This document shows positions 1-64,000 of a DNA stretch of 64,000 bases, one piece after another; position 1 is the stretch's first letter; the number at the start of each line of letters is the position of its first letter. The translations under genes were made by a program, and so were the position numbers. The notes beneath the pieces were generated by a model. It searched no databases and was not told where the DNA came from. It saw only the letters and a program-made list of their open reading frames with translations. This stretch comes from Acinetobacter sp. ANC 4862 (GTDB taxonomy: Bacteria; Pseudomonadota; Gammaproteobacteria; Pseudomonadales; Moraxellaceae), in contig NZ_SJXH01000001.1 of assembly GCF_004336635.1 (NCBI RefSeq), positions 62,001-126,000 on the forward strand, in the 5' to 3' direction.

Positions 1-1
1 A

Positions 2-1933
2 GAAGCGGAAAGTTTCTTGTGGGAAATTCGCCATCATTTACATCGCTTAACCAAGCGTGATGAAAATCGTTTATTGTTCGATTATCAACGTGATATTGCA
101 GCCCTGTTTGGCTACACCCGTCAAGAACATCAATCGCCAAACTATCCAATCGAACAATTCATGAAGCGTTATTATCGTAGCGCGCAACAAGTCTCCACAC
201 TGAATGAAATGCTGCTGGCTTACTTTAATGAATCAGTCATTACGCCACGTTTGCCCGACTACGAACGCAAAATTGAAGAAATTAACGAAAACTTCAAACT
301 GGTGGATGGCAAACTTGCGGTACAACACCACAAAATTTTCTCAGAACGCCCCAGCGCAATTTTAGAAATCTTCTATTTATTGGCCAATCGCCCGGAAATT
401 GAAGGTATTCGCGCACGTACCTTGCGTCTTTTGATCCTTGCTGCAAAACGCATTGATCAAAACTATCGAGATAATCCCGAACATCAAGCCTTGTTTATGG
501 CCATTATTCGTTCACCACATCGTCTGTATGACACTTTGGTGGCGATGAAGCGCTATAGCGTTCTAGGCAATTATATTCCTGCATTTGGTCAGATTATGGG
601 ACTGATGCAATATGACCTGTTCCATATTTATACTGTAGATGCACATACCCTATTATTGCTGCGTAATTTAAATCGCTTTAAAGAACCCGAGTTTGCCAAA
701 GACTTCCCTGTGGTGAGTTCAGTCTTCCAGCGTCTGGCACGTCGCGATATTGTCTATTTGGCCGCTTTATTCCATGACATTGCCAAAGGTCGTGGCGGTG
801 ATCACAGTGAACTGGGTGCAGAAGATGCAATCAAGTTCTGCCGTAAACATGGCTTTACCGAGCGTGAATGTAATCTTGTCGCATGGCTGATTCAAAGTCA
901 TTTACTGATGTCCATGACGGCGCAGAAGAAAGATATTTCAGACCCGGATGTGGTGCAGGATTTCGCTGAAAAACTTGGTGATATGGAGCATCTGGATTAT
1001 CTGTATACCTTGACCGTGGCGGACATTAACGCGACCAATCCGAAACTTTGGAATACCTGGCGTGCATCGCTGATGCGTCAGCTTTATACCCATGCACGTG
1101 ATGTGATTCGTACTGGTCTGGGGCGTCCTGTTGATTATCAAATGCTGATTGAAGATACTAAATTTGCGGCCAGTGAACTGTTGGTGAATGATTTCTCCCT
1201 GTACGATGTAGAAACCATTTGGCAGGAACTGGGGGATGAATATTTCATTAAAGAATCGGCAGATGAAATTGCCTGGCATACCCGTGCCATCTTGCAACAT
1301 GGCAACAATACTGAACCTTTAGTATTAATGCGTGCCCATCGTCAATACGCCCAAGATGCAGTGCAGATCTTTATTTATACGCAAGATCAGCCCAATTTAT
1401 TTGCCACCACAGTGGCTGTATTTGACCGTATGAATCTTGACGTTCAGGATGCGCGAATTATTACTGCGTCCACTGCATTTAGTTTAGATACTTATGTGGT
1501 TCTCGACCGTTTCGGGACTTTACTGACCGACCCGGAACGTGAAAAAACTGTGATTGAGGCATTGGTGGAAGCACTGAGCCACTCAGATAAATATCCTGGT
1601 TTAATGCAACGTCGTATTCCACGCCAGTTACGCCATTTCGATATTGAAAATACCGTCGACATCACCCTGAATGCCGCGTTACAGCAAAACATGGTGGAAA
1701 TAGCAACACTTGACCATCCAGGTTTACTGGCTAAAGTAGGCGGTTTATTTATGATGCAAGGTTTAGATATTCATTCTGCTAGAATTGCAACGCTTGGTGA
1801 GCGCGCAGAAGATATTTTCTTTGTCACTAAAAAAGATGGCATTCCGATGTCCGATTCAGAAGCTGAAACTTTTGCTGCGCAATTAAAATCAGCACTGGAT
1901 GAAGCCTCGAATCAAGTCTCTGGCCAACATTAA
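2..1933 (+). CDS. glnD: Bifunctional uridylyltransferase/uridylyl-removing enzyme GlnD (5' end outside window)
   Basis: GlnD attaches UMP to, and removes it from, the PII protein according to the glutamine level, and so controls glutamine synthetase adenylylation and NtrC activity in the cytosol. The frame is open from base 2, so the N-terminal nucleotidyltransferase domain lies outside and only about 640 C-terminal residues are present. They show an HD hydrolase motif (LFHDIAKG, near base 770-800) for UMP removal. Two C-terminal ACT domains follow, about bases 1360-1590 and 1690-1900, where glutamine is expected to bind. The next gene, dapC, starts 24 bases after the stop and is probably cotranscribed. 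The partner target glnA is in this window at 52.5-53.9 kb. Identification is secure. Confidence 0.96.
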
Positions 1934-1957
1934 CTTAAATTAAGCGGTACCGATTTC

Positions 1958-3127
1958 ATGAACTCAAGTTTGTCATTATTGCATCCCTATCCTTTTGAAA
2001 AGTTAAATAAACTTTTTCAGGATATTCAACCTGCAGATTTACCACTCATTCCATTATCGATTGGTGAACCGAAGCATCCTGCGCCAGAGTTTGTAAAACA
2101 AGCAATTATTGACAACTTTAAGCATTTATCGACTTACCCGAACAGCAAAGGTTTACCAGAACTCCGCCAAAGCATTGCCAACTGGCTGACACGTCGCTTC
2201 AAGCTGAATAGCATTAGTGCTGAAACTAATGTTCTTCCTGTATCAGGAACACGTGAAGCGATCTTCTCTTTTGTCCAAGCTTTAGTGAACCGTGAAGATG
2301 CACCGTATGTGGTGATGCCAAATCCTTTCTATCAAATTTACGAAGGTGCGACTTTACTCGCGGGTGCAAAACCGTACTTCATTAACTGTACTGAAGAAAA
2401 CAATTACCTCGGTGATTTTGATGCGGTTCCTGCCGAAGTATGGGAAAAAACAGCATTGCTCTTTGTTTGCACACCTGGCAATCCAACTGGTGCAGTATTG
2501 TCTAAAGAACAGTTCAAGAAATTGATTGAACTTTCAGACAAATACGACTTTGTCATTGCATCGGATGAATGTTATTCAGAACTTTGGTTTGATGAAGCAC
2601 CCGTGGGCTTACTTGAAGTTTGTGCTGAAATTGGACGTGACGACTACAAAAACTGTGTCGTATTCCACTCACTTTCTAAACGCTCAAACTTGCCGGGCAT
2701 GCGTTCAGGTTTTGTCGCTGGTGATGCAGCATTACTTAAGCCTTATTTGCAATACCGCACTTACCACGGTGCAGCCATGCCGGTTCAACATCAGCTAGCG
2801 TCTATTGCCGCTTGGGACGATGAAGAACATGTTGAAGAAAACCGTAAACTTTATCGTGCCAAATTTGAACTGTTCCAAAAAGAGCTCGGTCACTTATTGC
2901 CACTGAAAAAACCGGATGCAGGTTTTTATTACTGGTTAAAAGTAGACAATGATGAAGCTTTTGCCAAAATGCTGATGGAAAAAGCACATATTAAAGTGCT
3001 TCCTGGACGTTACCTTTCTCGTGATACCGAACAAGGCAATCCGGGTGAAAACCATGTCCGTTTAGCATTGGTTGCAGATATTGCACAGTGTGAAGAAGCC
3101 ATTCAGCGTTTAAAAGCGATTTTATAA
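1958..3127 (+). CDS. dapC: Succinyldiaminopimelate transaminase DapC
   Basis: This is a class I/II fold-type I aminotransferase of 389 residues. It is best read as DapC, which makes N-succinyl-LL-diaminopimelate from the 2-oxo-6-aminopimelate precursor in lysine and peptidoglycan biosynthesis. Visible motifs are the PLP lysine in SLSKRSNLPG (about Lys241), the NPTG box, SDECYSE, and a C-terminal arginine region (ENHVRLAL). It directly follows glnD with a 24-base gap, the glnD-dapC order I associate with other proteobacteria. The exact substrate is inferred from similarity and context, since related subfamilies act on other amino acids. Confidence 0.88.
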   Translation: MNSSLSLLHPYPFEKLNKLFQDIQPADLPLIPLSIGEPKHPAPEFVKQAIIDNFKHLSTYPNSKGLPELRQSIANWLTRRFKLNSISAETNVLPVSGTREAIFSFVQALVNREDAPYVVMPNPFYQIYEGATLLAGAKPYFINCTEENNYLGDFDAVPAEVWEKTALLFVCTPGNPTGAVLSKEQFKKLIELSDKYDFVIASDECYSELWFDEAPVGLLEVCAEIGRDDYKNCVVFHSLSKRSNLPGMRSGFVAGDAALLKPYLQYRTYHGAAMPVQHQLASIAAWDDEEHVEENRKLYRAKFELFQKELGHLLPLKKPDAGFYYWLKVDNDEAFAKMLMEKAHIKVLPGRYLSRDTEQGNPGENHVRLALVADIAQCEEAIQRLKAIL

Positions 3128-3175
3128 ATATCCTACCCATTTAAAAAATCTAAACCGCATTTTTTAGATAAATTT

Positions 3176-3197
3176 AGGGCGATCAATTGATCGCCCT
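3176..3197. terminator. Perfect palindrome between convergent dapC and gpx
   Basis: The arms AGGGCGATCAA and TTGATCGCCCT form a perfect 22-base hairpin between two converging genes. The flanking T-runs are poor on both sides, so its use as a bidirectional terminator is inferred from position. Confidence 0.55.
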
Positions 3198-3226
3198 ACT
3201 TTACTTTAGTCAGTAATTACTTTTGA

Positions 3227-3709
3227 CTACTTTGCCAAAGCAGCTTCAACTTCACTTTCCATATCTTCAGGTTTGGTGGTCGGTGCAAAACGATTTAACA
3301 CTTTGCCATCTTTACCAATCAAGAACTTGGTGAAATTCCATTTGATCCCGTTTCCGAGTATTCCTTTACTGTTATTAGTCAAATAACGGAATAAAATGTG
3401 CGCTTCTGGGCCTTTAACATCTACCTTTGAAAACATGGGAAATGTTACGCCATAATTTTTTTGGCAGTAAGCCCCGATTTGTTCATTGGATCCCGGATCT
3501 TGTCCGCCAAACTGGTTACAGGGAAATCCCAAAACCTCCAAACCTTGATCTTTGTATTTCTCATACAACTTTTCAAGACCTGCAAACTGGGGGGTAAAAC
3601 CGCATTTACTGGCAGTATTTACAATCAATAAAACTTTGCCTTCATAATCAGCAAATGATTTATTTTTTCCATCTAACAACTCAGCCTCAAACTGATAAAT
3701 GTTGGTCAT
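3227..3709 (-). CDS. Glutathione peroxidase family protein (BtuE/Gpx)
   Basis: A thiol peroxidase of 160 residues, the usual length for bacterial BtuE-type enzymes, which reduce hydroperoxides with glutathione or thioredoxin. The peroxidatic cysteine is Cys36 in [12 protein letters not shown]. The conserved Gln lies in [13 protein letters not shown] and the Trp-Asn pair in KWNFTKFL. It is a Cys enzyme, with no selenocysteine. There is no signal peptide, so it is cytosolic. The start codon overlaps the stop of msrB by four bases (ATGA), so the two are translationally coupled as an oxidative-repair operon. Confidence 0.93.
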
Positions 3710-4125
3710 GGATAGGTTTCCTCGTCATTTTTTTCTTGTGTTTTTAATTCTAATGAAGCTGAATTTACGCAATAGCGTAACCCTGTTGGCTGTGGACCAT
3801 CTTCAAAAACATGGCCTAAATGTGCGTCACAATGATGACAAACAATTTCTGTTCTAACCATACCGTGTGTCGTATCGGTATGTTCTTCAATTGCAGAATT
3901 ATTTAAGGCTTTATAGAAACTTGGCCAACCACAGCCACTATCGTATTTTGTTTCTGAGCTAAATAACGGCTCACCACAACAACGGCAGACATAAGTACCA
4001 TCTTGTTTTGTGTTCCAGTATTTACCTGTAAATGCAGGCTCTGTTCCCTTTTGACGTGTAATACGGAACTCTTCAGGTGATAACTCTCTTTGCCATTCTC
4101 GGTCTGATTTATTGAGTTTTCCCAT
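3706..4125 (-). CDS. msrB: Peptide-methionine (R)-S-oxide reductase MsrB
   Basis: MsrB repairs the R-sulfoxide of methionine in oxidised proteins using thioredoxin. The 139-residue protein has both zinc-binding CxxC pairs (CRCCG and CHHCD), the HLGHVF motif and the catalytic Cys in [10 protein letters not shown] near the C terminus. It is the first gene of a two-gene unit with the overlapping glutathione peroxidase. It is divergent from the alanine aminotransferase gene across about 230 AT-rich bases, where the promoters must lie. There is no secretion signal. Confidence 0.95.
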
Positions 4126-4354
4126 GGCTACGTACCTTCTTCCTTGCTATTTAAAATAAAATAATCCTATATTTACGTCATTCATATTTAAATTTCTAGT
4201 CTTTCGTTAACATTTTACAAAAGACCTATAATTTCCCTAAAAAAGCAAAAAGTAAGCAATGTTTAAAAATAGAGTGAGCAATTTATTTAAGAAATGCTTT
4301 TTTGTGAGCAAATTTAGTGTTACTCTTTGTCATAAGCTTGCTCAGGATTAAAAA

Positions 4355-5785
4355 ATGTCGCAAAAAAAGAGCGTTATTTTTAAAAATTTGCTTCCTGTGA
4401 TTAAACAGTATCAACAGGCAGGATTTACGCACGAAAAAATTGTTGCTTTACTTCGGGATGAACACAATCTTGATTTAGTAACAACTGAGACATTTAAAAG
4501 TTATTTATATCGTTATGCAAAAGTGACCTCCACTCCTTCCGAGAACATCAAAATGCCGAACACTTTCCAAACCCCTCGCGAAATTAAAAAATCGTCTAAG
4601 CTCGAGCATGTATGCTACGACATTCGCGGACCTGTGTTACGAGCGGCCAATGAAATGGAAGAAGCCGGTCACAAAATTATTAAACTTAATATCGGTAATC
4701 CCGCCTCATTCGGCTTTGAAGCGCCACAAGAAATTATTAATGATGTGGCTTTAAACTTACCCAATGCCGTGGGTTATACAGACTCGAAAGGGATTTTCCC
4801 TGCGCGTAAAGCGATTTGTCAGTATTACCAGCAAAAAGGCATTTTGAATATGCAGGTCAATGATGTGTATATCGGTAATGGCGTGTCTGAACTGATTGTC
4901 ATGGCAATGCAAGGCTTGCTGGATGATGGCGATGAAATGCTGGTTCCAATGCCAGATTATCCATTATGGACAGCTGCGGTAAACTTGTCTGGTGGTACAG
5001 CGATTCACTATAAATGTGATGAAGAAAACTACTGGTATCCAGACATTGCGGATATGGAAAGTAAAATCACGCCAAATACCCGTGGTATCGTGATTATCAA
5101 TCCGAATAACCCAACGGGTGCGGTTTATCCACGTCATGTATTGCAACAAATTGTCGATCTGGCAAAAAAATATGACCTGATTTTATTTGCAGATGAAATT
5201 TACGACAAAATTATTTATGACGGCATTGAACATGTCGCTGTAGCTGCACTTGCGGGTGATCAACTTTGTATCTCGTTTAATGGTTTGTCTAAAGCCTATC
5301 GAATTGCGGGTTTCCGTTCAGGTTGGATGGCCATTACTGGTGATAAATCACGTGCACTGGACTACATTGAAGGTTTAGACATGTTGGCATCTATGCGTCT
5401 TTGTGCCAACCATCAAGCGCAATATGCGATTCAAACCGCTTTAGGCGGTTATCAGTCTATTAATGACTTGATTCGTCCGGGTGGTCGTTTATATGAACAA
5501 CGCAATATCGCTTGGGAAATGTTGAATGAAATTCCGGGCGTATCTTGTGTCAAACCAGAAGGTGCGATGTATTGCTTCCCTAAACTGGATCCGGAAATTT
5601 ATCCAATTCAGGATGACGAAAAATTCATGCTCGACTTGTTGCGTGCTGAAAAAGTGTTACTGGTTCAAGGGACTGGTTTCAACTGGCCGACTCCTGATCA
5701 TTTCCGCGTAGTGTTCTTGCCTGCCGAAAATGAACTTCGTGAAGCGATTACCCGTTTAGGTCGTTTCCTGGCAAAAATGCGTTAA
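4355..5785 (+). CDS. alaA: Alanine aminotransferase AlaA-like, with extra N-terminal domain
   Basis: Residues from about 78 onward match E. coli AlaA closely (KSSKLEHVCYDIRGPV, IGNGVSELIV, NPNNPTGAVY, PLP Lys313 in GLSKAYRIAGFRSGW). AlaA is a glutamate-pyruvate aminotransferase. At 476 residues the protein is about 70 longer than the E. coli enzyme. The extra N terminus (about residues 1-76) is helical and reads like a small helix-turn-helix module: LLPVIKQYQQAGFTHEKI, then TTETFKSYLYRYAK. An AGGA site eight bases before the ATG at 4355 supports the long form. An internal ATG at 4553 could give a form of near-normal length. The catalytic call is firm; the role of the extension is unknown. Confidence 0.88.
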   Translation: MSQKKSVIFKNLLPVIKQYQQAGFTHEKIVALLRDEHNLDLVTTETFKSYLYRYAKVTSTPSENIKMPNTFQTPREIKKSSKLEHVCYDIRGPVLRAANEMEEAGHKIIKLNIGNPASFGFEAPQEIINDVALNLPNAVGYTDSKGIFPARKAICQYYQQKGILNMQVNDVYIGNGVSELIVMAMQGLLDDGDEMLVPMPDYPLWTAAVNLSGGTAIHYKCDEENYWYPDIADMESKITPNTRGIVIINPNNPTGAVYPRHVLQQIVDLAKKYDLILFADEIYDKIIYDGIEHVAVAALAGDQLCISFNGLSKAYRIAGFRSGWMAITGDKSRALDYIEGLDMLASMRLCANHQAQYAIQTALGGYQSINDLIRPGGRLYEQRNIAWEMLNEIPGVSCVKPEGAMYCFPKLDPEIYPIQDDEKFMLDLLRAEKVLLVQGTGFNWPTPDHFRVVFLPAENELREAITRLGRFLAKMR

Positions 5786-5800
5786 TTTCTAAAATATAAA

Positions 5801-5828
5801 AAAACCGCGTGATCTCACGCGGTTTTTT
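5801..5828 (+). terminator. Terminator after the alanine aminotransferase
   Basis: The arms AAAACCGCGTGA and TCACGCGGTTTT pair around a two-base centre and are followed by a T-run. It may also serve the convergent acyltransferase gene. Confidence 0.88.
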
Positions 5829-5839
5829 TATGCCTGCCT

Positions 5840-7816
5840 TTAATCTTTAAGCGGATTGCCATAATGTTTTAAATATTCAATGCCCAATTGCCGAGAGCCT
5901 TGATTATTAATATGGTTGGTGTCCTTATTTCGGTATAAAGGTACATCATCAATACTGATTCTACATACCTGCTGATTACAGATAACCTTGGTCGGGTCAA
6001 TAATTTTCAAGTCAGGATATTTCAGTTTGGCTTCAGCCACAATTCGATTAAATTTCAGAAGCTGTTGTTCATAATTCTGTCTGGAAACAGTACATTGCGC
6101 ATGGGTATTTAATATTTCATTACGAAGATTACAATCTGCCGGCACCCCGTCCCGATCTAAGCGAGGTACATCATTGAGCAAAACCACTTGATCACTGGAC
6201 TGATAGGCAATTTTCAAAGCTTTCATAAAGCCAGTTTTGAATATTTCTTCATTTGAATGATGAATGCCATCTTCAAGTTTCACCTCAGGACCAAAATACG
6301 GTACATATGAACCCGCTAAAATAATCACTGGATAATGTGTTTTTGCAAGATGAGCGGTAATCGCATCATTTCTTAATTTAAATTCGCTCAGCTCTTCCCA
6401 ATCATTGAAATTGGCATCCAGACGCTGTACACCGGGTAAATAGAAGGTGGAACTTTGCGTGACGTCATAGCCGCGCAAATTCGCATCTTTAGCCCATACA
6501 TCCAGCATTGCGGTATAAGCGTTGGCATGAGAATCACCGATCAATAAAAAATCTATTTCCGGTTTAGCATTACCCAAGACACAATCATTCGGATCAGGTA
6601 AAGCTTCCGGGTCCTCAATATCCATACATTTATTGCGAATGATATGGGCAAATGAATTAAGTGCCTTTTGCTTGTTATAGACAGACTCAGGAAACCTATC
6701 CGGAAAGCCTTTATTTATATTGATGGTCTTGGCAAGGGTAATAAAAATCATGGCTGGTACGAGAAAACCGATGATAATCACTTTATAATTCGCTGCCATC
6801 ACAAAACGTTTGGTTGGTTTTTCTACGAATTTATAGGTTAAAAATGCCAGTATGATGGACAACAGTACAATCACCGCCTGATTTTCTGCATTTAATGGCT
6901 GCATATAAATGCCAAATAACACAATAATGGGCCAGTGCCATAAATATAAAGGATAAGAAATTCTCCCGATCCAGGTACTCAAGCGATTACTCAGTAACAC
7001 ATTACTGGACCGTGAAGATTGTCCCAGATAAATAATGAATGCTGTCGCCAAGCACGGGATAAGCGCCATTGCTCCTGGAAATGGAGTTTGCTTATCGAAG
7101 TAGATGGCTGCTGTAAACAATACGATTAAAGCCATCCAAACCAGACTTTGCAGTAATTTTTTCGGCAGTTTGAGCTGTGGCAAAAAACCAATCAATGCAC
7201 CAATGAGCAGCTCAAAGGCACGTACAGGCATACTGTAGTAGGCCTGCTCTGCATTTTGAGTCAATTTATGCTGTGCATATACCAGTAAAGTCACGATTAA
7301 TGTAGTGAGGATCGCCCACATATATTTTCGTGGTACCTTTCGAACAAACAACCATAACAATAAAGGCCAAAAAATATAGAATTGCTCTTCTACCCCAAGC
7401 GACCACAAATGCAATAAAGGAATACCTTCAACACTTTGGCTAAAGTAATCCCCCACCTCATTGCGCATATAAATATTTGCCATGAGCAAGGTTGCATACA
7501 TGACACTATCAAAATATTGTGTCAATTCACCAGGGAGCATCACCTGCCAGGCAATTACACTGACGACACTGAGTACGGTAAAATAAGCCGGTGCTAAACG
7601 TACCACACGCTTCTTGTAAAACCGTGCGACAGAAAATCGTTTCGATTGAATCTCATGCGTTAAAATGATGGTAATTAAATAACCTGAAATCACAAAAAAG
7701 ACATCAACACCAATATATCCTCCAGAAAAGAAAGATAATCCGATATGGTTAAAAATCACCAATAAAACCGCGATCGCCCTTAAGCCATCAATATCAGCGC
7801 GATATGAGAAATTCAT
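5840..7816 (-). CDS. OafA-type acyltransferase: acyltransferase-3 membrane domain plus SGNH domain
   Basis: This 658-residue inner-membrane protein has an N-terminal acyltransferase-3 domain (about residues 5-340). It starts YRADIDGLRAIAVLLVIFNHIG, contains VDVFFVISGYLI and SLGVEEQFYIFWP, and has about ten membrane spans. The C-terminal half is an SGNH hydrolase-like domain with the GDSH block (LLIGDSHANAYT) and the catalytic Asp-His (DTNHINNQGS). Relatives O-acetylate O-antigen, capsule or other surface glycans. The acceptor here is unknown, and no polysaccharide locus is adjacent. No strong ribosome site precedes the start. Confidence 0.88.
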   Translation of the reverse strand: MNFSYRADIDGLRAIAVLLVIFNHIGLSFFSGGYIGVDVFFVISGYLITIILTHEIQSKRFSVARFYKKRVVRLAPAYFTVLSVVSVIAWQVMLPGELTQYFDSVMYATLLMANIYMRNEVGDYFSQSVEGIPLLHLWSLGVEEQFYIFWPLLLWLFVRKVPRKYMWAILTTLIVTLLVYAQHKLTQNAEQAYYSMPVRAFELLIGALIGFLPQLKLPKKLLQSLVWMALIVLFTAAIYFDKQTPFPGAMALIPCLATAFIIYLGQSSRSSNVLLSNRLSTWIGRISYPLYLWHWPIIVLFGIYMQPLNAENQAVIVLLSIILAFLTYKFVEKPTKRFVMAANYKVIIIGFLVPAMIFITLAKTININKGFPDRFPESVYNKQKALNSFAHIIRNKCMDIEDPEALPDPNDCVLGNAKPEIDFLLIGDSHANAYTAMLDVWAKDANLRGYDVTQSSTFYLPGVQRLDANFNDWEELSEFKLRNDAITAHLAKTHYPVIILAGSYVPYFGPEVKLEDGIHHSNEEIFKTGFMKALKIAYQSSDQVVLLNDVPRLDRDGVPADCNLRNEILNTHAQCTVSRQNYEQQLLKFNRIVAEAKLKYPDLKIIDPTKVICNQQVCRISIDDVPLYRNKDTNHINNQGSRQLGIEYLKHYGNPLKD

Positions 7817-8046
7817 AATGAAGATAAATACAATAACTTATTCAGATTGTAGGCCTTTATTCAGAAAACTCAATTTGCAAAATAAAGGGAGAATATCATT
7901 CAATGTTATAAAAGCAGTCTTAAATCTTACTTAATGACTCGAACATTGATGTTTTTGTAGCGTTTGTAAGTTCTGATCCTATTCATTGTTGGAGAGTCAT
8001 GCTATTGATTGAGATGAATCAATAATAAATAGCTGCGAGTGCATGG

Positions 8047-9228
8047 ATGTCCTCAAACAATATCAAGCTCAGTCTGTTTTTATGCCTCAGTATGTGCTTA
8101 GGAATTGGTATTTTACGTTTTTCTTATACCGCGCTGTTACCCAGCACACGTGAAGCATTTGACTGGAGCGTAGGTTTTGCCAGCCTGTTAGGGAGTGCAA
8201 ATTTACTCGGCTATCTGATGGGCGCTTTTGCAGCCATGCGACTGCCCCAAAATAAAAGCATGACCCTATACATCCAAATTGCAGCAATCGCCGGCATGTT
8301 CAGTTTAATGTGCTGTGCTTTTGCAAATTTTCCTCAGGCCTGGTATATCTTCTGGCGTGTGATCTCAGGAATCAGCGGTGGTCTACTGATGATTCTATCG
8401 CCTAGTGTGGTTGCGCAGTGCTGTGATATTCAGGATCGCTTTAAAATCAATTTTATTGGTTTTAGTGGAATTGGTCTTGGGGTTTTATTGGCAACGCTTT
8501 TCTTGCCTTATCTGGATCAAATTTCGATACAAACAGCCTGGCTGATTTTATGTGGCTTCGCGCTGATGATTTGTGTGTGCTTAAGTATTTTACTGCAACA
8601 ATTTAAGCATCATTTGTCGGTGCAAACCATTGTGACCACCAGCAAAGTTAAGCTGAATACGCTTTTTTATAGCTTGCTGGTTGTGTATGCCTGCAGTGCA
8701 TTCGCCTATATTCCGCATTCATTGTTCTGGATTGACTATCTCAGTCATGAACTGGGGCTGAATTTATTCTGGATCAATTTTAACTGGATTCTTTATGGCT
8801 TAGGCAGCGCTTTGGGGGCTTTTACTGCCTACCTTTTAGCCAGAAAATTCGGTAACCTGACTGCTCTTAAAATACTTTATAGCCTGTATATCCTGGCGAT
8901 TTTTATTGCCACATTAAATACCAGCCCACTTCTGACTTTTACCTCATCCTTTTTTACCGGCCTGCTGAATCCGGCAGTCGTGTTTTTGACCTCTTATACG
9001 ATTCTACAACTCTATGCTTTGGCGTATAAAAAACTCTGGAGTATTGCGACACTGTGTTTTGCATCTGTTCAGCTGATTGGCGGTTTAAGTTTTAGTACAT
9101 TGCAGCATTTCGGTGTGACCTATCATCAACAGTTTCTATTGGCTTCTTTTGTATTATTACTCGGAACGCTGCAACTCGCATGGCATACACGCTCAAAGCA
9201 CTACAAGCAAACCGAACAAACACCTTAA
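8047..9228 (+). CDS. MFS transporter, YbfB/YjiJ-like
   Basis: A hydrophobic 393-residue protein with about twelve predicted membrane helices and no large soluble part. The N-terminal stretch (ISLGIGILRFSYTALLP-like, followed by WSVGFASLLGSANLLGYLMG) fits the YbfB/YjiJ family of major facilitator transporters, whose substrates are unknown. It is transcribed divergently from the acyltransferase across 230 bases. The next gene converges on it 13 bases downstream. No regulator is adjacent to hint at substrate. Confidence 0.8.
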   Translation: MSSNNIKLSLFLCLSMCLGIGILRFSYTALLPSTREAFDWSVGFASLLGSANLLGYLMGAFAAMRLPQNKSMTLYIQIAAIAGMFSLMCCAFANFPQAWYIFWRVISGISGGLLMILSPSVVAQCCDIQDRFKINFIGFSGIGLGVLLATLFLPYLDQISIQTAWLILCGFALMICVCLSILLQQFKHHLSVQTIVTTSKVKLNTLFYSLLVVYACSAFAYIPHSLFWIDYLSHELGLNLFWINFNWILYGLGSALGAFTAYLLARKFGNLTALKILYSLYILAIFIATLNTSPLLTFTSSFFTGLLNPAVVFLTSYTILQLYALAYKKLWSIATLCFASVQLIGGLSFSTLQHFGVTYHQQFLLASFVLLLGTLQLAWHTRSKHYKQTEQTP

Positions 9229-9241
9229 GTTTTAAATATTT

Positions 9242-9901
9242 TTATGAGGATGGGGCTAAATATAGATAAGGGTTTACTACTCCTTGTCCATTTAAATAGA
9301 TTCCATAATGCAAGTGTGGCGGGGTATTTTTACCATTACCACTATTGCCCACATAACCAATGACTTCCCCGGCTTCAACCCAGTCGCCTTCTTGAATCTG
9401 GTCAGCATAATCATCCAAATGGGCATAATAATGCCGGCTTAAATCTGGACCGATCATCCAAACCACTTTCCCACCCAAATTATTGGTTCCGACTTGCAAC
9501 ACAATGCCTTGAGTTGTGGTCCGTACAGGTGTTCCTCGTTTGGCAAAAATATCGACACCTTCATGTTTGCGCCCTTCACTCCGTGCTGCACCCCAGGTAT
9601 CTTGAACTTGTCGAGCTTTAATATTTTCAACCGGCATTGAAAGTTGTGCAGGCAAATCCATGTATTGTAATTGCATATATAAAATGGGGTAACGTATATC
9701 TGCTGATTCACCTGATGGTGGTGGCTGAAAGCCTGAAAGCCTGAAAGCCTGAAAGCCTGAAAGCCTGAAAGCCTGAAAGCCTGAAAGCCTGAAAGCCTGA
9801 AAGCCTGAAAGCCTGAAAGCCTGAAAGCCTGAAAGCAATATGAATACCATCATTAAACTCAGGCAGAAAATCTTTGTGAACATTTTTCGATGCTGATGCA
9901 T
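9242..9901 (-). CDS. M23 family (LytM-type) metallopeptidase with in-frame octanucleotide repeat tract; candidate phase-variable gene
   Basis: The C-terminal domain is an M23/LytM zinc endopeptidase of the type that cuts peptidoglycan cross-links. The ligands are intact: HEGVD (His-x3-Asp), HYYAHLDDY and PHLHYG. The N terminus (KIFCLSLMMVFILL) is a signal or anchor helix, so the enzyme should face the periplasm. Between them, 14 copies of an 8-bp unit encode a repeated octapeptide SGFQAFRL. Because 8 is not a multiple of 3, gain or loss of one unit changes the frame before the catalytic domain. At 14 copies the frame is open. The ATG at 9901 is taken as start; a TTG at 9910 and an ATG at 9883 are alternatives, and none has a clear ribosome site. 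Confidence 0.85.
   Translation of the reverse strand: MHQHRKMFTKIFCLSLMMVFILLSGFQAFRLSGFQAFRLSGFQAFRLSGFQAFRLSGFQPPPSGESADIRYPILYMQLQYMDLPAQLSMPVENIKARQVQDTWGAARSEGRKHEGVDIFAKRGTPVRTTTQGIVLQVGTNNLGGKVVWMIGPDLSRHYYAHLDDYADQIQEGDWVEAGEVIGYVGNSGNGKNTPPHLHYGIYLNGQGVVNPYLYLAPSS
9725..9836. repeat. Octanucleotide tandem repeat, 14 perfect units
   Basis: The unit is CTGAAAGC on the plus strand, GCTTTCAG on the coding strand. It occurs 14 times without interruption or mismatch over exactly 112 bases, all inside the M23 gene. All three frames through the tract are free of stops and give rotations of the same octapeptide. Reading with 13 units runs into TGA five codons after the tract. With 15 units it enters an unrelated 90-residue frame. 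Confidence 0.98.
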
Positions 9902-9985
9902 TAATTTCAAGAATTAAAGTGAGGTGATCTATTTCATCTTAAGTTTTTAATTCTATTGAATGAAATATGAGTTCTGTAAGTATAA

Positions 9986-10010
9986 AAAACCCGCAACAAG
10001 TACGGGTTTT
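9986..10010 (-). terminator. Terminator of icd
   Basis: The arms AAAACCCG and CGGGTTTT pair around a nine-base loop. Further T residues follow on the minus strand, 27 bases after the icd stop. Confidence 0.85.
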
Positions 10011-10036
10011 TCTAATACAAAGTTCAAGTCTTCAAC

Positions 10037-11290
10037 TTATTCCATATTTTTAATCACTGCTTGACCAAATTCCGAACAACGTAACAAAGTCGCGTCAGGC
10101 ATTAAACGCTCAAAGTCATAAGTGACCGTTTTTGCAGTAATCGCACCAGAAACACCTTTGATGATCAAATCGGCAGCTTCAGTCCAGCCCATGTCACGCA
10201 GCATCATTTCAGCAGAAAGGATGATTGAACCCGGGTTTACTTTGTCTTGACCTGCATATTTAGGCGCAGTACCGTGAGTGGCTTCGTACATCTGAATTGC
10301 ACCCCCAATGTTTGCACCCGGAGCGATACCAATCCCCCCCACTATAGCTGCAAGCGCATCAGAAATGTAGTCACCGTTCAAGTTAAGCGTCGCAATCACT
10401 GAATATTCAGAAGGACGCATCAGGATTTGTTGCAGGAACGCATCAGCAATCACATCTTTAATGATAATGTCTTTGCCGTTTTTAGGGTTCTTGATTTTAA
10501 CCCATGGACCACCGTCAAGAAGCTCGCCACCAAAACGCTCAAGCGCGACTTCGTAACCCCATTCTTTGAATGCACCTTCGGTGTACTTCATGATGTTGCC
10601 TTTATGAACGAGAGTCACGCTAGGCTTGTCATTGTCGATTGCAAACTGAATGGCTTTACGAACCAGACGTTGAGTCCCTTCTTTAGAGACCGGTTTAATA
10701 CCAATACCACAATTTTCTTCGAAACGGATTTTAGTCACACCCATTTCTTCTTTCAGGAATTTGATGACTTTTTTAGCTTCTGGCGAATCCGCTTTCCATT
10801 CAATCCCTGCATAGATATCTTCAGAGTTTTCACGGAAAATCACCATGTCAGTCAGTTCAGGATGTTGAACTGGAGAAGGAACACCTTCGAACCAACGCAC
10901 TGGACGCACACAAACGTAAAGGTCTAATTCTTGACGTAAAGCGACATTGAGAGAACGAATACCACCACCAACAGGTGTCGTTAATGGACCTTTGATAGAA
11001 ACGACAAACTCGCGAAGCGCTTCGAACGTTTCTTCCGGCATGTAAGTACCATAGATTTTATCTGCTTTTTCACCGCAGTAAACTTCCATCCATTCGATCG
11101 AACGTTTGCCAGCGTAAGCTTTTTGAACTGCAGCATCTACCACTGCTTTCATTGTTGGTGTAATATCCACACCAATACCGTCGCCTTCAATGAAAGGAAT
11201 GATAGGATTGTTAGGAACATTCAGTGACAAGTCTGCATTTACGGTAATTTTGCTACCATCCACAGGCACAACAATCTTCTGATAACCCAT
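10037..11290 (-). CDS. icd: Isocitrate dehydrogenase, NADP-dependent, homodimeric type
   Basis: This enzyme oxidatively decarboxylates isocitrate to 2-oxoglutarate in the TCA cycle. The 417-residue protein matches E. coli Icd along its whole length: [12 protein letters not shown], the substrate loop [13 protein letters not shown] that holds the Ser phosphorylated by AceK in E. coli, [18 protein letters not shown] and [12 protein letters not shown]. An upstream extension is open to 11362, but the ATG at 11290 is preferred because GGGAGAA precedes it and MGYQKIVVP aligns with the family start. A second, unrelated isocitrate dehydrogenase lies 1.2 kb away, with only rluE in between. Confidence 0.96.
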
Positions 11291-11492
11291 TGTACTCGTT
11301 CTCCCTATTGTTATTCTATCTGGCGAATCTAAAAAATAATTGCCAATATGCAATACTTTCAACTTATCTTAACGCATAATATTGTAATCCTATTTAAGTG
11401 TTTTTGAGATTTACAGGGGAAATAACGCCATTTCCCCATAAAATAAAACTCAACGTTTCCAGTATTTATCATTATCAAAGTAGTTATTTTCT

Positions 11493-12317
11493 ATGAAAAT
11501 CGTCATTCTTAATAAACCTTATGACGTTCTCTCCCAGTTCCGTGCCGATGAGAAACATCAAACCATGGCTGATTTCACTCAAGACCCTGATCTTCGTATC
11601 GCTGGTCGTCTTGATTTAGACTCAGAAGGCTTAATGTTCTTAACCGATCATGGTGGTTTGAACCAGTTCATTACCAACCCTGCCAACAAAAAGTTTAAAA
11701 CTTATGTGGTACAGGTTGATGGTGACATCACCGAAGAAGCTTTAGAGCAACTTCGTAAAGGTGTTGAGCTTAAAGATGGCATCACCCTGCCTGCTCAAGC
11801 CAAAAAAATTGATGAGCCGGACTGGTTATGGGAACGTACGCCACCTGTACGTTTTCGTGCTAGCGTTCCAACATCATGGGTAGAAATTCAAATTTGTGAA
11901 GGTCGTAACCGTCAGGTTCGTCGCATGACCTCTGCGGTAGGTTTTCCAACTTTACGTTTGATTCGTACTCAAATTGGTACTATCAGCATTGTAAAACTTG
12001 GCTTACAGCCCGGTGAGCAAGTGGAGATCGAACCTTTACTTTACCCAGACTTTAAAGATGTTCCTGCGGACAAACCGTATGAAGGTCGTTCTTTTACGAA
12101 AAAGACCACAACTAAGAAACAGCATTTCTCGGTTGCTAAAGACAAAGCACGCGAAGCAAAAGGCGAAGCGCCATTCAAAGGCAAGAAAAAAGCCAGTGGT
12201 GGTACAACGCGTATTTGGCAAATGGATGATGCAGATAAACCTCGTCGTAAAACCAATGGTACGACACGCCCGAATACTAAAGCACCGCGTGGTCGTGGAC
12301 GTAATAACGGTCGCTAA
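11493..12317 (+). CDS. rluE: 23S rRNA pseudouridine synthase RluE
   Basis: A RsuA/RluB/E/F-family pseudouridine synthase, best matching RluE, which modifies U2457 of 23S rRNA. There is no S4 domain; the protein starts directly at KIVILNKPYDVLSQF. The catalytic Asp sits in GRLDLDSEGL (about residue 48), and EGRNRQVRRM is the conserved basic block. After about residue 200 comes a long Lys/Arg/Thr-rich tail (for example KTTTKKQ and RPNTKAPRGRGRNN) that E. coli RluE lacks. It probably binds RNA non-specifically. The gene lies alone between the two isocitrate dehydrogenase genes, facing the second. Confidence 0.9.
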   Translation: MKIVILNKPYDVLSQFRADEKHQTMADFTQDPDLRIAGRLDLDSEGLMFLTDHGGLNQFITNPANKKFKTYVVQVDGDITEEALEQLRKGVELKDGITLPAQAKKIDEPDWLWERTPPVRFRASVPTSWVEIQICEGRNRQVRRMTSAVGFPTLRLIRTQIGTISIVKLGLQPGEQVEIEPLLYPDFKDVPADKPYEGRSFTKKTTTKKQHFSVAKDKAREAKGEAPFKGKKKASGGTTRIWQMDDADKPRRKTNGTTRPNTKAPRGRGRNNGR

Positions 12318-12379
12318 AATTTAGTTTAAATAAGTTCCTTTTTTGGGGAATGTTCGTAGCGTAGAAATTGCGGACGAAA

Positions 12380-12433
12380 AAAAGCCGGTACATATGCACC
12401 GGCTTTTCTTTGCACCACCGGCTGAGTAGCCGG
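12380..12433. terminator. Two adjacent hairpins between convergent rluE and monomeric IDH
   Basis: The first hairpin pairs AAAAGCCGGT with ACCGGCTTTT (12380-12407) and is followed by a T-rich run. The second pairs CCGGCT with AGCCGG (12418-12433). They share the CCGG core, so alternative pairing between them is possible. Confidence 0.8.
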
Positions 12434-12451
12434 CTTTGCATTAAATTAAAC

Positions 12452-14683
12452 TTAAACAGAAGCAAGTGCTGCGTTTAATGTTGCACTTGGACGCATCACA
12501 GCATTTACTTTCTCTTGATCAAGAGCGTAGTAACCGCCGATGTCAGCCGCTTTACCTTGAACAGCAGCTAGCTCAGCAACGATCTTGTCTTCGTTTTCAG
12601 CCAATGCTTTAGCAAGCGGAGCAAACTTCGCTTTCAATTCAGCATTTTCATCTTGAGCAGCTAACGCTTCAGCCCAGAATTTTGCTAGGTAGAAGTGGCT
12701 GCCACGGTTATCAAGTTCGCCAGTGCGACGTGATGGTGACTTGTCATTGTCGAGCAATTTGCCAGTCGCTTGGTCTAATGTCTTAGCCAATAACTTCGCA
12801 GCAGCATTGTCTTCTTTGATGCCCATTTCTTCTAGAGAAACAGCAAGCGCCATGAACTCACCCAGTGAATCCCAACGCAAGTGGTTTTCTTCAACCAACT
12901 GCTGTACGTGTTTAGGAGCAGAACCGCCTGCACCTGTTTCGTACATACCACCACCCGCCATTAACGGCACGATAGAAAGCATTTTCGCAGACGTACCCAA
13001 TTCCATGATCGGGAACAAGTCTGTCAGATAGTCACGTAGGATGTTACCTGTTACAGAAATGGTATCTAGACCACGAGCAACACGTTCAAGCGTATAACGC
13101 ATTGCACGAACTTGTGACATGATTTGGATATCTAAACCGTCAGTGTCATGATCTTTCAAGTATTTTTCAACTTTCTTGATCAATTCATTTTCGTGTGGAC
13201 GGTACGGGTCAAGCCAGAAGATTGCCGGCATGCCAGAGTTACGCGCGCGAGTTACCGCAAGTTTCACCCAGTCACGGATCGGTGCATCTTTCACCTGACA
13301 CATACGCCAGATATCACCTTCCTCAACGTTTTGCGACATCAACACTTCACCTGTTTCAAGATCAGTGATGTTGGCAATACCCGCTTCAGGAATTTCAAAC
13401 GTTTTGTCATGTGAGCCGTATTCTTCAGCTTTTTGCGCCATCAAGCCAACGTTAGGTACAGTACCCATTGTTTTTGGATCGAAGTTGCCATTCCACTTAC
13501 AGAAATTGATCATTTCTTGGTAGATACGTGCGAAAGTCGATTCAGGCATTACGGCTTTACAGTCGTAAGGTTTGCCGTCAGCGCCCCACATTTTACCGCC
13601 ACCACGGATCATCGCAGGCATAGAAGCATCTACAATGACGTCGTTTGGTGAATGGAAGTTGGTGATGCCTTTTGCTGAATCAACCATCGCAAGTGCTGGA
13701 CGGTGTTCTTGACACGCGTGCAAGTCACGGATGATTTCTTCACGTTGCGATGCAGGTAAAGTTTCAAGCTTCTCGTAAAGACTCGCCATACCGTTATTGA
13801 TGTTAACACCTAACTCATCAAATAACTTGCCATGCTTCTCAAACGCATCTTTGTAGTAAATTTTCACACAGTGACCGAATACAATCGGGTGTGAAACTTT
13901 CATCATGGTTGCTTTAACGTGTAAAGAGAACAAAATGCCCGCTTCACGACAGTCTTCAAGTTCTTTCTCGTAGAAGTCGCAAAGTGCTTTTTTGCTCATG
14001 AACATTGAGTCGATGATTTCGCCATCTTTCAATGCAACTTTTGGTTTAAGCACGATGGTTTCGCCACTTTTCGTGATCAATTCCATTTTCACATCACGCG
14101 CGCGGTCAAGTGTCATTGACTTTTCGCCGTGGTAGAAGTCACCTTCATTCATGTGCGAAACGTGAGTTTGTGACCACTGTTTCCACTCGCTCATTGAATG
14201 CGGGTGTTTCTTAACGTAGTTTTTCACTGCGGCAGGCGCACGACGGTCAGAGTTACCTTCACGTAGTACAGGGTTTACAGCAGAGCCTAAGCATTTGCCA
14301 TAACGAACCTTGATTGACTTTTCTTCTTCAGTCGTTGGGTTTTCCGGATAATCCGGGATTGCATAGCCTTTTGACTGAAGTTCTTTAATACACGCTGTTA
14401 GCTGGCCAACAGAGGCACTGATATTCGGTAATTTAATAATGTTGGTATCTGGATCTTGTGTAAGATGACCTAGCTCCGCGAGGATATCGGGAACTTTCTG
14501 CTCTTCATTTAGGCAGTCTGCAAATTCTGCGAGCACGCGAACGGCTACAGAGATGTCACTTTTGACAATCTCGATACCGGCCGGCTTAGTAAAGGTCTCA
14601 ATGATCGGCAGCAGCGAATAAGTCGCCAACAATGGCGCCTCGTCAGTCAGAGTGTAAATGATAGTTGACTTTCCACCAGCCAT
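12452..14683 (-). CDS. icd2: Isocitrate dehydrogenase, NADP-dependent, monomeric type
   Basis: At 743 residues this is the large single-chain isocitrate dehydrogenase, which does the same reaction as Icd but has a distinct sequence family. Signatures are [21 protein letters not shown] at the start, [17 protein letters not shown] (substrate Ser-Asn and Arg region), [23 protein letters not shown] and [10 protein letters not shown] near the C terminus. Acinetobacter and some cold-living gammaproteobacteria are known to carry both forms. In such organisms the two can be differently regulated by carbon source or temperature; that is family knowledge and is not shown here. About 860 bases upstream have no gene and probably hold its promoter. 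Confidence 0.96.
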
Positions 14684-15497
14684 ATATAGCCCCTTGCGTT
14701 AGATTGAGTTTTGAGAACCGGGCTTTTGGCCCAGCCCTGCGAACCGATTTGCTTAAATAAAACATCGAAAGTATCGGTGCTCATTGCACCTCAGCTAAAC
14801 AACAATATCTTTTCATATTGCTTCTTGGCTGAAAATTCATATATATATCGGTGTTGTTCACCAATCCTTATATTCTACTTGAAATTTCGTATTTTTTCGA
14901 GTACAGGCAGTCTCAGCCGGTCTCTGCGACTCAATTCACACCCCTCATTACATGAGCAGCGATTCAGGACTTTAAGAACATATATTCTATATCTATCAAT
15001 ACTTTATATTATTTAAACCCTAGATAACTGATCAAAATTTAAACCGACCAATTTACTGTTTTACAACCCAATTAATTAAAACATGTTGGGTATCATGGAA
15101 ATAAATCATACATAAAGGAATACGATGCAAATTTTTTCCTGATCAGCCGAAAAAGTAATCATTGTGAAGTCTGCGCTCCTTACTTAAGTTTTACTAAACT
15201 TTAAAGGCTTTCGAGCGGTAATTTTCAACGAAATATTGTGGGAGAATCCAAGATATAAATGTTGTCCTTGAAGCTCAGCAAGGTGATAAATGGGGGATTT
15301 TAAAGGTGCGACCCATAAGTAAAATCTAATTTCAGAGCTTTAGCCTAAAGATACCAACCTGAAAAGAGTATAGATAAAATTACTTTTGAACAAATAACGG
15401 GTTTAAAGTATAAAATTAAACAAGTAAGAGATATCAAAAGTATCTGTTTGGTTGGTTGAGAAATAAAATCAAATCATTTTTTCATATTAAAAAATAA
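14684..15497. other. Long AT-rich region with no recognisable gene
   Basis: This gap lies upstream of the monomeric IDH and downstream of the M61 peptidase. A 101-codon open frame at 14711-15016 has Cys/Ser-rich, non-protein-like composition and no ribosome site. The stretch at 15110-15480 holds only fragments of open frame. I see no convincing RNA gene. The part next to 14684 should contain the IDH promoter. Confidence 0.5.
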
Positions 15498-15523
15498 AAA
15501 ACCGACGCCTAAGCATCGGTTTT
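15498..15523 (-). terminator. Terminator of the M61 peptidase
   Basis: AAAACCGA pairs with TCGGTTTT. On the minus strand the hairpin is followed by a T-rich run, 25 bases past the stop codon. Confidence 0.8.
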
Positions 15524-15547
15524 ACATAACTTTAAAAAACTAGCAAA

Positions 15548-17251
15548 TTAAGCTTTCAACCACTTCTCTGCTTTGGCTTGATCTTCAACTTTCAGTTCAA
15601 CCGTGGTCAAATCAATTGCACCACCTTGAACTTCAAACTGAATAAATTCATCACGGCGGAATGCATACACAGTGAAAGCACCTGCTTGTTTTGCATATTT
15701 CTCAAGAAGTTTTTCAGAGGCTTTTAAGCCATCAATGGCAACAATCACATCATTGGCTGAAAGACCGGCTTTCGCCCCTGCACTGTCACGACGAACCTGT
15801 TGAATCACCACACCTTCAGGTTTATCTGCAACTTTTAGTCCGAATGGCAAAGCTTTTTCATTTTTCAACTCAAAACTTAGACCAAATTCAGGGAACAACT
15901 GATCCAGTGGCAATTCGTCTGTGGTGTTAATCAAATGATTAATTTGCTCAAGCCAGCTTTGACCCGTCAACTCCTGACACAAATCAAAGATGGTACGTTC
16001 ATTCACCTGAATGCCCTTTTGCGCATTTTCATACAGCTTACGCATGAGTGCATCCAGGCTTGAACCTTTAAGACGCAATCCTAAATCCAGGCACAACGCC
16101 ACCAAACAACCTTTGTTGTAATAGCTTGTGCCTGCATTATTTGAATTCTCATCCTGACGGTAGAATTTCACCCATGCATCAAAACTTGATTCCGCCACAG
16201 TTTGAATCGCATGACCTGGGTTTTGCAGGTAACGATCAATCTGTACTTTTAATAAAGCAAGATACGATTCTTGATTGATGACACCACTACGCAGCAAAAT
16301 CAGATCATCATAATAAGAGGTAAAGCCTTCAAAGATCCAAAGAAGTGAAGTATAGCCTTCTCTATTCAAATCATAATTGACAAAGTTTTCCGGACGAATA
16401 AATTTCACCAGCCAAGAGTGGAAATATTCGTGACTGCATAAACCCAGGAAACGTTGATAGTCTTTCGATGGCTCTTCTGGTTCATCTGCTTTTGGCAGGT
16501 CATCACGTGGCGTGATTAAGCTGGTGCTATTCGGGTGTTCCAAACCACCATAACTATTGCCTGTTGCCATCGTCATGAAAGTATAATTTTCAAATGGCGC
16601 TGAACCAAACATTGAAATTTCTGTGCTACAGATTTTTTCAATGTCTTGCTGCATACGCTGTGCATTCATGGCATGTTTGCCCGAAACCACGAACTCGTGC
16701 GAAATACCATTGGCTTCAAAACTAAAACGGGTTTGATCAGCCAGTTCAAATGGCGAATCAATTAGCTGCGCATAGTTTTTAGCTTTTAAGGTATAACGAC
16801 CTTTGACCAGGCTTTTATTTTCCAAACCGGTAGCCAATTGGAAGTGTTTTAGTTCTGGCGGCAAGAACACTTCAACTTCAATGGATTTATCTTCCTGACC
16901 TTCCAGTCCCAAGCACGCACAGGCCGGATTCACGTATAAACGGGTTTGATCCACATATGCACCGCGAACAGACAAATCATAGGCATATACATCATATTCA
17001 ACTGTAATCAGTTCATGATCGGTATTAAATAAACGCCATTTATTCTTTTCAAATTTTTGAATCTGTAAAATGCGACCATCTTCATCATATGCTTTGACTG
17101 ACTCAAGATGCTTTGAAAACTCGCGAATCAAATAACTTCCCGGAATCCAGGTCGGTAAAGAAAGTACTTGGGTAGGATTTGCTAAAAAGCGAAGTGTCAC
17201 GTGAACTAGATGCTGACGATAATCGTCAAATTCGATTTGATAATGCAACAT
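15548..17251 (-). CDS. M61 family (glycyl aminopeptidase-like) peptidase with PDZ domain
   Basis: A zinc metallopeptidase of about 567 residues in the M61 family. An N-terminal beta-rich domain begins HYQIEFDDYRQHLVHVTL and includes LPTWIPGSYLIREFSKH. The catalytic HExxH helix is SHEYFHSWLVKFIRPENF (about residue 272), with the third ligand expected in EGFTSYYDDL. A C-terminal PDZ domain covers about residues 455-550 (GVVIQQVRRDSAGAKAGLSANDVI). No signal peptide is visible, so it may be cytosolic. The physiological substrate is unknown. The ATG at 17251 is preferred over a TTG at 17260. Confidence 0.88.
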   Translation of the reverse strand: MLHYQIEFDDYRQHLVHVTLRFLANPTQVLSLPTWIPGSYLIREFSKHLESVKAYDEDGRILQIQKFEKNKWRLFNTDHELITVEYDVYAYDLSVRGAYVDQTRLYVNPACACLGLEGQEDKSIEVEVFLPPELKHFQLATGLENKSLVKGRYTLKAKNYAQLIDSPFELADQTRFSFEANGISHEFVVSGKHAMNAQRMQQDIEKICSTEISMFGSAPFENYTFMTMATGNSYGGLEHPNSTSLITPRDDLPKADEPEEPSKDYQRFLGLCSHEYFHSWLVKFIRPENFVNYDLNREGYTSLLWIFEGFTSYYDDLILLRSGVINQESYLALLKVQIDRYLQNPGHAIQTVAESSFDAWVKFYRQDENSNNAGTSYYNKGCLVALCLDLGLRLKGSSLDALMRKLYENAQKGIQVNERTIFDLCQELTGQSWLEQINHLINTTDELPLDQLFPEFGLSFELKNEKALPFGLKVADKPEGVVIQQVRRDSAGAKAGLSANDVIVAIDGLKASEKLLEKYAKQAGAFTVYAFRRDEFIQFEVQGGAIDLTTVELKVEDQAKAEKWLKA

Positions 17252-17430
17252 AATGGGCAATACAAAATAAAAAAAGGTAACTTGGCAATTAGCTTAGCAT
17301 TTTTTTACAAAGCAATGCGAACTGTCGCAATTGTCTACAATTCTGACTAGCCATTGCCAAAAAAAAAGCATAGCATGCCCGTGATTTTTTGCATTTTAAA
17401 GTCAATGGATTGGCAAATAAAGGAACATCA

Positions 17431-18741
17431 TTGAAAGCTGTCATCTACCTCCTCGCGTCTCTTTGTTTATTGTGCTCCACGATAGTCAATGCTGCACTAC
17501 TGAACCTTGTCCCTGAAAGCGTTGAAGCTGCTGCATGGACCATTCTTGATACCCAATCCGGCCAAGTGATTGCGGAGCACAATAGCCATGAGCAACGTGC
17601 ACCGGCATCGATGACCAAAATGATGGTTGCGTATATAGCGCTGAAAGAAATTGAAGTGGGGCGTTTAAAAAAGGATGAAATCATCACTGCAACACCGGTG
17701 GTAAAAATGGTGCAGTGGGATGAATCACAAATGTACCTGAAAGAAGGTGATCAGATCTCCATTGATCAGCTGCTGGCGGGTTTGATCGTAATGTCAGCCA
17801 ATGATGCTGCAGTGACTTTAGCGGAACGTATTTCAGGGACAGTACCTGCTTTCATCGAACGCATGAATAAAGAAGCCAAAGCTTTGGGAATGAACGATAC
17901 GCATTTTGCCAATGCGCCCGGTGTGACCATGCCGGACCATTTTTCATCTGCACATGACATGGCACTGCTGGGTCAAGCACTCGCAATACAAACACCTGAA
18001 TACTTACATTATTCAGTGATGCCAAGTTTCAGTTATAACCAGCGTTTTCACCGTGCAACCAATTTGGCGCTCAAATTTGACCCGACTGTTGATGGTTTAA
18101 AAACCGGTTTTACCAAAGCCGCAGGTTATAACCTGGCACTGACTGCACACCGTCCTACCGGTAATCCGGCACTGCCTGAACGTCGCCTGATTGTCGTGGT
18201 TATGGGCACAAAAAATGCTTTAAAACGTGCTGAAGTTGCTCACACCCTTCTGAACATGGCTTATACCTATACTCGCAATGAAGTGGCGATTAAAGACAAG
18301 CAGCTGATTGCTGAATTGCCGGTGATTAAATCCACTTTAAAAATGTTTAAACTGGAAACCAGTAAACCGCAAATTGTGACCACTTCTTTATATGATCAGC
18401 CTTATGCAATTGATCTGCAAACCTATGACACCGTGAATCAACGCATCATGTTGAATACAGGCAATGGAACGATTCAGGTGATCGATCCATTACAAGAAAC
18501 AAAAACCCACTTAAATGTCGAAATCAAAGAAAAACTACTGACTGCCCCATTAGCAAAAGTGATGGAATTAGCAACTGTGCAGGTTTATCAAAACAACCAG
18601 TTGATTCGCACCATTGCCATTGAAAATGATGTGCAAATTGAAGAAGCCAATTTCTTCCAGAAAATTGTGATTTGGTTTAAACAGCTTTTTACTTTTTTCT
18701 CCAGTGATGAGGTGGAAGTCAAAACTTATCCACTAGGCTAA
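17431..18741 (+). CDS. dacC: D-alanyl-D-alanine carboxypeptidase, PBP5/6 type
   Basis: This enzyme removes the terminal D-Ala from peptidoglycan pentapeptides in the periplasm. All three serine-acyl motifs are present: SMTK (PASMTKMMV), SAN (VMSANDAA) and KTG (DGLKTGFTKAAGY). A signal peptide (VIYLLASLCLLCSTIVNA) and a C-terminal amphipathic tail with WFKQLF fit membrane anchoring as in PBP5/6. I start it at TTG 17431, because AAAGGA lies at a good distance and the signal peptide begins there; the frame stays open to 17389. The symbol is by family, and dacA/dacC cannot be separated by eye. A strong terminator follows. Confidence 0.92.
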   Translation: MKAVIYLLASLCLLCSTIVNAALLNLVPESVEAAAWTILDTQSGQVIAEHNSHEQRAPASMTKMMVAYIALKEIEVGRLKKDEIITATPVVKMVQWDESQMYLKEGDQISIDQLLAGLIVMSANDAAVTLAERISGTVPAFIERMNKEAKALGMNDTHFANAPGVTMPDHFSSAHDMALLGQALAIQTPEYLHYSVMPSFSYNQRFHRATNLALKFDPTVDGLKTGFTKAAGYNLALTAHRPTGNPALPERRLIVVVMGTKNALKRAEVAHTLLNMAYTYTRNEVAIKDKQLIAELPVIKSTLKMFKLETSKPQIVTTSLYDQPYAIDLQTYDTVNQRIMLNTGNGTIQVIDPLQETKTHLNVEIKEKLLTAPLAKVMELATVQVYQNNQLIRTIAIENDVQIEEANFFQKIVIWFKQLFTFFSSDEVEVKTYPLG

Positions 18742-18803
18742 TCGCCTGACATTTCTTTAAGTTATGTAAGCTGTATAACAATCTAAACAAAAGCAATGAA
18801 TTT

Positions 18804-18834
18804 AAGATGGCATATGGATGCCATCTTCTTTTTT
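18804..18834 (+). terminator. Terminator of dacC
   Basis: The ten-base arms AAGATGGCAT and ATGCCATCTT pair around a four-base loop and are followed by CTTTTTTG. Confidence 0.92.
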
Positions 18835-18861
18835 GTCTTTAAAATAACAAATAGCTCAAAT

Positions 18862-19197
18862 ATGAGTAATCTGCATAAAATTGTGATTGTGAGTGGTGGC
18901 GTAGGCAGTTTAGAACTTGCAACGTAGCTGGGGGATGCCATGAAAGCCCGCATTCAAGGCAAACCACAACCGATGTTCAAATTTTCCGACAAAGGTTCAT
19001 TGGTGTCATTAAGCCATCATAAAGCAGTGGGAGAATTACTCGGGCAAGTGAGTGTGCAAGGTTTTCTGGCGAAATCGAGGTATGTTTCTTTATATCGACT
19101 GCATCAAGCCGCCATTCATGGCTACACCCCTGCCGGTCTTTTGACGGCTAAGGATTTTGTCACAAGAAAAACAGCTTCAAAGATAAAATTACATTGA
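18862..19197 (+). pseudogene. ndh: Remnant of NADH dehydrogenase type II (ndh) with internal deletion and stop
   Basis: The first 21 codons read MSNLHKIVIVSGGVGSLELAT, a degraded form of the Ndh FAD-binding start (normally IVGGGAGGLELAT). They end at TAG 18925. The same frame continues directly into a C-terminal Ndh stretch: QGKPQPMFKFSDKGSLVSLS, then YVSLYRLHQAAIHGY, ending KIKLH like intact Ndh. About 300 middle residues, including the NADH site, are missing. The GGGAGG glycine motif is itself mutated to SGGVGS, and the tail has diverged. It cannot encode an active enzyme. An intact ndh may exist elsewhere in the genome. Confidence 0.88.
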
Positions 19198-19332
19198 AAT
19201 TTTAAAAACCGTCCCTATTATTAAGAAAATGTCATTAAAAATGTAGAAAATGCAGATTTTTGATAAATATGATCTACAAAATCTGCTTTTCACTTTATGA
19301 TGTCCCCTTTAAAAATTGAATGGATCAATAAC

Positions 19333-19815
19333 ATGACTGCTATTGCAAATGACCTCGTGGTTTCTTTCCACTACACGTTGACTAACGCAGAAGGCGAAAC
19401 TCTCGACCAATCACAAGGTGAACCACTTGCATATTTGCACGGTGCAGGTAACATCATCCCAGGTTTAGAAAATGCTTTAGAAGGCAAAACTGTTGGTGAT
19501 AAATTTACTGTAAATGTTCCTGCCGCTGAAGGTTATGGCGAATATAACCCAGAAATGGTTCAAGAAGTTCCTGCTCAAATGTTCCAAGGCGTGGACAACA
19601 TCCAACCGGGTATGCAGTTCCAAGCTCAAACTGATGATGGCATGCAAATCGTAACTGTTAAAGCAGTTGAAGGCGACACAATCGTTGTGGATGCTAACTT
19701 CCCACTTGCTGGTCAAGACTTAACTTTCGAAGTTGAAATTATTGAAATTCGTGAAGCTTCTGCTGAAGAATTAGAACACGGTCACGTACACGGCGCGGGT
19801 GGTCACCACCACTAA
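19333..19815 (+). CDS. slyD: FKBP-type peptidyl-prolyl isomerase SlyD-like
   Basis: A 160-residue SlyD-type folding helper. It combines an FKBP prolyl-isomerase half (VVSFHYTLTNAEGETLDQS, YLHGAGNIIPGLENALEGK) with the inserted IF chaperone domain in the middle (about residues 70-125). The tail is His-rich (HGHVHGAGGHHH) and likely binds nickel or other metals, but is shorter than the E. coli SlyD tail. The frame is open from 19297, but MTAIANDL at 19333 is the family-like start. The Ndh remnant lies upstream; a strong terminator follows. Confidence 0.92.
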   Translation: MTAIANDLVVSFHYTLTNAEGETLDQSQGEPLAYLHGAGNIIPGLENALEGKTVGDKFTVNVPAAEGYGEYNPEMVQEVPAQMFQGVDNIQPGMQFQAQTDDGMQIVTVKAVEGDTIVVDANFPLAGQDLTFEVEIIEIREASAEELEHGHVHGAGGHHH

Positions 19816-19830
19816 GATCGGTACAGATCA

Positions 19831-19860
19831 AAAAAGGCAAAGTTTTACTTTGCCTTTTTT
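19831..19860 (+). terminator. Terminator of slyD
   Basis: AAAAAGGCAAAGT pairs with ACTTTGCCTTTTT around a three-base loop and runs into T residues. Confidence 0.92.
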
Positions 19861-19934
19861 ATTGCCTGAAATTTTTTATACAGAATTCAATTACCCAAAA
19901 AATTAGTTTGTTTAACCATTTTTTAGCAACCTCT

Positions 19935-20633
19935 CTACAGCTGGCTGATTTGTTTTAAGTGCTGAAGATCAATGATCCGAATCTGGCTATAACTCCATTC
20001 TACAATGCGTTGTTGTATAAAATATTGCAGTTGCTTATTTAAGGTTTGTCGGGACACATTCAGTAATTCGGCAAATTCCTGTTGGCTCATTTTGAATTGA
20101 AGCGTTGAATGCAGCTGACTTGCGGGTGTTGCCTGCTGCCCCAGGATCATTAAATGTCGCGCAATCTTTTGATTGATGCTCGCGGTTTGCAGATAACGGT
20201 TTTTCTCCATCAAGCCATACATTCGCTCACTCAGTAATTGAATGATTTGCCACATGGCTTGTGGCTGCTGCTGTAATTGCTCCAGAAAAACCTGACCTGA
20301 AATCACCGCCACTTCAACTTGCTCAACCGCATAAAAATCAAAATTCAGCGGCTTTTGCTGCAAAAATGGCACCAGATTAAATACCGAATATATTTTCACA
20401 TAATCACTGACTTTAAACTCGCCCTCACTGAGCAACCAGCCAATCTGCATCCGCCCAGACAACAGCACATAAACATCATCCAGTTTTTGCTGATAACGCA
20501 AAATCTGTTGTTGCGGTAAAAAACGTAGATATTTTACCTGCTGCATTAACGTTTGATGCGACTGTGCTGTGAATGCTGAAAAGACCGCATCCTCCTTGAA
20601 AATTTGCTGTAACTTCTCTGCACGACTGAGCAT
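19935..20633 (-). CDS. Crp/Fnr family transcriptional regulator
   Basis: A 232-residue regulator with an N-terminal cyclic-nucleotide-binding beta-roll (about residues 30-130, with VYVLLSGRMQIGWLL) and a C-terminal winged helix. The recognition region is KMSQQEFAELLNVSRQTLNKQLQYF. The Fnr-type N-terminal cysteine cluster is absent, so it is not an oxygen-sensing FeS regulator. The nucleotide-binding signature of Crp is weak, so the ligand is unknown. It stands alone downstream of the AtsK-like gene, separated by a terminator. Confidence 0.88.
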   Translation of the reverse strand: MLSRAEKLQQIFKEDAVFSAFTAQSHQTLMQQVKYLRFLPQQQILRYQQKLDDVYVLLSGRMQIGWLLSEGEFKVSDYVKIYSVFNLVPFLQQKPLNFDFYAVEQVEVAVISGQVFLEQLQQQPQAMWQIIQLLSERMYGLMEKNRYLQTASINQKIARHLMILGQQATPASQLHSTLQFKMSQQEFAELLNVSRQTLNKQLQYFIQQRIVEWSYSQIRIIDLQHLKQISQL

Positions 20634-20661
20634 ATGAATTTATCAATCTCATTAAAAATAA

Positions 20662-20691
20662 AAAAACCTAGTAAATAAATACTAGGTTTTT
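20662..20691 (-). terminator. Terminator of the AtsK-like gene
   Basis: AAAAACCTAGTA pairs with TACTAGGTTTTT around six bases. It lies downstream of the dioxygenase stop and just upstream of the Crp-like gene. Confidence 0.88.
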
Positions 20692-20783
20692 CATCTCTAT
20701 AGACCAACCAATTTTTAGCGCTATGTATATCTCGAATTCAGATCAATATCGATTGAACACAGCGCCATCTTACCACTGAGTTA

Positions 20784-21755
20784 TTAGGATACTTTTTCTA
20801 AAATTTGACCATTTTCAAAGGTAAAATTGGAAATGTCCTGTTTCACGACTTTCTTCAAGCTCACACTTGGACGACCATCTACACCAAACGGGATCTCGCC
20901 TTCAATGGTGACACGGCGTACGACACGTAGGTCGTCACCATAGTCATTAATTGCACGGTGTTGTGTGGCACGATTATCCCAGATTGCGACATCCCCTACG
21001 CTCCAGCGCCAACGAACGATGTTCTCTAAATTTACGGCGTAGTCTTGAAATAGTTCAAACAGGCGACGTGAATCTTGGCTGTTATAACCGACAAAACGTT
21101 TGAAGAAGTGACCCAATAATAATGTTTTCTCACCGCTTTCAGGATGCACACGTACCAACGAATGCTCTGTTTCATATTCAGTCGAGTTAAATAACTCACG
21201 ATATTTTTGATAATTTTCGGTATCTGTTGTAGCTGCTTTGGAAGCATAGTCAAAATCATTACTATGCACTGCGCGCAAACTATCTGCCAATTTTTTCAGT
21301 TCTTCTGGCAGATCATTATAGGCAGATGTCGTATTTGTCCAAACCGTATCCCCGCCTGCTGCCGGTGCAACAATGCTGCGTAAAATAGAAGCCTTTGGAT
21401 AATCTTCAATAAAAGTAATATCGGTATGCCAGGTATCTGCTCGGCCGCCACGTGAATCCAGCTCAAGCACATGTGCTGTTCCACTTTTCACGGGAACGGT
21501 TGGATGATTCAATGGCTTTCCTAATAGTGCTGCAAAGCCTTCCTGTTCATCATCAGTTAAGTGCTGCTGATTTTTAAAGAAGATCGCTTTATATTTAACT
21601 AGAGCATGGTTAATTTCATAAACCGTTTCTTGGTCTAAAGTTGAAGAGAGTTTGATTCCTTCAATTTCCGCACCAATGCGACCGGTAATCGGTTTGACTT
21701 GAATATGTTGATATTGATAGTTCGGATCATAGGGTTTGATTTGAGTTTGGCTCAT
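20784..21755 (-). CDS. atsK: Alpha-ketoglutarate-dependent sulfate ester dioxygenase, AtsK-like (TauD/TfdA family)
   Basis: A 323-residue Fe(II)/2-oxoglutarate oxygenase. The iron ligands are His and Asp in WHTDITF and the distal His in NRATQHRAI, with the 2-oxoglutarate Arg in VVRRVTIEGE. Several blocks (HPTVPV, PKASILRSIVAPAAGGDTVW, YETEHSLVRVHP, VRWRWSVGDVAIWDNRATQH) resemble Pseudomonas AtsK, which releases sulfate from alkyl sulfate esters under sulfur starvation, more than taurine-specific TauD. Good ribosome site (AAGGAA). No sulfonate ABC transporter is adjacent. A perfect palindrome upstream suggests direct repressor or activator control. Substrate choice is inferred. Confidence 0.85.
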   Translation of the reverse strand: MSQTQIKPYDPNYQYQHIQVKPITGRIGAEIEGIKLSSTLDQETVYEINHALVKYKAIFFKNQQHLTDDEQEGFAALLGKPLNHPTVPVKSGTAHVLELDSRGGRADTWHTDITFIEDYPKASILRSIVAPAAGGDTVWTNTTSAYNDLPEELKKLADSLRAVHSNDFDYASKAATTDTENYQKYRELFNSTEYETEHSLVRVHPESGEKTLLLGHFFKRFVGYNSQDSRRLFELFQDYAVNLENIVRWRWSVGDVAIWDNRATQHRAINDYGDDLRVVRRVTIEGEIPFGVDGRPSVSLKKVVKQDISNFTFENGQILEKVS

Positions 21756-21830
21756 GACTATTCCTTATATTTCAATTTTTATTGCAATGTTGTGTTGTTG
21801 AAATACAGTCTGCCCTTAAACCGCTCTAAA

Positions 21831-21852
21831 CACTGTCAAACGTTTGACAGTG
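21831..21852. promoter_or_regulatory. Perfect 22-bp palindrome upstream of the AtsK-like gene (probable operator)
   Basis: The sequence CACTGTCAAAC is followed at once by its exact reverse complement. The 22-base perfect dyad has no loop, lies 76-97 bases before the dioxygenase start, and has no T-run. The arm contains TTGACA on the minus strand, which could double as a -35 element, though I find no clear -10 at the right spacing. A dimeric regulator binding here is inferred. Confidence 0.7.
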
Positions 21853-21958
21853 ATCAGCACAATACCTGCTTAAGTTTTGAAGATTTCTGATTTAGACAGT
21901 GACCTTTTAGTAACTTCGTCAGCAAAATAAGTAAAAATTTAAGATTAAAGTTACCCAT

Positions 21959-21983
21959 TAAAAAAGCCCCTAAACATGGGGCT
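21959..21983 (-). terminator. Terminator of rnk
   Basis: AGCCCC pairs with GGGGCT. On the minus strand six T residues follow, 16 bases past the rnk stop. Confidence 0.88.
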
Positions 21984-21998
21984 ATTTATGCAAAACAA

Positions 21999-22403
21999 TT
22001 ATAGATAATCGCCTTCACGTTCTGGCTGATACAATACTTTTTCAATCTTCACTTTCATTAAATGACCATCGGGCTGTGGCCATTCAATTTCTTGTCCTTC
22101 TGCCAGTCCCAAAATTGCTGCGCCTACCGGTGCAAGTACATTGACTTGTCCTTTTTCACCGCGAAAATCATGCGGATACACCAAGGTAATATCCGTAGAT
22201 TCGCTAGCAGGCGCAATAATAATACGCACACGTGCATTCATGGTCACTACATTTTCAGGAACATCTTGTGGAGCAACAACATCAGCACGCGCAAGCTCAT
22301 CTTCAAGATGCTGCATCGTTGGACTCAGTTTAGATTGATGATCAAGCATGGTTTCTAAACGTTGAAGATCTTGTTGAGAAATAATAATTGTTGGTTTAGC
22401 CAT
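21999..22403 (-). CDS. rnk: Nucleoside diphosphate kinase regulator Rnk
   Basis: A 134-residue GreA/GreB-related protein. The start KPTIIISQQDLQRLETML, the block VVTMNARVRI, the DITLVYPHDF stretch and APVGAAILGL match Rnk, which binds RNA polymerase near the secondary channel but lacks the long Gre coiled-coil tip. In E. coli and Pseudomonas it influences nucleoside diphosphate kinase levels. It is a single gene with its own terminator, between the AtsK-like gene and glyA. Confidence 0.9.
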   Translation of the reverse strand: MAKPTIIISQQDLQRLETMLDHQSKLSPTMQHLEDELARADVVAPQDVPENVVTMNARVRIIIAPASESTDITLVYPHDFRGEKGQVNVLAPVGAAILGLAEGQEIEWPQPDGHLMKVKIEKVLYQPEREGDYL

Positions 22404-22533
22404 TTACCTGATTCCTTTGAACGAAAGATGTCATTAGAGCAATAGCAAAATGAGTTGTATCTTTTATGGAGTATTGTTCTGTTATAGCAGAAATATGAGA
22501 TTCGAAAAATATGACTTTTAATCATATATAAAA

Positions 22534-22555
22534 AAAGCCCCCTTGAGGGGGCTTT
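22534..22555 (-). terminator. Terminator of glyA
   Basis: AAAGCCCCC pairs with GGGGGCTTT around a four-base loop, with a further T-run on the minus strand. Confidence 0.92.
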
Positions 22556-22569
22556 CTCAAGTCGTTAAC

Positions 22570-23823
22570 TTATTTTGCGTAAACAGGAAATTTAGCACAA
22601 ACAGCCGCAACTTTTTCTTTAACCGTAGCGATTACTGCTTCGTCGCCTTTCGCATCCAAAATGTCTGCGATCCAGCCAGCAAGTTCACGTACTTCAGCTT
22701 CACCGAAACCACGCGTTGTTACAGCTGGAGTACCAATACGGATACCAGAAGTCACGAACGGAGAACGTGGGTCATTTGGTACAGCATTTTTGTTCACAGT
22801 AATGTGAGCAGCACCTAACCAAGCATCCGCTTCCTTACCAGTCACGTCTTGTTTGATCAGTGACAATAAGAACAAGTGGTTTTCAGTACCACCAGAAACG
22901 ATATCGTAACCACGTGCGATTAATACTTCAGCCATTGCTTTAGCATTTACCACAACTTGTTTTTGATATTCTTTGTATTCAGGTGTCATTGCTTCTTTAA
23001 AGCAGATTGCTTTAGCCGCAACAGCGTGAACCAATGGGCCGCCTTGGTTACCTGGGAATACTGCAGATTGAAGTTTTTTCTCAATCTCTTCGTTTGCTTT
23101 AGCCAGGATTAAACCTGAACGTGGGCCACGAAGTGTTTTATGCGTAGTCGTTGTTGTAACGTCAGCGATTTGTACTGGGCTTGGGTAAACACCCGCAGCA
23201 ACCAAACCAGCAACGTGAGCCATATCTACAAATAGGTAAGCGCCAACTTTGTCCGCGATGTCACGGAAACGTTGCCAATCTACGATTTGGCTATATGCAG
23301 AGAAACCAGCAACGATCATGCGTGGCTTGTGTTCTACAGCTAAACGTTCAACTTCTTCGTAATCGATCTCGCCAGTTTCAACATTTAAGCCGTACTGAAT
23401 CGCGTTATACGTTTTACCAGAGAAGCTAACTTTTGCACCGTGAGTCAAGTGACCACCGTGAGCCAAGCTCATACCCAAAACTGTATCGCCCGGGTTAAGA
23501 AGCGCCAGGTAAACAGCAGAGTTTGCTTGTGAACCAGCATGTGGCTGAACGTTAGCATAATCAGCACCAAAGAGTTCTTTAGCACGGTCAATCGCCAATT
23601 GTTCGATGATGTCTACATATTCGCAACCGCCATAATAGCGTTTACCAGGGTAGCCTTCCGCATATTTGTTAGTGAGTTTTGAGCCTTGAGCTTCCATAAC
23701 TGCTGGAGAGCAATAGTTTTCAGAAGCGATTAGCTCGATGTGCGCTTCTTGGCGCTCACCTTCAGCATCAATTGCTTTAGCTAATTCCGGGTCAAATTCA
23801 GAAATCGAGATATTGGCAAACAT
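22570..23823 (-). CDS. glyA: Serine hydroxymethyltransferase GlyA
   Basis: GlyA interconverts serine and glycine with tetrahydrofolate and is the main source of one-carbon units. The 417-residue length is standard. Visible landmarks are [69 protein letters not shown], the PLP lysine in [14 protein letters not shown], and PDDPRSPF-like [18 protein letters not shown]. It is monocistronic, with its own terminator. Nothing unusual. Confidence 0.98.
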
Positions 23824-23929
23824 TAGCGAGGTCCTATAAATTAGGGCTTTTAAGCCGTGCTAAGATTGGCGCGTATTGTAGCATGAAGTTTATAAATATC
23901 GAGAATGAACTTTGTTCAGTTTTAAATAA

Positions 23930-23965
23930 AAATAGCTCATGTTTGGTTAAAAACATGAGCTATTT
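23930..23965 (-). terminator. Terminator of the lipase-like gene
   Basis: The fifteen-base arms starting AAATAGCTCATG and ending CATGAGCTATTT pair around six bases, 14 bases past the stop. Confidence 0.88.
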
Positions 23966-23978
23966 AAGTCAAATCAAG

Positions 23979-25205
23979 TTATTGAATTGGCATTAGAGAT
24001 TTTACATCTGCAATTATTTTAGGAATATTCGCAGTATATGCAGTTGTATGATCCCAAGCTAAGTTATATTCCAAAACTATATTAGAAGTCCCGAGTTTCG
24101 TCGCATCAGTAACAAGGTCAGCTGTCGCATTTGCTGGAACAGTCGTATCCGAACCACCTTGATATATCTTCACTGGCGTCGTAACTTTCAAAGATAAGGG
24201 CTGAGAAGTCGCATTCAAAAATGTTGAAATTGCAGGTATTTGCATAAAATCACTTTGTGTTAAATAACCTGACAATGAGTTAGTTGTCGTTGCGGCAGCT
24301 CCCATTTTATTACCAAAATCTAGCCCTAATGGTTCTGAGCAGATTGTTTCAGCTTGAGGGGCTATTGTTGCTGCATTTGTTTCAAAGACTTGAGCATATG
24401 TCGGTGGTGAAGTTTGACCCTGCAAACCCGCAGTAATCAGGGCAACATAGGTATTTAAAGAAGCCAAGGTGGAGACTTGATCTTTGGCTGGTAAGTTCGC
24501 TACAAGCTGTTGCCCTGTGATAAAAATGGTTTTTAAATTAGACGCGGGGGCAACTACAACAGTTCCTTTATAGTCAAGATTTGCACGCGAAGCATATTGA
24601 GCTGCCCCTAATGCTGCGTGTCCGCCTTGTGAGTGTCCTACTGCCATCCATTGATTAGATACTTTTACCCCCAAATAATTACGCGCAGCGACAACTGCAT
24701 CAGTAATTGAATAAGCCTCGCTTTTTAAATTGAGGAAAGGATGAAACTCATTACCACTTGGCTCGCCCAAGCCTTCATAATCAGGTGCCACCACCACATA
24801 ACCTGCACTTAAAAGTTGAGTAATCATTCCTTCAATCTCTACTTTCAGTTTACTTCGACTCGGTGCACATTGATCTGCCACGCCAGTGGTACCATGCGCC
24901 CAAACCACAATTGGCCAACCTTTTGCAGGTGGCGCTGTTTTTGGTGTAATGACCAATGAGGTCGCTTGAACTTCCTGACCATTAACCCCCAACATTTTAT
25001 AAGTCATCACCACGCTTTGACCCGCCACGCTGGTCATATTTGTTTCGGTATAAGGCGTAGGAGTAGAAACTACAGGGTTCTGAATATTATTAACCGGAAT
25101 TCCATTATTTAGACCATTAAAGACTGAATTACCATCTCCACTTCCACAAGCTGTTAAAAAAATGACCGAACTACCCATTAACACCGTTAATAATGTTTTT
25201 TTCAT
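23979..25205 (-). CDS. Alpha/beta-hydrolase lipoprotein, secretory-lipase-like
   Basis: A 408-residue exported protein. The lipobox is FLTACGSGDG, so Cys20 should be lipidated. The fold is alpha/beta hydrolase: IVVWAHGTTGVADQC carries the oxyanion-hole region, AVGHSQGGHAALGAA the nucleophilic Ser elbow, and the Asp and His are likely in QGGSDTTVP and WDHTTAY. The VVAPDYEGLGEPSGNEFHPF block fits bacterial secretory lipases and esterases. It probably cleaves lipid or short-chain esters at the cell surface. A Gly/Asn-rich linker follows the lipobox. It is a lone gene with its own terminator. Confidence 0.83.
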   Translation of the reverse strand: MKKTLLTVLMGSSVIFLTACGSGDGNSVFNGLNNGIPVNNIQNPVVSTPTPYTETNMTSVAGQSVVMTYKMLGVNGQEVQATSLVITPKTAPPAKGWPIVVWAHGTTGVADQCAPSRSKLKVEIEGMITQLLSAGYVVVAPDYEGLGEPSGNEFHPFLNLKSEAYSITDAVVAARNYLGVKVSNQWMAVGHSQGGHAALGAAQYASRANLDYKGTVVVAPASNLKTIFITGQQLVANLPAKDQVSTLASLNTYVALITAGLQGQTSPPTYAQVFETNAATIAPQAETICSEPLGLDFGNKMGAAATTTNSLSGYLTQSDFMQIPAISTFLNATSQPLSLKVTTPVKIYQGGSDTTVPANATADLVTDATKLGTSNIVLEYNLAWDHTTAYTANIPKIIADVKSLMPIQ

Positions 25206-25415
25206 TTTTGTATTTCCTTATATATTTTTATTTTGATGATTTTTAAGTAATCATGAATACAAACTATTACCTTTATTTAATATTTGAACAATGTGATTTA
25301 ACATCAAATTTAAAATACAAAAATTGGCCGGATTAAACTTAATACAAATTATTGATTTTTATAAATTTTAATTTTATACTTTTACAAATATCAAACACTA
25401 TTAATTTAACAAAAT

Positions 25416-25856
25416 ATGTCTGCCTTTATTTGCCTTATTCTTGGTTTTCTATTGGGTTACGCTATACGAAGTTTAAAAAAAGAAAAAACCATTAACAAAG
25501 TTGTACGTCGCTATTCTGCACCGATGACCTATCAACAAAAGCTCCACCTAAAAACTCATCATCAAAATGATAGTGACCGCATTCGTGAATTGAATGAATT
25601 AAGCCGAAATCAAAGCGTATTTTTACGATTGCTTAAACAAACGTTTATAAATCATGAAATCGCCATTAAACAAAAACGTTTTATCATTTTAGATCGCGAC
25701 TATATGCCATGTGCGATATTTGAATACCGTGATGGCACTCAAGCCATTAAATTGATGGATCATGAAGATGGGCTGCCTTTATATCTATATAAAGGTCTCA
25801 TTTCGAGTGATGAATTAAAACAAGACTATTTAAACATCATCTCTGGGCAGAAATAA
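25416..25856 (+). CDS. Small membrane-anchored protein of unknown function
   Basis: This 146-residue protein has an N-terminal membrane helix (FICLILGFLLGYAIRSL) followed by a basic stretch, so the rest should be cytosolic. The C-terminal part from about residue 65 (FLRLLKQTFINHEIAIKQKRFIILDRD, then IFEYRDGTQAIKLMDHEDGLPLYLYKG) looks like a compact alpha/beta domain. Its layout recalls DUF2726/nuclease-like proteins such as the one at 49846, but catalytic residues are not evident. I do not recognise a function. The upstream region is very AT-rich. Confidence 0.7.
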   Translation: MSAFICLILGFLLGYAIRSLKKEKTINKVVRRYSAPMTYQQKLHLKTHHQNDSDRIRELNELSRNQSVFLRLLKQTFINHEIAIKQKRFIILDRDYMPCAIFEYRDGTQAIKLMDHEDGLPLYLYKGLISSDELKQDYLNIISGQK

Positions 25857-25951
25857 TAAAGAATAGTTAAAAGTCACTGTTTTGAATTTGTGTCAGCGCA
25901 TTTGAAAGTGTTAAATTTATTCAAACTTCCGCTATAGTTATGGATCAGGTC

Positions 25952-26650
25952 ATGCAAGCAATTATTCTCGATACAGAAACCCATACCTTAAATGGACAGC
26001 CGATTGAGATTGCGTATGCACCTGTTCAAATTAATGATGGAAAACTTACCCTCGACAAGACACAAATTTTTGACCAACTATATAGTGTAGATGAACCCAT
26101 TTCTTATGCGGCAATGGCGGTACACCATATTTTAGAGTCTGAATTAGTCGATCAGCCGCACTATACGACCTTCACCCTGCCAAGCGACACCACTTATATT
26201 ATTGGTCACAATATTGATTACGATATTCGCGCACTTGAAAAATGTGGCGTAGATTCCAAAAATATTAAAGCCATTTGTACCCTTGCCCTTGCCCGTTTAG
26301 TCTGGCCCGATGCTGAAGCCCATAATATTTCTGCGCTCATTTATATGATTACCAAAGGCAGTGCAAAAGCCCGCGACATGATTAAAAAAGCACATCGTGC
26401 CGATATGGATATTATTTTAACGGCGAATATTTTGATGCATGAAATCCATCATCTAAAAATTAAAACTATTGAAGAACTTTATGAAGCGTCTGAAGATGCG
26501 CGTATTCCACGTAGCATTAATTTTGGTAAACACCGTGGTACTGCCATCACTGATTTACCTGCAGATTATATGCAGTGGCTGCTTCGTCAAGAAGACCTAG
26601 ACCCTTACCTGCGTAAGGCGATCGAAAATGCAAAGATCGTTACCTTATAA
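25952..26650 (+). CDS. DEDD-type 3'-5' exonuclease, ExoX-like, with C-terminal DUF3820
   Basis: The N-terminal domain has the exonuclease motifs in order: ILDTETHTLNGQPIEIA (Exo I, Asp-x-Glu), GHNIDYDIRAL (Exo II Asp) and HRADMDIILTANIL (Exo III, His-x4-Asp, the DEDDh type). The C-terminal segment INFGKHRGTAITDLPADYMQWLLRQEDLDP is a DUF3820 module, as found at the end of ExoX and related nucleases. It probably acts on single-stranded or nicked DNA in repair. An ATG at 25940 is an alternative start; 25952 has GGA at better spacing and begins at the exonuclease strand. Confidence 0.82.
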   Translation: MQAIILDTETHTLNGQPIEIAYAPVQINDGKLTLDKTQIFDQLYSVDEPISYAAMAVHHILESELVDQPHYTTFTLPSDTTYIIGHNIDYDIRALEKCGVDSKNIKAICTLALARLVWPDAEAHNISALIYMITKGSAKARDMIKKAHRADMDIILTANILMHEIHHLKIKTIEELYEASEDARIPRSINFGKHRGTAITDLPADYMQWLLRQEDLDPYLRKAIENAKIVTL

Positions 26651-26737
26651 TCTTTTGATTTGTAATATTTTTACATATTATTGTCATTATTACTGAATAC
26701 AATCTGCCTTAATTTATTTTGGAGAGTAAATTAAGGC

Positions 26738-27364
26738 ATGTCTCAATATCACAAAACTGACTTAGGCATTGAAAGTTTAAAACAGCGTTCAATGGATTTG
26801 AATGCTCGCCAACGTAGACTGTTACTCCTCATTGGAACAGAAGATTTTAATCTCCTTAATGAACAATTCAAAAAACGTATTGCACCGGTAGAATTACTTG
26901 AACAATTACTCGATATGGGCTTAATTGCTTGTTCTAGCGATGAGCAAATTCAAACAACGGTTTCTTCACCTGTCGTTAATAGTGAAATTGAAACCAGTCT
27001 CTCAACTCAAACCACAACAGCACTTGCTGAGAAGTTGGCTGAACCTATTACCACAACTTCTTTATCTCCCTCTATTGCAGCAATAGCAGATTCTGAAGTA
27101 GAAAAAGAAGTCATAGAAGTATTTGTCGAAGCTTTAAATTTTGAGCAAGTAAAACAATTAATGGCACATCTTCTACAACAAAACTGCGGCTTAATGGCAA
27201 AACAACTGACTACTCGGATTCTAGAAACCCAAGATTTACGCAGTTTAAAATTGTGTCAGATGCAATGGATTACAGAATTACAAGAAAGTCGTATTCCCGC
27301 CCACGAGTTGAATCAATGTTTAAAACAAATCAATTTTTCTCTACAAAAGCTAAATGCCTCATAA
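26738..27364 (+). CDS. Conserved hypothetical protein with an N-terminal winged-helix-like segment
   Basis: A 208-residue protein I do not recognise. The N-terminal 65 residues (KTDLGIESLKQRSMDLNARQRRLLLLIG, then PVELLEQLLDMGLIA) look like a compact helical, winged-helix-like domain. A low-complexity Ser/Thr/Val linker (about residues 70-125) joins it to a helical C-terminal domain (VEALNFEQVKQLMAHLLQQNCGLMAKQLTTR). No signal peptide or membrane span. GGAGAG lies upstream. It follows the exonuclease by 87 bases and may share its transcript. Confidence 0.72.
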   Translation: MSQYHKTDLGIESLKQRSMDLNARQRRLLLLIGTEDFNLLNEQFKKRIAPVELLEQLLDMGLIACSSDEQIQTTVSSPVVNSEIETSLSTQTTTALAEKLAEPITTTSLSPSIAAIADSEVEKEVIEVFVEALNFEQVKQLMAHLLQQNCGLMAKQLTTRILETQDLRSLKLCQMQWITELQESRIPAHELNQCLKQINFSLQKLNAS

Positions 27365-27576
27365 AATTTAAGAGGATTTTTCTGTTTTATGATTCATTTC
27401 AGGTCTTAGCTAGACCATTGCATTGAATTTTTCTTTCGATAAAACAACGAGATTAACATCATCATAATCAAATTGTATAAAGTAAAATCTTAAAAATTCC
27501 ATCTAAATACTACCTTTGCTCAATGGCGAATATTCTCTAAAAACTTCATATAGTAAGTATTTCAGGGGAATTCATT

Positions 27577-27927
27577 ATGACGTCTCGACATTATTTAGAA
27601 TTTCATCCAGCGGATAATCCGATGTACTTAAAAAAAGTAGGCAATTGGGTGCTGACATTTTTAAGTGCTACAGATGAATTGACCAACATCCAACTTGCCA
27701 TTACCAGTGTATTGCCGCGTCAAGTGAGTGAAAACCTGCAACCTGTTCGAGTCATCATTCACAAAACAGACGTTGAGAATCGCTGGTTGATCCAGCAGAT
27801 TGAATGTTATGACAGCGCGCAGGGTAAAGATGAACAATTTAACTGTAATGACGAAATTGGAAATAAAGTCATTCACAGCATTATTCAAGAATTTGATAAA
27901 TATGATGTCGAAATAAATTTATTATAA
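27577..27927 (+). CDS. Conserved hypothetical cytosolic protein
   Basis: A 116-residue acidic protein without signal peptide or membrane helix. AGGGGA at the right distance before ATG strongly supports the start. The sequence (YLKKVGNWVLTFLSATDELTNIQ, RVIIHKTDVENRWLIQQIECYD) suggests a small alpha/beta fold. I know no function for it. It stands alone, followed by two possible terminators. Confidence 0.7.
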   Translation: MTSRHYLEFHPADNPMYLKKVGNWVLTFLSATDELTNIQLAITSVLPRQVSENLQPVRVIIHKTDVENRWLIQQIECYDSAQGKDEQFNCNDEIGNKVIHSIIQEFDKYDVEINLL

Positions 27928-27938
27928 ATTGAGCCTTT

Positions 27939-27963
27939 AGCTCACTTCGGTGAACTTTTTTAT
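27939..27963 (+). terminator. Probable terminator with TTCG tetraloop
   Basis: TCAC and GTGA pair around TTCG, extended by an AG/CT pair across one mismatch, and followed by seven T residues 12 bases after the stop of the preceding gene. Confidence 0.7.
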
Positions 27964-28030
27964 TTAATTTTTTTGATGATCAATAACCCTTAAACCAATA
28001 GAAACCACTCATTTAAACTTAGGCGCCTTA

Positions 28031-28057
28031 AAAAACTCACCCTGTAGGTGAGTTTTT
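28031..28057. terminator. Terminator hairpin between convergent small genes
   Basis: AAAAACTCACC pairs with GGTGAGTTTTT, with T-runs in both directions. It can serve both the gene ending at 27927 and the one ending at 28109. Confidence 0.88.
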
Positions 28058-28108
28058 TTATCTATGATACTTTTATTTGAATAAGCTACATATTTAACCA
28101 TATTTGCA

Positions 28109-28327
28109 TTACTCGATAATGCGATAGATGCTGTCCGAATTACGGCTCTCAAAAAGCAGTTCAATACTGGGTCGTATCATTTCACCCTCTATAATAATAT
28201 GTTCAATTCTTTGAAATATTGACAGTTTATTCAACTCAGCATTTTCAGGAAGATCCCGAAGTAATGCCTGCACTTCATGTATCTTACTAAACTGGTCTTT
28301 TACTTTCACCTCAATCATTTGAGCCAT
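28109..28327 (-). CDS. Small conserved hypothetical protein
   Basis: A 72-residue protein with charged, mostly alpha/beta character (MIEVKVKDQFSKIHEVQALLRDLPENAELNKLS). It has GAAGAG upstream of ATG. No export signal, no cysteine cluster and no recognised family. The composition is protein-like, the gene is followed by a good terminator, and nothing else occupies the region, so it is probably real. Confidence 0.62.
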   Translation of the reverse strand: MAQMIEVKVKDQFSKIHEVQALLRDLPENAELNKLSIFQRIEHIIIEGEMIRPSIELLFESRNSDSIYRIIE

Positions 28328-28565
28328 GGTGGGTTCTCTTCTTAGTTGATTTAATGAACCTTTTTATAGCATATGTTCTGTCATAGACATTGCTTGGAGA
28401 TGTTAGATTTTTTGGCAATGTAATTTTTTATAATCAGATACATGACATCTATTTTAAATCGTGCAGACCAAAAGCTAGAAATAACTCACAACAGTATCAT
28501 TTCCTCCCTACACGCCTAAGCTTGTTAAAATTTAAATCATAAAAAATCTTTTTGATTTAAAAATA

Positions 28566-28699
28566 AGAAAGCCCGCATTTCTGCGGGCTTTTATGTTGGA
28601 AGGCTAGTGCTGATTTCTTGTTCAACCCTAAGGTTGTAAACTCAACGAGCTGTCATTGATCCGTCCAACTACTTTGTAGCGTCATCTACGACCTACTGT
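28566..28699 (-). ncRNA. Probable structured small RNA with own promoter and terminator
   Basis: On the minus strand a consensus-like sigma-70 promoter is followed, after about 110 bases with no long open frame, by a strong terminator hairpin (AAAGCCCGCA pairing TGCGGGCTTT, 28568-28591). Between them three more hairpins can form: CTAC-N8-GTAG, CTACAAAGTAG, and CAACC-TTA-GGTTG with flanking bases. The predicted transcript is about 134 nt. I cannot place it in a named sRNA family. It lies in a 554-base gap between a small gene and the serine acetyltransferase. Confidence 0.6.
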
Positions 28700-28705
28700 A
28701 GTTTT

Positions 28706-28734
28706 ACTATAAGCGTATACAATTTTTCTGGCAA
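28706..28734 (-). promoter_or_regulatory. Sigma-70 promoter of the putative small RNA
   Basis: Minus strand: TTGCCA (28734-28729), a 17-base spacer, and TATAGT (28711-28706). The start is expected at an A near 28699. Confidence 0.65.
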
Positions 28735-28881
28735 GACCGGTTAACATTCTAAAATAATTGTATAAAAAAAATACAGTTGATAATTTTCAATTTTAGTAGA
28801 TCATTGCATGCATCATGCCTATAGATCATTCTTCGGTTGAATCGAGTAAAATGGCACAGCATTTTTGACGAGTCTGACACA

Positions 28882-29421
28882 ATGTTAGTTCAATTGATTT
28901 TAAGCGACTTATATCGATATTGTGGCAACACAAAATTCAGTTCATTTATTAAAAACTACTTTTTTAATCGTGGCTTTAATTTCAGTTTTTGGCTTCGTTT
29001 AGCTGGCTCAAAATCGATTATTGCAAAATTAGCTTATCCAATTTTTTATTATAAAAAGAAAAAATACAGTATCGATATTCATTGCACCACAAAAATTGGT
29101 TATGGACTCTATATCGGTCACGGTGGGCCATTAGTGGTCAATCCAACTACGATTATTGGCAATAACGTTAATCTTTCACAATACATGACTATTGGTGCAA
29201 ATGGTGGAAGTCAAGCAGCCATCATTGGTGACAATGTTTATATTGGACCCAATGTCTGTGTAATCGACAATGTGCATATTGGAAACAATGCCACCATTGG
29301 CGCAGGCAGTGTAGTGACAAAAGATATTCCAGAAAATGCAACAGCAGTCGGCAACTATGCCAAAGTTATTAACTACAATAATGCCGGCAAGTCAGTAAAC
29401 AGACGCTGGCCTGTAAATTGA
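28882..29421 (+). CDS. Serine O-acetyltransferase family protein (left-handed beta-helix)
   Basis: A 179-residue hexapeptide-repeat transferase. A short N-terminal helical part (LVQLILSDLYRYCGNTKF) precedes the beta-helix with isoleucine-rich hexapeptides. GYGLYIGHGGPLVVNPTTIIGNNVNLSQYMTIG holds the catalytic His region typical of CysE-like serine acetyltransferases. It lacks the long N-terminal domain and the CysK-binding C-terminal tail of CysE, so it may act on another hydroxyl acceptor, for instance a sugar, as relatives in polysaccharide loci do. A TTG at 28837 would give a longer N terminus, but no conserved residues support it. Confidence 0.8.
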   Translation: MLVQLILSDLYRYCGNTKFSSFIKNYFFNRGFNFSFWLRLAGSKSIIAKLAYPIFYYKKKKYSIDIHCTTKIGYGLYIGHGGPLVVNPTTIIGNNVNLSQYMTIGANGGSQAAIIGDNVYIGPNVCVIDNVHIGNNATIGAGSVVTKDIPENATAVGNYAKVINYNNAGKSVNRRWPVN

Positions 29422-29429
29422 GCACAATA

Positions 29430-29456
29430 AAAAAGAGGGCTTTCGCCCTCTTTTTT
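29430..29456 (+). terminator. Terminator of the serine acetyltransferase-like gene
   Basis: AAAAAGAGGGC pairs with GCCCTCTTTTTT around TTTC. The gene ends nine bases before. Confidence 0.9.
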
Positions 29457-29462
29457 AAAATT

Positions 29463-29538
29463 TGGTGCGCTCAGCGGGACTCGAACCCACGCCACAGGCT
29501 TCGGAGACCTGTACTCTATCCAGTTGAGCTATGAGCGC
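29463..29538 (-). tRNA. tRNA-Arg (anticodon CCG)
   Basis: Acceptor arms GCGCTCA and TGAGCGC, discriminator A and encoded CCA. The anticodon loop CTCCGAA gives CCG, reading CGG. The T-arm GTGGGTTCGAGTCCCGC is regular. The gene is 76 bases with CCA. Confidence 0.97.
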
Positions 29539-29716
29539 GCGTGCACATCATAACAAAAAAAACCATAAGGTAAAGCAACTATATAGAACTCTTCATTTTT
29601 AGTGCTTAGACTTTATACAATGTTCCATAATTGCAACATAGAATTCCTGCTTATTTACTTGGTTTCTTAGCAAAGATCACTCACAATACTCATACTATTC
29701 ACCATGTGAGAACTTC

Positions 29717-30652
29717 ATGACTGATGCATTGACCTTGAGAGACGTATCTAAAACTTACCGAAATGGTTTTCAAGCACTGAAAGGTATTAACCTAACTGTA
29801 CCTGAAGGTGAGTTTTATGCACTCCTCGGACCCAATGGCGCAGGTAAATCAACCACCATCAGTATCATTAGCTCACTCACCAAAAAAACTTCCGGTACGG
29901 TTGAGATTTTCGGGCACAATTTAGATACCCATCCATCTGAAGCCAAACAATGCTTAGGTGTCGTACCGCAAGAATTTAACTTTGGCCAATTTGAAAAAAC
30001 CTTTGATATTTTAGTCACTCAAGCCGGTTATTACGGCATTCCCAAAAAAATTGCTGAAAAACGTGCTGAAGAATATTTAGAAAAACTTGGTCTTTGGGAT
30101 AAACGTGCCGTTCAAGCCCGTATGCTCTCCGGTGGGATGAAGCGTCGCTTGATGATTGCTCGTGCCATGATGCATCAACCTAAACTGCTCATTCTGGATG
30201 AACCGACTGCTGGCGTAGACATTGAACTACGTCGTTCGATGTGGGACTTTCTTACTGAAATGAATGAAAAAGGCACGTCTATTATTTTGACCACACATTA
30301 TTTAGAAGAAGCTGAAATACTGTGTCGTCGCATAGCAATTATTGACCGCGGTGTGATTAAAGAAGACACCAGCATGAAATCTTTCTTGAATCAGCTCAGT
30401 GAAGAATCGTTTATTTTTGATTTGGTCGAACCGATTCAACCGATTAATCTTGAAATTATTGGTGTACGTTTTAACTTAATTGATCCTGTCACTTTAGAAG
30501 TCACTATGGACAAAGCACATACCGTGAATGAATTGTTCCAGCTTATGGAAGCGCAAGGCATTCAAGTGCGCAGTATGCGTAATAAATCCAATCGCTTAGA
30601 AGAACTGTTTGTGAAAATGGTTGAAAAAAATCTTGATGGAGCTGCGCAATGA
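29717..30652 (+). CDS. ABC transporter ATP-binding protein, YadG-like
   Basis: A 311-residue ATPase subunit. Walker A is GPNGAGKSTT, the signature LSGGMKRRLMIARAM, Walker B LLILDEPTAGVD, and the switch His is in TTHYLEEAE. An extra C-terminal domain follows. With the permease next to it, it matches the E. coli YadG-YadH exporter pair, whose substrate is unknown. Its last four bases overlap the permease start, so translation is coupled. Confidence 0.9.
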   Translation: MTDALTLRDVSKTYRNGFQALKGINLTVPEGEFYALLGPNGAGKSTTISIISSLTKKTSGTVEIFGHNLDTHPSEAKQCLGVVPQEFNFGQFEKTFDILVTQAGYYGIPKKIAEKRAEEYLEKLGLWDKRAVQARMLSGGMKRRLMIARAMMHQPKLLILDEPTAGVDIELRRSMWDFLTEMNEKGTSIILTTHYLEEAEILCRRIAIIDRGVIKEDTSMKSFLNQLSEESFIFDLVEPIQPINLEIIGVRFNLIDPVTLEVTMDKAHTVNELFQLMEAQGIQVRSMRNKSNRLEELFVKMVEKNLDGAAQ

Positions 30653-31422
30653 ACTTTAATCAACTCAGTGTTGCGCTGTATACCCTAGTTCATAAAGAAG
30701 TGCGTCGCTTTATGCGCATTTGGCCACAAACCCTGTTACCACCTGCCATCACCATGAGTTTGTACTTCGTGATCTTTGGTAATCTGGTGGGTTCACGAAT
30801 TGGCACAATGGGCGGCTTTAGCTATATGCAGTTTATTGTACCTGGCCTGATTATGATGGCGGTGATTACCAATAGCTATGCCAACGTATCTTCCAGTTTC
30901 TTTAGTGCTAAATTTCAAAAAAGCATTGAAGAACTGATCATGAGTCCTGTGCCACTGCATATGATTCTTTGGGGCTATGTGATTGGTGGCGTCTGTCGAG
31001 GTGTTTTGGTTGGTATTATTGTGACTGCCATGAGCCTGTTCTTTACTGACTTATATATTACCAACTGGTTTGTGACTATATATACCGTTTTAATTACCTC
31101 ATTATTATTTTCACTCGGTGGTCTGATTAATGCGGTTTATGCAAAATCTTTTGACGATATTTCAATTATTCCAACCTTTGTACTGACTCCACTCACCTAT
31201 TTAGGTGGTGTATTCTATGCCATTAGTGCTTTAAGTCCATTTTGGCAAAATCTCTCTTTAATTAACCCGATCGTATATATGGTCAATGCCTTCCGTTTCG
31301 GTATTTTAGGTCATAGTGATGTCAATGTTTCAGTTTCATTGAGCGTCATCACCTTATGTTGCGTAGCGCTTTACGGCATAGCTTACTATTTACTTTCTCG
31401 TGGTTCAGGAATGCGTGAATAA
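30649..31422 (+). CDS. ABC-2 type permease, YadH-like
   Basis: A 257-residue inner-membrane protein with six predicted helices of the ABC-2 type. It contains MSLYFVIFGNLVGSRIG, the FSAKFQKSIEELIMSP amphipathic segment and TPLTYLGGVFYAI. It pairs with the upstream ATPase to form a drug, lipid or polysaccharide exporter of unknown substrate. Its stop overlaps the queF start by one base, placing queF in the same operon. Confidence 0.9.
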   Translation: MNFNQLSVALYTLVHKEVRRFMRIWPQTLLPPAITMSLYFVIFGNLVGSRIGTMGGFSYMQFIVPGLIMMAVITNSYANVSSSFFSAKFQKSIEELIMSPVPLHMILWGYVIGGVCRGVLVGIIVTAMSLFFTDLYITNWFVTIYTVLITSLLFSLGGLINAVYAKSFDDISIIPTFVLTPLTYLGGVFYAISALSPFWQNLSLINPIVYMVNAFRFGILGHSDVNVSVSLSVITLCCVALYGIAYYLLSRGSGMRE

Positions 31423-32237
31423 TGAGTGTAGAACATTCTCTATTAGGTAAAGACACCAATTATCCAACAGAATATCAACCCGATATTCTGTTTCCAATTT
31501 CACGTGCGCAAGCGCGGGAAAAATATGCCCATGTTGCAGGCATTCAACACGGTAAAGACTGGTGGCATGTTTTTGAAATTTCCTGGTTAAATGCAACTGG
31601 CATTCCACAGGTGGCAATTGGTCGTATTACCTTGCTGGCATCTTCACCGAACCTGATCGAATCAAAATCTCTCAAGCTCTACTTTAATAGTATGAACTTT
31701 ACCAAATTCGATTCAAAAGAAGCGTTTATTGCGACGGTTGAAAAAGACTTATCCGCAGCCGCAGGTGCACCGATTAGCCTGACTTTATTTCAGGCCGATG
31801 ATCTGGATATTTCCAAACCTGAAGGGATCTGTATCGATGATTTAAGCCCTGAACGCTTAGAGAACCATCCAGATGCGACTTTATTAAAATTAGATCCAGA
31901 AAATACTGAACAAGTTGAAGTACAACTGTATTCACATTTACTGCGCAGTAACTGTCCAGTCACAGGACAGCCGGATTGGGGCACGGTTTTTATTCGATAT
32001 CAGGGTAAAAAACCTTGTTATCGCAGTATTTTAGCTTATATTATTTCTTACCGTCAGCATAATGGGTTCCATGAACAATGCGTGGAACAGATGTTTGCCG
32101 ACATCTGGCAAAACCTTGGTCCAGAAAAGCTGATGGTATATGCAACTTATACACGTCGTGGTGGATTAGACATCAACCCTTGCCGTGTATCGGATGCGAC
32201 ATGGATGCCTCGCCCCATTCGTTTGGCGCGACAATAA
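31422..32237 (+). CDS. queF: NADPH-dependent 7-cyano-7-deazaguanine reductase QueF
   Basis: QueF reduces preQ0 nitrile to preQ1 amine in queuosine biosynthesis. The 271-residue length is the long bimodular type II form. The catalytic Cys lies in SNCPVTGQPDWGTV (about residue 178) with the partner Asp just after, and the C-terminal GFHEQCVEQMF block supplies the conserved Glu and His. It overlaps the exporter gene by one base. No other queuosine genes are in the window. Confidence 0.95.
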   Translation: MSVEHSLLGKDTNYPTEYQPDILFPISRAQAREKYAHVAGIQHGKDWWHVFEISWLNATGIPQVAIGRITLLASSPNLIESKSLKLYFNSMNFTKFDSKEAFIATVEKDLSAAAGAPISLTLFQADDLDISKPEGICIDDLSPERLENHPDATLLKLDPENTEQVEVQLYSHLLRSNCPVTGQPDWGTVFIRYQGKKPCYRSILAYIISYRQHNGFHEQCVEQMFADIWQNLGPEKLMVYATYTRRGGLDINPCRVSDATWMPRPIRLARQ

Positions 32238-32263
32238 AATGAAGAACATTGAGGTTTTTTAAC

Positions 32264-32914
32264 ATGCCATTTTTTGGTTTTATTCCTTCTGCAGAATTAT
32301 TAACCAGTATTCAAACCGCTCAGGAAAAGAAAAATTCCAGCGAACCGCTTTACCCTTTACGCGACAAAATAGCATTGCTGATTAATGAAGAAATCATTGA
32401 TGCCATTTTGACCGAACTTGTACATCATTTTCCAGCCAGTGATAAACGTGATACGGCTGAAAAACTTGCGGGTTATATCAAATCAACCGTTGCGGTTTTA
32501 TTGAAACAGTTGATGAGTAAATCTTCAAATGATGTGGTCAAACAATCGATTGAGTTTTCTGAAAAAAGCTTGTTTAAAGATGCGCAAGGCAACTTGCGTG
32601 TAGGCGAACTTTTGGATGCAAGTTTGGTGACCAATCTTAAGCATAGTTATGCGGAAATTAAAGCTGGTAATAACGTCAATAAAGCGGCGCTCACTGAATT
32701 GTATAAGCAATTTGCTGAAGCGACTGTGCGTCATTTTATGAGTGACTTTAATAAGACCCTGGATTTAGGCATGATCAAGCGTAAAGCTGCGGATCTGGGT
32801 TCTGCTGCAGTGACTAAAGCAGTCCATATGGCCGTGGATAAAATCATTCCGAATTTAAATAAAGCTGAGCTTCTGGCACTTGCGGAATATCACGATACCT
32901 TATTTCATGTTTAA
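32264..32914 (+). CDS. Conserved hypothetical protein downstream of queF
   Basis: A 216-residue soluble, largely alpha-helical protein with no family I recognise. Segments such as LRDKIALLINEEIIDAILTELV and DTAEKLAGYIKSTVAVLLKQL suggest a helical bundle. The ATG at 32264 (MPFFGFIP) is preferred over a TTG at 32249. It follows queF by 26 bases, is probably the last gene of the exporter-queF operon, and ends at a good terminator. Confidence 0.72.
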   Translation: MPFFGFIPSAELLTSIQTAQEKKNSSEPLYPLRDKIALLINEEIIDAILTELVHHFPASDKRDTAEKLAGYIKSTVAVLLKQLMSKSSNDVVKQSIEFSEKSLFKDAQGNLRVGELLDASLVTNLKHSYAEIKAGNNVNKAALTELYKQFAEATVRHFMSDFNKTLDLGMIKRKAADLGSAAVTKAVHMAVDKIIPNLNKAELLALAEYHDTLFHV

Positions 32915-32943
32915 ATTTCATGCTTGAGCATTTTTAAAATATC

Positions 32944-32970
32944 AAAACCTAGTAATTGCTAGGTTTTTTT
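32944..32970 (+). terminator. Terminator of the exporter-queF operon
   Basis: AAAACCTAG pairs with CTAGGTTTT around six bases and is followed by a run of T residues. Confidence 0.9.
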
Positions 32971-33868
32971 ATGGCAAGATTTCGCTCTCAACTAATAAGT
33001 ACAATGAATCAATACCGCCTTTATGCGAATTTATCTTGATCAGGTATTACAAGATTGGCTGTGTATGACCTTGATTTAGAAACAGAACCATCATGCTTTT
33101 CCCTACTCCTTCCATTTTTATGTAAATAATTTCTATATAAAGTGATGCGGAAAATTAAATCCTGCCAAACCTTATTATTGATACTCTTTTGTCCGGTCCT
33201 GAATTTTTATCCATTTCATCGTTATAGCAGTACTAATAAAGAAAAAGGTTCAATAGATGAACTTGTAGGATTTGCGTTTTGCAGGGCGATTTTCGATTTT
33301 TTAAATAATAGATAGAGTTTCATAGATCCTCTCTAGATTTTGCCTTTATATGGGCTTTTTTGCAGATCTGGCACAAAAGACCATAAGGAAATATTATTTT
33401 GCATCACTGCTAAATATCGGATGATTTTCTCGCAACAAGTCCCTGTTCAGCAGTGCAATCTATTGTGATGCATTTTCAACCAAACACCGCTTGAAAAAGC
33501 ACAATTGCTGCTAAATTTCTTACCCTAAACCTAGATAGACCGTATCATTGCAAACGATGTAAAAGACCAGGCTTGATCAACTAAAACAGGCGGATGATCT
33601 TTTATTTTTGTCCTTCAACTGGCAATAGCGAAGCATAGCCAAGAAAACCGGTCTCAAATACGCGGATTTACGCGCAGGCCTACGATCTTTGTCTTTTTTT
33701 GTATACGTACTTGTTGATGCAGCGCTGGTCAATGTTATCTTAAGCCCCAATAGAAATTCTGTTACCTTTCATGCGATAGATTTTCAGTCATTCAGTCTGA
33801 AATGGCAGCTTTTAGAGTTGTGATGTCAATTGATACACACTGATTATGTTTTTGGAACTTTGAGTAAT
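32971..33868. other. 900-base gap with degraded coding-like traces
   Basis: No intact gene. Forward-frame pieces between about 33420 and 33810 look protein-like but are broken by stops and frame changes: for example QTPLEKAQLLLNFLP, then AKKTGLKYADLRAGLRSLS, then FFVYVLVDAALVNVILSP. I cannot name the parent family. No inverted repeats or target duplications suggest an insertion sequence. The mltB promoter must lie near the end. Confidence 0.4.
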
Positions 33869-34870
33869 ATGTTAAATATCAACTTTTATAACAAAATTAA
33901 ACGTCTTCCTTTACTTCTCGGTGCACTTTCCATCACCACTTTCTGCCAAGCCAATGATTTTTACAATCACCCTGCATATAACAGCTTCAAGCAAAAAACC
34001 ATGCAGACTTATGGCTTAAGTGCCGAGCAAGTCGACTGGGCCATGAATGGCTCAAAAAACCTGCCCAATATTATCAATATCATGAACCGCCCGGGTGAAA
34101 GTAAACCCTGGTACCAATATAAAACCAATTTTATGGCTGAAAGCACCATTCAGCGTGGGGTACGTTTTAAAATCCAATATGCCGATACCTTAAACCGCGC
34201 AGAACAGCAGTTTGGTGTACCACAAGCGGTCATTTTAGGTGTTTTAGGGGTAGAAACCGGTTTTGGTGCCAATAAAGGCAATTTTGTCACTCGTGATGCA
34301 TTGGCAACTTTAGGTTTTGGTTATGAACGTCGTGCACAATATTTTCAGGATGAACTCTCTGCACTGATTGCATGGACCTATAAAGATGGTGTTCCAACTA
34401 GTTCAGTGACAGGTTCTTATGCAGGTGCAATCGGCTACCCTCAGTTTATGCCAAGCAACATTCCCAAACTAGGCGTTGACTATGATGCTGACGGGCATAT
34501 TGACCTTAGAAACTCAGCAGTCGATGCGATTGGTTCTATTGCCAATTATTTGGCTCAACATGGCTGGCAACGCAATCGACCAATTGGCTTTTCTGCACGC
34601 TATATCGGAAATAATCCAGAATCGATTATCGCCAAAGATTTGGAACAACCAACACCTTATGGAGTCTTAAAGAATCAAGGTGTTACACCAACAAATCCGA
34701 TTGTGAAAATAGATGATCTGGATATGGTGAATATTATTCAGCTTCAAGACAGCTATGCGCCAATTTATTATATAACTTACCCAAACTTTCAAGTAATTAC
34801 GACCTATAACAAGAGCCGGATGTATGCCACTGCGGTATGGCAATTAGGCACTGAAATCGCCAGTCGTTAA
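33869..34870 (+). CDS. mltB: Lytic murein transglycosylase MltB-like
   Basis: This enzyme cleaves the glycan strand of peptidoglycan with formation of 1,6-anhydro-muramyl ends. A signal peptide (LPLLLGALSITTFCQA) leads to the periplasm; no lipobox is seen, unlike E. coli MltB. Family motifs are QYKTNFMAESTIQRGVRF, the catalytic Glu in ILGVLGVETGFGANKG (about residue 129), and GSYAGAIGYPQFMPSN. The frame is open from 33830, but the ATG at 33869 begins the natural signal peptide. A terminator hairpin overlaps its stop codon. Confidence 0.9.
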   Translation: MLNINFYNKIKRLPLLLGALSITTFCQANDFYNHPAYNSFKQKTMQTYGLSAEQVDWAMNGSKNLPNIINIMNRPGESKPWYQYKTNFMAESTIQRGVRFKIQYADTLNRAEQQFGVPQAVILGVLGVETGFGANKGNFVTRDALATLGFGYERRAQYFQDELSALIAWTYKDGVPTSSVTGSYAGAIGYPQFMPSNIPKLGVDYDADGHIDLRNSAVDAIGSIANYLAQHGWQRNRPIGFSARYIGNNPESIIAKDLEQPTPYGVLKNQGVTPTNPIVKIDDLDMVNIIQLQDSYAPIYYITYPNFQVITTYNKSRMYATAVWQLGTEIASR

Positions 34871-34881
34871 GACTGGTTTTT
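34860..34881 (+). terminator. Terminator overlapping the mltB stop codon
   Basis: CCAGTC and GACTGG pair around a loop that contains the TAA stop (34868-34870), followed by five T residues. Confidence 0.8.
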
Positions 34882-35156
34882 ACAAAAAATAACCAAAGTC
34901 AAGATTTTTTTATGCAAAATGGCGCACAAAACAGGCATTATAAATATATAGTTACAATATTGATTATTTTTTAATCGAAAAACGTTCTATTTCTGTCCTT
35001 TTTGTAATATTTTCAATTAAAACGTAGACAGATTATGCATGGCATGAATATTATCCATCTCGTCAAATGTAGTTGCAAAAGAGAATTAACAGACTGGATT
35101 GCTTATATTTCAAGCTTTTAAATGAAATTAAGTCAATGGTCTTTAGGAGTTTAATA

Positions 35157-35765
35157 ATGCATTCATCGATAAAGTATATTTTAGCCTTAACCACCACTTT
35201 TGCCCTGAGTCAGTCTCAAGCGGAATTGGTACAGTCATCATTCAATACAGATCATGACAACTCTCGCTTAGCCACGCGTGTACTCAATAAAGACGCTCAA
35301 AATTTTAATTCACACTTCTCAAACTTAAATAGTCTTTCAATCACTGAGCGTTCTGGCGATAAAATCCGTCGTCAAACCATTGCAGCAAAAATTGAAATTC
35401 CTGAAGACGAGCCTTCAGTGATTGAAAAGCTAAACACTGTTGCATCAAACACAGTTCGTAAATTTAGCCAAACCGGCGCAGCATCTTGGTACGGTCGCCA
35501 GTTTCATGGTCGTAAAACAGCAAGCGGTGAAACATTCGATATGAATGGACTCACTGCAGCTCACCGTAGCCTGCCATTGAACTGTTATATTCGCGTAACA
35601 AATAAAACCAATGGTAAGAGTGTCGTAGTGAAAGTGAATGATCGTGGTCCATTCCATGGCAACCGCGTTCTAGACTTGTCTTATGGCGCTGCAAAACAGT
35701 TAGGTATTACTAACGCAGGTACTGCGAAAGTAAATATTGAACGTGTTGATGGTCCAAATTCATAA
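35157..35765 (+). CDS. rlpA: RlpA-family septal ring lytic transglycosylase-like protein
   Basis: A 202-residue exported protein with a signal peptide (KYILALTTTFALSQSQA). The double-psi beta-barrel domain (about residues 100-198) carries the RlpA core: GAASWYGRQFHGRKTASGE, AAHRSLPLNCYIRVTN and VVKVNDRGPFHGNRVLDLS. The catalytic Asp and His of RlpA are expected in these blocks. It lacks the SPOR domain that targets full-length RlpA to septa, so septal localisation is uncertain. The ATG at 35157 has TAGGAG upstream and is preferred over the earlier in-frame start at 35073. Confidence 0.87.
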   Translation: MHSSIKYILALTTTFALSQSQAELVQSSFNTDHDNSRLATRVLNKDAQNFNSHFSNLNSLSITERSGDKIRRQTIAAKIEIPEDEPSVIEKLNTVASNTVRKFSQTGAASWYGRQFHGRKTASGETFDMNGLTAAHRSLPLNCYIRVTNKTNGKSVVVKVNDRGPFHGNRVLDLSYGAAKQLGITNAGTAKVNIERVDGPNS

Positions 35766-35796
35766 GATGATGCTAGCCTCCTAATACATTTGACTT

Positions 35797-35823
35797 AAAA
35801 GCCACTTCACAGTGGCTTTTTTA
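35797..35823 (+). terminator. Terminator of rlpA
   Basis: AAAAGCCACT pairs with AGTGGCTTTT around TCAC and is followed by T residues. Confidence 0.9.
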
Positions 35824-36045
35824 ATGTCTATCGAAAAGCAGGCTTAATTTACCTATATGCCCTGTTCCCGTTACAGAAGCCACTCTCACAATAAAATACC
35901 AACAACGTATAACGTCTTTTAGATCATCTGAGAGCTTGGTTAAAAATCACGATGATTGAATTTTGACCCGCTCCTGGTTCTGGTTCTGGTTTATATTTTC
36001 TTTAAATAAAAATAAGCCAATGGATCCTAAATCCAACTGGAGTGG

Positions 36046-36504
36046 ATGATGAAAACAATAACCGAATGGTTAGATGAATATAGTGAGAGTCATCAAGACA
36101 AAACCAACAAAGTCATACATTGGGTTTGTGTGCCAGCAATTCTTTTTTCAATCATTGGAATTCTTGCTCATTTCAGTGCGCTATTCACCGCCCTGATATT
36201 GGTCTTAACTTTTGTCTTTTATGCGCGCCTCGATCTGGTACTTGCTGCTGCAATGGCTGCTCTACTCGTTGTGATGGCGTGGCTTATTTTTATCTTACCT
36301 GTAGGTGTCGGATTCTATATCGCAATTTTTGTTTTGGCTTGGATTGGGCAATTTTACGGGCACAAAGTTGAAGGTAAAAAGCCTTCTTTCTTTAAAGACC
36401 TCCAATTCCTCCTCATTAACCCAGTATGGTGTATGGATGCCTATCTAGGTAAATTGATACCCAAATGGAAAAAATGCCAAAAATCGCAAATGATAGCGAT
36501 TTAG
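36046..36504 (+). CDS. Mpo1-like (DUF962) membrane protein
   Basis: A 152-residue protein of the Mpo1/YGL010w family. The start ITEWLDEYSESHQDKTNKVIHWVCVP carries the His-x-x-x-Asn and His residues that bind iron in Mpo1, the yeast dioxygenase that oxidises 2-hydroxy fatty acids. Three or four membrane helices follow. The C-terminal GQFYGHKVEGKKPSFFKDLQFLLINPVW has the second conserved His region. Whether the bacterial member does the same chemistry is inference. TGGAG precedes two adjacent ATG codons, 36046 and 36049. Confidence 0.85.
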   Translation: MMKTITEWLDEYSESHQDKTNKVIHWVCVPAILFSIIGILAHFSALFTALILVLTFVFYARLDLVLAAAMAALLVVMAWLIFILPVGVGFYIAIFVLAWIGQFYGHKVEGKKPSFFKDLQFLLINPVWCMDAYLGKLIPKWKKCQKSQMIAI

Positions 36505-36528
36505 ACACCATCATCATTTTAGCCTTTC

Positions 36529-36554
36529 GAAGAACCTTTATTGATAGGTTCTTC
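36529..36554. terminator. Inverted repeat between convergent genes
   Basis: GAAGAACCT pairs with AGGTTCTTC around eight bases and overlaps the last codons of the minus-strand gene. T-runs are short, so termination is uncertain. Confidence 0.45.
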
Positions 36555-37038
36555 CTTTATACTTCAACCAACCGTCGGTATGGTTTTTTTGTGGGTCATG
36601 ATGAGTCCAGTGAATTACACCCCCTTGATCACTATATTCATATTCACCATAAAATTGGACAATTTCACCCTTTTCCAAGTCATCTAGGCGCGGACTTAAG
36701 TCAATATTGTGAGCGACCAATACTGTTTGCCCATTACCCAATTCCAGAATAAATTTTTGATGACGTGAACCGTTATTATCATCATGCAAAATAGCTTTCA
36801 CTCGCCCGCTGAATTGGACTTGAATATCACTTTTTTGTTCTTGAAATGCCTGTTGAATTTTATCATCATCATTTTGAGTGGATAAATTTGCTGATTTCGA
36901 TAAAATTTCAGTTTGTGGCTCTAAATCCGTGAGCGATTGATTTGAAGGATTCTGCTGTTCCTGTAAATCCATTCCAAAATATGCGGCAATTAATAACGTA
37001 ATAATTGCCCCTATGCCAAGATTTGTTTTATTGATCAT
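36538..37038 (-). CDS. DUF3465 domain-containing exported protein
   Basis: A 166-residue protein with an N-terminal membrane helix or signal (NLGIGAIITLLIAAYFGM). A polar linker follows, then a DUF3465 domain of about 95 residues (VQFSGRVKAILHDDNNGSRHQKFILELGN, VAHNIDLSPRLDDLEKGE, FYGEYEYSDQGGVIHWTHHDP). The domain looks like an OB-type beta barrel, and His-rich WTHHDP is its hallmark. Function is unknown; a periplasmic location is likely. The open frame extends to 37161, but the ATG at 37038 gives a natural N terminus. Confidence 0.82.
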   Translation of the reverse strand: MINKTNLGIGAIITLLIAAYFGMDLQEQQNPSNQSLTDLEPQTEILSKSANLSTQNDDDKIQQAFQEQKSDIQVQFSGRVKAILHDDNNGSRHQKFILELGNGQTVLVAHNIDLSPRLDDLEKGEIVQFYGEYEYSDQGGVIHWTHHDPQKNHTDGWLKYKGRTYQ

Positions 37039-37273
37039 TCTTTTTTCTGCATTAAAATTCAACTTAAGATTATAGCCAAAAACTACCACACCACAAAAAC
37101 AGCGAAGACAATGCATCATTGTTATCTCTTCGAAAAGCAAAACCCCATCTCTGATTTTCAATCCTTAATTTCATCCAAAATAAATCAAAAAATTCATGGA
37201 TTTACTGATTAGTTTCTGCTAAAACAAAAAATAAATCTTGATAAAAATAATCAATATGTCAAAGGATAATAAA

Positions 37274-37951
37274 ATGACATTCAGCACCAACAACCTCAGC
37301 AAAGTTTATTAGATCATTTTGCTGATTGGCTTAACCATGATTTTACTTTCCATCGATGCCACTGAAGGAAAAACTGTCTTTGGAATTATTTATGTAATTC
37401 TGATTGCACTGGCAATTCGATCCTTTAGCTATAAAATCAATGTAACAGGTCGGAAAATTACTACCCGCACCTTAATTACGGAAAACTCCATTTCCATCCT
37501 GCCTGAATCACGGATTTATATTCGTAAAAATATTACGTCATTATTCTTGCTGTATCGCCATTATGACTATGGAATCAAAATTATTAACCCAAAAGAAAAG
37601 TTAAACATCAATGCCAATGTGAATGATGCAGATGCGTTTTTTGAACTCATTGCTCAGCTTGAACAAAAAATCATTTTTCCTGTGAGTTGGGAACGTTTTT
37701 CAACGCAAAAAAAACTAAAATTAGATCAGAACTTAACTGTGCACCCTCAAGGTATTATTTATAAAAATAAGAATTATCTTTATGAATCACTATCAAGTAT
37801 CGAGCTAGAACAAGGTTATTTTAGATTAAAGGCTGAAGGGAAAATGTGGGAGACTACAGTTTTAGCATTACCCGTTTCACAAATCCCCAACCTGACTACT
37901 TTTATGTCCTTAGTTCACCATAATATAGAACCTCAAGCGGAAGTTTCCTAA
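37274..37951 (+). pseudogene. Small membrane protein gene with in-frame amber codon 13
   Basis: AAGGA lies seven bases before ATG 37274, which reads MTFSTNNLSKVY and then TAG (37310). The same frame continues without further stops as IILLIGLTMILLSIDATEGK and about 200 more residues. These include a second hydrophobic segment (TVFGIIYVILIALAIRSFSY) and a beta-rich soluble part. The stop falls just before the first membrane helix. TTG 37319 or ATG 37337 could restart translation but have no ribosome site. The family is unrecognised; the soluble half recalls PH-like bacterial domains. Broken gene or restart cannot be decided. Confidence 0.65.
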
Positions 37952-38000
37952 AATACTACCTGCTGTGTATAAAATTCATTTTTCAATCTAGGCAGAATAG

Positions 38001-38417
38001 TTAAAGTGATGAACGATTATAGATATATGCAACCGACCCTAAGGCCATGCCTAAACCAATCAACATTGCAAACCAAATCCCACTTGTTTCCGCATGCTCT
38101 ACAGCACAAATTGAAGGGTCGTTCAGCAAATATTTAATTTTCATCACTGGATTATGCTGTAATTGATTAATGATCGACTCACTGACATTGCCATGACAGG
38201 TATAGGTTTGCCCTGTGGTGGTTTGAAATGTCGGTGATACCTCATACCCCGTGGTGACCCCTCGCTTAGTACGTTGGGTATATCCGGTGAGTGGCTGGCT
38301 CATTACCTCAATGCCTCGCTCAGCCAACTTTGCATGATCACTTCGCTCACTACACCCCTCTAAGACCAGAAAAATACCCAAAATACATATAATTCCTGCA
38401 AAGAACTTTTCTTTCAT
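38001..38417 (-). CDS. Putative lipoprotein with C-terminal membrane helix (DUF3592-like)
   Basis: A 138-residue protein. The N terminus is an export signal with a possible lipobox (LVLEGCSERSDHAKL), and the C terminus is a membrane helix (GIWFAMLIGLGMALGSVAYIY). The middle (YEVSPTFQTTTGQTYTCHGNVSESIINQLQHNPVMKIKYLLNDPS) resembles DUF3592-type extracytoplasmic domains. Function is unknown. It stands alone between the amber-containing gene and tsf. Confidence 0.65.
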   Translation of the reverse strand: MKEKFFAGIICILGIFLVLEGCSERSDHAKLAERGIEVMSQPLTGYTQRTKRGVTTGYEVSPTFQTTTGQTYTCHGNVSESIINQLQHNPVMKIKYLLNDPSICAVEHAETSGIWFAMLIGLGMALGSVAYIYNRSSL

Positions 38418-38542
38418 TATTTCTACCTTTTTATATTCAATTAATTTTTTATATAATGCTTATTCAATAAAAGCATTTTAACAGCTTATTTTTATTGGAT
38501 AAATTTACTCAATTTATATGAAAAAATATAGAGAGCGCGCAT

Positions 38543-38570
38543 AAAAAAAGCCCCAAATGGGGCTTTTTTT
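38543..38570 (-). terminator. Terminator of the rpsB-tsf operon
   Basis: A run of A residues with GCCCC pairs with GGGGC and a run of T residues around AAAT. It is symmetric and strong. Confidence 0.93.
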
Positions 38571-38600
38571 TCACAAAATAGTTCTACCTAGAGGCAAAAA

Positions 38601-39476
38601 TTATTTTGCAGCAGCTTGAGCAGCAGCAACTTCTTCAGCGAAGCTCATTTCTGCTTTCTTCTCAATACCTTCACCTACTTCAAAGCGAACGAATTGAGCA
38701 ACTGTAGTACCAGTTGATTTAAGAACATCAGCAACTTTCTTGTCGTTGTCGATTACGTACATTTGACGCTCAAGAACAACTTCGTTCAAGTATTTTTCAA
38801 CTGAACCAGTCACCATTTTTTCAACGATGTTTGCAGGTTTACCAGATTCTAATGCTTTCGCTTCAGCAATTTCTTTTTCTTTAGCGATAAGATCAGCAGA
38901 TACGCCTTCAGCATTTACAGCAACTGGGTTGAACGCAGCAACGTGCATTGCAATACCTTTACCAGTCGCAGCATCACCTGTGTAAGACACAACAACACCG
39001 ATTTTTAAACCGTGTTTGTAAACTGCAAGGTTTTCGCCTTCAACAATTTTCGCACGACGAACTTGAATGTTTTCACCGATTTTTTGAACAAGAGCAATAC
39101 GCGCTTCTTCAACAGTTTGGCCATCTTCAAGTTTTAATTCAGCGATTTGAGCAGCATCAGTTACGCCAGCAGCAAGTGCAGCAGCAGCAACTTTAGCAGA
39201 GAAACCAGCAAAGTTTTCGTCTTTAGCAACGAAGTCAGTTTGGCAGTTTACTTCTAAAAGAATCGCTTTGTTGCCTTCTTGAGCAATCGTGATCGCGCCA
39301 TCAGCAGCAATGTTACCCGCTTTTTTAGCTGCTTTTGCTTGACCAGATTTACGAAGGTTATCAATCGCTAACTCAACATCACCATTCGATTCTGTTAATG
39401 CTTTTTTGCATTCCATCATTGCAAGACCAGTACGGTCACGTAATTCTTTTACCATGCTCGCAGTAACTGCAGTCAT
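38601..39476 (-). CDS. tsf: Translation elongation factor Ts
   Basis: EF-Ts recycles EF-Tu by exchanging GDP. The 291-residue protein has the UBA-like N-terminal helices (MVKELRDRTGLAMMECKKAL), the core EF-Tu-binding motif (ANCQTDF in the form LEVNCQTDFVAKDENF), the KIGENIQVRRA block, and the C-terminal module. It is the second gene of the classic rpsB-tsf operon; a partial terminator hairpin lies between the two. Confidence 0.98.
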   Translation of the reverse strand: MTAVTASMVKELRDRTGLAMMECKKALTESNGDVELAIDNLRKSGQAKAAKKAGNIAADGAITIAQEGNKAILLEVNCQTDFVAKDENFAGFSAKVAAAALAAGVTDAAQIAELKLEDGQTVEEARIALVQKIGENIQVRRAKIVEGENLAVYKHGLKIGVVVSYTGDAATGKGIAMHVAAFNPVAVNAEGVSADLIAKEKEIAEAKALESGKPANIVEKMVTGSVEKYLNEVVLERQMYVIDNDKKVADVLKSTGTTVAQFVRFEVGEGIEKKAEMSFAEEVAAAQAAAK

Positions 39477-39520
39477 GTTGTTCTCCTAAATACGGTAGAA
39501 AAATGAATCTGTTCAACAAA

Positions 39521-39548
39521 AACGGCCCAAAGTGTTCTCTGGGCCGTT
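39521..39548 (-). terminator. Internal hairpin between rpsB and tsf (probable partial terminator)
   Basis: AACGGCCCA pairs with TGGGCCGTT. On the minus strand five T residues follow. It is inside the operon, so it should only attenuate, lowering tsf relative to rpsB, as reported for the E. coli operon. Confidence 0.8.
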
Positions 39549-39616
39549 CTGCTTTCTTGACGCTTAATTTGCCACCATTACATGTCGCAAAAATGACAAC
39601 CTTGCGTCAAAACGCA

Positions 39617-40366
39617 TTAAGCCTCTGGAGCTTCTTTAACGTCTTCAGCTTTCGCTTGAGCGTTTGCTTGTGATTGAGCGTACTCTTTACCAGCAAGAAT
39701 CGCATCAGCCATAGCAGAAGCATAAAGTGTAACAGCACGGATTGCATCGTCATTACCCGGGATAACGTAGTCTACGTTGTCTGGGTTAGAGTTTGTATCA
39801 ACGATACCGATTACAGGAATACCAAGGTTTTTAGCTTCTTTAATCGCGATTGATTCGTGGTCAACGTCAATTACGAATAATGCGTCAGGTAAACCACCCA
39901 TGTTTTTAACGCCGCCTAAAGCACGTTCAAGTTTTTCCATCTCGCGACTACGCTCTAAAGCTTCACGTTTAGTAAGCTTAAGGAAAGTACCGTCTTGAGA
40001 TTGAGTTTGAAGGTCTTTTAAACGGTTGATTGATTGACGAAGAGTTTTCCAGTTCGTCAACATACCACCTAACCAACGGTGATCAACATATGGTTGACCA
40101 GCGCGTTGCGCTTGTTCACGGATGATGTTAGATGCAGCACGTTTAGTACCAACGAACAATACTTTGTTCTTTTTGCTAGCAAGATTGTTAACAAAGTTCA
40201 AAGCATCATTTAACGCAGGAACAGTGTGTTCAAGGTTGATGATGTGAATTTTGTTACGCGCACCAAAGATGTATTCACGCATCTTTGGATTCCAGAAACG
40301 AGTTTGGTGACCAAAGTGCGCGCCAGCTTGAAGAAGGTCGCGCATGCTTACGTTGTAATCTGCCAT
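39617..40366 (-). CDS. rpsB: 30S ribosomal protein S2
   Basis: S2 is a late-assembling small-subunit protein. The 249-residue sequence is typical: [59 protein letters not shown] and [23 protein letters not shown]. The tail is Ala/Glu-rich. It is divergent from map and preceded by a structured leader expected to mediate autoregulation. Confidence 0.98.
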
Positions 40367-40522
40367 TTTCTATACCTTAAAGTTTGGGTTAGGCCTCCAT
40401 ATACCCGCATTCTCCACCTCGAAAGGCACCCAGAGAAATGTGTCGATATATGTGCGGATTTTGTTGCCCCATCCAACAAAGCCCGTGAAATATATTCACG
40501 AAAAAGCATTTGATAAAATGGG
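40367..40522 (-). promoter_or_regulatory. rpsB leader (S2 autoregulatory / t44-type element)
   Basis: The predicted leader is about 156 nt and rich in hairpins, for example CGTGAA-TATA-TTTCACG, and a GGGTGCC stretch that can pair with GGCCTAACCC before the start codon. In gammaproteobacteria S2 binds such a leader (Rfam t44) to repress rpsB-tsf. The location between map and rpsB fits; the exact fold was not computed. Confidence 0.6.
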
Positions 40523-40528
40523 CGGCTA

Positions 40529-40558
40529 TTTATACCATAGTCACATACAAATTTCCAA
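40529..40558 (-). promoter_or_regulatory. Sigma-70 promoter of rpsB-tsf
   Basis: Minus strand: TTGGAA (40558-40553), an 18-base spacer and TATAAA (40534-40529). The start is expected near 40522. Confidence 0.6.
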
Positions 40559-40573
40559 AAGTTTTTAGAGATC

Positions 40574-41398
40574 ATGAACAGTACTTACCAAGCTCCACGT
40601 CGACTCATTAAAACCCCTGACGAAATTGAAAAAATGCGTGTAGCGGGGCGACTGGCGGCAGAAGTTTTGGATATGATCAAACCGCATGTTGTTCCGGGTG
40701 TGACGACCCTTGAGCTTGATACGATTTGTCATGACTATATTGTCAATAAACAAGATGCCATTCCAGCATGTTTAGGTTACGGTGCAGCGCCTGGTCGCCC
40801 TGCATTCCAGCATGTGATTTGTACATCTGTGAACCATGTGGTGTGCCACGGCATTCCATCTGACGCTAAAGTGTTAAAGAAAGGTGATATTTTAAATATC
40901 GATATCACTGTCATCAAAGACGGCTACCATGGCGATACCAATATGATGTACATCGTCGGTGGTGAAACCTCAATTTTGGCTGACCGCCTATGTAAAGTGG
41001 CTCAAGAAGCGATGTATCGTGGCATGGAAACGGTTAAACCCGGTTCAACCATTGGTGACATTGGTCATGCCATTCAAAAGTATGTTGAATCTGAACGCTT
41101 TAGCGTAGTACGTGAATATTGTGGTCATGGTATTGGTACAACTTTCCATGATGAACCGCAAGTCTTGCATTATGGTCAGCCAGATACAGGCATGGTGCTT
41201 GAAGAAGGCATGACATTCACCATTGAACCTATGGTGAACGCTGGTGTTTGGCAAACTAAATTATTAGGTGACAAATGGACTGTAGTGACTAAAGATCATA
41301 AGTTATCTGCACAATATGAACACACTCTTTTAGTCACCAAAACTGGTGTTGAAGTACTGACTGCACGTCCTGAAGAAGACTTGTCTCGTTTCATGTAA
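40574..41398 (+). CDS. map: Methionine aminopeptidase type I
   Basis: Map removes the initiator methionine from new proteins. The 274-residue type I enzyme shows the two-metal ligands: Asp in LNIDITVIKDGYHGDTN, His in CGHGIGTTFHDEP, Glu in TFTIEPMV and Glu in SAQYEHTLLVT. The block CTSVNHVVCHGIPSD holds the substrate His. It is divergent from rpsB, the conserved arrangement in this class, and its own terminator follows. Confidence 0.97.
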   Translation: MNSTYQAPRRLIKTPDEIEKMRVAGRLAAEVLDMIKPHVVPGVTTLELDTICHDYIVNKQDAIPACLGYGAAPGRPAFQHVICTSVNHVVCHGIPSDAKVLKKGDILNIDITVIKDGYHGDTNMMYIVGGETSILADRLCKVAQEAMYRGMETVKPGSTIGDIGHAIQKYVESERFSVVREYCGHGIGTTFHDEPQVLHYGQPDTGMVLEEGMTFTIEPMVNAGVWQTKLLGDKWTVVTKDHKLSAQYEHTLLVTKTGVEVLTARPEEDLSRFM

Positions 41399-41436
41399 TT
41401 ATTTTTCATGTAATTCTTCTATTTAAATTGCAGCTT

Positions 41437-41466
41437 AAAAATGGCTACTTCAATGTAGCCATTTTT
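41437..41466 (+). terminator. Terminator of map
   Basis: AAAAATGGCTAC pairs with GTAGCCATTTTT around six bases. Confidence 0.9.
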
Positions 41467-41720
41467 ATGTTTAAACTTTTTTATTTCATCCAGTCGCGTT
41501 ATTTAGGTTAAAGCTCTTTCCAAACATTCAATTTATTGAGTTATTTTCTATTCCTGTAAAAACATAAAATCGTATCCATTAAAGCCAAAACTATTGAAAC
41601 AATTATTCATAAAAATATTTTTTTTACATATCGTATATTTCTTGCACCCCTTTCTCCTGTTTTTTAGGCTAAGATAGTGTGCTTTTTTATTTTTTAATCC
41701 CTATAAGAAGGAATACTGCC
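41467..41720. other. AT-rich upstream region of aspC
   Basis: Together with the map terminator this makes a 322-base gap. It contains runs of T and A and no open frame of note. The aspC promoter should lie here, but I cannot choose one -35/-10 pair with confidence. Confidence 0.4.
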
Positions 41721-42947
41721 GTGGACGTACGTCTCTCTGATCGTGTCAATGCCATCAAACCGTCCCCTACACTTGCTGTTACCAATAAAGCTGCTGAACT
41801 TAAAGCTGCTGGTAAAAACGTAATTGGTTTGGGTGCAGGTGAACCAGATTTTGATACCCCACAACACATCAAAGATGCAGCAATTACTGCGATTAACAAC
41901 GGTTTTACCAAATATACCGCTGTTGACGGTACTCCAGGTCTTAAAAAAGCGATTATCGCAAAATTCAAACGCGACAATAATCTTGACTATGCAGCAAACC
42001 AGATCCTGGTTTCTTGCGGTGGTAAACAATCATTCTTTAACTTGGCACTTGCTTTGTTAAACAAAGGTGATGAAGTGATCATCCCTGCGCCATACTGGGT
42101 CAGCTATCCAGACATGGTGATTATCGCTGAAGGTGTTCCAGTTGTTGTGAAATGTGGTGAAGAACAACGTTTCAAAATCACGCCTGCGCAATTAGAAGCA
42201 GCAATCACTGACAAAACGCGTTTAGTGGTGCTTAACAGCCCTTCTAACCCTACCGGCATGATCTACACTAAAGCTGAATTAGAAGCTTTGGCTGAAGTAC
42301 TTCGTAAATACCCAGAAGTATTGGTTGCTTCAGATGACATGTACGAACCAATCCGTTGGGATGACGAGTTCTACAACATCGCAACTGTTGCTCCAGATCT
42401 TTATGACCGCGTAATCGTACTTAACGGTGTGTCTAAAGCATATGCAATGACTGGCTGGCGTATTGGCTATGCAGCAGGTCCTGCTAAATTGATTGGTGCA
42501 ATGAAAAAAATCCAGTCTCAATCAACTTCAAACCCGACTTCGATTTCTCAAGTTGCTGCTGAAGCTGCATTGAATGGTCCTCAAGACGTGCTTGAGCCAA
42601 TGATTGAAGCATTCAAACGTCGTCATGACCTGGTTGTTAAAGGCTTAAATGACATCAAAGGTATTACTTGCTTACCTGCTGATGGTGCATTCTATGCATA
42701 TGCAAACATCCGCCCATTGATTCGTGCAAAAGGCTTAAAATCTTGCACAGAATTCTCTGCATGGTTATTGGAAGAAACAGGTGTTGCTGTTGTTCCTGGT
42801 GATGCATTCGGTCTAGGCGGTTATATGCGTATTTCTTATGCAACTGCTGATGAAGTGCTTGTAGATGCGTTAGCGCGTATCAAGAAAGCTGCTGATTCAA
42901 TCGAAGGCGTTGACGCTGCGATTGCTTCAATTGCTGCTGAAAAATAA
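41721..42947 (+). CDS. aspC: Aspartate aminotransferase (class I, Ib subgroup)
   Basis: It interconverts aspartate and oxaloacetate with glutamate and 2-oxoglutarate. The 408-residue sequence is of the Ib type found in many bacteria: VIGLGAGEPDFDTPQHIKDA, YTAVDGTPGLKKAI, NSPSNPTGMIY and the PLP Lys239 in NGVSKAYAMTGWRIGYAAG. I start it at GTG 41721 because AGAAGGA is correctly spaced and VRLSDRVNAIKPSPT is the usual N terminus; the frame is open from 41679. Terminator downstream. Confidence 0.93.
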   Translation: MDVRLSDRVNAIKPSPTLAVTNKAAELKAAGKNVIGLGAGEPDFDTPQHIKDAAITAINNGFTKYTAVDGTPGLKKAIIAKFKRDNNLDYAANQILVSCGGKQSFFNLALALLNKGDEVIIPAPYWVSYPDMVIIAEGVPVVVKCGEEQRFKITPAQLEAAITDKTRLVVLNSPSNPTGMIYTKAELEALAEVLRKYPEVLVASDDMYEPIRWDDEFYNIATVAPDLYDRVIVLNGVSKAYAMTGWRIGYAAGPAKLIGAMKKIQSQSTSNPTSISQVAAEAALNGPQDVLEPMIEAFKRRHDLVVKGLNDIKGITCLPADGAFYAYANIRPLIRAKGLKSCTEFSAWLLEETGVAVVPGDAFGLGGYMRISYATADEVLVDALARIKKAADSIEGVDAAIASIAAEK

Positions 42948-42975
42948 TCTATAACTTAGCAATAAGTTATATGAG

Positions 42976-43004
42976 AAAAACCCGCGTTTATCGCGGGTTT
43001 TTTT
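42976..43004 (+). terminator. Terminator of aspC
   Basis: AAAAACCCGCG pairs with CGCGGGTTTTT around five bases and extends into T residues. Confidence 0.92.
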
Positions 43005-43037
43005 AATAATAAAGTTTTATTCAATATAAAAAGTGAC

Positions 43038-43880
43038 TTAGTGATTGCCTTTAACGCTATGTTTGCCTGCATAAATAACTAAAAAAATCCCCAGCAAGAC
43101 AATCACGGTAGATAAAATAATCCGTAGTCCAATTGTTTCGCCAATAAAAAGTGAACCACCCAAAATAGCTAAACACGGTACACTCAATTGCACAGTACTT
43201 GCATCTATACGATCTATACGCTTAACAATGGAATACCACAATACATAGGCGCCCCCAGAGGTTACGCCACCTGACAACACAGCGAGAGCAACACCTTGAG
43301 GAGTGATTATTGCATCTTGATGCAATACAAAATACGCAATCATCACCAAAGGGATCGCCAGAAGAAAATTACCTACACTACCCGATAACGGATTTTGCAT
43401 GTGCTTACCCAAAATACTGTAAGCAGCCCAAGCCAAACCTGAAATCATCATAATGATCGAATAACTCAAACTCGGCGCACTCGCACCCGGTAACAGCAGA
43501 ATAATGATTCCGGTTAACGCCATCATCAAACCCAAACCACGTTTTAAATTCAGTTTCTCACCATGAAAAACCGCATAAAACACCATGGTCAATTGCACTG
43601 TTCCAAACAGTAAAAGTGCGCCCACACCCGCATCAATTTTAAGATAAGCATATGAAAATGCCACAATATAAATCGCCAAAGCCAATGCGCTATTTAAATG
43701 CCATTGTATGAACTGACGCCTCTGACTGAGCAACCACAGTATCAATAAAACCCCAGCACCACTACAAACACGAATCACACTAAAGCTTAACGGGTCAATT
43801 TCATGTCCCGCTAAAGCCAAACGACACAACACTGAATTTGCAGCAAAGGCAATCATTGCCAAAGTTATTTTTAAGAACAT
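43038..43880 (-). CDS. EamA/DMT family transporter
   Basis: A 280-residue inner-membrane protein with ten predicted helices in two EamA repeats. The first starts ITLAMIAFAANSVLCRLAL; the second is at about residue 145 (LSYSIIMMISGLAWAAYSILGKH). Members export amino acids or other metabolites, and the substrate here cannot be told. It is convergent with aspC. The 378-base region upstream is AT-rich without genes. Confidence 0.85.
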   Translation of the reverse strand: MFLKITLAMIAFAANSVLCRLALAGHEIDPLSFSVIRVCSGAGVLLILWLLSQRRQFIQWHLNSALALAIYIVAFSYAYLKIDAGVGALLLFGTVQLTMVFYAVFHGEKLNLKRGLGLMMALTGIIILLLPGASAPSLSYSIIMMISGLAWAAYSILGKHMQNPLSGSVGNFLLAIPLVMIAYFVLHQDAIITPQGVALAVLSGGVTSGGAYVLWYSIVKRIDRIDASTVQLSVPCLAILGGSLFIGETIGLRIILSTVIVLLGIFLVIYAGKHSVKGNH

Positions 43881-44258
43881 TGTTGAGCATCCATATTCAA
43901 CGACGGGCTTTCATTCATTCTCATAGATATACAAATTTAGACATAAGCTCCAATCTTTATCTCTAATGCCTTATATCAAATAAACTTGTAACCTCTGTTC
44001 AAGCTCATCACAAACTCCAAATTAATACTTTTAGAGATCACTTTTACCTGATTGTTAATGTCATCCCAATAACTCAAGAAATATAAGCAATTGTTTTTAA
44101 TTAAAAAATTTATAAAAATAAAATTGATAAAAATTTTTATATGCGCACCACCGTCTAATTTTAATATTATATTAACCTTATGTTTTAAAGCAGATACTTA
44201 CCAAAAACCTATAATAAATAGCATGACTGAAGCATATAACATTATCTGAGTTGACTTG
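43881..44258. other. AT-rich intergenic region between divergent genes
   Basis: It is about 378 bases, very AT-rich around 44090-44190, and has no open frame with protein-like composition. It should contain the promoters of the EamA transporter and the thioesterase. Confidence 0.45.
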
Positions 44259-44765
44259 ATGAATATGCAGCAGCCAACTAACGTATTCAGCAGTACCTTT
44301 TTAAAACTTAATCATCATTCAGGAATGATCGCAATGAACCCCAAAGAAATGACAGGGCTGCAACTGTTACAAGCCATGTGTACAGGGAAAATCCCACCTG
44401 CAAGTATTAGTGAAACCATACCAATGCAGCCTTATGAAGTTTCAGCAGGAACGATTCATTTCAAAGTAAAAGCAGATCATCGCCACTTAAATCCTTTAGG
44501 GAGCGTACACGGTGGTTTTGCCGCAACAGTACTGGATTCCGTCACCGGTTGTGCGGTACACAGTATGCTGGAAGCAGGCGTAGGCTATGGCACCATCGAC
44601 TTGAATATAAAAATGTGCCGTCCCATTCCCAAAGACAAAGAACTACATGCCGTGGGCACCATTATTAATATCAGCAAGAACTTGGGGATTTCTGAAGGTA
44701 AAATTATTGATGAAGATGGCAAACTTTATGCCCATGCTACTGCGACGTGTATGATTATTCGTTAA
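44259..44765 (+). CDS. PaaI-family acyl-CoA thioesterase (hotdog fold)
   Basis: A 168-residue hotdog-fold protein. The motif NPLGSVHGGFAATVLDSVTGCAV holds the catalytic-site HGG and the acidic residue of the PaaI group, and YGTIDLNIKMCRPIPKDKEL is the central beta hairpin. It is likely to hydrolyse acyl-CoA or aryl-CoA thioesters; the substrate is unknown. The ATG at 44259 is preferred over the TTG at 44256. An almost perfect inverted repeat follows. Confidence 0.85.
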   Translation: MNMQQPTNVFSSTFLKLNHHSGMIAMNPKEMTGLQLLQAMCTGKIPPASISETIPMQPYEVSAGTIHFKVKADHRHLNPLGSVHGGFAATVLDSVTGCAVHSMLEAGVGYGTIDLNIKMCRPIPKDKELHAVGTIINISKNLGISEGKIIDEDGKLYAHATATCMIIR

Positions 44766-44803
44766 TACAAAAAATGCCGTATTTGGAGCACGTCCTGATT
44801 CAA

Positions 44804-44835
44804 CTAAAGCTTAAGTTAAGTTACTTAAGCTTTAG
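44804..44835. terminator. Long inverted repeat between convergent genes
   Basis: Perfect 13-base arms, CTAAAGCTTAAGT and ACTTAAGCTTTAG, pair around six bases. Neither side has a long T-run, so it may be a weak bidirectional terminator or a protein site. Confidence 0.55.
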
Positions 44836-44848
44836 CAATCACTCATCA

Positions 44849-45307
44849 TTAAACAGCCGATTTAAGTGATTTCGTTAGCTCTGGAAAAGGCACTTCTGGA
44901 CGTGACGTCGCTTTATAAATACATAAATATTTGAACACGCTATCGAGAGATACAGCAAGTTTCTTCTGTTCCGATATTGACCAAACTTTCGAGTTATTAC
45001 GTCCGGATAAAGCGCTGCCATTCAATTGATATAAATACAGATCATGATCACGTTGCAAAGGTTGCTTACGACCATTTGAATAGCTTTCTAGTAATAATTG
45101 ACAAGGTGAATCAATCAACCATTTATCACTAAACCAAAGCTGCAACAAATCACCCAAATATAAGGCTTGAGTTCCTACAGGCCAGACCTGGACATAAGCA
45201 TCTTCAACGGCAGTTTGATAGCGTTGTGGATCTTGAATGATAGAAAGGTAATTGTCTTGATAAAAAGATAAATTTGAAAAGATTTCGGCAATCGTCAGCG
45301 TATGCAT
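44849..45307 (-). CDS. Conserved hypothetical cytosolic protein
   Basis: A 152-residue protein without signal or membrane segments. AGGAG lies well placed before ATG 45307 (MHTLTIAEIFSNLSFYQDNY), so this start beats the longer open frame. The middle block VEDAYVQVWPVGTQALYLGDLLQLWFSDKWLID is distinctive. I cannot assign a family or function. It lies upstream of the first tRNA-Asn and is transcribed away from it. Confidence 0.7.
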   Translation of the reverse strand: MHTLTIAEIFSNLSFYQDNYLSIIQDPQRYQTAVEDAYVQVWPVGTQALYLGDLLQLWFSDKWLIDSPCQLLLESYSNGRKQPLQRDHDLYLYQLNGSALSGRNNSKVWSISEQKKLAVSLDSVFKYLCIYKATSRPEVPFPELTKSLKSAV

Positions 45308-45506
45308 TCGCTTTCTCCTGTTTAGCCATTTTAGTGCTGGCAAGTTGGTTTAAATCCACACTGTTTGAACTTTCATTCAAACGCTCTGTTATGCATTTAA
45401 TCTAACAAGCCGATTTTGGCTGTGCAAGTTTTTTTAACATTTTTGATTTATTTGTCTAAATAAAAAGCATACAGCACAAAAATTAAGGAATCATGACACT
45501 TTTAGC

Positions 45507-45534
45507 TTGACCCTCTACAAAATCTCCTTATAAT
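45507..45534 (+). promoter_or_regulatory. Promoter of the first tRNA-Asn
   Basis: TTGACC, a 16-base spacer and a perfect TATAAT. The -10 ends 11 bases before the tRNA. Confidence 0.8.
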
Positions 45535-45545
45535 CGCATGCAGAT

Positions 45546-45621
45546 TCTCCAATAGCTCAGTCGGTAGAGCGACGGACTGTTAATCCGCAGGTCCCTGGTT
45601 CGAGCCCAGGTTGGAGAGCCA
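45546..45621 (+). tRNA. tRNA-Asn (anticodon GTT), copy 1
   Basis: Acceptor arms TCTCCAA and TTGGAGA, discriminator G, encoded CCA, and anticodon loop CTGTTAA. It is identical in sequence to copies 2 and 4. Confidence 0.98.
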
Positions 45622-45627
45622 AATACG

Positions 45628-45660
45628 AAAAAGCCCGCAGCATTAAAGCGGGCTTTTTTT
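45628..45660 (+). terminator. Terminator of tRNA-Asn copy 1
   Basis: AAAAAGCCCGC pairs with GCGGGCTTTTT around nine bases, with a long T-run. Confidence 0.92.
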
Positions 45661-45829
45661 TGCCTAAATAATCCATAACTATTCAAATCATCATAAAAAC
45701 AATGATCTTAATTGGCTCTTTATTAAAATCAAATCTGCAAATATCTATCCGCTATCAAGTTAGTCCACTCATAGTCATAAATTGATTGAGATATAAAAAT
45801 TCGTAGTGAAATAATGGGTAAACAATAAA

Positions 45830-45853
45830 AAAAGCGCATCGAAATGCGCTTTT
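45830..45853 (-). terminator. Terminator of the DegS-type protease gene
   Basis: AAAAGCGCAT pairs with ATGCGCTTTT, with seven T residues on the minus strand. A second inverted repeat (CATTCATCC with GGATGAATG) sits between it and the stop. Confidence 0.88.
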
Positions 45854-45899
45854 CTCCATTCATCCCATCTTAATATGGATGAATGTAAAGATTATTTTA

Positions 45900-47078
45900 T
45901 TACTCCGGTAAAGGAATATATTGTGAATTATTATTCTGTGCTTTACGTTCAGTCACCACCACATTCAGGATTAATGGTTTCTCATCTCGAATCACTTCAA
46001 TTTTGATTGTGCTATTCGGAGCTTGCAACGCAACATAATTAATCAAGTGCGATGCAGAAGTAATGGTTTCACCATTTACCTGAATAATTTTATCGCCTTT
46101 CTTGATTCCAGCCTTGGCTGCAGGACCTTGAGGAAGCACGTCTGCAACTACGACACCTGTTTGTTTAGGCTCAAGAATATTTTCCTGTTGCACTGGCATG
46201 AGGCTAATACCCAACCAGCCACGAACCACGCGACCATCTTTTAAAATTGAATTCAGGATTTGCTGACAGACCTTCGCCGGAATAGCGAAACCAATACCCA
46301 ATGAACCACCGGATTGCGAGAAAATAGCCGTGTTCACCCCAATCAAATTACCCGCCACATCAATCAGCGCACCACCCGAGTTACCCGGATTAATGGCAGC
46401 ATCGGTTTGAATGAAGTCTTCATAAGTGTTGATCCCCAAATCCGAACGATTGGTGGCAGAAATAATCCCTTGAGTGACGGTCTGCCCCACACCAAATGGA
46501 TTACCAATGGCAAGAACAACATCCCCCACTTCATTAGCACTGAGTTTAAAAGGCAAAACCGGCAGCTTGTCGAGTTCAATCTTAATCACGGCAAGATCAG
46601 AATCGGGATCAGTACCAATAATTTTTGCTACCGCACGACGCCCATCATTTAATCCCACGACAATTTGATCAGCCTGTGCAATCACATGATTATTGGTCAA
46701 GATATAACCATCTGAACGAACAATAACACCAGAACCTAGGCTATTTTCATTTTGCTCCTGACCGAATTGATCTGGCACTTGATCACCAAAAAATTCACGA
46801 AATGCAGGATCATTTAACAAAGGATGTTCAGCTTGCTTCACTTTCTGGGTGGTAAAAATATTTACTACCGCAGGCGCAGCAACTTTAACCGCAGCATTAT
46901 AGGATTCAATACCGCCTGTTCTCGTGGTACTGACTAAAGGCTCCACTTTCTCTACCGGCATTTTTACACCATCAGATGCAACAGGTGCTTTAGGCTGCTG
47001 ATATTGTTGCCATGCAAGAAAACCCAGCGTGACCAAAATGAGTAAAACCCAAGGTAACCATGTAAAGGTGCGACGCAC
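45900..47078 (-). CDS. Trypsin-like serine protease with PDZ domain, DegS/AlgW type
   Basis: A 392-residue periplasmic protease anchored by one N-terminal helix (TWLPWVLLILVTLGFLAW). Triad: His in LTNNHVIAQADQ, Asp in DPDSDLAVIKIE, and Ser in NPGNSGGALIDVAG (about residue 234). One PDZ domain follows (GVVVADVLPQGPAAKAGIKKGDKIIQVNG). The single PDZ and anchor resemble DegS and AlgW, which start the cascade that frees sigma-E. The GTG at 47078 with AGAGGAAAT upstream is preferred over the longer frame to 47162. That it controls an envelope-stress sigma factor here is inference. Confidence 0.88.
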   Translation of the reverse strand: MRRTFTWLPWVLLILVTLGFLAWQQYQQPKAPVASDGVKMPVEKVEPLVSTTRTGGIESYNAAVKVAAPAVVNIFTTQKVKQAEHPLLNDPAFREFFGDQVPDQFGQEQNENSLGSGVIVRSDGYILTNNHVIAQADQIVVGLNDGRRAVAKIIGTDPDSDLAVIKIELDKLPVLPFKLSANEVGDVVLAIGNPFGVGQTVTQGIISATNRSDLGINTYEDFIQTDAAINPGNSGGALIDVAGNLIGVNTAIFSQSGGSLGIGFAIPAKVCQQILNSILKDGRVVRGWLGISLMPVQQENILEPKQTGVVVADVLPQGPAAKAGIKKGDKIIQVNGETITSASHLINYVALQAPNSTIKIEVIRDEKPLILNVVVTERKAQNNNSQYIPLPE

Positions 47079-47249
47079 GTTAATTTCCTCTAACAATATT
47101 TTAATTCGTTGATGACTAAGTAATTTATGCGCCATTGTAAAATGAAATACAGCAGGAAACATAAAAATAGTGCAAGAGTTTTGTCATGCTTTAGTTACAA
47201 TTCAAAATATGTTTTGATGATGTTAAATATTTAGGCTGTTGAAAAATTT

Positions 47250-48008
47250 ATGGCAAAGCTCAATGAGATTATTCAGTGGTGTAACCAAACCCTGAAATCA
47301 CACGAATTTAAAGACTATGCACCCAATGGTTTGCAAATTGAAGGCAAATCCGATGTAAATAAAATATTGTGTGCTGTCACCGCATCTCAAGATGCAATTG
47401 ATGCAGCGATTGAACAAGGTGCGGATTTGCTGCTGGTCCATCACGGCTACTTCTGGAAAGGCGAACCCTACCCAATTACCGGCATGCGCGGTAAACGCAT
47501 AAAAAGCCTGATTCAACATGATATTTCATTGGTGGGTTATCATTTACCTTTAGATAGTCACCCTACTTTAGGTAATAATGCGGCGATTGCAGATATTTTA
47601 GCATTAGAAAATATTGAAGCTTTAGACCCAAGCGAACGTAATCCGATTGGTAATATTGGTTATTTAAAACAGCCTGTGTCTGCTGCAGAATTTAAACTGT
47701 ATGTATCGCAGCGTTTAGATTTTAATGCCATTCATCTTGCTGCTGATAAAACATCAATCCAAAAAATCGGTTTCTGTACCGGTGGTGCACAAGATTTTAT
47801 TGGCAAAGCAGCTGAGCAAAATTGTGATGCCTACATTTCTGGTGAAGTCAGTGAGCGCACCTATTATGAAGCCAAAGAACTGAACGTGCATTATTACGCT
47901 TGCGGGCATCATGCAACCGAGCGTTATGGCGTACAACGCCTTGCAAAAGCTATTTCAGAACAGTTCGATATTGAGTATAGTTACTTCGAATTAAACAATC
48001 CGATTTAA
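47250..48008 (+). CDS. Nif3-like dinuclear metal-binding protein (YbgI family)
   Basis: A 252-residue member of the NIF3/YbgI family, toroidal hexamers with a two-metal site. Metal ligands are visible in LLVHHGYFWKGEP, GYHLPLDSHPTLGNNA and YACGHHATERYGV. Some members have been linked to GTP cyclohydrolase I-like or repair roles, but the activity remains unsettled. It is divergent from the DegS-type protease and lies upstream of sodB. Confidence 0.92.
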   Translation: MAKLNEIIQWCNQTLKSHEFKDYAPNGLQIEGKSDVNKILCAVTASQDAIDAAIEQGADLLLVHHGYFWKGEPYPITGMRGKRIKSLIQHDISLVGYHLPLDSHPTLGNNAAIADILALENIEALDPSERNPIGNIGYLKQPVSAAEFKLYVSQRLDFNAIHLAADKTSIQKIGFCTGGAQDFIGKAAEQNCDAYISGEVSERTYYEAKELNVHYYACGHHATERYGVQRLAKAISEQFDIEYSYFELNNPI

Positions 48009-48161
48009 TTTAAATTTGACGGTTTGACATTTTCTTTATACGTATAAATTCAGGCTTTATTCTGTATTGTTATTTATAAGCAATGCGCAATTTAGGCAAA
48101 GAATCCATTACAATAAGGCCACTTAATGTCAAAACCCAGCAAAACGCAAGGAATTGAAAAC

Positions 48162-48788
48162 ATGACAACGATTACTTTACCGGCACTTCCATACGGTTAC
48201 GAAGATCTTGCTCCACACATCAGCAAAGAAACTTTAGAATACCATCACGACAAACACCACAACACTTACGTTGTAAACTTGAATAACCTGATCAAAGGTA
48301 CTGACCTTGAAGGTAAAACTTTAGAAGAAATCATCAAAGCATCTGCTGGTGATGCTGCTAAAGCTGGCGTATTCAACAACGCTGCTCAAGTTTGGAACCA
48401 TACCTTCTACTGGAACTGTATGGCTAAAAACGGTGGTGGTAAAGCGACTGGTACTTTAGCTGCTAAAATTGATGAAGCTTTCGGTTCTTATGAAAAATTT
48501 GCTGAAGAATTCGCTGCTGCTGCAACCACTCAATTCGGTTCAGGTTGGGCTTGGTTGGTTGCTGACCAAGTAAATGGCAACTTGTCTATTCTTAAAACTT
48601 CAAATGCTGACACTCCACTTGCTCACGGTAAAGTTGCAGTGTTGACGATTGACGTTTGGGAACATGCTTATTACATCGACTACCGTAATGCACGTCCTGC
48701 TTACATCAAAACTTTCCTAGAAAGCTTGGTAAACTGGGATTATGCAAATGCTAAATATGCTGGCCAAGAAGCTGGCGTTGAAAAATAA
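48162..48788 (+). CDS. sodB: Superoxide dismutase, iron type
   Basis: It converts superoxide to hydrogen peroxide and oxygen in the cytosol. The 208-residue protein has all four metal ligands: His in [13 protein letters not shown], His in NHTFYWNCM, and Asp and His in [27 protein letters not shown] and the [13 protein letters not shown] block fit the iron form. AAGGAA precedes ATG 48162, so this start is preferred over one at 48126. Strong terminator downstream. Confidence 0.96.
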
Positions 48789-48816
48789 GATTTAAAATAA
48801 ATTTTATTTTCTGCAT

Positions 48817-48847
48817 AAAAAAACCACCCTTTATGGGTGGTTTTTTT
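48817..48847 (+). terminator. Terminator of sodB
   Basis: A run of A residues with CCACCC pairs with GGGTGG and seven T residues around TTTAT. Confidence 0.93.
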
Positions 48848-48907
48848 ATTTTTAGGGCATATCTGCATAATTATAAGGCAAATGATTCATTTGTTTATAT
48901 TTACGTG

Positions 48908-48936
48908 TTGACGACTTAGCTTTTCATCCCTAAAAT
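48908..48936 (+). promoter_or_regulatory. Promoter of tRNA-Asn copies 2 and 3
   Basis: TTGACG, a 17-base spacer and TAAAAT, ending 11 bases before the tRNA. Confidence 0.78.
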
Positions 48937-48947
48937 GCGCATCAGAT

Positions 48948-49023
48948 TCTCCAATAGCTCAGTCGGTAGAGCGACGGACTGTTAATCCGCAGGTCCCTGG
49001 TTCGAGCCCAGGTTGGAGAGCCA
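48948..49023 (+). tRNA. tRNA-Asn (anticodon GTT), copy 2
   Basis: Same 76 bases as copy 1, with encoded CCA. Copy 3 begins five bases later, so both are on one precursor. Confidence 0.98.
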
Positions 49024-49028
49024 TCTAT

Positions 49029-49104
49029 TCTTCCATAGCTCAGTCGGTAGAGCGACGGACTGTTAATCCGCAGGTCCCTGGTTCGAGCCCAGGTGGAAGA
49101 GCCA
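49029..49104 (+). tRNA. tRNA-Asn (anticodon GTT), copy 3, variant acceptor stem
   Basis: The body is identical to the other copies. The acceptor arms are TCTTCCA and TGGAAGA, so base pairs 4:69 and 6:67 have both changed in a compensated way. Discriminator G and CCA are kept. Confidence 0.97.
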
Positions 49105-49110
49105 GATTCT

Positions 49111-49144
49111 AAAAAGCCCACTCATGATGAAGTGGGCTTTTTTT
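49111..49144 (+). terminator. Terminator of the tandem tRNA-Asn pair
   Basis: AAAAAGCCCACT pairs with AGTGGGCTTTTT around eight bases. Confidence 0.92.
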
Positions 49145-49304
49145 ATCCACCAAATTTCTTTTCACATCTCGTACAACCCGTACTTTTGATCTGTTTTCTG
49201 GGATAACCTCTCTTGATTAAAATTGTTGATCATTCCCCTATCTATTGTTCGCTTATTAAAATTTAGTTATGTTAATTCTAATAAAAATATTTTAATAAGC
49301 CGCC

Positions 49305-49610
49305 ATGAATGCAACCTGGTTAAAATCTCTCATTTTCTGGATTATTTTGATTGTTGTCATGTTCGCAGTGTTTCAATGCAGTCAAAATTCTGAAAATAAA
49401 AAGCAGGCTTCTGCGCTCATGTATGAACGCTTATTTCATTGCACCCGTAATTTACCCCAAAAGAACCCAGAGGTTTTAAAACACATTCAACAACAACTCA
49501 AACCTGAGCTTACCCAAGCCGAGCTGATGCAATTGATCAATGAATGCCGTAAAGCACACCCCTTACAAAGCAAAGAAAATTATATAGACCTCATAAAATC
49601 ACTTAAATAA
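49305..49610 (+). CDS. Small membrane-anchored hypothetical protein
   Basis: A 101-residue protein with one N-terminal membrane helix (SLIFWIILIVVMFAVFQC) followed by a charged helical domain with two cysteines (ALMYERLFHCTRNLPQKNP, LINECRKAHPLQ). The helix end has a Cys but not a clean lipobox. I know no function. It lies between tRNA-Asn copies 3 and 4, with no good ribosome site. Confidence 0.6.
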   Translation: MNATWLKSLIFWIILIVVMFAVFQCSQNSENKKQASALMYERLFHCTRNLPQKNPEVLKHIQQQLKPELTQAELMQLINECRKAHPLQSKENYIDLIKSLK

Positions 49611-49673
49611 TCAGCAATAAGTTTATTTTTAAAACATTCAATTCATTTTCATGTTTTTTTTAAGCATAAGCCC

Positions 49674-49702
49674 TTGACCCCTTCAGCTTAGATACATAGA
49701 AT
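49674..49702 (+). promoter_or_regulatory. Promoter of tRNA-Asn copy 4
   Basis: TTGACC, a 17-base spacer and TAGAAT, ending 11 bases before the tRNA as with the other copies. Confidence 0.78.
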
Positions 49703-49713
49703 GCGTACCAGAT

Positions 49714-49789
49714 TCTCCAATAGCTCAGTCGGTAGAGCGACGGACTGTTAATCCGCAGGTCCCTGGTTCGAGCCCAGGTTGGAGAGCCA
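49714..49789 (+). tRNA. tRNA-Asn (anticodon GTT), copy 4
   Basis: Identical to copies 1 and 2, with encoded CCA. Confidence 0.98.
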
Positions 49790-49795
49790 AATTCT

Positions 49796-49826
49796 AAAAA
49801 CCCACTCTACTTAAGTGGGTTTTTTC
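49796..49826 (+). terminator. Terminator of tRNA-Asn copy 4
   Basis: AAAAACCCACT pairs with AGTGGGTTTTT around eight bases. The next gene starts 20 bases later. Confidence 0.9.
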
Positions 49827-49845
49827 TTATCTGTAGATTCGTATC

Positions 49846-50289
49846 GTGTTTAATTCCAGTTCATCTACCTTTCTTGTGATTGGTATTATTACCAGTCTTG
49901 CATTGATCATCCTGTGTGCTCAGCAATATTTCAAAACCAAAAAAAAGTTTTATCCCAAACGCGTCATTACGCCTTATGAATGCAGAATGTACGTGCGTTT
50001 AAAAGAAGCCTTCCCTCAATACCATGTCTTGGCACAAGTTGCTTTTAGTGCATTAATTACCAGTCATAATCTTAAAATTCGCAACAAGTTTAATCGCAAG
50101 GTCACCGACTTCGTTTTACTTAATGAATCGCTACAAGTTTTAGTGATTATTGAGTTAGATGACTCGACGCATTTATACAAAGTTGAAGAAGATAAATTTC
50201 GTGACCACATGCTGCATGAAGCCGGTTATCGTGTACTACGCTACACTGAAATTCCAAATGTTAAACAGCTGCATAAAGACATTCTTTAG
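49846..50289 (+). CDS. DUF2726 protein with N-terminal membrane helix
   Basis: A 147-residue protein: one membrane helix (FLVIGIITSLALIILCAQQYF), a basic stretch, then a DUF2726 domain (ITPYECRMYVRLKEAFPQYHVLAQVAF, RKVTDFVLLNESLQVLVIIELDDSTH, AGYRVLRYTEIPN). The domain resembles restriction-endonuclease-like folds: Asp in VTDFVLL and Glu-x-Asp in IIELDDSTH match the usual D-ExK-type positions, though the Lys is replaced. The start is GTG, only 20 bases after the tRNA terminator, which leaves no room for an ordinary promoter. Function unknown. Confidence 0.75.
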   Translation: MFNSSSSTFLVIGIITSLALIILCAQQYFKTKKKFYPKRVITPYECRMYVRLKEAFPQYHVLAQVAFSALITSHNLKIRNKFNRKVTDFVLLNESLQVLVIIELDDSTHLYKVEEDKFRDHMLHEAGYRVLRYTEIPNVKQLHKDIL

Positions 50290-50468
50290 AAATTCACCGA
50301 TAAAAGTCTATTTCTAAATAGCCAAGCCGCTAAAGCTAGCGTAATCGGCGCTAAAACAATCAGTGGAATACAATCCAGTTTAATCTGAGACAAGCCAGCA
50401 TCATTCAAATACAGCTCACGATGCTTGTGATCGATGGGATAATTTGCACAACGCCTATTATTCGAATT
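50286..50468 (-). pseudogene. Possible C-terminal remnant of a membrane protein
   Basis: On the minus strand an open frame of about 60 codons without a good start reads RRCANYPIDHKHRELYLND, then AGLSQIKLDCIPLIVLAPI, and ends with a membrane helix, WLFRNRLLSVNF and TAA. The composition is protein-like, with a single terminal helix, but an upstream TAA cuts it. It overlaps the DUF2726 stop codon tail to tail. The parent family is not recognised. Confidence 0.35.
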
Positions 50469-50528
50469 TTATGCGTACTTTTTATTCTAAGTGATTTCAA
50501 TACCACGATATTTTAATTAAGCATAAAA

Positions 50529-50562
50529 AAGCATCTGGCTAAATACAATTTAGTAGATGCTT
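50529..50562 (-). terminator. Terminator of ubiC-ubiA
   Basis: AAGCATCT and CTAAAT pair with ATTTAG and AGATGCTT in a long interrupted stem. On the minus strand six T residues follow. Confidence 0.8.
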
Positions 50563-50595
50563 GTTATAAAATTCAACGTTCAGACCAGCACAGCA

Positions 50596-51474
50596 TTAAA
50601 GCAATGTAATCAAGATTCCAGCAAAGATGATCAGCCCCACCCAACGGTTATGACGGAATGCCCAAAAGCAAAGTTGTGGATTTCTGTCCCTGGTTTTTGT
50701 CCATTGATAAATAAAGTCAGCTATAACGACTAATAATGCGATCAAACCAAAGGGAACAAGCAAGTCTTCGATGAACAGTGCAGCTCCAATCAGCAACACA
50801 CTGATAGCTTGTAATAGCGAGATGATTTCAATATCGTATTTTCCAAATAAAATCGCTGTGGATTTCACCCCAATCTTTAAGTCATATTCACGATCTGTAA
50901 TCGCATATTGCGTGTCATAAGCCACCGTCCATGCCAGATTGCCAAAATACAGCAGCCAGCAGGTTAAATCAGGCGTCTGCCCTACTGAGGTATAGGCCAT
51001 TGGAATAGACCAGGAAAATGCAGCCCCTAAAAATACTTGCGGCAAGTTTGTATAGCGCTTCATGAAGGGATAAATAAAGGCTAAAAACAACGCACCGAAT
51101 GACCAATAAAAGGTTTCAATCGGCAAGAACAACAACAGGCAGGCACTGGCAGCAACAAGAATTAAGAATACCCAAATGGCTTCTATCGGCTTAATCACCC
51201 CTGTCGCTAAAGGTCTATCTTTGGTTCTGGCAACAGCGCCATCCACTTTACGGTCTGCAAAGTCATTTATGGCACAACCCGCTGCACGCATAAAGACCAC
51301 ACCCAAGATCATCAACAACAGTATTTTTAAGTCGGGTACGCCTTTGGCTGCAATCCACAATGCCCACATAGTCGGCCAAAACACCAACTCTGTGCCAATC
51401 GGCTTATCAAAACGACATAAATAGTAATACGCTGCTAAACGCTCACGCCATGTAGTTTGTTGCGCAGTGTCCAT
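50596..51474 (-). CDS. ubiA: 4-hydroxybenzoate octaprenyltransferase
   Basis: UbiA joins the polyprenyl chain to 4-hydroxybenzoate in ubiquinone synthesis at the inner membrane. The 292-residue protein has about eight or nine helices. Both Asp-rich sites are present: NDFADRKVDGAVARTKDRPL and DTQYAITDREYDLKIGVKS. It lies 23 bases after ubiC, which makes its substrate, so the two form an operon. Confidence 0.96.
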   Translation of the reverse strand: MDTAQQTTWRERLAAYYYLCRFDKPIGTELVFWPTMWALWIAAKGVPDLKILLLMILGVVFMRAAGCAINDFADRKVDGAVARTKDRPLATGVIKPIEAIWVFLILVAASACLLLFLPIETFYWSFGALFLAFIYPFMKRYTNLPQVFLGAAFSWSIPMAYTSVGQTPDLTCWLLYFGNLAWTVAYDTQYAITDREYDLKIGVKSTAILFGKYDIEIISLLQAISVLLIGAALFIEDLLVPFGLIALLVVIADFIYQWTKTRDRNPQLCFWAFRHNRWVGLIIFAGILITLL

Positions 51475-51497
51475 GACTGTCCTTAACCAAGTTTCTG

Positions 51498-52022
51498 TTA
51501 AATATTTTTTTGTGAAGTATTTTGCTGAATAAACTGTTCAAAAGCAGGCAAAAAAGTCTCTTGAACAATAAATTTACAACCATGCCAAGTATAGCAACTT
51601 TGCCGCGTCCAACCATCTTCAAGCAGAATCACACGGCGCTCGCAATGGGGATTGGTACGTTGAAACAAGAACCAGCCAATTGGCTTTTTGCCAATATGCT
51701 GGAAGATACGTGCACGAGATTGCAAACTTAAAATTGGAAAGATACTTTTCGCTTTCACCCAAGGCTGATCTTCACAGCCATATAAATAACTTTCACGCAC
51801 CCATGAGGTATGCTGATGCGGCATGTTCATCCACTGGCTGTCTGCAAAGCTTAAACGCAAAAAATGCTCTTGGATGGGCTGTACTTTAAACTCTCCATCC
51901 GCTAAATCTGTCAGTTGCTGCGTGAGTGAACCCGATGCATACAACCATTCACGTAATTCAGCAGGAATCTGTTTATCCTGTCGTTTACATGCTCGCTTGT
52001 TTTGCATAAGTCCCCTGCTCAT
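51498..52022 (-). CDS. ubiC: Chorismate--pyruvate lyase
   Basis: UbiC turns chorismate into 4-hydroxybenzoate and pyruvate, the first committed step of ubiquinone synthesis. The 174-residue protein is slightly longer than the E. coli enzyme. Motifs are ELREWLYASGSLTQQL, the arginine in WVRESYLYGCEDQPWVKAKSIFP, and RARIFQHIGKKPIGWFLF. An in-frame ATG at 52007 is an alternative start. It is the first gene of the ubiC-ubiA operon. Confidence 0.92.
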   Translation of the reverse strand: MSRGLMQNKRACKRQDKQIPAELREWLYASGSLTQQLTDLADGEFKVQPIQEHFLRLSFADSQWMNMPHQHTSWVRESYLYGCEDQPWVKAKSIFPILSLQSRARIFQHIGKKPIGWFLFQRTNPHCERRVILLEDGWTRQSCYTWHGCKFIVQETFLPAFEQFIQQNTSQKNI

Positions 52023-52119
52023 TTAGGTTGATTGATTTTAATCTCATATATACATCATGTTAGCAATAGCCATATTAACTCAGCCATGACTCTTCCCCAT
52101 CATACCCAATCAAATGCAA

Positions 52120-52395
52120 TTAACAATTATCTGTTTTGGCAATCACTTCAAATTTGCCCTGCGGTGTCTTGATTAAAATCATCCCTTCGGCACTCAAATA
52201 AAAACTTTTAGGATAATCAAAGTCTAGAGCGAGTTCTGGATTTTTCACCCCCACAAATTCAGCTTGTTTATAGCCTTCCACCGTGCGTCCCACTTCTACA
52301 TAGGTCACGGCAGAAAAGTTCATTTTAAAACCTTGCTCATGATCTTTAGGATCAATCCACGGATAAAAACTGGTGTGTTTTTTACGTTGTGCCAT
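52120..52395 (-). CDS. Small conserved hypothetical protein
   Basis: A 91-residue basic protein. It starts MAQRKKHTSFYPWIDPKDHEQGFKMNF at ATG 52395; the frame is open further upstream to 52425, but this start is more natural. The rest (VTYVEVGRTVEGYKQAEFVGVK, FYLSAEGMILIKTPQGKFEVIA) suggests a small beta-rich domain. Unknown function. It lies between glnA and ubiC, on the same strand as both. Confidence 0.65.
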   Translation of the reverse strand: MAQRKKHTSFYPWIDPKDHEQGFKMNFSAVTYVEVGRTVEGYKQAEFVGVKNPELALDFDYPKSFYLSAEGMILIKTPQGKFEVIAKTDNC

Positions 52396-52433
52396 AGTAT
52401 TTACAATAATGAGTTTCAAAAACAATGATACAA

Positions 52434-52460
52434 AAAAACCCGCTACATGAGCGGGTTTTT
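52434..52460 (-). terminator. Terminator of glnA
   Basis: AAAAACCCGC pairs with GCGGGTTTTT around seven bases, with the T-run continuing on the minus strand. Confidence 0.92.
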
Positions 52461-52482
52461 AAAGCTTAAATTCTTAAAAGAA

Positions 52483-53898
52483 TTAAAGGCTGTAATACAT
52501 ATCAAATTCAACTGGGTGAGTAGTCGTGTTCAGACGACGTACTTCTTCAGTTTTAAGTTCGATATAGGCATCAAGCATTTCTTTAGTGAACACGCCACCT
52601 TTTAACAAGTAGTCATGATCAGCAGCAAGTGCTTCAAGAGCCATATCTAAGCTGTGAGCCACTGTAGGGATTTTCGCTTCTTCTTCAGGAGGAAGATCAT
52701 ACAAGTTCTTGTCAGCAGCTTCACCTGGGTGGATCTTGTTTTGAATACCATCAAGACCAGCCATCAACAATGCCGCAAAACCTAAGTACGGATTCATCAT
52801 TGGATCTGGGAAACGTGCTTCAATACGCTTGCCTTTAGGGCTAGAAACGTAAGGAATACGGATAGAAGCAGAACGGTTACGTGCTGAGTAAGCAAGCATA
52901 ATCGGCGCTTCATAATGCGGAACCAAACGCTTGTACGAGTTTGTAGAAGGGTTTGTGATTGCATTCAATGAACGAGCATGTTTAATCACACCACCAATGA
53001 AGTAAAGCGCCATTTCTGACAAGCCTGCATATTCATCACCAGCAAACAAGTTCTTGCCATCTTTAGAGATCGACATATGAACGTGCATACCAGAACCGTT
53101 ATCGCCAACCATTGGTTTAGGCATAAAGGTTGCAGTTTTAGCATATTGATGCGCAACGTTCCAAACAGCATATTTGAACTGTTGAACTTCGTCCGCTTTA
53201 CGAACCATCGTGTTGAAGCTCACACCAATTTCCAACTGGCAAGATGCAACTTCGTGGTGATGTACTTCTACACGACCAGGGCCCATGATGTCTTCGATTT
53301 TTGCACACATTTCTGCACGCATGTCATGTGAAGAATCCACAGGAGGAACTGGGAAGTAACCGCCTTTAACACGTGGACGGTGACCAGAGTTACCACCTTC
53401 GTAGTCTTTGTTTGTTGACCATGCAGCTTCTTCAGCGATCAATGTATGGCGCGCGCCAGACATATCGATTTCCCATTTCACTTCGTCAAATACGAAGAAT
53501 TCTGGTTCCGGACCAAAGAATGCAGTATCACCGATACCTGTAGATTTCAAATATTCTTCTGCACGGCGAGCAATTGAACGTGGGTCACGGTCGTAACCTT
53601 GACCAGTTGAAGGCTCGATCACGTCACAAGTTACAACAACTGTTGCTTCAGCAAAGAACGGGTCAAGGAAGCATGTTGCAGCATCTGGACGTAAAATCAT
53701 GTCAGATGCTTCGATGCCTTTCCAACCGCCAATTGAAGAACCATCAAACATTTTACCGTCTTCAAATGTATCTTCGTCAATCGTATCTGCTGGGTAAGTT
53801 ACGTGTTGCTCTTTACCCTTAGTATCAGTAAAGCGAAAATCGACCCATTTTGCGCCACTTTCTTGGATGAGTTGAAGGACCTTGTTCGCCATGCTCAT
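52483..53898 (-). CDS. glnA: Glutamine synthetase type I
   Basis: GlnA makes glutamine from glutamate, ammonia and ATP and is the main ammonia-assimilation enzyme. The 471-residue protein is the GSI-beta class: [46 protein letters not shown], and the adenylylation Tyr in [10 protein letters not shown] that GlnE modifies. Activity is thus tied through PII and GlnE to GlnD at the window start. Transcription probably starts at a sigma-54 promoter about 50 bases upstream. ATG 53892 (MANKVLQ) is an alternative start. Confidence 0.98.
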
Positions 53899-53958
53899 TG
53901 TGCTCCGATGATTTTTTGTTGCACCTGTTAAGTGCGTGTTAGTAGTTGGCAGTTATAA

Positions 53959-53974
53959 AGCAAATCCCGTACCA
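53959..53974 (-). promoter_or_regulatory. Sigma-54 (-24/-12) promoter of glnA
   Basis: On the minus strand TGGTACG-N4-TTGCT matches the sigma-54 consensus TGGYRYR-N4-TTGCW at every position, with the required GG-N10-GC spacing. The start would fall near 53948, giving a leader of about 50 bases. It fits NtrC control of glnA. Confidence 0.82.
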
Positions 53975-54861
53975 ACTTTAAAAAACAAAGATAAAATATT
54001 GAATTCTTTATCAGAATAGAAGATTTAGATACTTTAGTTTGACGCTATTATACTGTGTGCAAATGTAAATGCACCATATTCAAACACTCTTAATTACTTT
54101 TGCTTAAAAAGCCACTTTCAGTGTATCAAAATGGTGCGAGTTTATTTTTAAAAGTTGTAAATGAGCCTTGTTTTCATCTATTGGGTTCACTTTCCTTTTC
54201 ATCAGATTAAAATATATACTTAAAAATCAACTTATATCCATGTCGATGATTTAATTACTTAATATTTCAACTATTTAATTTTACCCCATTGTATAAATTT
54301 AAATTTAGAATGAGATTATCTTATTATTTTTTCAAGATTTTATATTCAAGACAGTTTGACTCGTAGATTTTTTCAGCATTTTAATAAAGAAAGACTGTGC
54401 GCCATTTTGGGGATTAAGGTTGGATCACATTTCCTTCTATGCATGCTCCTTTATTAAGTTCAGCTTCAACTAATCAAATTTTCACACCCATAAAACTTAC
54501 TTATAGTTAGCCTATTACTTAAATTCAATTTCATCACCTCATTCATTGCTTTTAAATCGAAATAAAGCCTCCATATTCTTTAAAGATGGTTTCAATGGTT
54601 GAAATAAACAGCGATGAATTTCATTCAAGACAAAATGTAAATAAATCAGCTTATTCTTATCCTGTGATTCCTCTAAAATCATTATCATAGAAATAGTTCA
54701 GCCGAAAATGCTTATTTTTTGCTATGATTATTCGCACTCCATTTTTTATCCGTTTCAATAAACTTTATTGATATAAGGTTGTGCATTGAAACTGGAAACA
54801 ATGTGAGTATTCCTGGACTATTCGAGCACATATAAGTGCGTAAATTTCAATAGGTTAGCTC
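53975..54861. other. Non-coding region between divergent glnA and trpG
   Basis: About 890 AT-rich bases without a supported gene. Near glnA there is a dyad GTGCA-N8-TGCAC (54057-54074), about 85-100 bases upstream of the sigma-54 promoter, a position typical of NtrC sites. Its half-site order is opposite to the usual NtrC consensus. GCACCA (54071) and TGGTGC (54132) are other possible half-sites. I see nothing definite in 54150-54720. The trpG promoter lies toward the end. Confidence 0.45.
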
Positions 54862-55446
54862 ATGCTTTTAATGATCGACAACTATGACTCCTTTACCTAT
54901 AACATCGTTCAATATTTTGGCGAGTTAAATCAAGACGTAAAAGTAGTCCGTAATGATGCCGTGACATTGGAAGATATCGAGCGATGGCAACCCAAGTATC
55001 TGGTGATTGGTCCTGGCCCGTGTTCGCCAAGTGAAGCCGGAATTTCAATTCCAGCGATTCAGCACTTTGCCGGCAAAATTCCATTGCTTGGCGTGTGTTT
55101 AGGACATCAAGCCATTGGACAAGCTTTTGGTGGCGATATTATTCGCGCAAAAAATGTCATGCACGGTCGTTTGTCCGACATGTACCACAGCAACAAAGGC
55201 ATTTTCAGCAACCTGCCTTCTCCGTTTTCGGCAACGCGCTATCATTCACTGGTGATTGATCAGGCGACTGTGCCGGATTGTTTGGAAGTGACCTGTTGGA
55301 CCAATGAAGCCGATGGCAGTATGGAAGAAATCATGGGTGTCAAACATAAGACATTAGCCGTCGAAGGCGTGCAGTTCCACCCTGAATCTATTTTGAGCCA
55401 GCATGGTCATCAAATCTTCCAAAACTTTCTCGAAATTTATGCATAA
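54862..55446 (+). CDS. trpG: Anthranilate synthase component II / aminodeoxychorismate synthase glutaminase
   Basis: A class I glutamine amidotransferase of 194 residues. It frees ammonia from glutamine for TrpE, and in Acinetobacter probably also for PabB. Triad: Cys in [17 protein letters not shown], with His and Glu in [24 protein letters not shown] forms the oxyanion loop. It opens the trpG-trpD-trpC cluster; trpE is not in the window. Confidence 0.95.
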
Positions 55447-55463
55447 AGAGCGTAACGAAAATA

Positions 55464-56510
55464 ATGAACATTCAACAAGCTTTAAATAATATTACCAAAC
55501 AGATTCACCTGACCCAGCCTCAAATGGAAGCTGTGATGCGCAGCATCATGTCGGGTGAGGCAACCGATGCACAAATTGGTGCGCTGATGATGGGCTTACG
55601 CTTAAAAGGCGAAAGCATTGACGAAATTACCGCAGCTGCTCGCGTGATGCGTGAATTTTCGATTAAAATTGATGTTAGCGATATTCAATATTTAGTTGAT
55701 ATCGTCGGTACTGGCGGTGACGGTCAAAACCTGTTTAATGTGTCTACTGCCTCTGCCTTTGTGATTGCAGCTGCGGGTGCAACCATTGCCAAACACGGTA
55801 ACCGTGGTGTTTCAACCAAATCAGGTTCATCGGACTTGCTTGAGCAAGCAGGCATTAATCTTGATTTAAACATGCAACAAACTGAACGCTGTATTCGTGA
55901 AATGGGCGTCGGTTTCTTGTTTGCTCCGAATCATCACAAAGCCATGAAATATGCAGCGGGTCCACGTAAAGAATTGGGCTTCCGCAGTATTTTCAACCTG
56001 CTTGGTCCACTCACCAACCCTGCTGGCGTAAAGCGTTTTGTGATTGGTGTATTCAGCAATGAATTGTGTCGCCCGATTGCCGAAGTCATGAAACAACTCG
56101 GTGCTGAGCATGTCATGGTAGTTCATTCCAAAGATGGTTTGGATGAAATCAGTCTGGCTTCTTCAACCTATGTCGCTGAGCTCAAAGATGGTGAAATCAC
56201 CGAATGGATGATTAACCCTGAAGATGTCGACATTGAATCACAGACTTTAACCGGTTTAATTGTTGAAGATTCAGCTGAAAGTTTGGCTTTAATTAAAGAT
56301 GCTTTAGGCAAGAAAAAATCGGCAAAAGGTGAAAAAGCGGCCAACATGATTGCACTCAATGCAGGTGCAGGCATTTATGTCTCCGGCTTAACCACAAGCT
56401 ATAAACAAGGTGTGGCACTGGCACATGACATTATTTATGGCGGACAAGCTTTAGAAAAAATGAGTGTTTTGTCTGAATTCACCAAAACACTCAAAGAATA
56501 CGAAGCTTAA
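55464..56510 (+). CDS. trpD: Anthranilate phosphoribosyltransferase
   Basis: TrpD moves phosphoribosyl from PRPP to anthranilate in tryptophan synthesis. The 348-residue protein has the GTGGDG PRPP loop ([18 protein letters not shown]), the [18 protein letters not shown] block, the [24 protein letters not shown] metal/anthranilate region, and LLGPLTNPA. It lies 17 bases after trpG and 21 before trpC, an operon. Confidence 0.97.
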
Positions 56511-56531
56511 GGCTAGATAGGAAATATTGTC

Positions 56532-57338
56532 ATGCTAGATATCGCAAATACCATTTTAGGTAAAATTGTTGACCGTAAACAGGTCGAATTTGCTGTACGT
56601 TTAAAACAACATAGTTATAAAGATGTTGAAGAACTGGCGCAGGCAGCAACACCGGTGCGTGGTTTCGCGCAAAGCCTGTTAAGCAAACGTCCAGGTGTAA
56701 TTGCTGAAATTAAAAAAGCCTCTCCGTCTAAAGGCGTGATTCGGGAAAACTTTAATCCTGCTGAAATTGCCCAGCAATATGAGCAAGCGGGCGCAGCCTG
56801 TTTATCAGTATTAACTGATGTGGATTTTTTCCAAGGTGCAGATGAAAATATTTCGATTGCTCGTCAGCACTGTGCCCTTCCAGCACTACGTAAGGATTTC
56901 CTGATTGATCCTTATGGTGTCATTGAAGCACGTGCCTTGCATGCAGACTGTATTCTTCTAATTGTGGCCTGTCTGTCTGACCAGCAACTGGAAGAAATGT
57001 CGAAAACCGCCTTTGAACACAATCTAGATGTTCTGGTTGAAGTGCATGATGAAGCTGAGCTTGAACGTGCACTGAGACTTTCAGAGCGTTGTCTCTTAGG
57101 CGTGAATAACCGTAATTTAAAAACCTTTGATGTCGATTTAAATACATCACTTCGTTTGAAAAAACTACTTGAGCCTTCACGTTTACTGGTGACTGAAAGT
57201 GGTATTGCTACCCCGAATGATGTCCACATGATGCAACAGCATGACATTCATGCCTTCCTTGTGGGTGAAAGTTTTATGAAACAGCCTCGTCCAGATCATG
57301 CATTCACCGCATTATTTGGTCAGCCTGAAACTGTTTGA
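56532..57338 (+). CDS. trpC: Indole-3-glycerol phosphate synthase
   Basis: TrpC closes the indole ring from CdRP. The 268-residue TIM barrel is monofunctional, without the TrpF fusion of E. coli. Motifs: VIAEIKKASPSKGVIRENF, LSVLTDVDFFQGADE, ALRKDFLIDPYGV, VEVHDEAEL, GVNNRNLKTFDVD, TESGIATPNDV and LVGESFMKQ. It is the third gene of the trpGDC operon. Confidence 0.97.
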   Translation: MLDIANTILGKIVDRKQVEFAVRLKQHSYKDVEELAQAATPVRGFAQSLLSKRPGVIAEIKKASPSKGVIRENFNPAEIAQQYEQAGAACLSVLTDVDFFQGADENISIARQHCALPALRKDFLIDPYGVIEARALHADCILLIVACLSDQQLEEMSKTAFEHNLDVLVEVHDEAELERALRLSERCLLGVNNRNLKTFDVDLNTSLRLKKLLEPSRLLVTESGIATPNDVHMMQQHDIHAFLVGESFMKQPRPDHAFTALFGQPETV

Positions 57339-57353
57339 TGAATAATTAAGATT

Positions 57354-58040
57354 ATGAGTAAACATGATTCTTCGCTTTCGAAAGATCAGTACAACTTGCT
57401 GAAATCTTTTAAAAAGCAAATGACCAATCCGCATTCAACTGCCATTGCCAAACAACCTGAGCCTAAAGCTCAGGCCCAGCAAGAACAGGAAGATGATTTC
57501 GATTTGTTCCAAAAGTCGATGCAAGGTGTCAAAAAAATGGACACCAGTAATATTGCAAAGATTGAAAAAGACAAAAAGAAAAAAATGGATGCACAAACTT
57601 TAGCGAAACGTGCTTCAGCCACTGGCCCAATGCAAATAGACAATGCAGAGCTTTCTGACACCCAAGCCATGCTGAATCCGGTAGCCAGTCAAGCTACATT
57701 AAGCTATCGCATTGCCACTTTACAGCACAAAGTTTTTGAAGATTTAAAAGCCGGTAACCTGCGCTGGTTTGAAGCAGTTGACCTGCATGGCTGTACGGTT
57801 GAAGATGCGCGAGCTGCGGTGTTACAGATTATTCAAATGGCCACAGATGAAAATCAGAATGTCATTAAAATTGTGCACGGCAAAGGTCCGGAAGCCATTT
57901 TAAAAACTTATGTCAATGGCTGGCTTCGTCAGCACCGTGATGTTTTGGCGTTTGTCAGTGCACCTGAAAAACAAGGGGGCACGGGTGCAGTTTTAGTCTT
58001 GCTAAAACGAAGCGAAAAAAACCCTAAATTTAAACAGTAA
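57354..58040 (+). CDS. Smr/MutS2-domain protein
   Basis: A 228-residue protein. The N-terminal half is charged and low in complexity (QKSMQGVKKMDTSNIAKIEKD), while the C-terminal Smr domain has DLHGCTVEDARAAVLQ (the DxH motif), VIKIVHGKGPEAILKTYVNGWLRQH, and a final beta strand before the basic end. Smr proteins cut or bind nucleic acids; single-domain forms in proteobacteria, such as SmrA and SmrB, can act on DNA or on collided ribosomes. Which applies here is uncertain. It starts 15 bases after trpC and may be cotranscribed. Confidence 0.87.
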   Translation: MSKHDSSLSKDQYNLLKSFKKQMTNPHSTAIAKQPEPKAQAQQEQEDDFDLFQKSMQGVKKMDTSNIAKIEKDKKKKMDAQTLAKRASATGPMQIDNAELSDTQAMLNPVASQATLSYRIATLQHKVFEDLKAGNLRWFEAVDLHGCTVEDARAAVLQIIQMATDENQNVIKIVHGKGPEAILKTYVNGWLRQHRDVLAFVSAPEKQGGTGAVLVLLKRSEKNPKFKQ

Positions 58041-58128
58041 TCGGAATTTTTCCCCAAAACACGGCATTGTAGCGGTTTTCTGCTACAATGCCGTCCTTGT
58101 TCGATATCAGTGTAAGTGAACACGTCTT

Positions 58129-58683
58129 ATGTCTATGCAGCAATCCTACGCCAACATTTTAACTGCCGTTGGTGAAGATCTTAATCGTCCTGGTCTTAAA
58201 GATACGCCAATGCGTGCTGCTAAAGCTTTTTCGTATTTAACGTCTGGATATAGCAAAACTTTAGAAGAAGTGACCAATAATGCGGTCTTCCCTTCTGACA
58301 ACCGTGAAATGGTTTTAGTCAAGAATATTGAATTCTATTCTTTATGCGAACACCATTTATTGCCTTTCTACGGTCGTGTGCATATTGCTTATTTACCTGA
58401 AGGCAATGTTTTAGGTTTATCTAAATTTGCCCGCATTACTGAAATGTTTGCGCGTCGTTTACAGATTCAGGAAAACCTGACTCAACAGATTGCTGAAGCT
58501 GTGGCTGAAGTGACTAAAGCACGCGGTGTTGCGGTGATGATTGATTCTGCACATATGTGTATGATGATGCGCGGTGTGGGGAAACAGGAATCCACCACCC
58601 GTACGGTTTCTTTTGTCGGTGATTTCAAAACCAATAAAGATGAACGTCGTGAATTCTTGACAGCTTTACCTGAAAGTCTTTAA
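58129..58683 (+). CDS. folE: GTP cyclohydrolase I, type IA
   Basis: FolE turns GTP into dihydroneopterin triphosphate, the first step of folate synthesis. The 184-residue protein has the zinc-binding [18 protein letters not shown] and the second Cys in [18 protein letters not shown], with LSKFARI and the [13 protein letters not shown] helix. The nearby Smr gene and the cupin have no known folate link. Its own terminator follows. Confidence 0.96.
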
Positions 58684-58698
58684 GATCTTTCAGCTTTT

Positions 58699-58727
58699 AA
58701 AAAGCCCCGATTGTTCGGGGCTTTTTT
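58699..58727 (+). terminator. Terminator of folE
   Basis: AAAAAGCCCCGA pairs with TCGGGGCTTTTT around TTGT. Confidence 0.93.
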
Positions 58728-58780
58728 ATATAGGCTTTAACTTTTTGCATTTATGCAACTTTTAACTTTAAGGATCAATC

Positions 58781-59140
58781 ATGTCATCTATTTGGTTAGC
58801 AGGTCACGGTTTAACTCAGAGTGAAGTAACGATTGATTATCCCCGTCCCGATCGTCTGGTTGCAGGCAATCCTAAACGTATGACCCAAAGTTTATATGAG
58901 CATCCCAATATGAACTGTGGTATCTGGACCTGTGAAGTGGGTGCATGGAATATTCAATTTGCGGCCAACAAACAGGAATTCTTTCAAGTGATTGAAGGTC
59001 TGGTACGCTTGCATGATGCCAACACGCAGAATTTTGTCGAAATTAAAGCGGGTGAAGCTGGCATTATCCCGCCCGGCTTTACTGGAAAATTTGAAGTGGT
59101 TGAAGCCGTTAGAAAATATTTTGTCGTAGTGGAAGCCTAA
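58781..59140 (+). CDS. Cupin domain protein (DUF861/EutQ-like)
   Basis: A 119-residue single cupin. The sequence MNCGIWTCEVGAWNIQFAANKQEFFQVIEGLVRLHD holds the first cupin motif, but the usual metal-binding histidines are mostly missing. IKAGEAGIIPPGFTGKFEVVEAVRKYFVVVE is the second motif. This resembles the DUF861 group of small cupins. AAGGA is correctly spaced before ATG. The ligand or reaction is unknown. Confidence 0.83.
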   Translation: MSSIWLAGHGLTQSEVTIDYPRPDRLVAGNPKRMTQSLYEHPNMNCGIWTCEVGAWNIQFAANKQEFFQVIEGLVRLHDANTQNFVEIKAGEAGIIPPGFTGKFEVVEAVRKYFVVVEA

Positions 59141-59161
59141 AACCTGTGGATACAGGTTTTT
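59139..59161 (+). terminator. Terminator of the cupin gene
   Basis: AAAACCTGT pairs with ACAGGTTTT around GGAT; the left arm includes the stop codon. Confidence 0.85.
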
Positions 59162-59216
59162 CCTTTTATGTTTTTATAAAAATTTTAAAATAGTAGCGAA
59201 CTTATAGGTTCAGTAT

Positions 59217-59434
59217 ATGTCATTACTGGAACCCTTCTCTCCTCGCTCGCTATCTATCGTAGATTAATTGCGAAAAAATTGATCAGTTTTTCTTAGACTA
59301 TTTACAATAGAATGATTTTGTCTGTGCTGATATGGCATGCATTTTTTTACAAATGGGATGAAGCCAAAGCCCATCCCGAATACGTAGTGCAAAAACAAAA
59401 AATCCAAGACTGGATGAAGCAGTCCAATATTTAA
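59217..59434 (+). pseudogene. Possible degraded gene fragments
   Basis: ATG 59217, with a weak AGG upstream, reads MSLLEPFSPRSLSIVD and stops. The first part looks like the start of Old Yellow Enzyme-type flavin oxidoreductases, but only at low confidence. In another frame ATG 59312 to TAA 59434 gives 40 residues (MILSVLIWHAFFYKWDEAKA, then HPEYVVQKQKIQDWMKQSNI) that look like a real C terminus. The two may be ends of one deleted gene or unrelated. The rest of this 302-base gap holds nothing I can identify. Confidence 0.3.
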
Positions 59435-59442
59435 TGTTTTTG

Positions 59443-60852
59443 TTAGAGTTGTACAGACTCTGGGGTGTTAGCAACAGCAACCTGCAACTCGTTTTGAGCC
59501 AGATAGACACGATTTCGACCGCTATTTTTGGCTGCATACAGTGCTGTATCTGCCGTATCCAGGAATTTTTGATAATCTGGATGACCATCGTAAAGTGCAC
59601 ATCCGATACTGACTGTAAAATTAAAACTACTTCCCATGGTGGTGCGAATAGTGGTTTCCTGAATGCACCTACGAATATTTTCTGCAATTTCTTGCGCTCT
59701 GCCTAAATCACTATCCACCAACAGCAATAAAAACTCTTCCCCACCCACACGGAAGGCATAATCACTGCCCTGAACTGATTCCAGCAACACTTCACCAATA
59801 AACTGTAAAGCCAAGTCACCAGCTGCATGTCCAAATTTATCATTAATTCTTTTAAAGAAGTCTGCATCAATCGCGAGCAATGACAATGGAGTATTGTTTT
59901 TACGGGAAAAATTAATTTCACGCGAAACAATGGTATTTAAATAACGGCGATTGAGCAGTTGAGTGAGGGAATCGCTGCCCGAGTCGATATAGTCAGCCAC
60001 CTGAAAAAGCTGATCGACCAGATGCTGAATCTCTCTATTATTTTCACGAATATCCTGAATCAACTGAATGGCTTTATCTTTTTCGATCGCATTTAAAACC
60101 TGCTGACTCAGCAGATCAATCTGGTAAATACGATCAATAATGACCGAAACCTGCTCAGAACCAGTAAATGCATAAGCGGCTTTATGGATAAACCATAAGC
60201 CAAATTCAGATTTTGACAGCAACGGATGAGTAAATTTAAGCTCATCTGAGAACACCTTAAACATCAGCTCATTTTCCCAGTTTAATAATGAGCTGCGTTG
60301 CTTGTCTTTTTGTGAAGCTACATCTTGCATGGCAGAAAATAAACGATAGGTATGTTTTATATCATTATTCTTTTCCAGGTTGAATTCATAAGACCGACAC
60401 ATGATTTCAGTTGAAAAGCCCATGATTTGGACAATGTAACTGCAAACAGTGAACATATCCTGTTGTGGATTTTGAGCCACCAGTTCAAATACTTTGCGTT
60501 CAATCTCACATATGCCGCGCATGATTAACCACGATGGAATGCCCACACGTGCATGCACGTGACCCACCTTGTGCTGTTTTTGCACAGCTTCGCTATAGCG
60601 TTTATTGATGCCGACACTAAAGCTCTCAAGCAGCCAAGCATTCAGTGTGTTGAGCAAGCGTTGTTGAATCAAATCATCTGAAAAAAATTCCGCAGACTCT
60701 TTCTCGACCAGCATTTTTTTATAAAATTCTTCAACCAAAATCAGCGAGTGATCTTGTATAAATTGAAAGGCATGCAGTAAATCATCGGATGAATAATTTT
60801 GACATATATGTTCCCATTGCTCAGCCAGCATGGCCATACATTCATTATTCAT
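59443..60852 (-). CDS. Globin-coupled diguanylate cyclase (DosC-like)
   Basis: A 469-residue c-di-GMP synthase. The N-terminal globin-coupled sensor (about residues 1-165) has the haem-proximal His100 in KVGHVHARVGIPSW, so it should sense oxygen as E. coli DosC does. A middle helical linker (about residues 170-300) follows. The GGDEF domain has the LTQLLNRRYLN start and the active GGEEF motif in FRVGGEEFLLLL. The product-inhibition site normally reading RxxD five residues before GGEEF is QGSD, so the Arg is missing and feedback inhibition is probably lost. It is a lone gene, facing away from the DUF4105 gene's promoter region. Confidence 0.93.
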   Translation of the reverse strand: MNNECMAMLAEQWEHICQNYSSDDLLHAFQFIQDHSLILVEEFYKKMLVEKESAEFFSDDLIQQRLLNTLNAWLLESFSVGINKRYSEAVQKQHKVGHVHARVGIPSWLIMRGICEIERKVFELVAQNPQQDMFTVCSYIVQIMGFSTEIMCRSYEFNLEKNNDIKHTYRLFSAMQDVASQKDKQRSSLLNWENELMFKVFSDELKFTHPLLSKSEFGLWFIHKAAYAFTGSEQVSVIIDRIYQIDLLSQQVLNAIEKDKAIQLIQDIRENNREIQHLVDQLFQVADYIDSGSDSLTQLLNRRYLNTIVSREINFSRKNNTPLSLLAIDADFFKRINDKFGHAAGDLALQFIGEVLLESVQGSDYAFRVGGEEFLLLLVDSDLGRAQEIAENIRRCIQETTIRTTMGSSFNFTVSIGCALYDGHPDYQKFLDTADTALYAAKNSGRNRVYLAQNELQVAVANTPESVQL

Positions 60853-60991
60853 ACAATTGATTCCAAGCGCTTTTTAAAAGGGAGATAATTACCTTATTAA
60901 TATAACAAATAATGATAAAAATTACTTTGTGAACGCATAATTTTTTTATATAAATAATGAGGAAAAACCTGCATTTATTAGAAATTTTACT

Positions 60992-62878
60992 CTAAAAAAA
61001 TCGCACATATCCCGCACTGGTTTTCATCCAGTCTTTGCTGTCTTGTTGTTGATATTGCCAATTGAAACGAATAGCATTCTGAGGATTCAATACATATTGC
61101 AGTTGAGTATTTAACCGCAATTGCCATTGCTGAGAGTCTTGCCAATACGGCAACTCTACTTGAATTAAAGAATTAATTTTATCTGACCAAATGTTCTGAC
61201 AGCCTAAGGTAGGTCCCATTCCGAAACGCCAGCCATGATCCAATGCCTTGCCGGCTTGAATATGATTTTGAATTTGCGCATAACATAAATGTTCACGCGC
61301 TTGATCGGCATAGCTATAGCCCATTTGCACTTTTAAATTGGCTACGCCATGTTGCTTATATTCACTAAATTGCCCACCCTGCTCTAATGCTTCTTGCTGC
61401 CATCCCAAATTAAAACCCCAACTCAGTGGTGTTTTAAACGGCGTAATCGGGTTATAGGAATTCACCGAAAGAAAGTCGAAATGATTCAGCTTTAACTCAT
61501 CTTCACGATATTGAATTGAACCCTCCCAAAACAATAACTGGGTACCCGTTCGGAAGCCCCCTTGCGGATCAATCAGGTCGTGATAAGCCTGACGGTGTCC
61601 CAACTCGATAAATTTCTCACCCTGCACTTCGCCCATATTGACCGAAAAATAACGCGCATCATGCGCTTGCGTTGGGTCAACTTTCGGTCGTACAGGTTCT
61701 TGGCGCTGTTTTTCCAAATCAATTTGACTGCGCAAACTCAATAATTGACGTAAGCGTGGCTGTGCAAAACTCGGTTCAACTTTATGTCCAATAAACTGAA
61801 GATATAAGTCGTCATAGGCCATTTCTAAAATTTTGGCGCGATCTCGTCCCTGATACTGTTCTAAAATCGTCGGCATGTCTTTTATTTCAACAAAAGCGAG
61901 CTGATGTGCCACCTTGGCTAAAGTTTTACCATGCTGTCTTACTTGTGATAATAACTGGGTTTCCAAGGCAGGACGATAGACTGTATCTTTGACCAAGCCT
62001 TGCTGCTCAATGGCTTTAATTGTTTCAACAGGAATTGATGCCACTTTAAATTGTTGTTTTAAATTAAGCGTTGGACGAACCAGATCAATCAAACCCAATA
62101 AACGATAAGCACAGTTATCACTGACGAAATAATAGGGAAAAGTCACATGTTTCATTTCCCAAATATGTTCGACTAAAAATCGGGTTTCGTCGGGACTTAA
62201 GTTGAGTTCATATTCCCACAAATCACGGCTCTCCAAGTCACCATATTCTTTCACCTTACGGTAATACGGCATTAAGGAATATTCACCGGGGTATTGCCCT
62301 GTTAAGCCATTCCAGGCAAAAGACCAACCTTCACCACTCGTCACTGTTGCTGCATAATTAACCGCATACGAAACTAAATTGAGTTGCTTTTGATCTTTCG
62401 GATCTAAGCGCAATAAGGTATGCCCAAACATCGAACTTGGATTACCCATAAAGTCGGTCGCGTAAATCAGCGTCGCTTTATAGGGTTTAATTTGTCCAAT
62501 CCAATCATCCAGTTCTGGACAAGTCACTGTAGGTAATTGCTGTTCTTGAATATGCAATTGCTGCATCAACCAATGACTACGTGCAGGAAAGCGACAACGA
62601 ACCGACTGATTCGGTTCTGCAGATTGGAATAGCGCTTGGATATTGGCGTGTAACTCTTGCTTTAAATCTTTCTTCCCATCATTTGATAAGAAATAGCCTG
62701 AATAATTGACTTCACTTTGAGCTTTTTCATTGGCATACATTAACCTTTGCCAAGTGATGTCTTGGTCCAGTTTTTGCTGTTCCGCATCTTCTATATAAGG
62801 TTGAGCAGTTTGGGAACTAGTTGCTGAATAGGCAACAGGTGAGGACATTAAAACAAAAACTAACGCAATCGGTTTCAT
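60992..62878 (-). CDS. Exported DUF4105 (Lnb N-terminal-like) protein
   Basis: A 628-residue exported protein with a clean signal peptide (PIALVFVLMSSPVAYSA). The DUF4105 domain lies at about residues 110-290: ATDFMGNPSSMFGHTLLRLD with its conserved His, WSFAWNGLTGQYPGEYSLMPYY, the block RDLWEYELNLS, and NCAYRLLGLIDLVRP with a Cys. A Cys-His arrangement like papain-fold enzymes is suggested. The C-terminal 200 residues are rich in alternating aromatic strands ending in F (AGYVRFF), typical of an outer-membrane beta barrel. Function unknown. It is followed upstream in transcription by a DUF3015 gene. Confidence 0.85.
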   Translation of the reverse strand: MKPIALVFVLMSSPVAYSATSSQTAQPYIEDAEQQKLDQDITWQRLMYANEKAQSEVNYSGYFLSNDGKKDLKQELHANIQALFQSAEPNQSVRCRFPARSHWLMQQLHIQEQQLPTVTCPELDDWIGQIKPYKATLIYATDFMGNPSSMFGHTLLRLDPKDQKQLNLVSYAVNYAATVTSGEGWSFAWNGLTGQYPGEYSLMPYYRKVKEYGDLESRDLWEYELNLSPDETRFLVEHIWEMKHVTFPYYFVSDNCAYRLLGLIDLVRPTLNLKQQFKVASIPVETIKAIEQQGLVKDTVYRPALETQLLSQVRQHGKTLAKVAHQLAFVEIKDMPTILEQYQGRDRAKILEMAYDDLYLQFIGHKVEPSFAQPRLRQLLSLRSQIDLEKQRQEPVRPKVDPTQAHDARYFSVNMGEVQGEKFIELGHRQAYHDLIDPQGGFRTGTQLLFWEGSIQYREDELKLNHFDFLSVNSYNPITPFKTPLSWGFNLGWQQEALEQGGQFSEYKQHGVANLKVQMGYSYADQAREHLCYAQIQNHIQAGKALDHGWRFGMGPTLGCQNIWSDKINSLIQVELPYWQDSQQWQLRLNTQLQYVLNPQNAIRFNWQYQQQDSKDWMKTSAGYVRFF

Positions 62879-62911
62879 TCAAATCTTTTATTTATCATTT
62901 ATTCAATCAGA

Positions 62912-62938
62912 AAAACCCTGTCAAAATGACAGGGTTTT
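62912..62938 (-). terminator. Terminator between the DUF3015 and DUF4105 genes
   Basis: AAAACCCTGTC pairs with GACAGGGTTTT around five bases. The minus-strand T-run is short, so read-through into the DUF4105 gene is likely. Confidence 0.8.
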
Positions 62939-62949
62939 GTGCTCAACCA

Positions 62950-63420
62950 TTATACGTATGCTTTAAGCACTTCATCTTTAGCCATAACTGCTTGTAAAGA
63001 TGCAAGAACTTGTAAAGAGTCTTGATTTTCTGCTGAATAAATTTCAGAGAAGTTTTGTTTAGATACCGCAAAGAAACGGGCTTTATCTTGAGATTTAATG
63101 TTTAGAAGTTCAGCAAGGACATTTAAGCTTTCACCCTGACCTACCGCCATGTCACGCGCTAAGGATTCAGCATTTTCATTGGTAAACGTCACAGCCTGTG
63201 CAGTCACTGTACCTGTACCACTACAACCTAGCGTACCAAAAGTAATACCGAATAACTGGTTCGCAAAAAGACCATTGGTGGTTGCAGCAAGAATTTTAGG
63301 CACCTTACCCGATTGACCTGCCCAGACTTGAGAACCGATACCACAACCGGCATCTCTATCCGCAAATGCTGCTGTAGAACCGAGTGCTACAACTGCAGCT
63401 AAAGCTAATTTTTTCAACAT
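62950..63420 (-). CDS. DUF3015 family exported protein
   Basis: A 156-residue periplasmic protein. The signal peptide MLKKLALAAVVALGSTAAFA is cut before DRDAGCGIGSQVWAGQSGK, the DUF3015 hallmark with its conserved Cys-Gly, and LFGITFGTLGCSGTG is the second Cys block. The two cysteines may form a disulfide. GGAG before ATG 63420 supports the start over the longer frame to 63522. It is upstream of and on the same strand as the DUF4105 gene, a pairing I associate with other gammaproteobacteria. Function unknown. Confidence 0.88.
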   Translation of the reverse strand: MLKKLALAAVVALGSTAAFADRDAGCGIGSQVWAGQSGKVPKILAATTNGLFANQLFGITFGTLGCSGTGTVTAQAVTFTNENAESLARDMAVGQGESLNVLAELLNIKSQDKARFFAVSKQNFSEIYSAENQDSLQVLASLQAVMAKDEVLKAYV

Positions 63421-63567
63421 GGTTATTCTCCAGAATTTATTATCCGAGTGTTTGTAATTATTCCCAATTGTGTAAGTTTTATTACACCTCTGTAAGATAA
63501 CGGCATCTTTCTGATAACGCAAAACAATTTACACTAAAGATATCGACCACCAACCAAGCAATTGAAA

Positions 63568-64000
63568 TTATTTATTTTTTAGCTTCCAAATACCTTGTTC
63601 ACTACGATTTCCCAGTATATTCAACACCAAAACCAGGCTCAAAAGCAGTAATAAATACCAAGAACCCAACTTGCCCCACCCCACCATATGCCAGGCATTA
63701 ACCTGACTCGGATAGAGCCAAATTTTATAAAAAGTACTGATATTTTCCGCAATCCAAATGATGAACGCTAGAATCATGAGTACGGGTAACATGGGGAGTT
63801 GTATCTGATGTTGCTGTAGCTGAAAGCGAATTTTGGTTTTCCAGAAAATAATGACGCTCCATGCAAAGAGCAAATAGCGAATATCTGGAACAAAAAATTT
63901 GCTCATAAAATTAATATAAGAAAGTACTGCCAAAGCCATCATGTTAAGAAAATTGGGGAGCTTCTCAAACGACACCTGATACAGCCTTAATGAGCGAGCA
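63568..64000 (-). CDS. DUF817 family membrane protein (5' end outside window)
   Basis: The frame is open to the window edge, so only the C-terminal 143 residues are seen. It has four predicted helices (FLNMMALAVLSYINFM, YLLFAWSVIIFWKTKI, MLPVLMILAFIIWIAENIS, LGSWYLLLLLSLVLVLNIL). The WIAENISTFYKIWLYPSQVNAWHMVGWGKLGSWYL block is the DUF817 signature. Function is not known. The stop is followed by about 150 bases before the DUF3015 gene. Confidence 0.85.
   Translation of the reverse strand, partial: ARSLRLYQVSFEKLPNFLNMMALAVLSYINFMSKFFVPDIRYLLFAWSVIIFWKTKIRFQLQQHQIQLPMLPVLMILAFIIWIAENISTFYKIWLYPSQVNAWHMVGWGKLGSWYLLLLLSLVLVLNILGNRSEQGIWKLKNK

Follow-up and report, generated by a model that had tools for sequence, protein, structure and literature searches.

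The most plausible reading of the M23 peptidase gene described here is that it carries a slippage-prone microsatellite born from lipobox codons, which is predicted to act as an on/off switch. Fourteen perfect copies of an 8-bp unit sit where related proteins have their lipobox, and we lean towards the view that the array grew at this position by slippage, that it likely turns the enzyme on and off by frame, and that the enzyme would be without a lipid anchor even when on. Slippage would likely switch the enzyme on and off if the rates of slippage taken from other organisms hold here. An earlier note on this DNA had placed the tract between the signal helix and the LytM domain, and the tract does lie between the two; it is not merely an insertion between them, however, as it occupies and has replaced the lipobox. 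This overwriting of the lipid-attachment site, which the earlier note had missed, alters what is to be expected of the enzyme in the ON state.

The gene lies on the reverse strand at 9242..9901 of the window, the 64-kb stretch of DNA that was analysed, and encodes 219 amino acids from an ATG at 9901 to a stop at 9242. The longest possible start is a TTG at 9910, giving 222 amino acids, and the ATG at 9901 is conserved in the proteins P0001-P0003. The N-terminal basic and hydrophobic part, read as a signal sequence from its translation and hydropathy, is encoded upstream of the tract at 9837..9901 (reverse strand), with 19-residue Kyte-Doolittle windows of up to 2.0, and the repeat region gives values of 0.15-0.57. 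Downstream of the tract, the LytM-type catalytic domain (PF01551) is encoded at 9278..9568 of the same strand, and Pfam assigns residues 115-211 to this M23 family with 83.3 bits against a cut-off of 28.7. Both zinc motifs, Hx3D (9551-9565) and HxH (9308-9316), which define M23 enzymes according to the available part of PMC9662197, are intact, and H116-D120 and H199-H201 are invariant among 33 aligned proteins. From these features, peptidoglycan hydrolase activity is predicted for the protein. The solved structures closest by sequence and fold are LytM-type enzymes, namely LytM, lysostaphin, and Csd1/Csd2, and these, together with ShyA, have their fold and zinc motifs in common with the window enzyme in a comparison that covers the catalytic domain alone. 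To our knowledge, no LytM/M23 endopeptidase has a repeat at its anchor. The AlphaFold model draws residues 3-55 as one long helix with modest confidence (60-85 in blocks of ten residues), the catalytic part being better predicted.

The gene stands in a conserved neighbourhood, with icd, encoding NADP isocitrate dehydrogenase, upstream at 10037..11362 (reverse strand) and a convergent gene for a YbfB-type MFS transporter downstream at 8047..9228 (forward strand). The order icd-M23-MFS is found in all six named relatives (Acinetobacter terrae ANC 4282, Acinetobacter sp. ANC 3781, A. kookii, Acinetobacter sp. ANC 3903, Acinetobacter sp. ANC 4470, and A. albensis; L009-L014) and was not seen in L015-L016. 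Identity to A. terrae ANC 4282 (L009/L094) is 83% for the M23 protein, 98% for icd, and 90.5% for the transporter, so that the M23 gene is diverging faster than its neighbours. The named relatives, together with the matches of the MFS neighbour, place the host in the genus Acinetobacter. A scan for promoters and terminators gave nothing above shuffles. Elsewhere in the window, an 81-bp unit is duplicated in tandem with a 94% match at 48946-49104; the two copies are tRNA-Asn genes (48948-49023 and 49029-49104), both with the anticodon gtt.

Tandem Repeats Finder, run on the 64-kb window, returned 14.0 copies of a period of 8 at 9725-9836 with a 100% match and zero indels, in agreement with the fourteen perfect copies that had been claimed for this gene. 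On the coding strand (reverse), the unit is GCTTTCAG; the tract contains no stop, and it is translated as repeats of the octapeptide LSGFQAFR, identical in all frames. Because 8 equals 2 modulo 3, the tract gives this one octapeptide whatever the frame, and only the sequence after the tract depends on the copy number. With 11, 14, or 17 units, the tract is followed by 160 codons up to a TAA and the catalytic domain is in frame, whereas 13 units lead to four codons and then a TGA, and 15 units to an unrelated frame that runs for 89 codons before a TGA. The frame arithmetic put forward earlier, with the zinc-ligand domain in frame at 14 units and restored at 11 or 17, an early TGA at 13, and an unrelated frame of about 90 residues at 15, is thus borne out, and the architecture expected for slipped-strand on/off switching had been correctly described as regards the tract and its frames. 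Start codons upstream of the tract are confined to one frame, so that expression of the enzyme in another frame from a different upstream start is ruled out. The idea that a conserved overlapping frame follows the tract was likewise rejected, as the corresponding shifted frames run for 39-82 codons in nine of 11 tract-free relatives and for 7 codons in the remaining two, and by this comparison the 89-codon shifted frame of the window is not special. In single-stranded form, the tract's coding strand gives a better fold than all 200 shuffled sequences (z -5.0), its hairpins being weak, and the complementary strand folds no better than shuffles, an asymmetry that could bias slippage.

The state of the site in other genomes is what sets the window gene apart. 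In the genus search, the query matched all 175 genomes, with the best matches falling into two groups; 57 genomes, including that of the window, were taken as carrying orthologues at E 2.5e-69 or better, a cut of our own choosing, with the weaker matches starting at 4.6e-60. Every one of the 56 orthologues from other Acinetobacter genomes (L094-L149) has a Cys, the lipid-attachment residue, at the position of Phe58 of the window protein, the sole exception, whose codon TTT (9728..9730, reverse strand) lies in the last unit of the tract. The position was also read in alignments of 33 and 38 proteins. The lipobox is LTAC in 15 of the 56 orthologues, LSGC in 12, LSAC in seven, LTGC in six, and LLAC, LQAC, LCAC, or LMAC in ten; the named relatives L009-L014, which are not independent of the 56, have the Cys at the site as well. 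A Cys at +1 of the lipobox, the mark of a lipoprotein, is therefore absent from the window protein, which has Phe58 instead. The window protein is 219 amino acids long vs 187 in relatives, a difference of exactly 12 units (96 bp, 32 amino acids) that keeps the relatives' frame, and the 32 proteins aligned with it, taken from the best 120 of 4275 M23 matches (the nearest being 84% identical), have no extra length at the tract site. The window's own M23 protein was absent among the M23 matches listed. For the MFS neighbour, among the matches listed, the 100% match is the cluster of its own contig, with two member sequences and a single contig given, and the next stands at 92%. No other isolate of the same species was found among the M23 and MFS-neighbour matches listed.

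The DNA of the lipobox in near relatives suggests how the array may have come about. These relatives encode LSGC-Q or LSGC-H at the site, in DNA that consists of two imperfect octamers side by side. Among the nearest relatives, it takes one of two forms, either GCTTTCAG followed by GCTGTCAT, GTTGTCAG, or GCTGCCAG, or else GCTTTCGG or GCTTTCCG followed by GCTGTCAG. The two half-units agree at 6 of 8 positions in seven of the 56 orthologues (L094-L099 and L103), all of them among the 11 best-matching, and at 1-5 positions in the other 49, which indicates that the doublet belongs to near relatives only. The column majority of the six relatives L094-L099 is GCTTTCAG-GCTGTCAG, a doublet with one mismatch, located at the middle base of the Cys codon, and no single relative among the 175 genus genomes has both halves of the doublet exact. 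The window gene has GCTTTCAG as its final unit ahead of the conserved proline codons, which means either that the Cys codon became TTT or that slippage removed the variant unit. The array most likely grew at the lipobox by replication slippage: a Cys-to-Phe change, or the loss of the variant unit in slippage, would have produced a perfect doublet, and this doublet would then have expanded with a gain of 12 units in frame, in an order of steps that we infer. In our view, the birth event was a lineage-specific accident and not a proven adaptive switch.

The tract is far beyond chance, and it is confined to one genome in the genus, class, and phylum collections. The 3-unit pattern occurs at a single place in the whole 3.32 Mb genome; within the genus, (GCTKTCAG)x3 is found in one of 175 genomes, that of the window, and in none of the 174 others, and GCTTTCAGGCTKTCAG is likewise exact in the window genome alone of the 175. 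Three units of the form (GCTTTCAG)x3 occur in one of 369 class genomes and in one of 398 phylum genomes, the window genome both times. Viral contigs held no octamer array, and the 32-residue translation gave no phage record; on these counts (one of 369 class genomes, one of 398 phylum genomes, and no viral contig), the octamer was rejected as a motif spread by mobile elements, although an array of 45 units of it is present on an Acetobacter plasmid. Among the features by which simple-sequence-repeat (SSR) contingency loci are recognised, the gene has a simple repeat within its coding frame, with the loss or gain of a unit putting the product out of frame. A tract kept in related strains or species was not found, all 56 orthologues being without the tract and none of the 174 other genus genomes having three units. 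Since no other isolate of the same species was found and three units are absent from those 174 genomes, we class the locus as a predicted switch by slippage, private in origin, and stop short of calling it an established contingency locus.

A repeat census of the window plus 20 further 20-kb stretches of the same genome, 464 kb or 14% of its 3.32 Mb, gave no other unit of 7-12 bp with at least three perfect copies. At the thresholds used, the other multi-base perfect repeats in these 464 kb were GGTTAT x6 and CTTCAT x13, both in-frame hexamers, and homopolymers of 9-10 bases numbered 17, including two C9 runs. A genome rich in contingency tracts is thus not what was seen for multi-base frame-shifting units in this 14% of the genome. 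The CTTCAT x13 repeat (L166:13068-13145) encodes a long Ser run in a protein read from its translation as phage-like, and in-frame length polymorphism is likely there. The GGTTAT x6 repeat (L155:16064-16099) encodes the Gly-Tyr tail of a protein read from its translation as a Wzc-like tyrosine kinase, in which the copy number would set the count of tail tyrosines. The C9 homopolymers lie at L160:8921-8929 and 15199-15207, in the same 20 kb stretch, and are possible slippage sites.

The unit and its octapeptide also turn up in unrelated settings. Plasmid pAP22518-1 of Acetobacter pasteurianus has 45 perfect copies of GCTTTCAG (L185:1445-1804; 392335-392694 of the record) inside a small annotated hypothetical protein directly upstream of the shufflon adhesin gene pilV, and the flank of this array is found in one plasmid record only. 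Hypermutable tandem repeats have reportedly been described in A. pasteurianus. Octapeptide runs identical or similar to that of the window occur in unrelated proteins among the 18 matches (E up to 10) of a protein search with the repeat alone and among three records of the plasmid collection. Runs of LSGFQAFR were seen, at the protein level only, in the unrelated predicted proteins P0242, P0245, P0246, P0247, and P0255, one of which is named as from Enterobacter aerogenes.

For the enzyme itself, one consequence concerns its anchoring. Because none of the unit's three reading frames includes a cysteine codon, a slip could bring back the frame while the lipid anchor would stay lost, and on the strength of the missing Cys we predict that the ON state yields a hydrolase without a lipid. 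Such a product would either stay on its uncleaved signal helix or be cut by signal peptidase I. Signal peptidase I sites have small residues at -3 and -1, and by this rule no good site is apparent in the repeat. Taken together, the hydropathy profile, the AlphaFold helix, and the want of a good signal peptidase I site make an uncleaved inner-membrane anchor the simplest guess for the ON protein. A second M23 gene in the genome (G000:C3:42765-43286), 51% identical, has a lipobox of its own, and the presence of this second lipoprotein gene may make the loss tolerable; the loss of the anchor was perhaps tolerated for this reason.

Over the 160 mature codons, dN/dS by the Nei-Gojobori method was 0.083-0.175 between the window and eight relatives and 0.060-0.136 in the 28 pairs among those relatives, with dS of up to 1.5, near saturation, and with most of the branch perhaps predating the tract. 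Two of the eight window values (0.142 and 0.175) are above the relatives' range. Private single-base differences amount to 8 replacing and 6 silent in the window, one of the replacing differences lying in a multiply changed codon, and to 1-7 replacing and 2-4 silent in seven relatives. One private replacement, Ala193 to Gly, falls at a nearly invariant mature position, and the P154L replacement of the window is also present in P0003. By this weak test, the downstream enzyme appears to be without clear relaxation, and there may be mild relaxation.

Several known systems resemble the window gene in part. In Neisseria opa genes, CTCTT repeats lie in the codons of the leader peptide and slippage shifts the frame, according to the accessible text of PMC3960869; the window gene is like opa in having a non-triplet repeat inside signal-peptide codons. 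Unlike opa, for which that text treats switching as established, the window tract is private to one genome of those examined, lies on the lipobox, and has cost the protein its anchor residue. In lipoprotein genes of a Mycoplasma, a poly-G tract within the N-terminal codons has been proposed to shift the frame (PMC2996958), but it is a homopolymer in other proteins, and the available excerpt makes no mention of a tract replacing a lipobox. In Campylobacter jejuni, the peptidoglycan hydrolase genes pgp1 and pgp2 contain tracts prone to slippage, with an on/off effect on cell shape (PMC5133587); these tracts are homopolymers, the effect was shown by locking the tract, and an effect on lipidation is not mentioned in the portion available. 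In Haemophilus influenzae biogroup aegyptius, hmw1A and hmw2A have an 8-bp unit, GCATCATC, in 12-15 copies, which, in the part of PMC3309571 at hand, is located in the putative promoter of these adhesin genes and not, as in the window, in the reading frame. The genus itself is represented by the capsule genes gtr6 and wzx of Acinetobacter baumannii, in which slipped-strand frameshifts occur at short A or T homopolymers of 8-10 bases in phage-resistant mutants (PMC10249906, in excerpt). Within the open-access literature, taken as titles and abstract openings among the matches listed, no description was found of an octanucleotide tract in an Acinetobacter peptidase or of a repeat replacing a lipobox, and the available parts of PMC11868660, PMC11756786, and PMC12505892 contain neither.

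Other readings of the locus have to be weighed against a predicted slippage switch of accidental origin. It may be that selection maintains the tract as an evolved contingency locus because switching of the hydrolase pays, for example, under phage attack, lysozyme, or envelope stress. A unit that is not a multiple of three, an intact in-frame enzyme, and a low dN/dS would all be consistent with this, as would the variable homopolymer tracts of the C. jejuni cell-shape hydrolase genes pgp1 and pgp2, as far as the excerpt of PMC5133587 goes. We nevertheless regard such selection as unlikely, in view of the absence of the tract from all 56 orthologues and all 174 other genus genomes, the loss of the lipobox, and the finding of no other frame-shifting multi-base SSR at the thresholds used in 464 kb, although 17 homopolymers of 9-10 bases were present there. 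Somewhat less doubtful is a neutral microsatellite in a gene that is being lost: the enzyme would already be inactive for want of lipidation, with the paralogue filling in for it and the tract drifting. The lost lipid-attachment Cys, the paralogue in the same genome, the private Ala193-to-Gly replacement at a nearly invariant mature position, and the two window dN/dS values, out of eight, that exceed those among the relatives point in this direction, but the 160 downstream codons are free of stops and frameshifts, the catalytic motifs are intact, and the frame is preserved at 14 units, an outcome with a one in three chance.

The tract or its copy number could also be an error of assembly, as the genome is a draft of 72 contigs and a perfect repeat of 112 bp is hard for short reads. 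We think this very unlikely, because the flanks and gene order are as in relatives, the tract occurs in one place only with no contig for a second allele, and the enzyme is exactly in frame. Least probable of all would be that the tract adjusts the length of a linker three units (8 residues) at a time instead of switching the frame; the long helix that AlphaFold draws for residues 3-55, at modest confidence, would suit such a linker, but single-unit slips are expected to dominate and would break the frame, and the 32 other aligned proteins have no extra length at the site. The predicted slippage switch at the former lipobox accordingly remains our preferred reading. A bolder version of it, a possibility that we entertain only tentatively, is that the birth of a repeat at the LSGCQ codons turned a lipoprotein hydrolase into a frame-switched enzyme acting from the inner membrane or periplasm, with lipobox codons serving as a microsatellite nursery; if true, one genetic event would have created both a switch and a change of address.

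How contingency loci arise can seldom be seen. In this case, close relatives still have what was likely the state before the repeat, an imperfect 8-bp doublet in the lipobox, which makes it possible to assign the birth of a frame-shifting microsatellite to specific codons and to compare it with the situation in sister species. If the tract does switch, it would provide an on/off cell-wall hydrolase in a genus whose reported slippage, in the available part of PMC10249906, concerns homopolymers in capsule genes, and frame switching would be joined to the loss of lipid anchoring.
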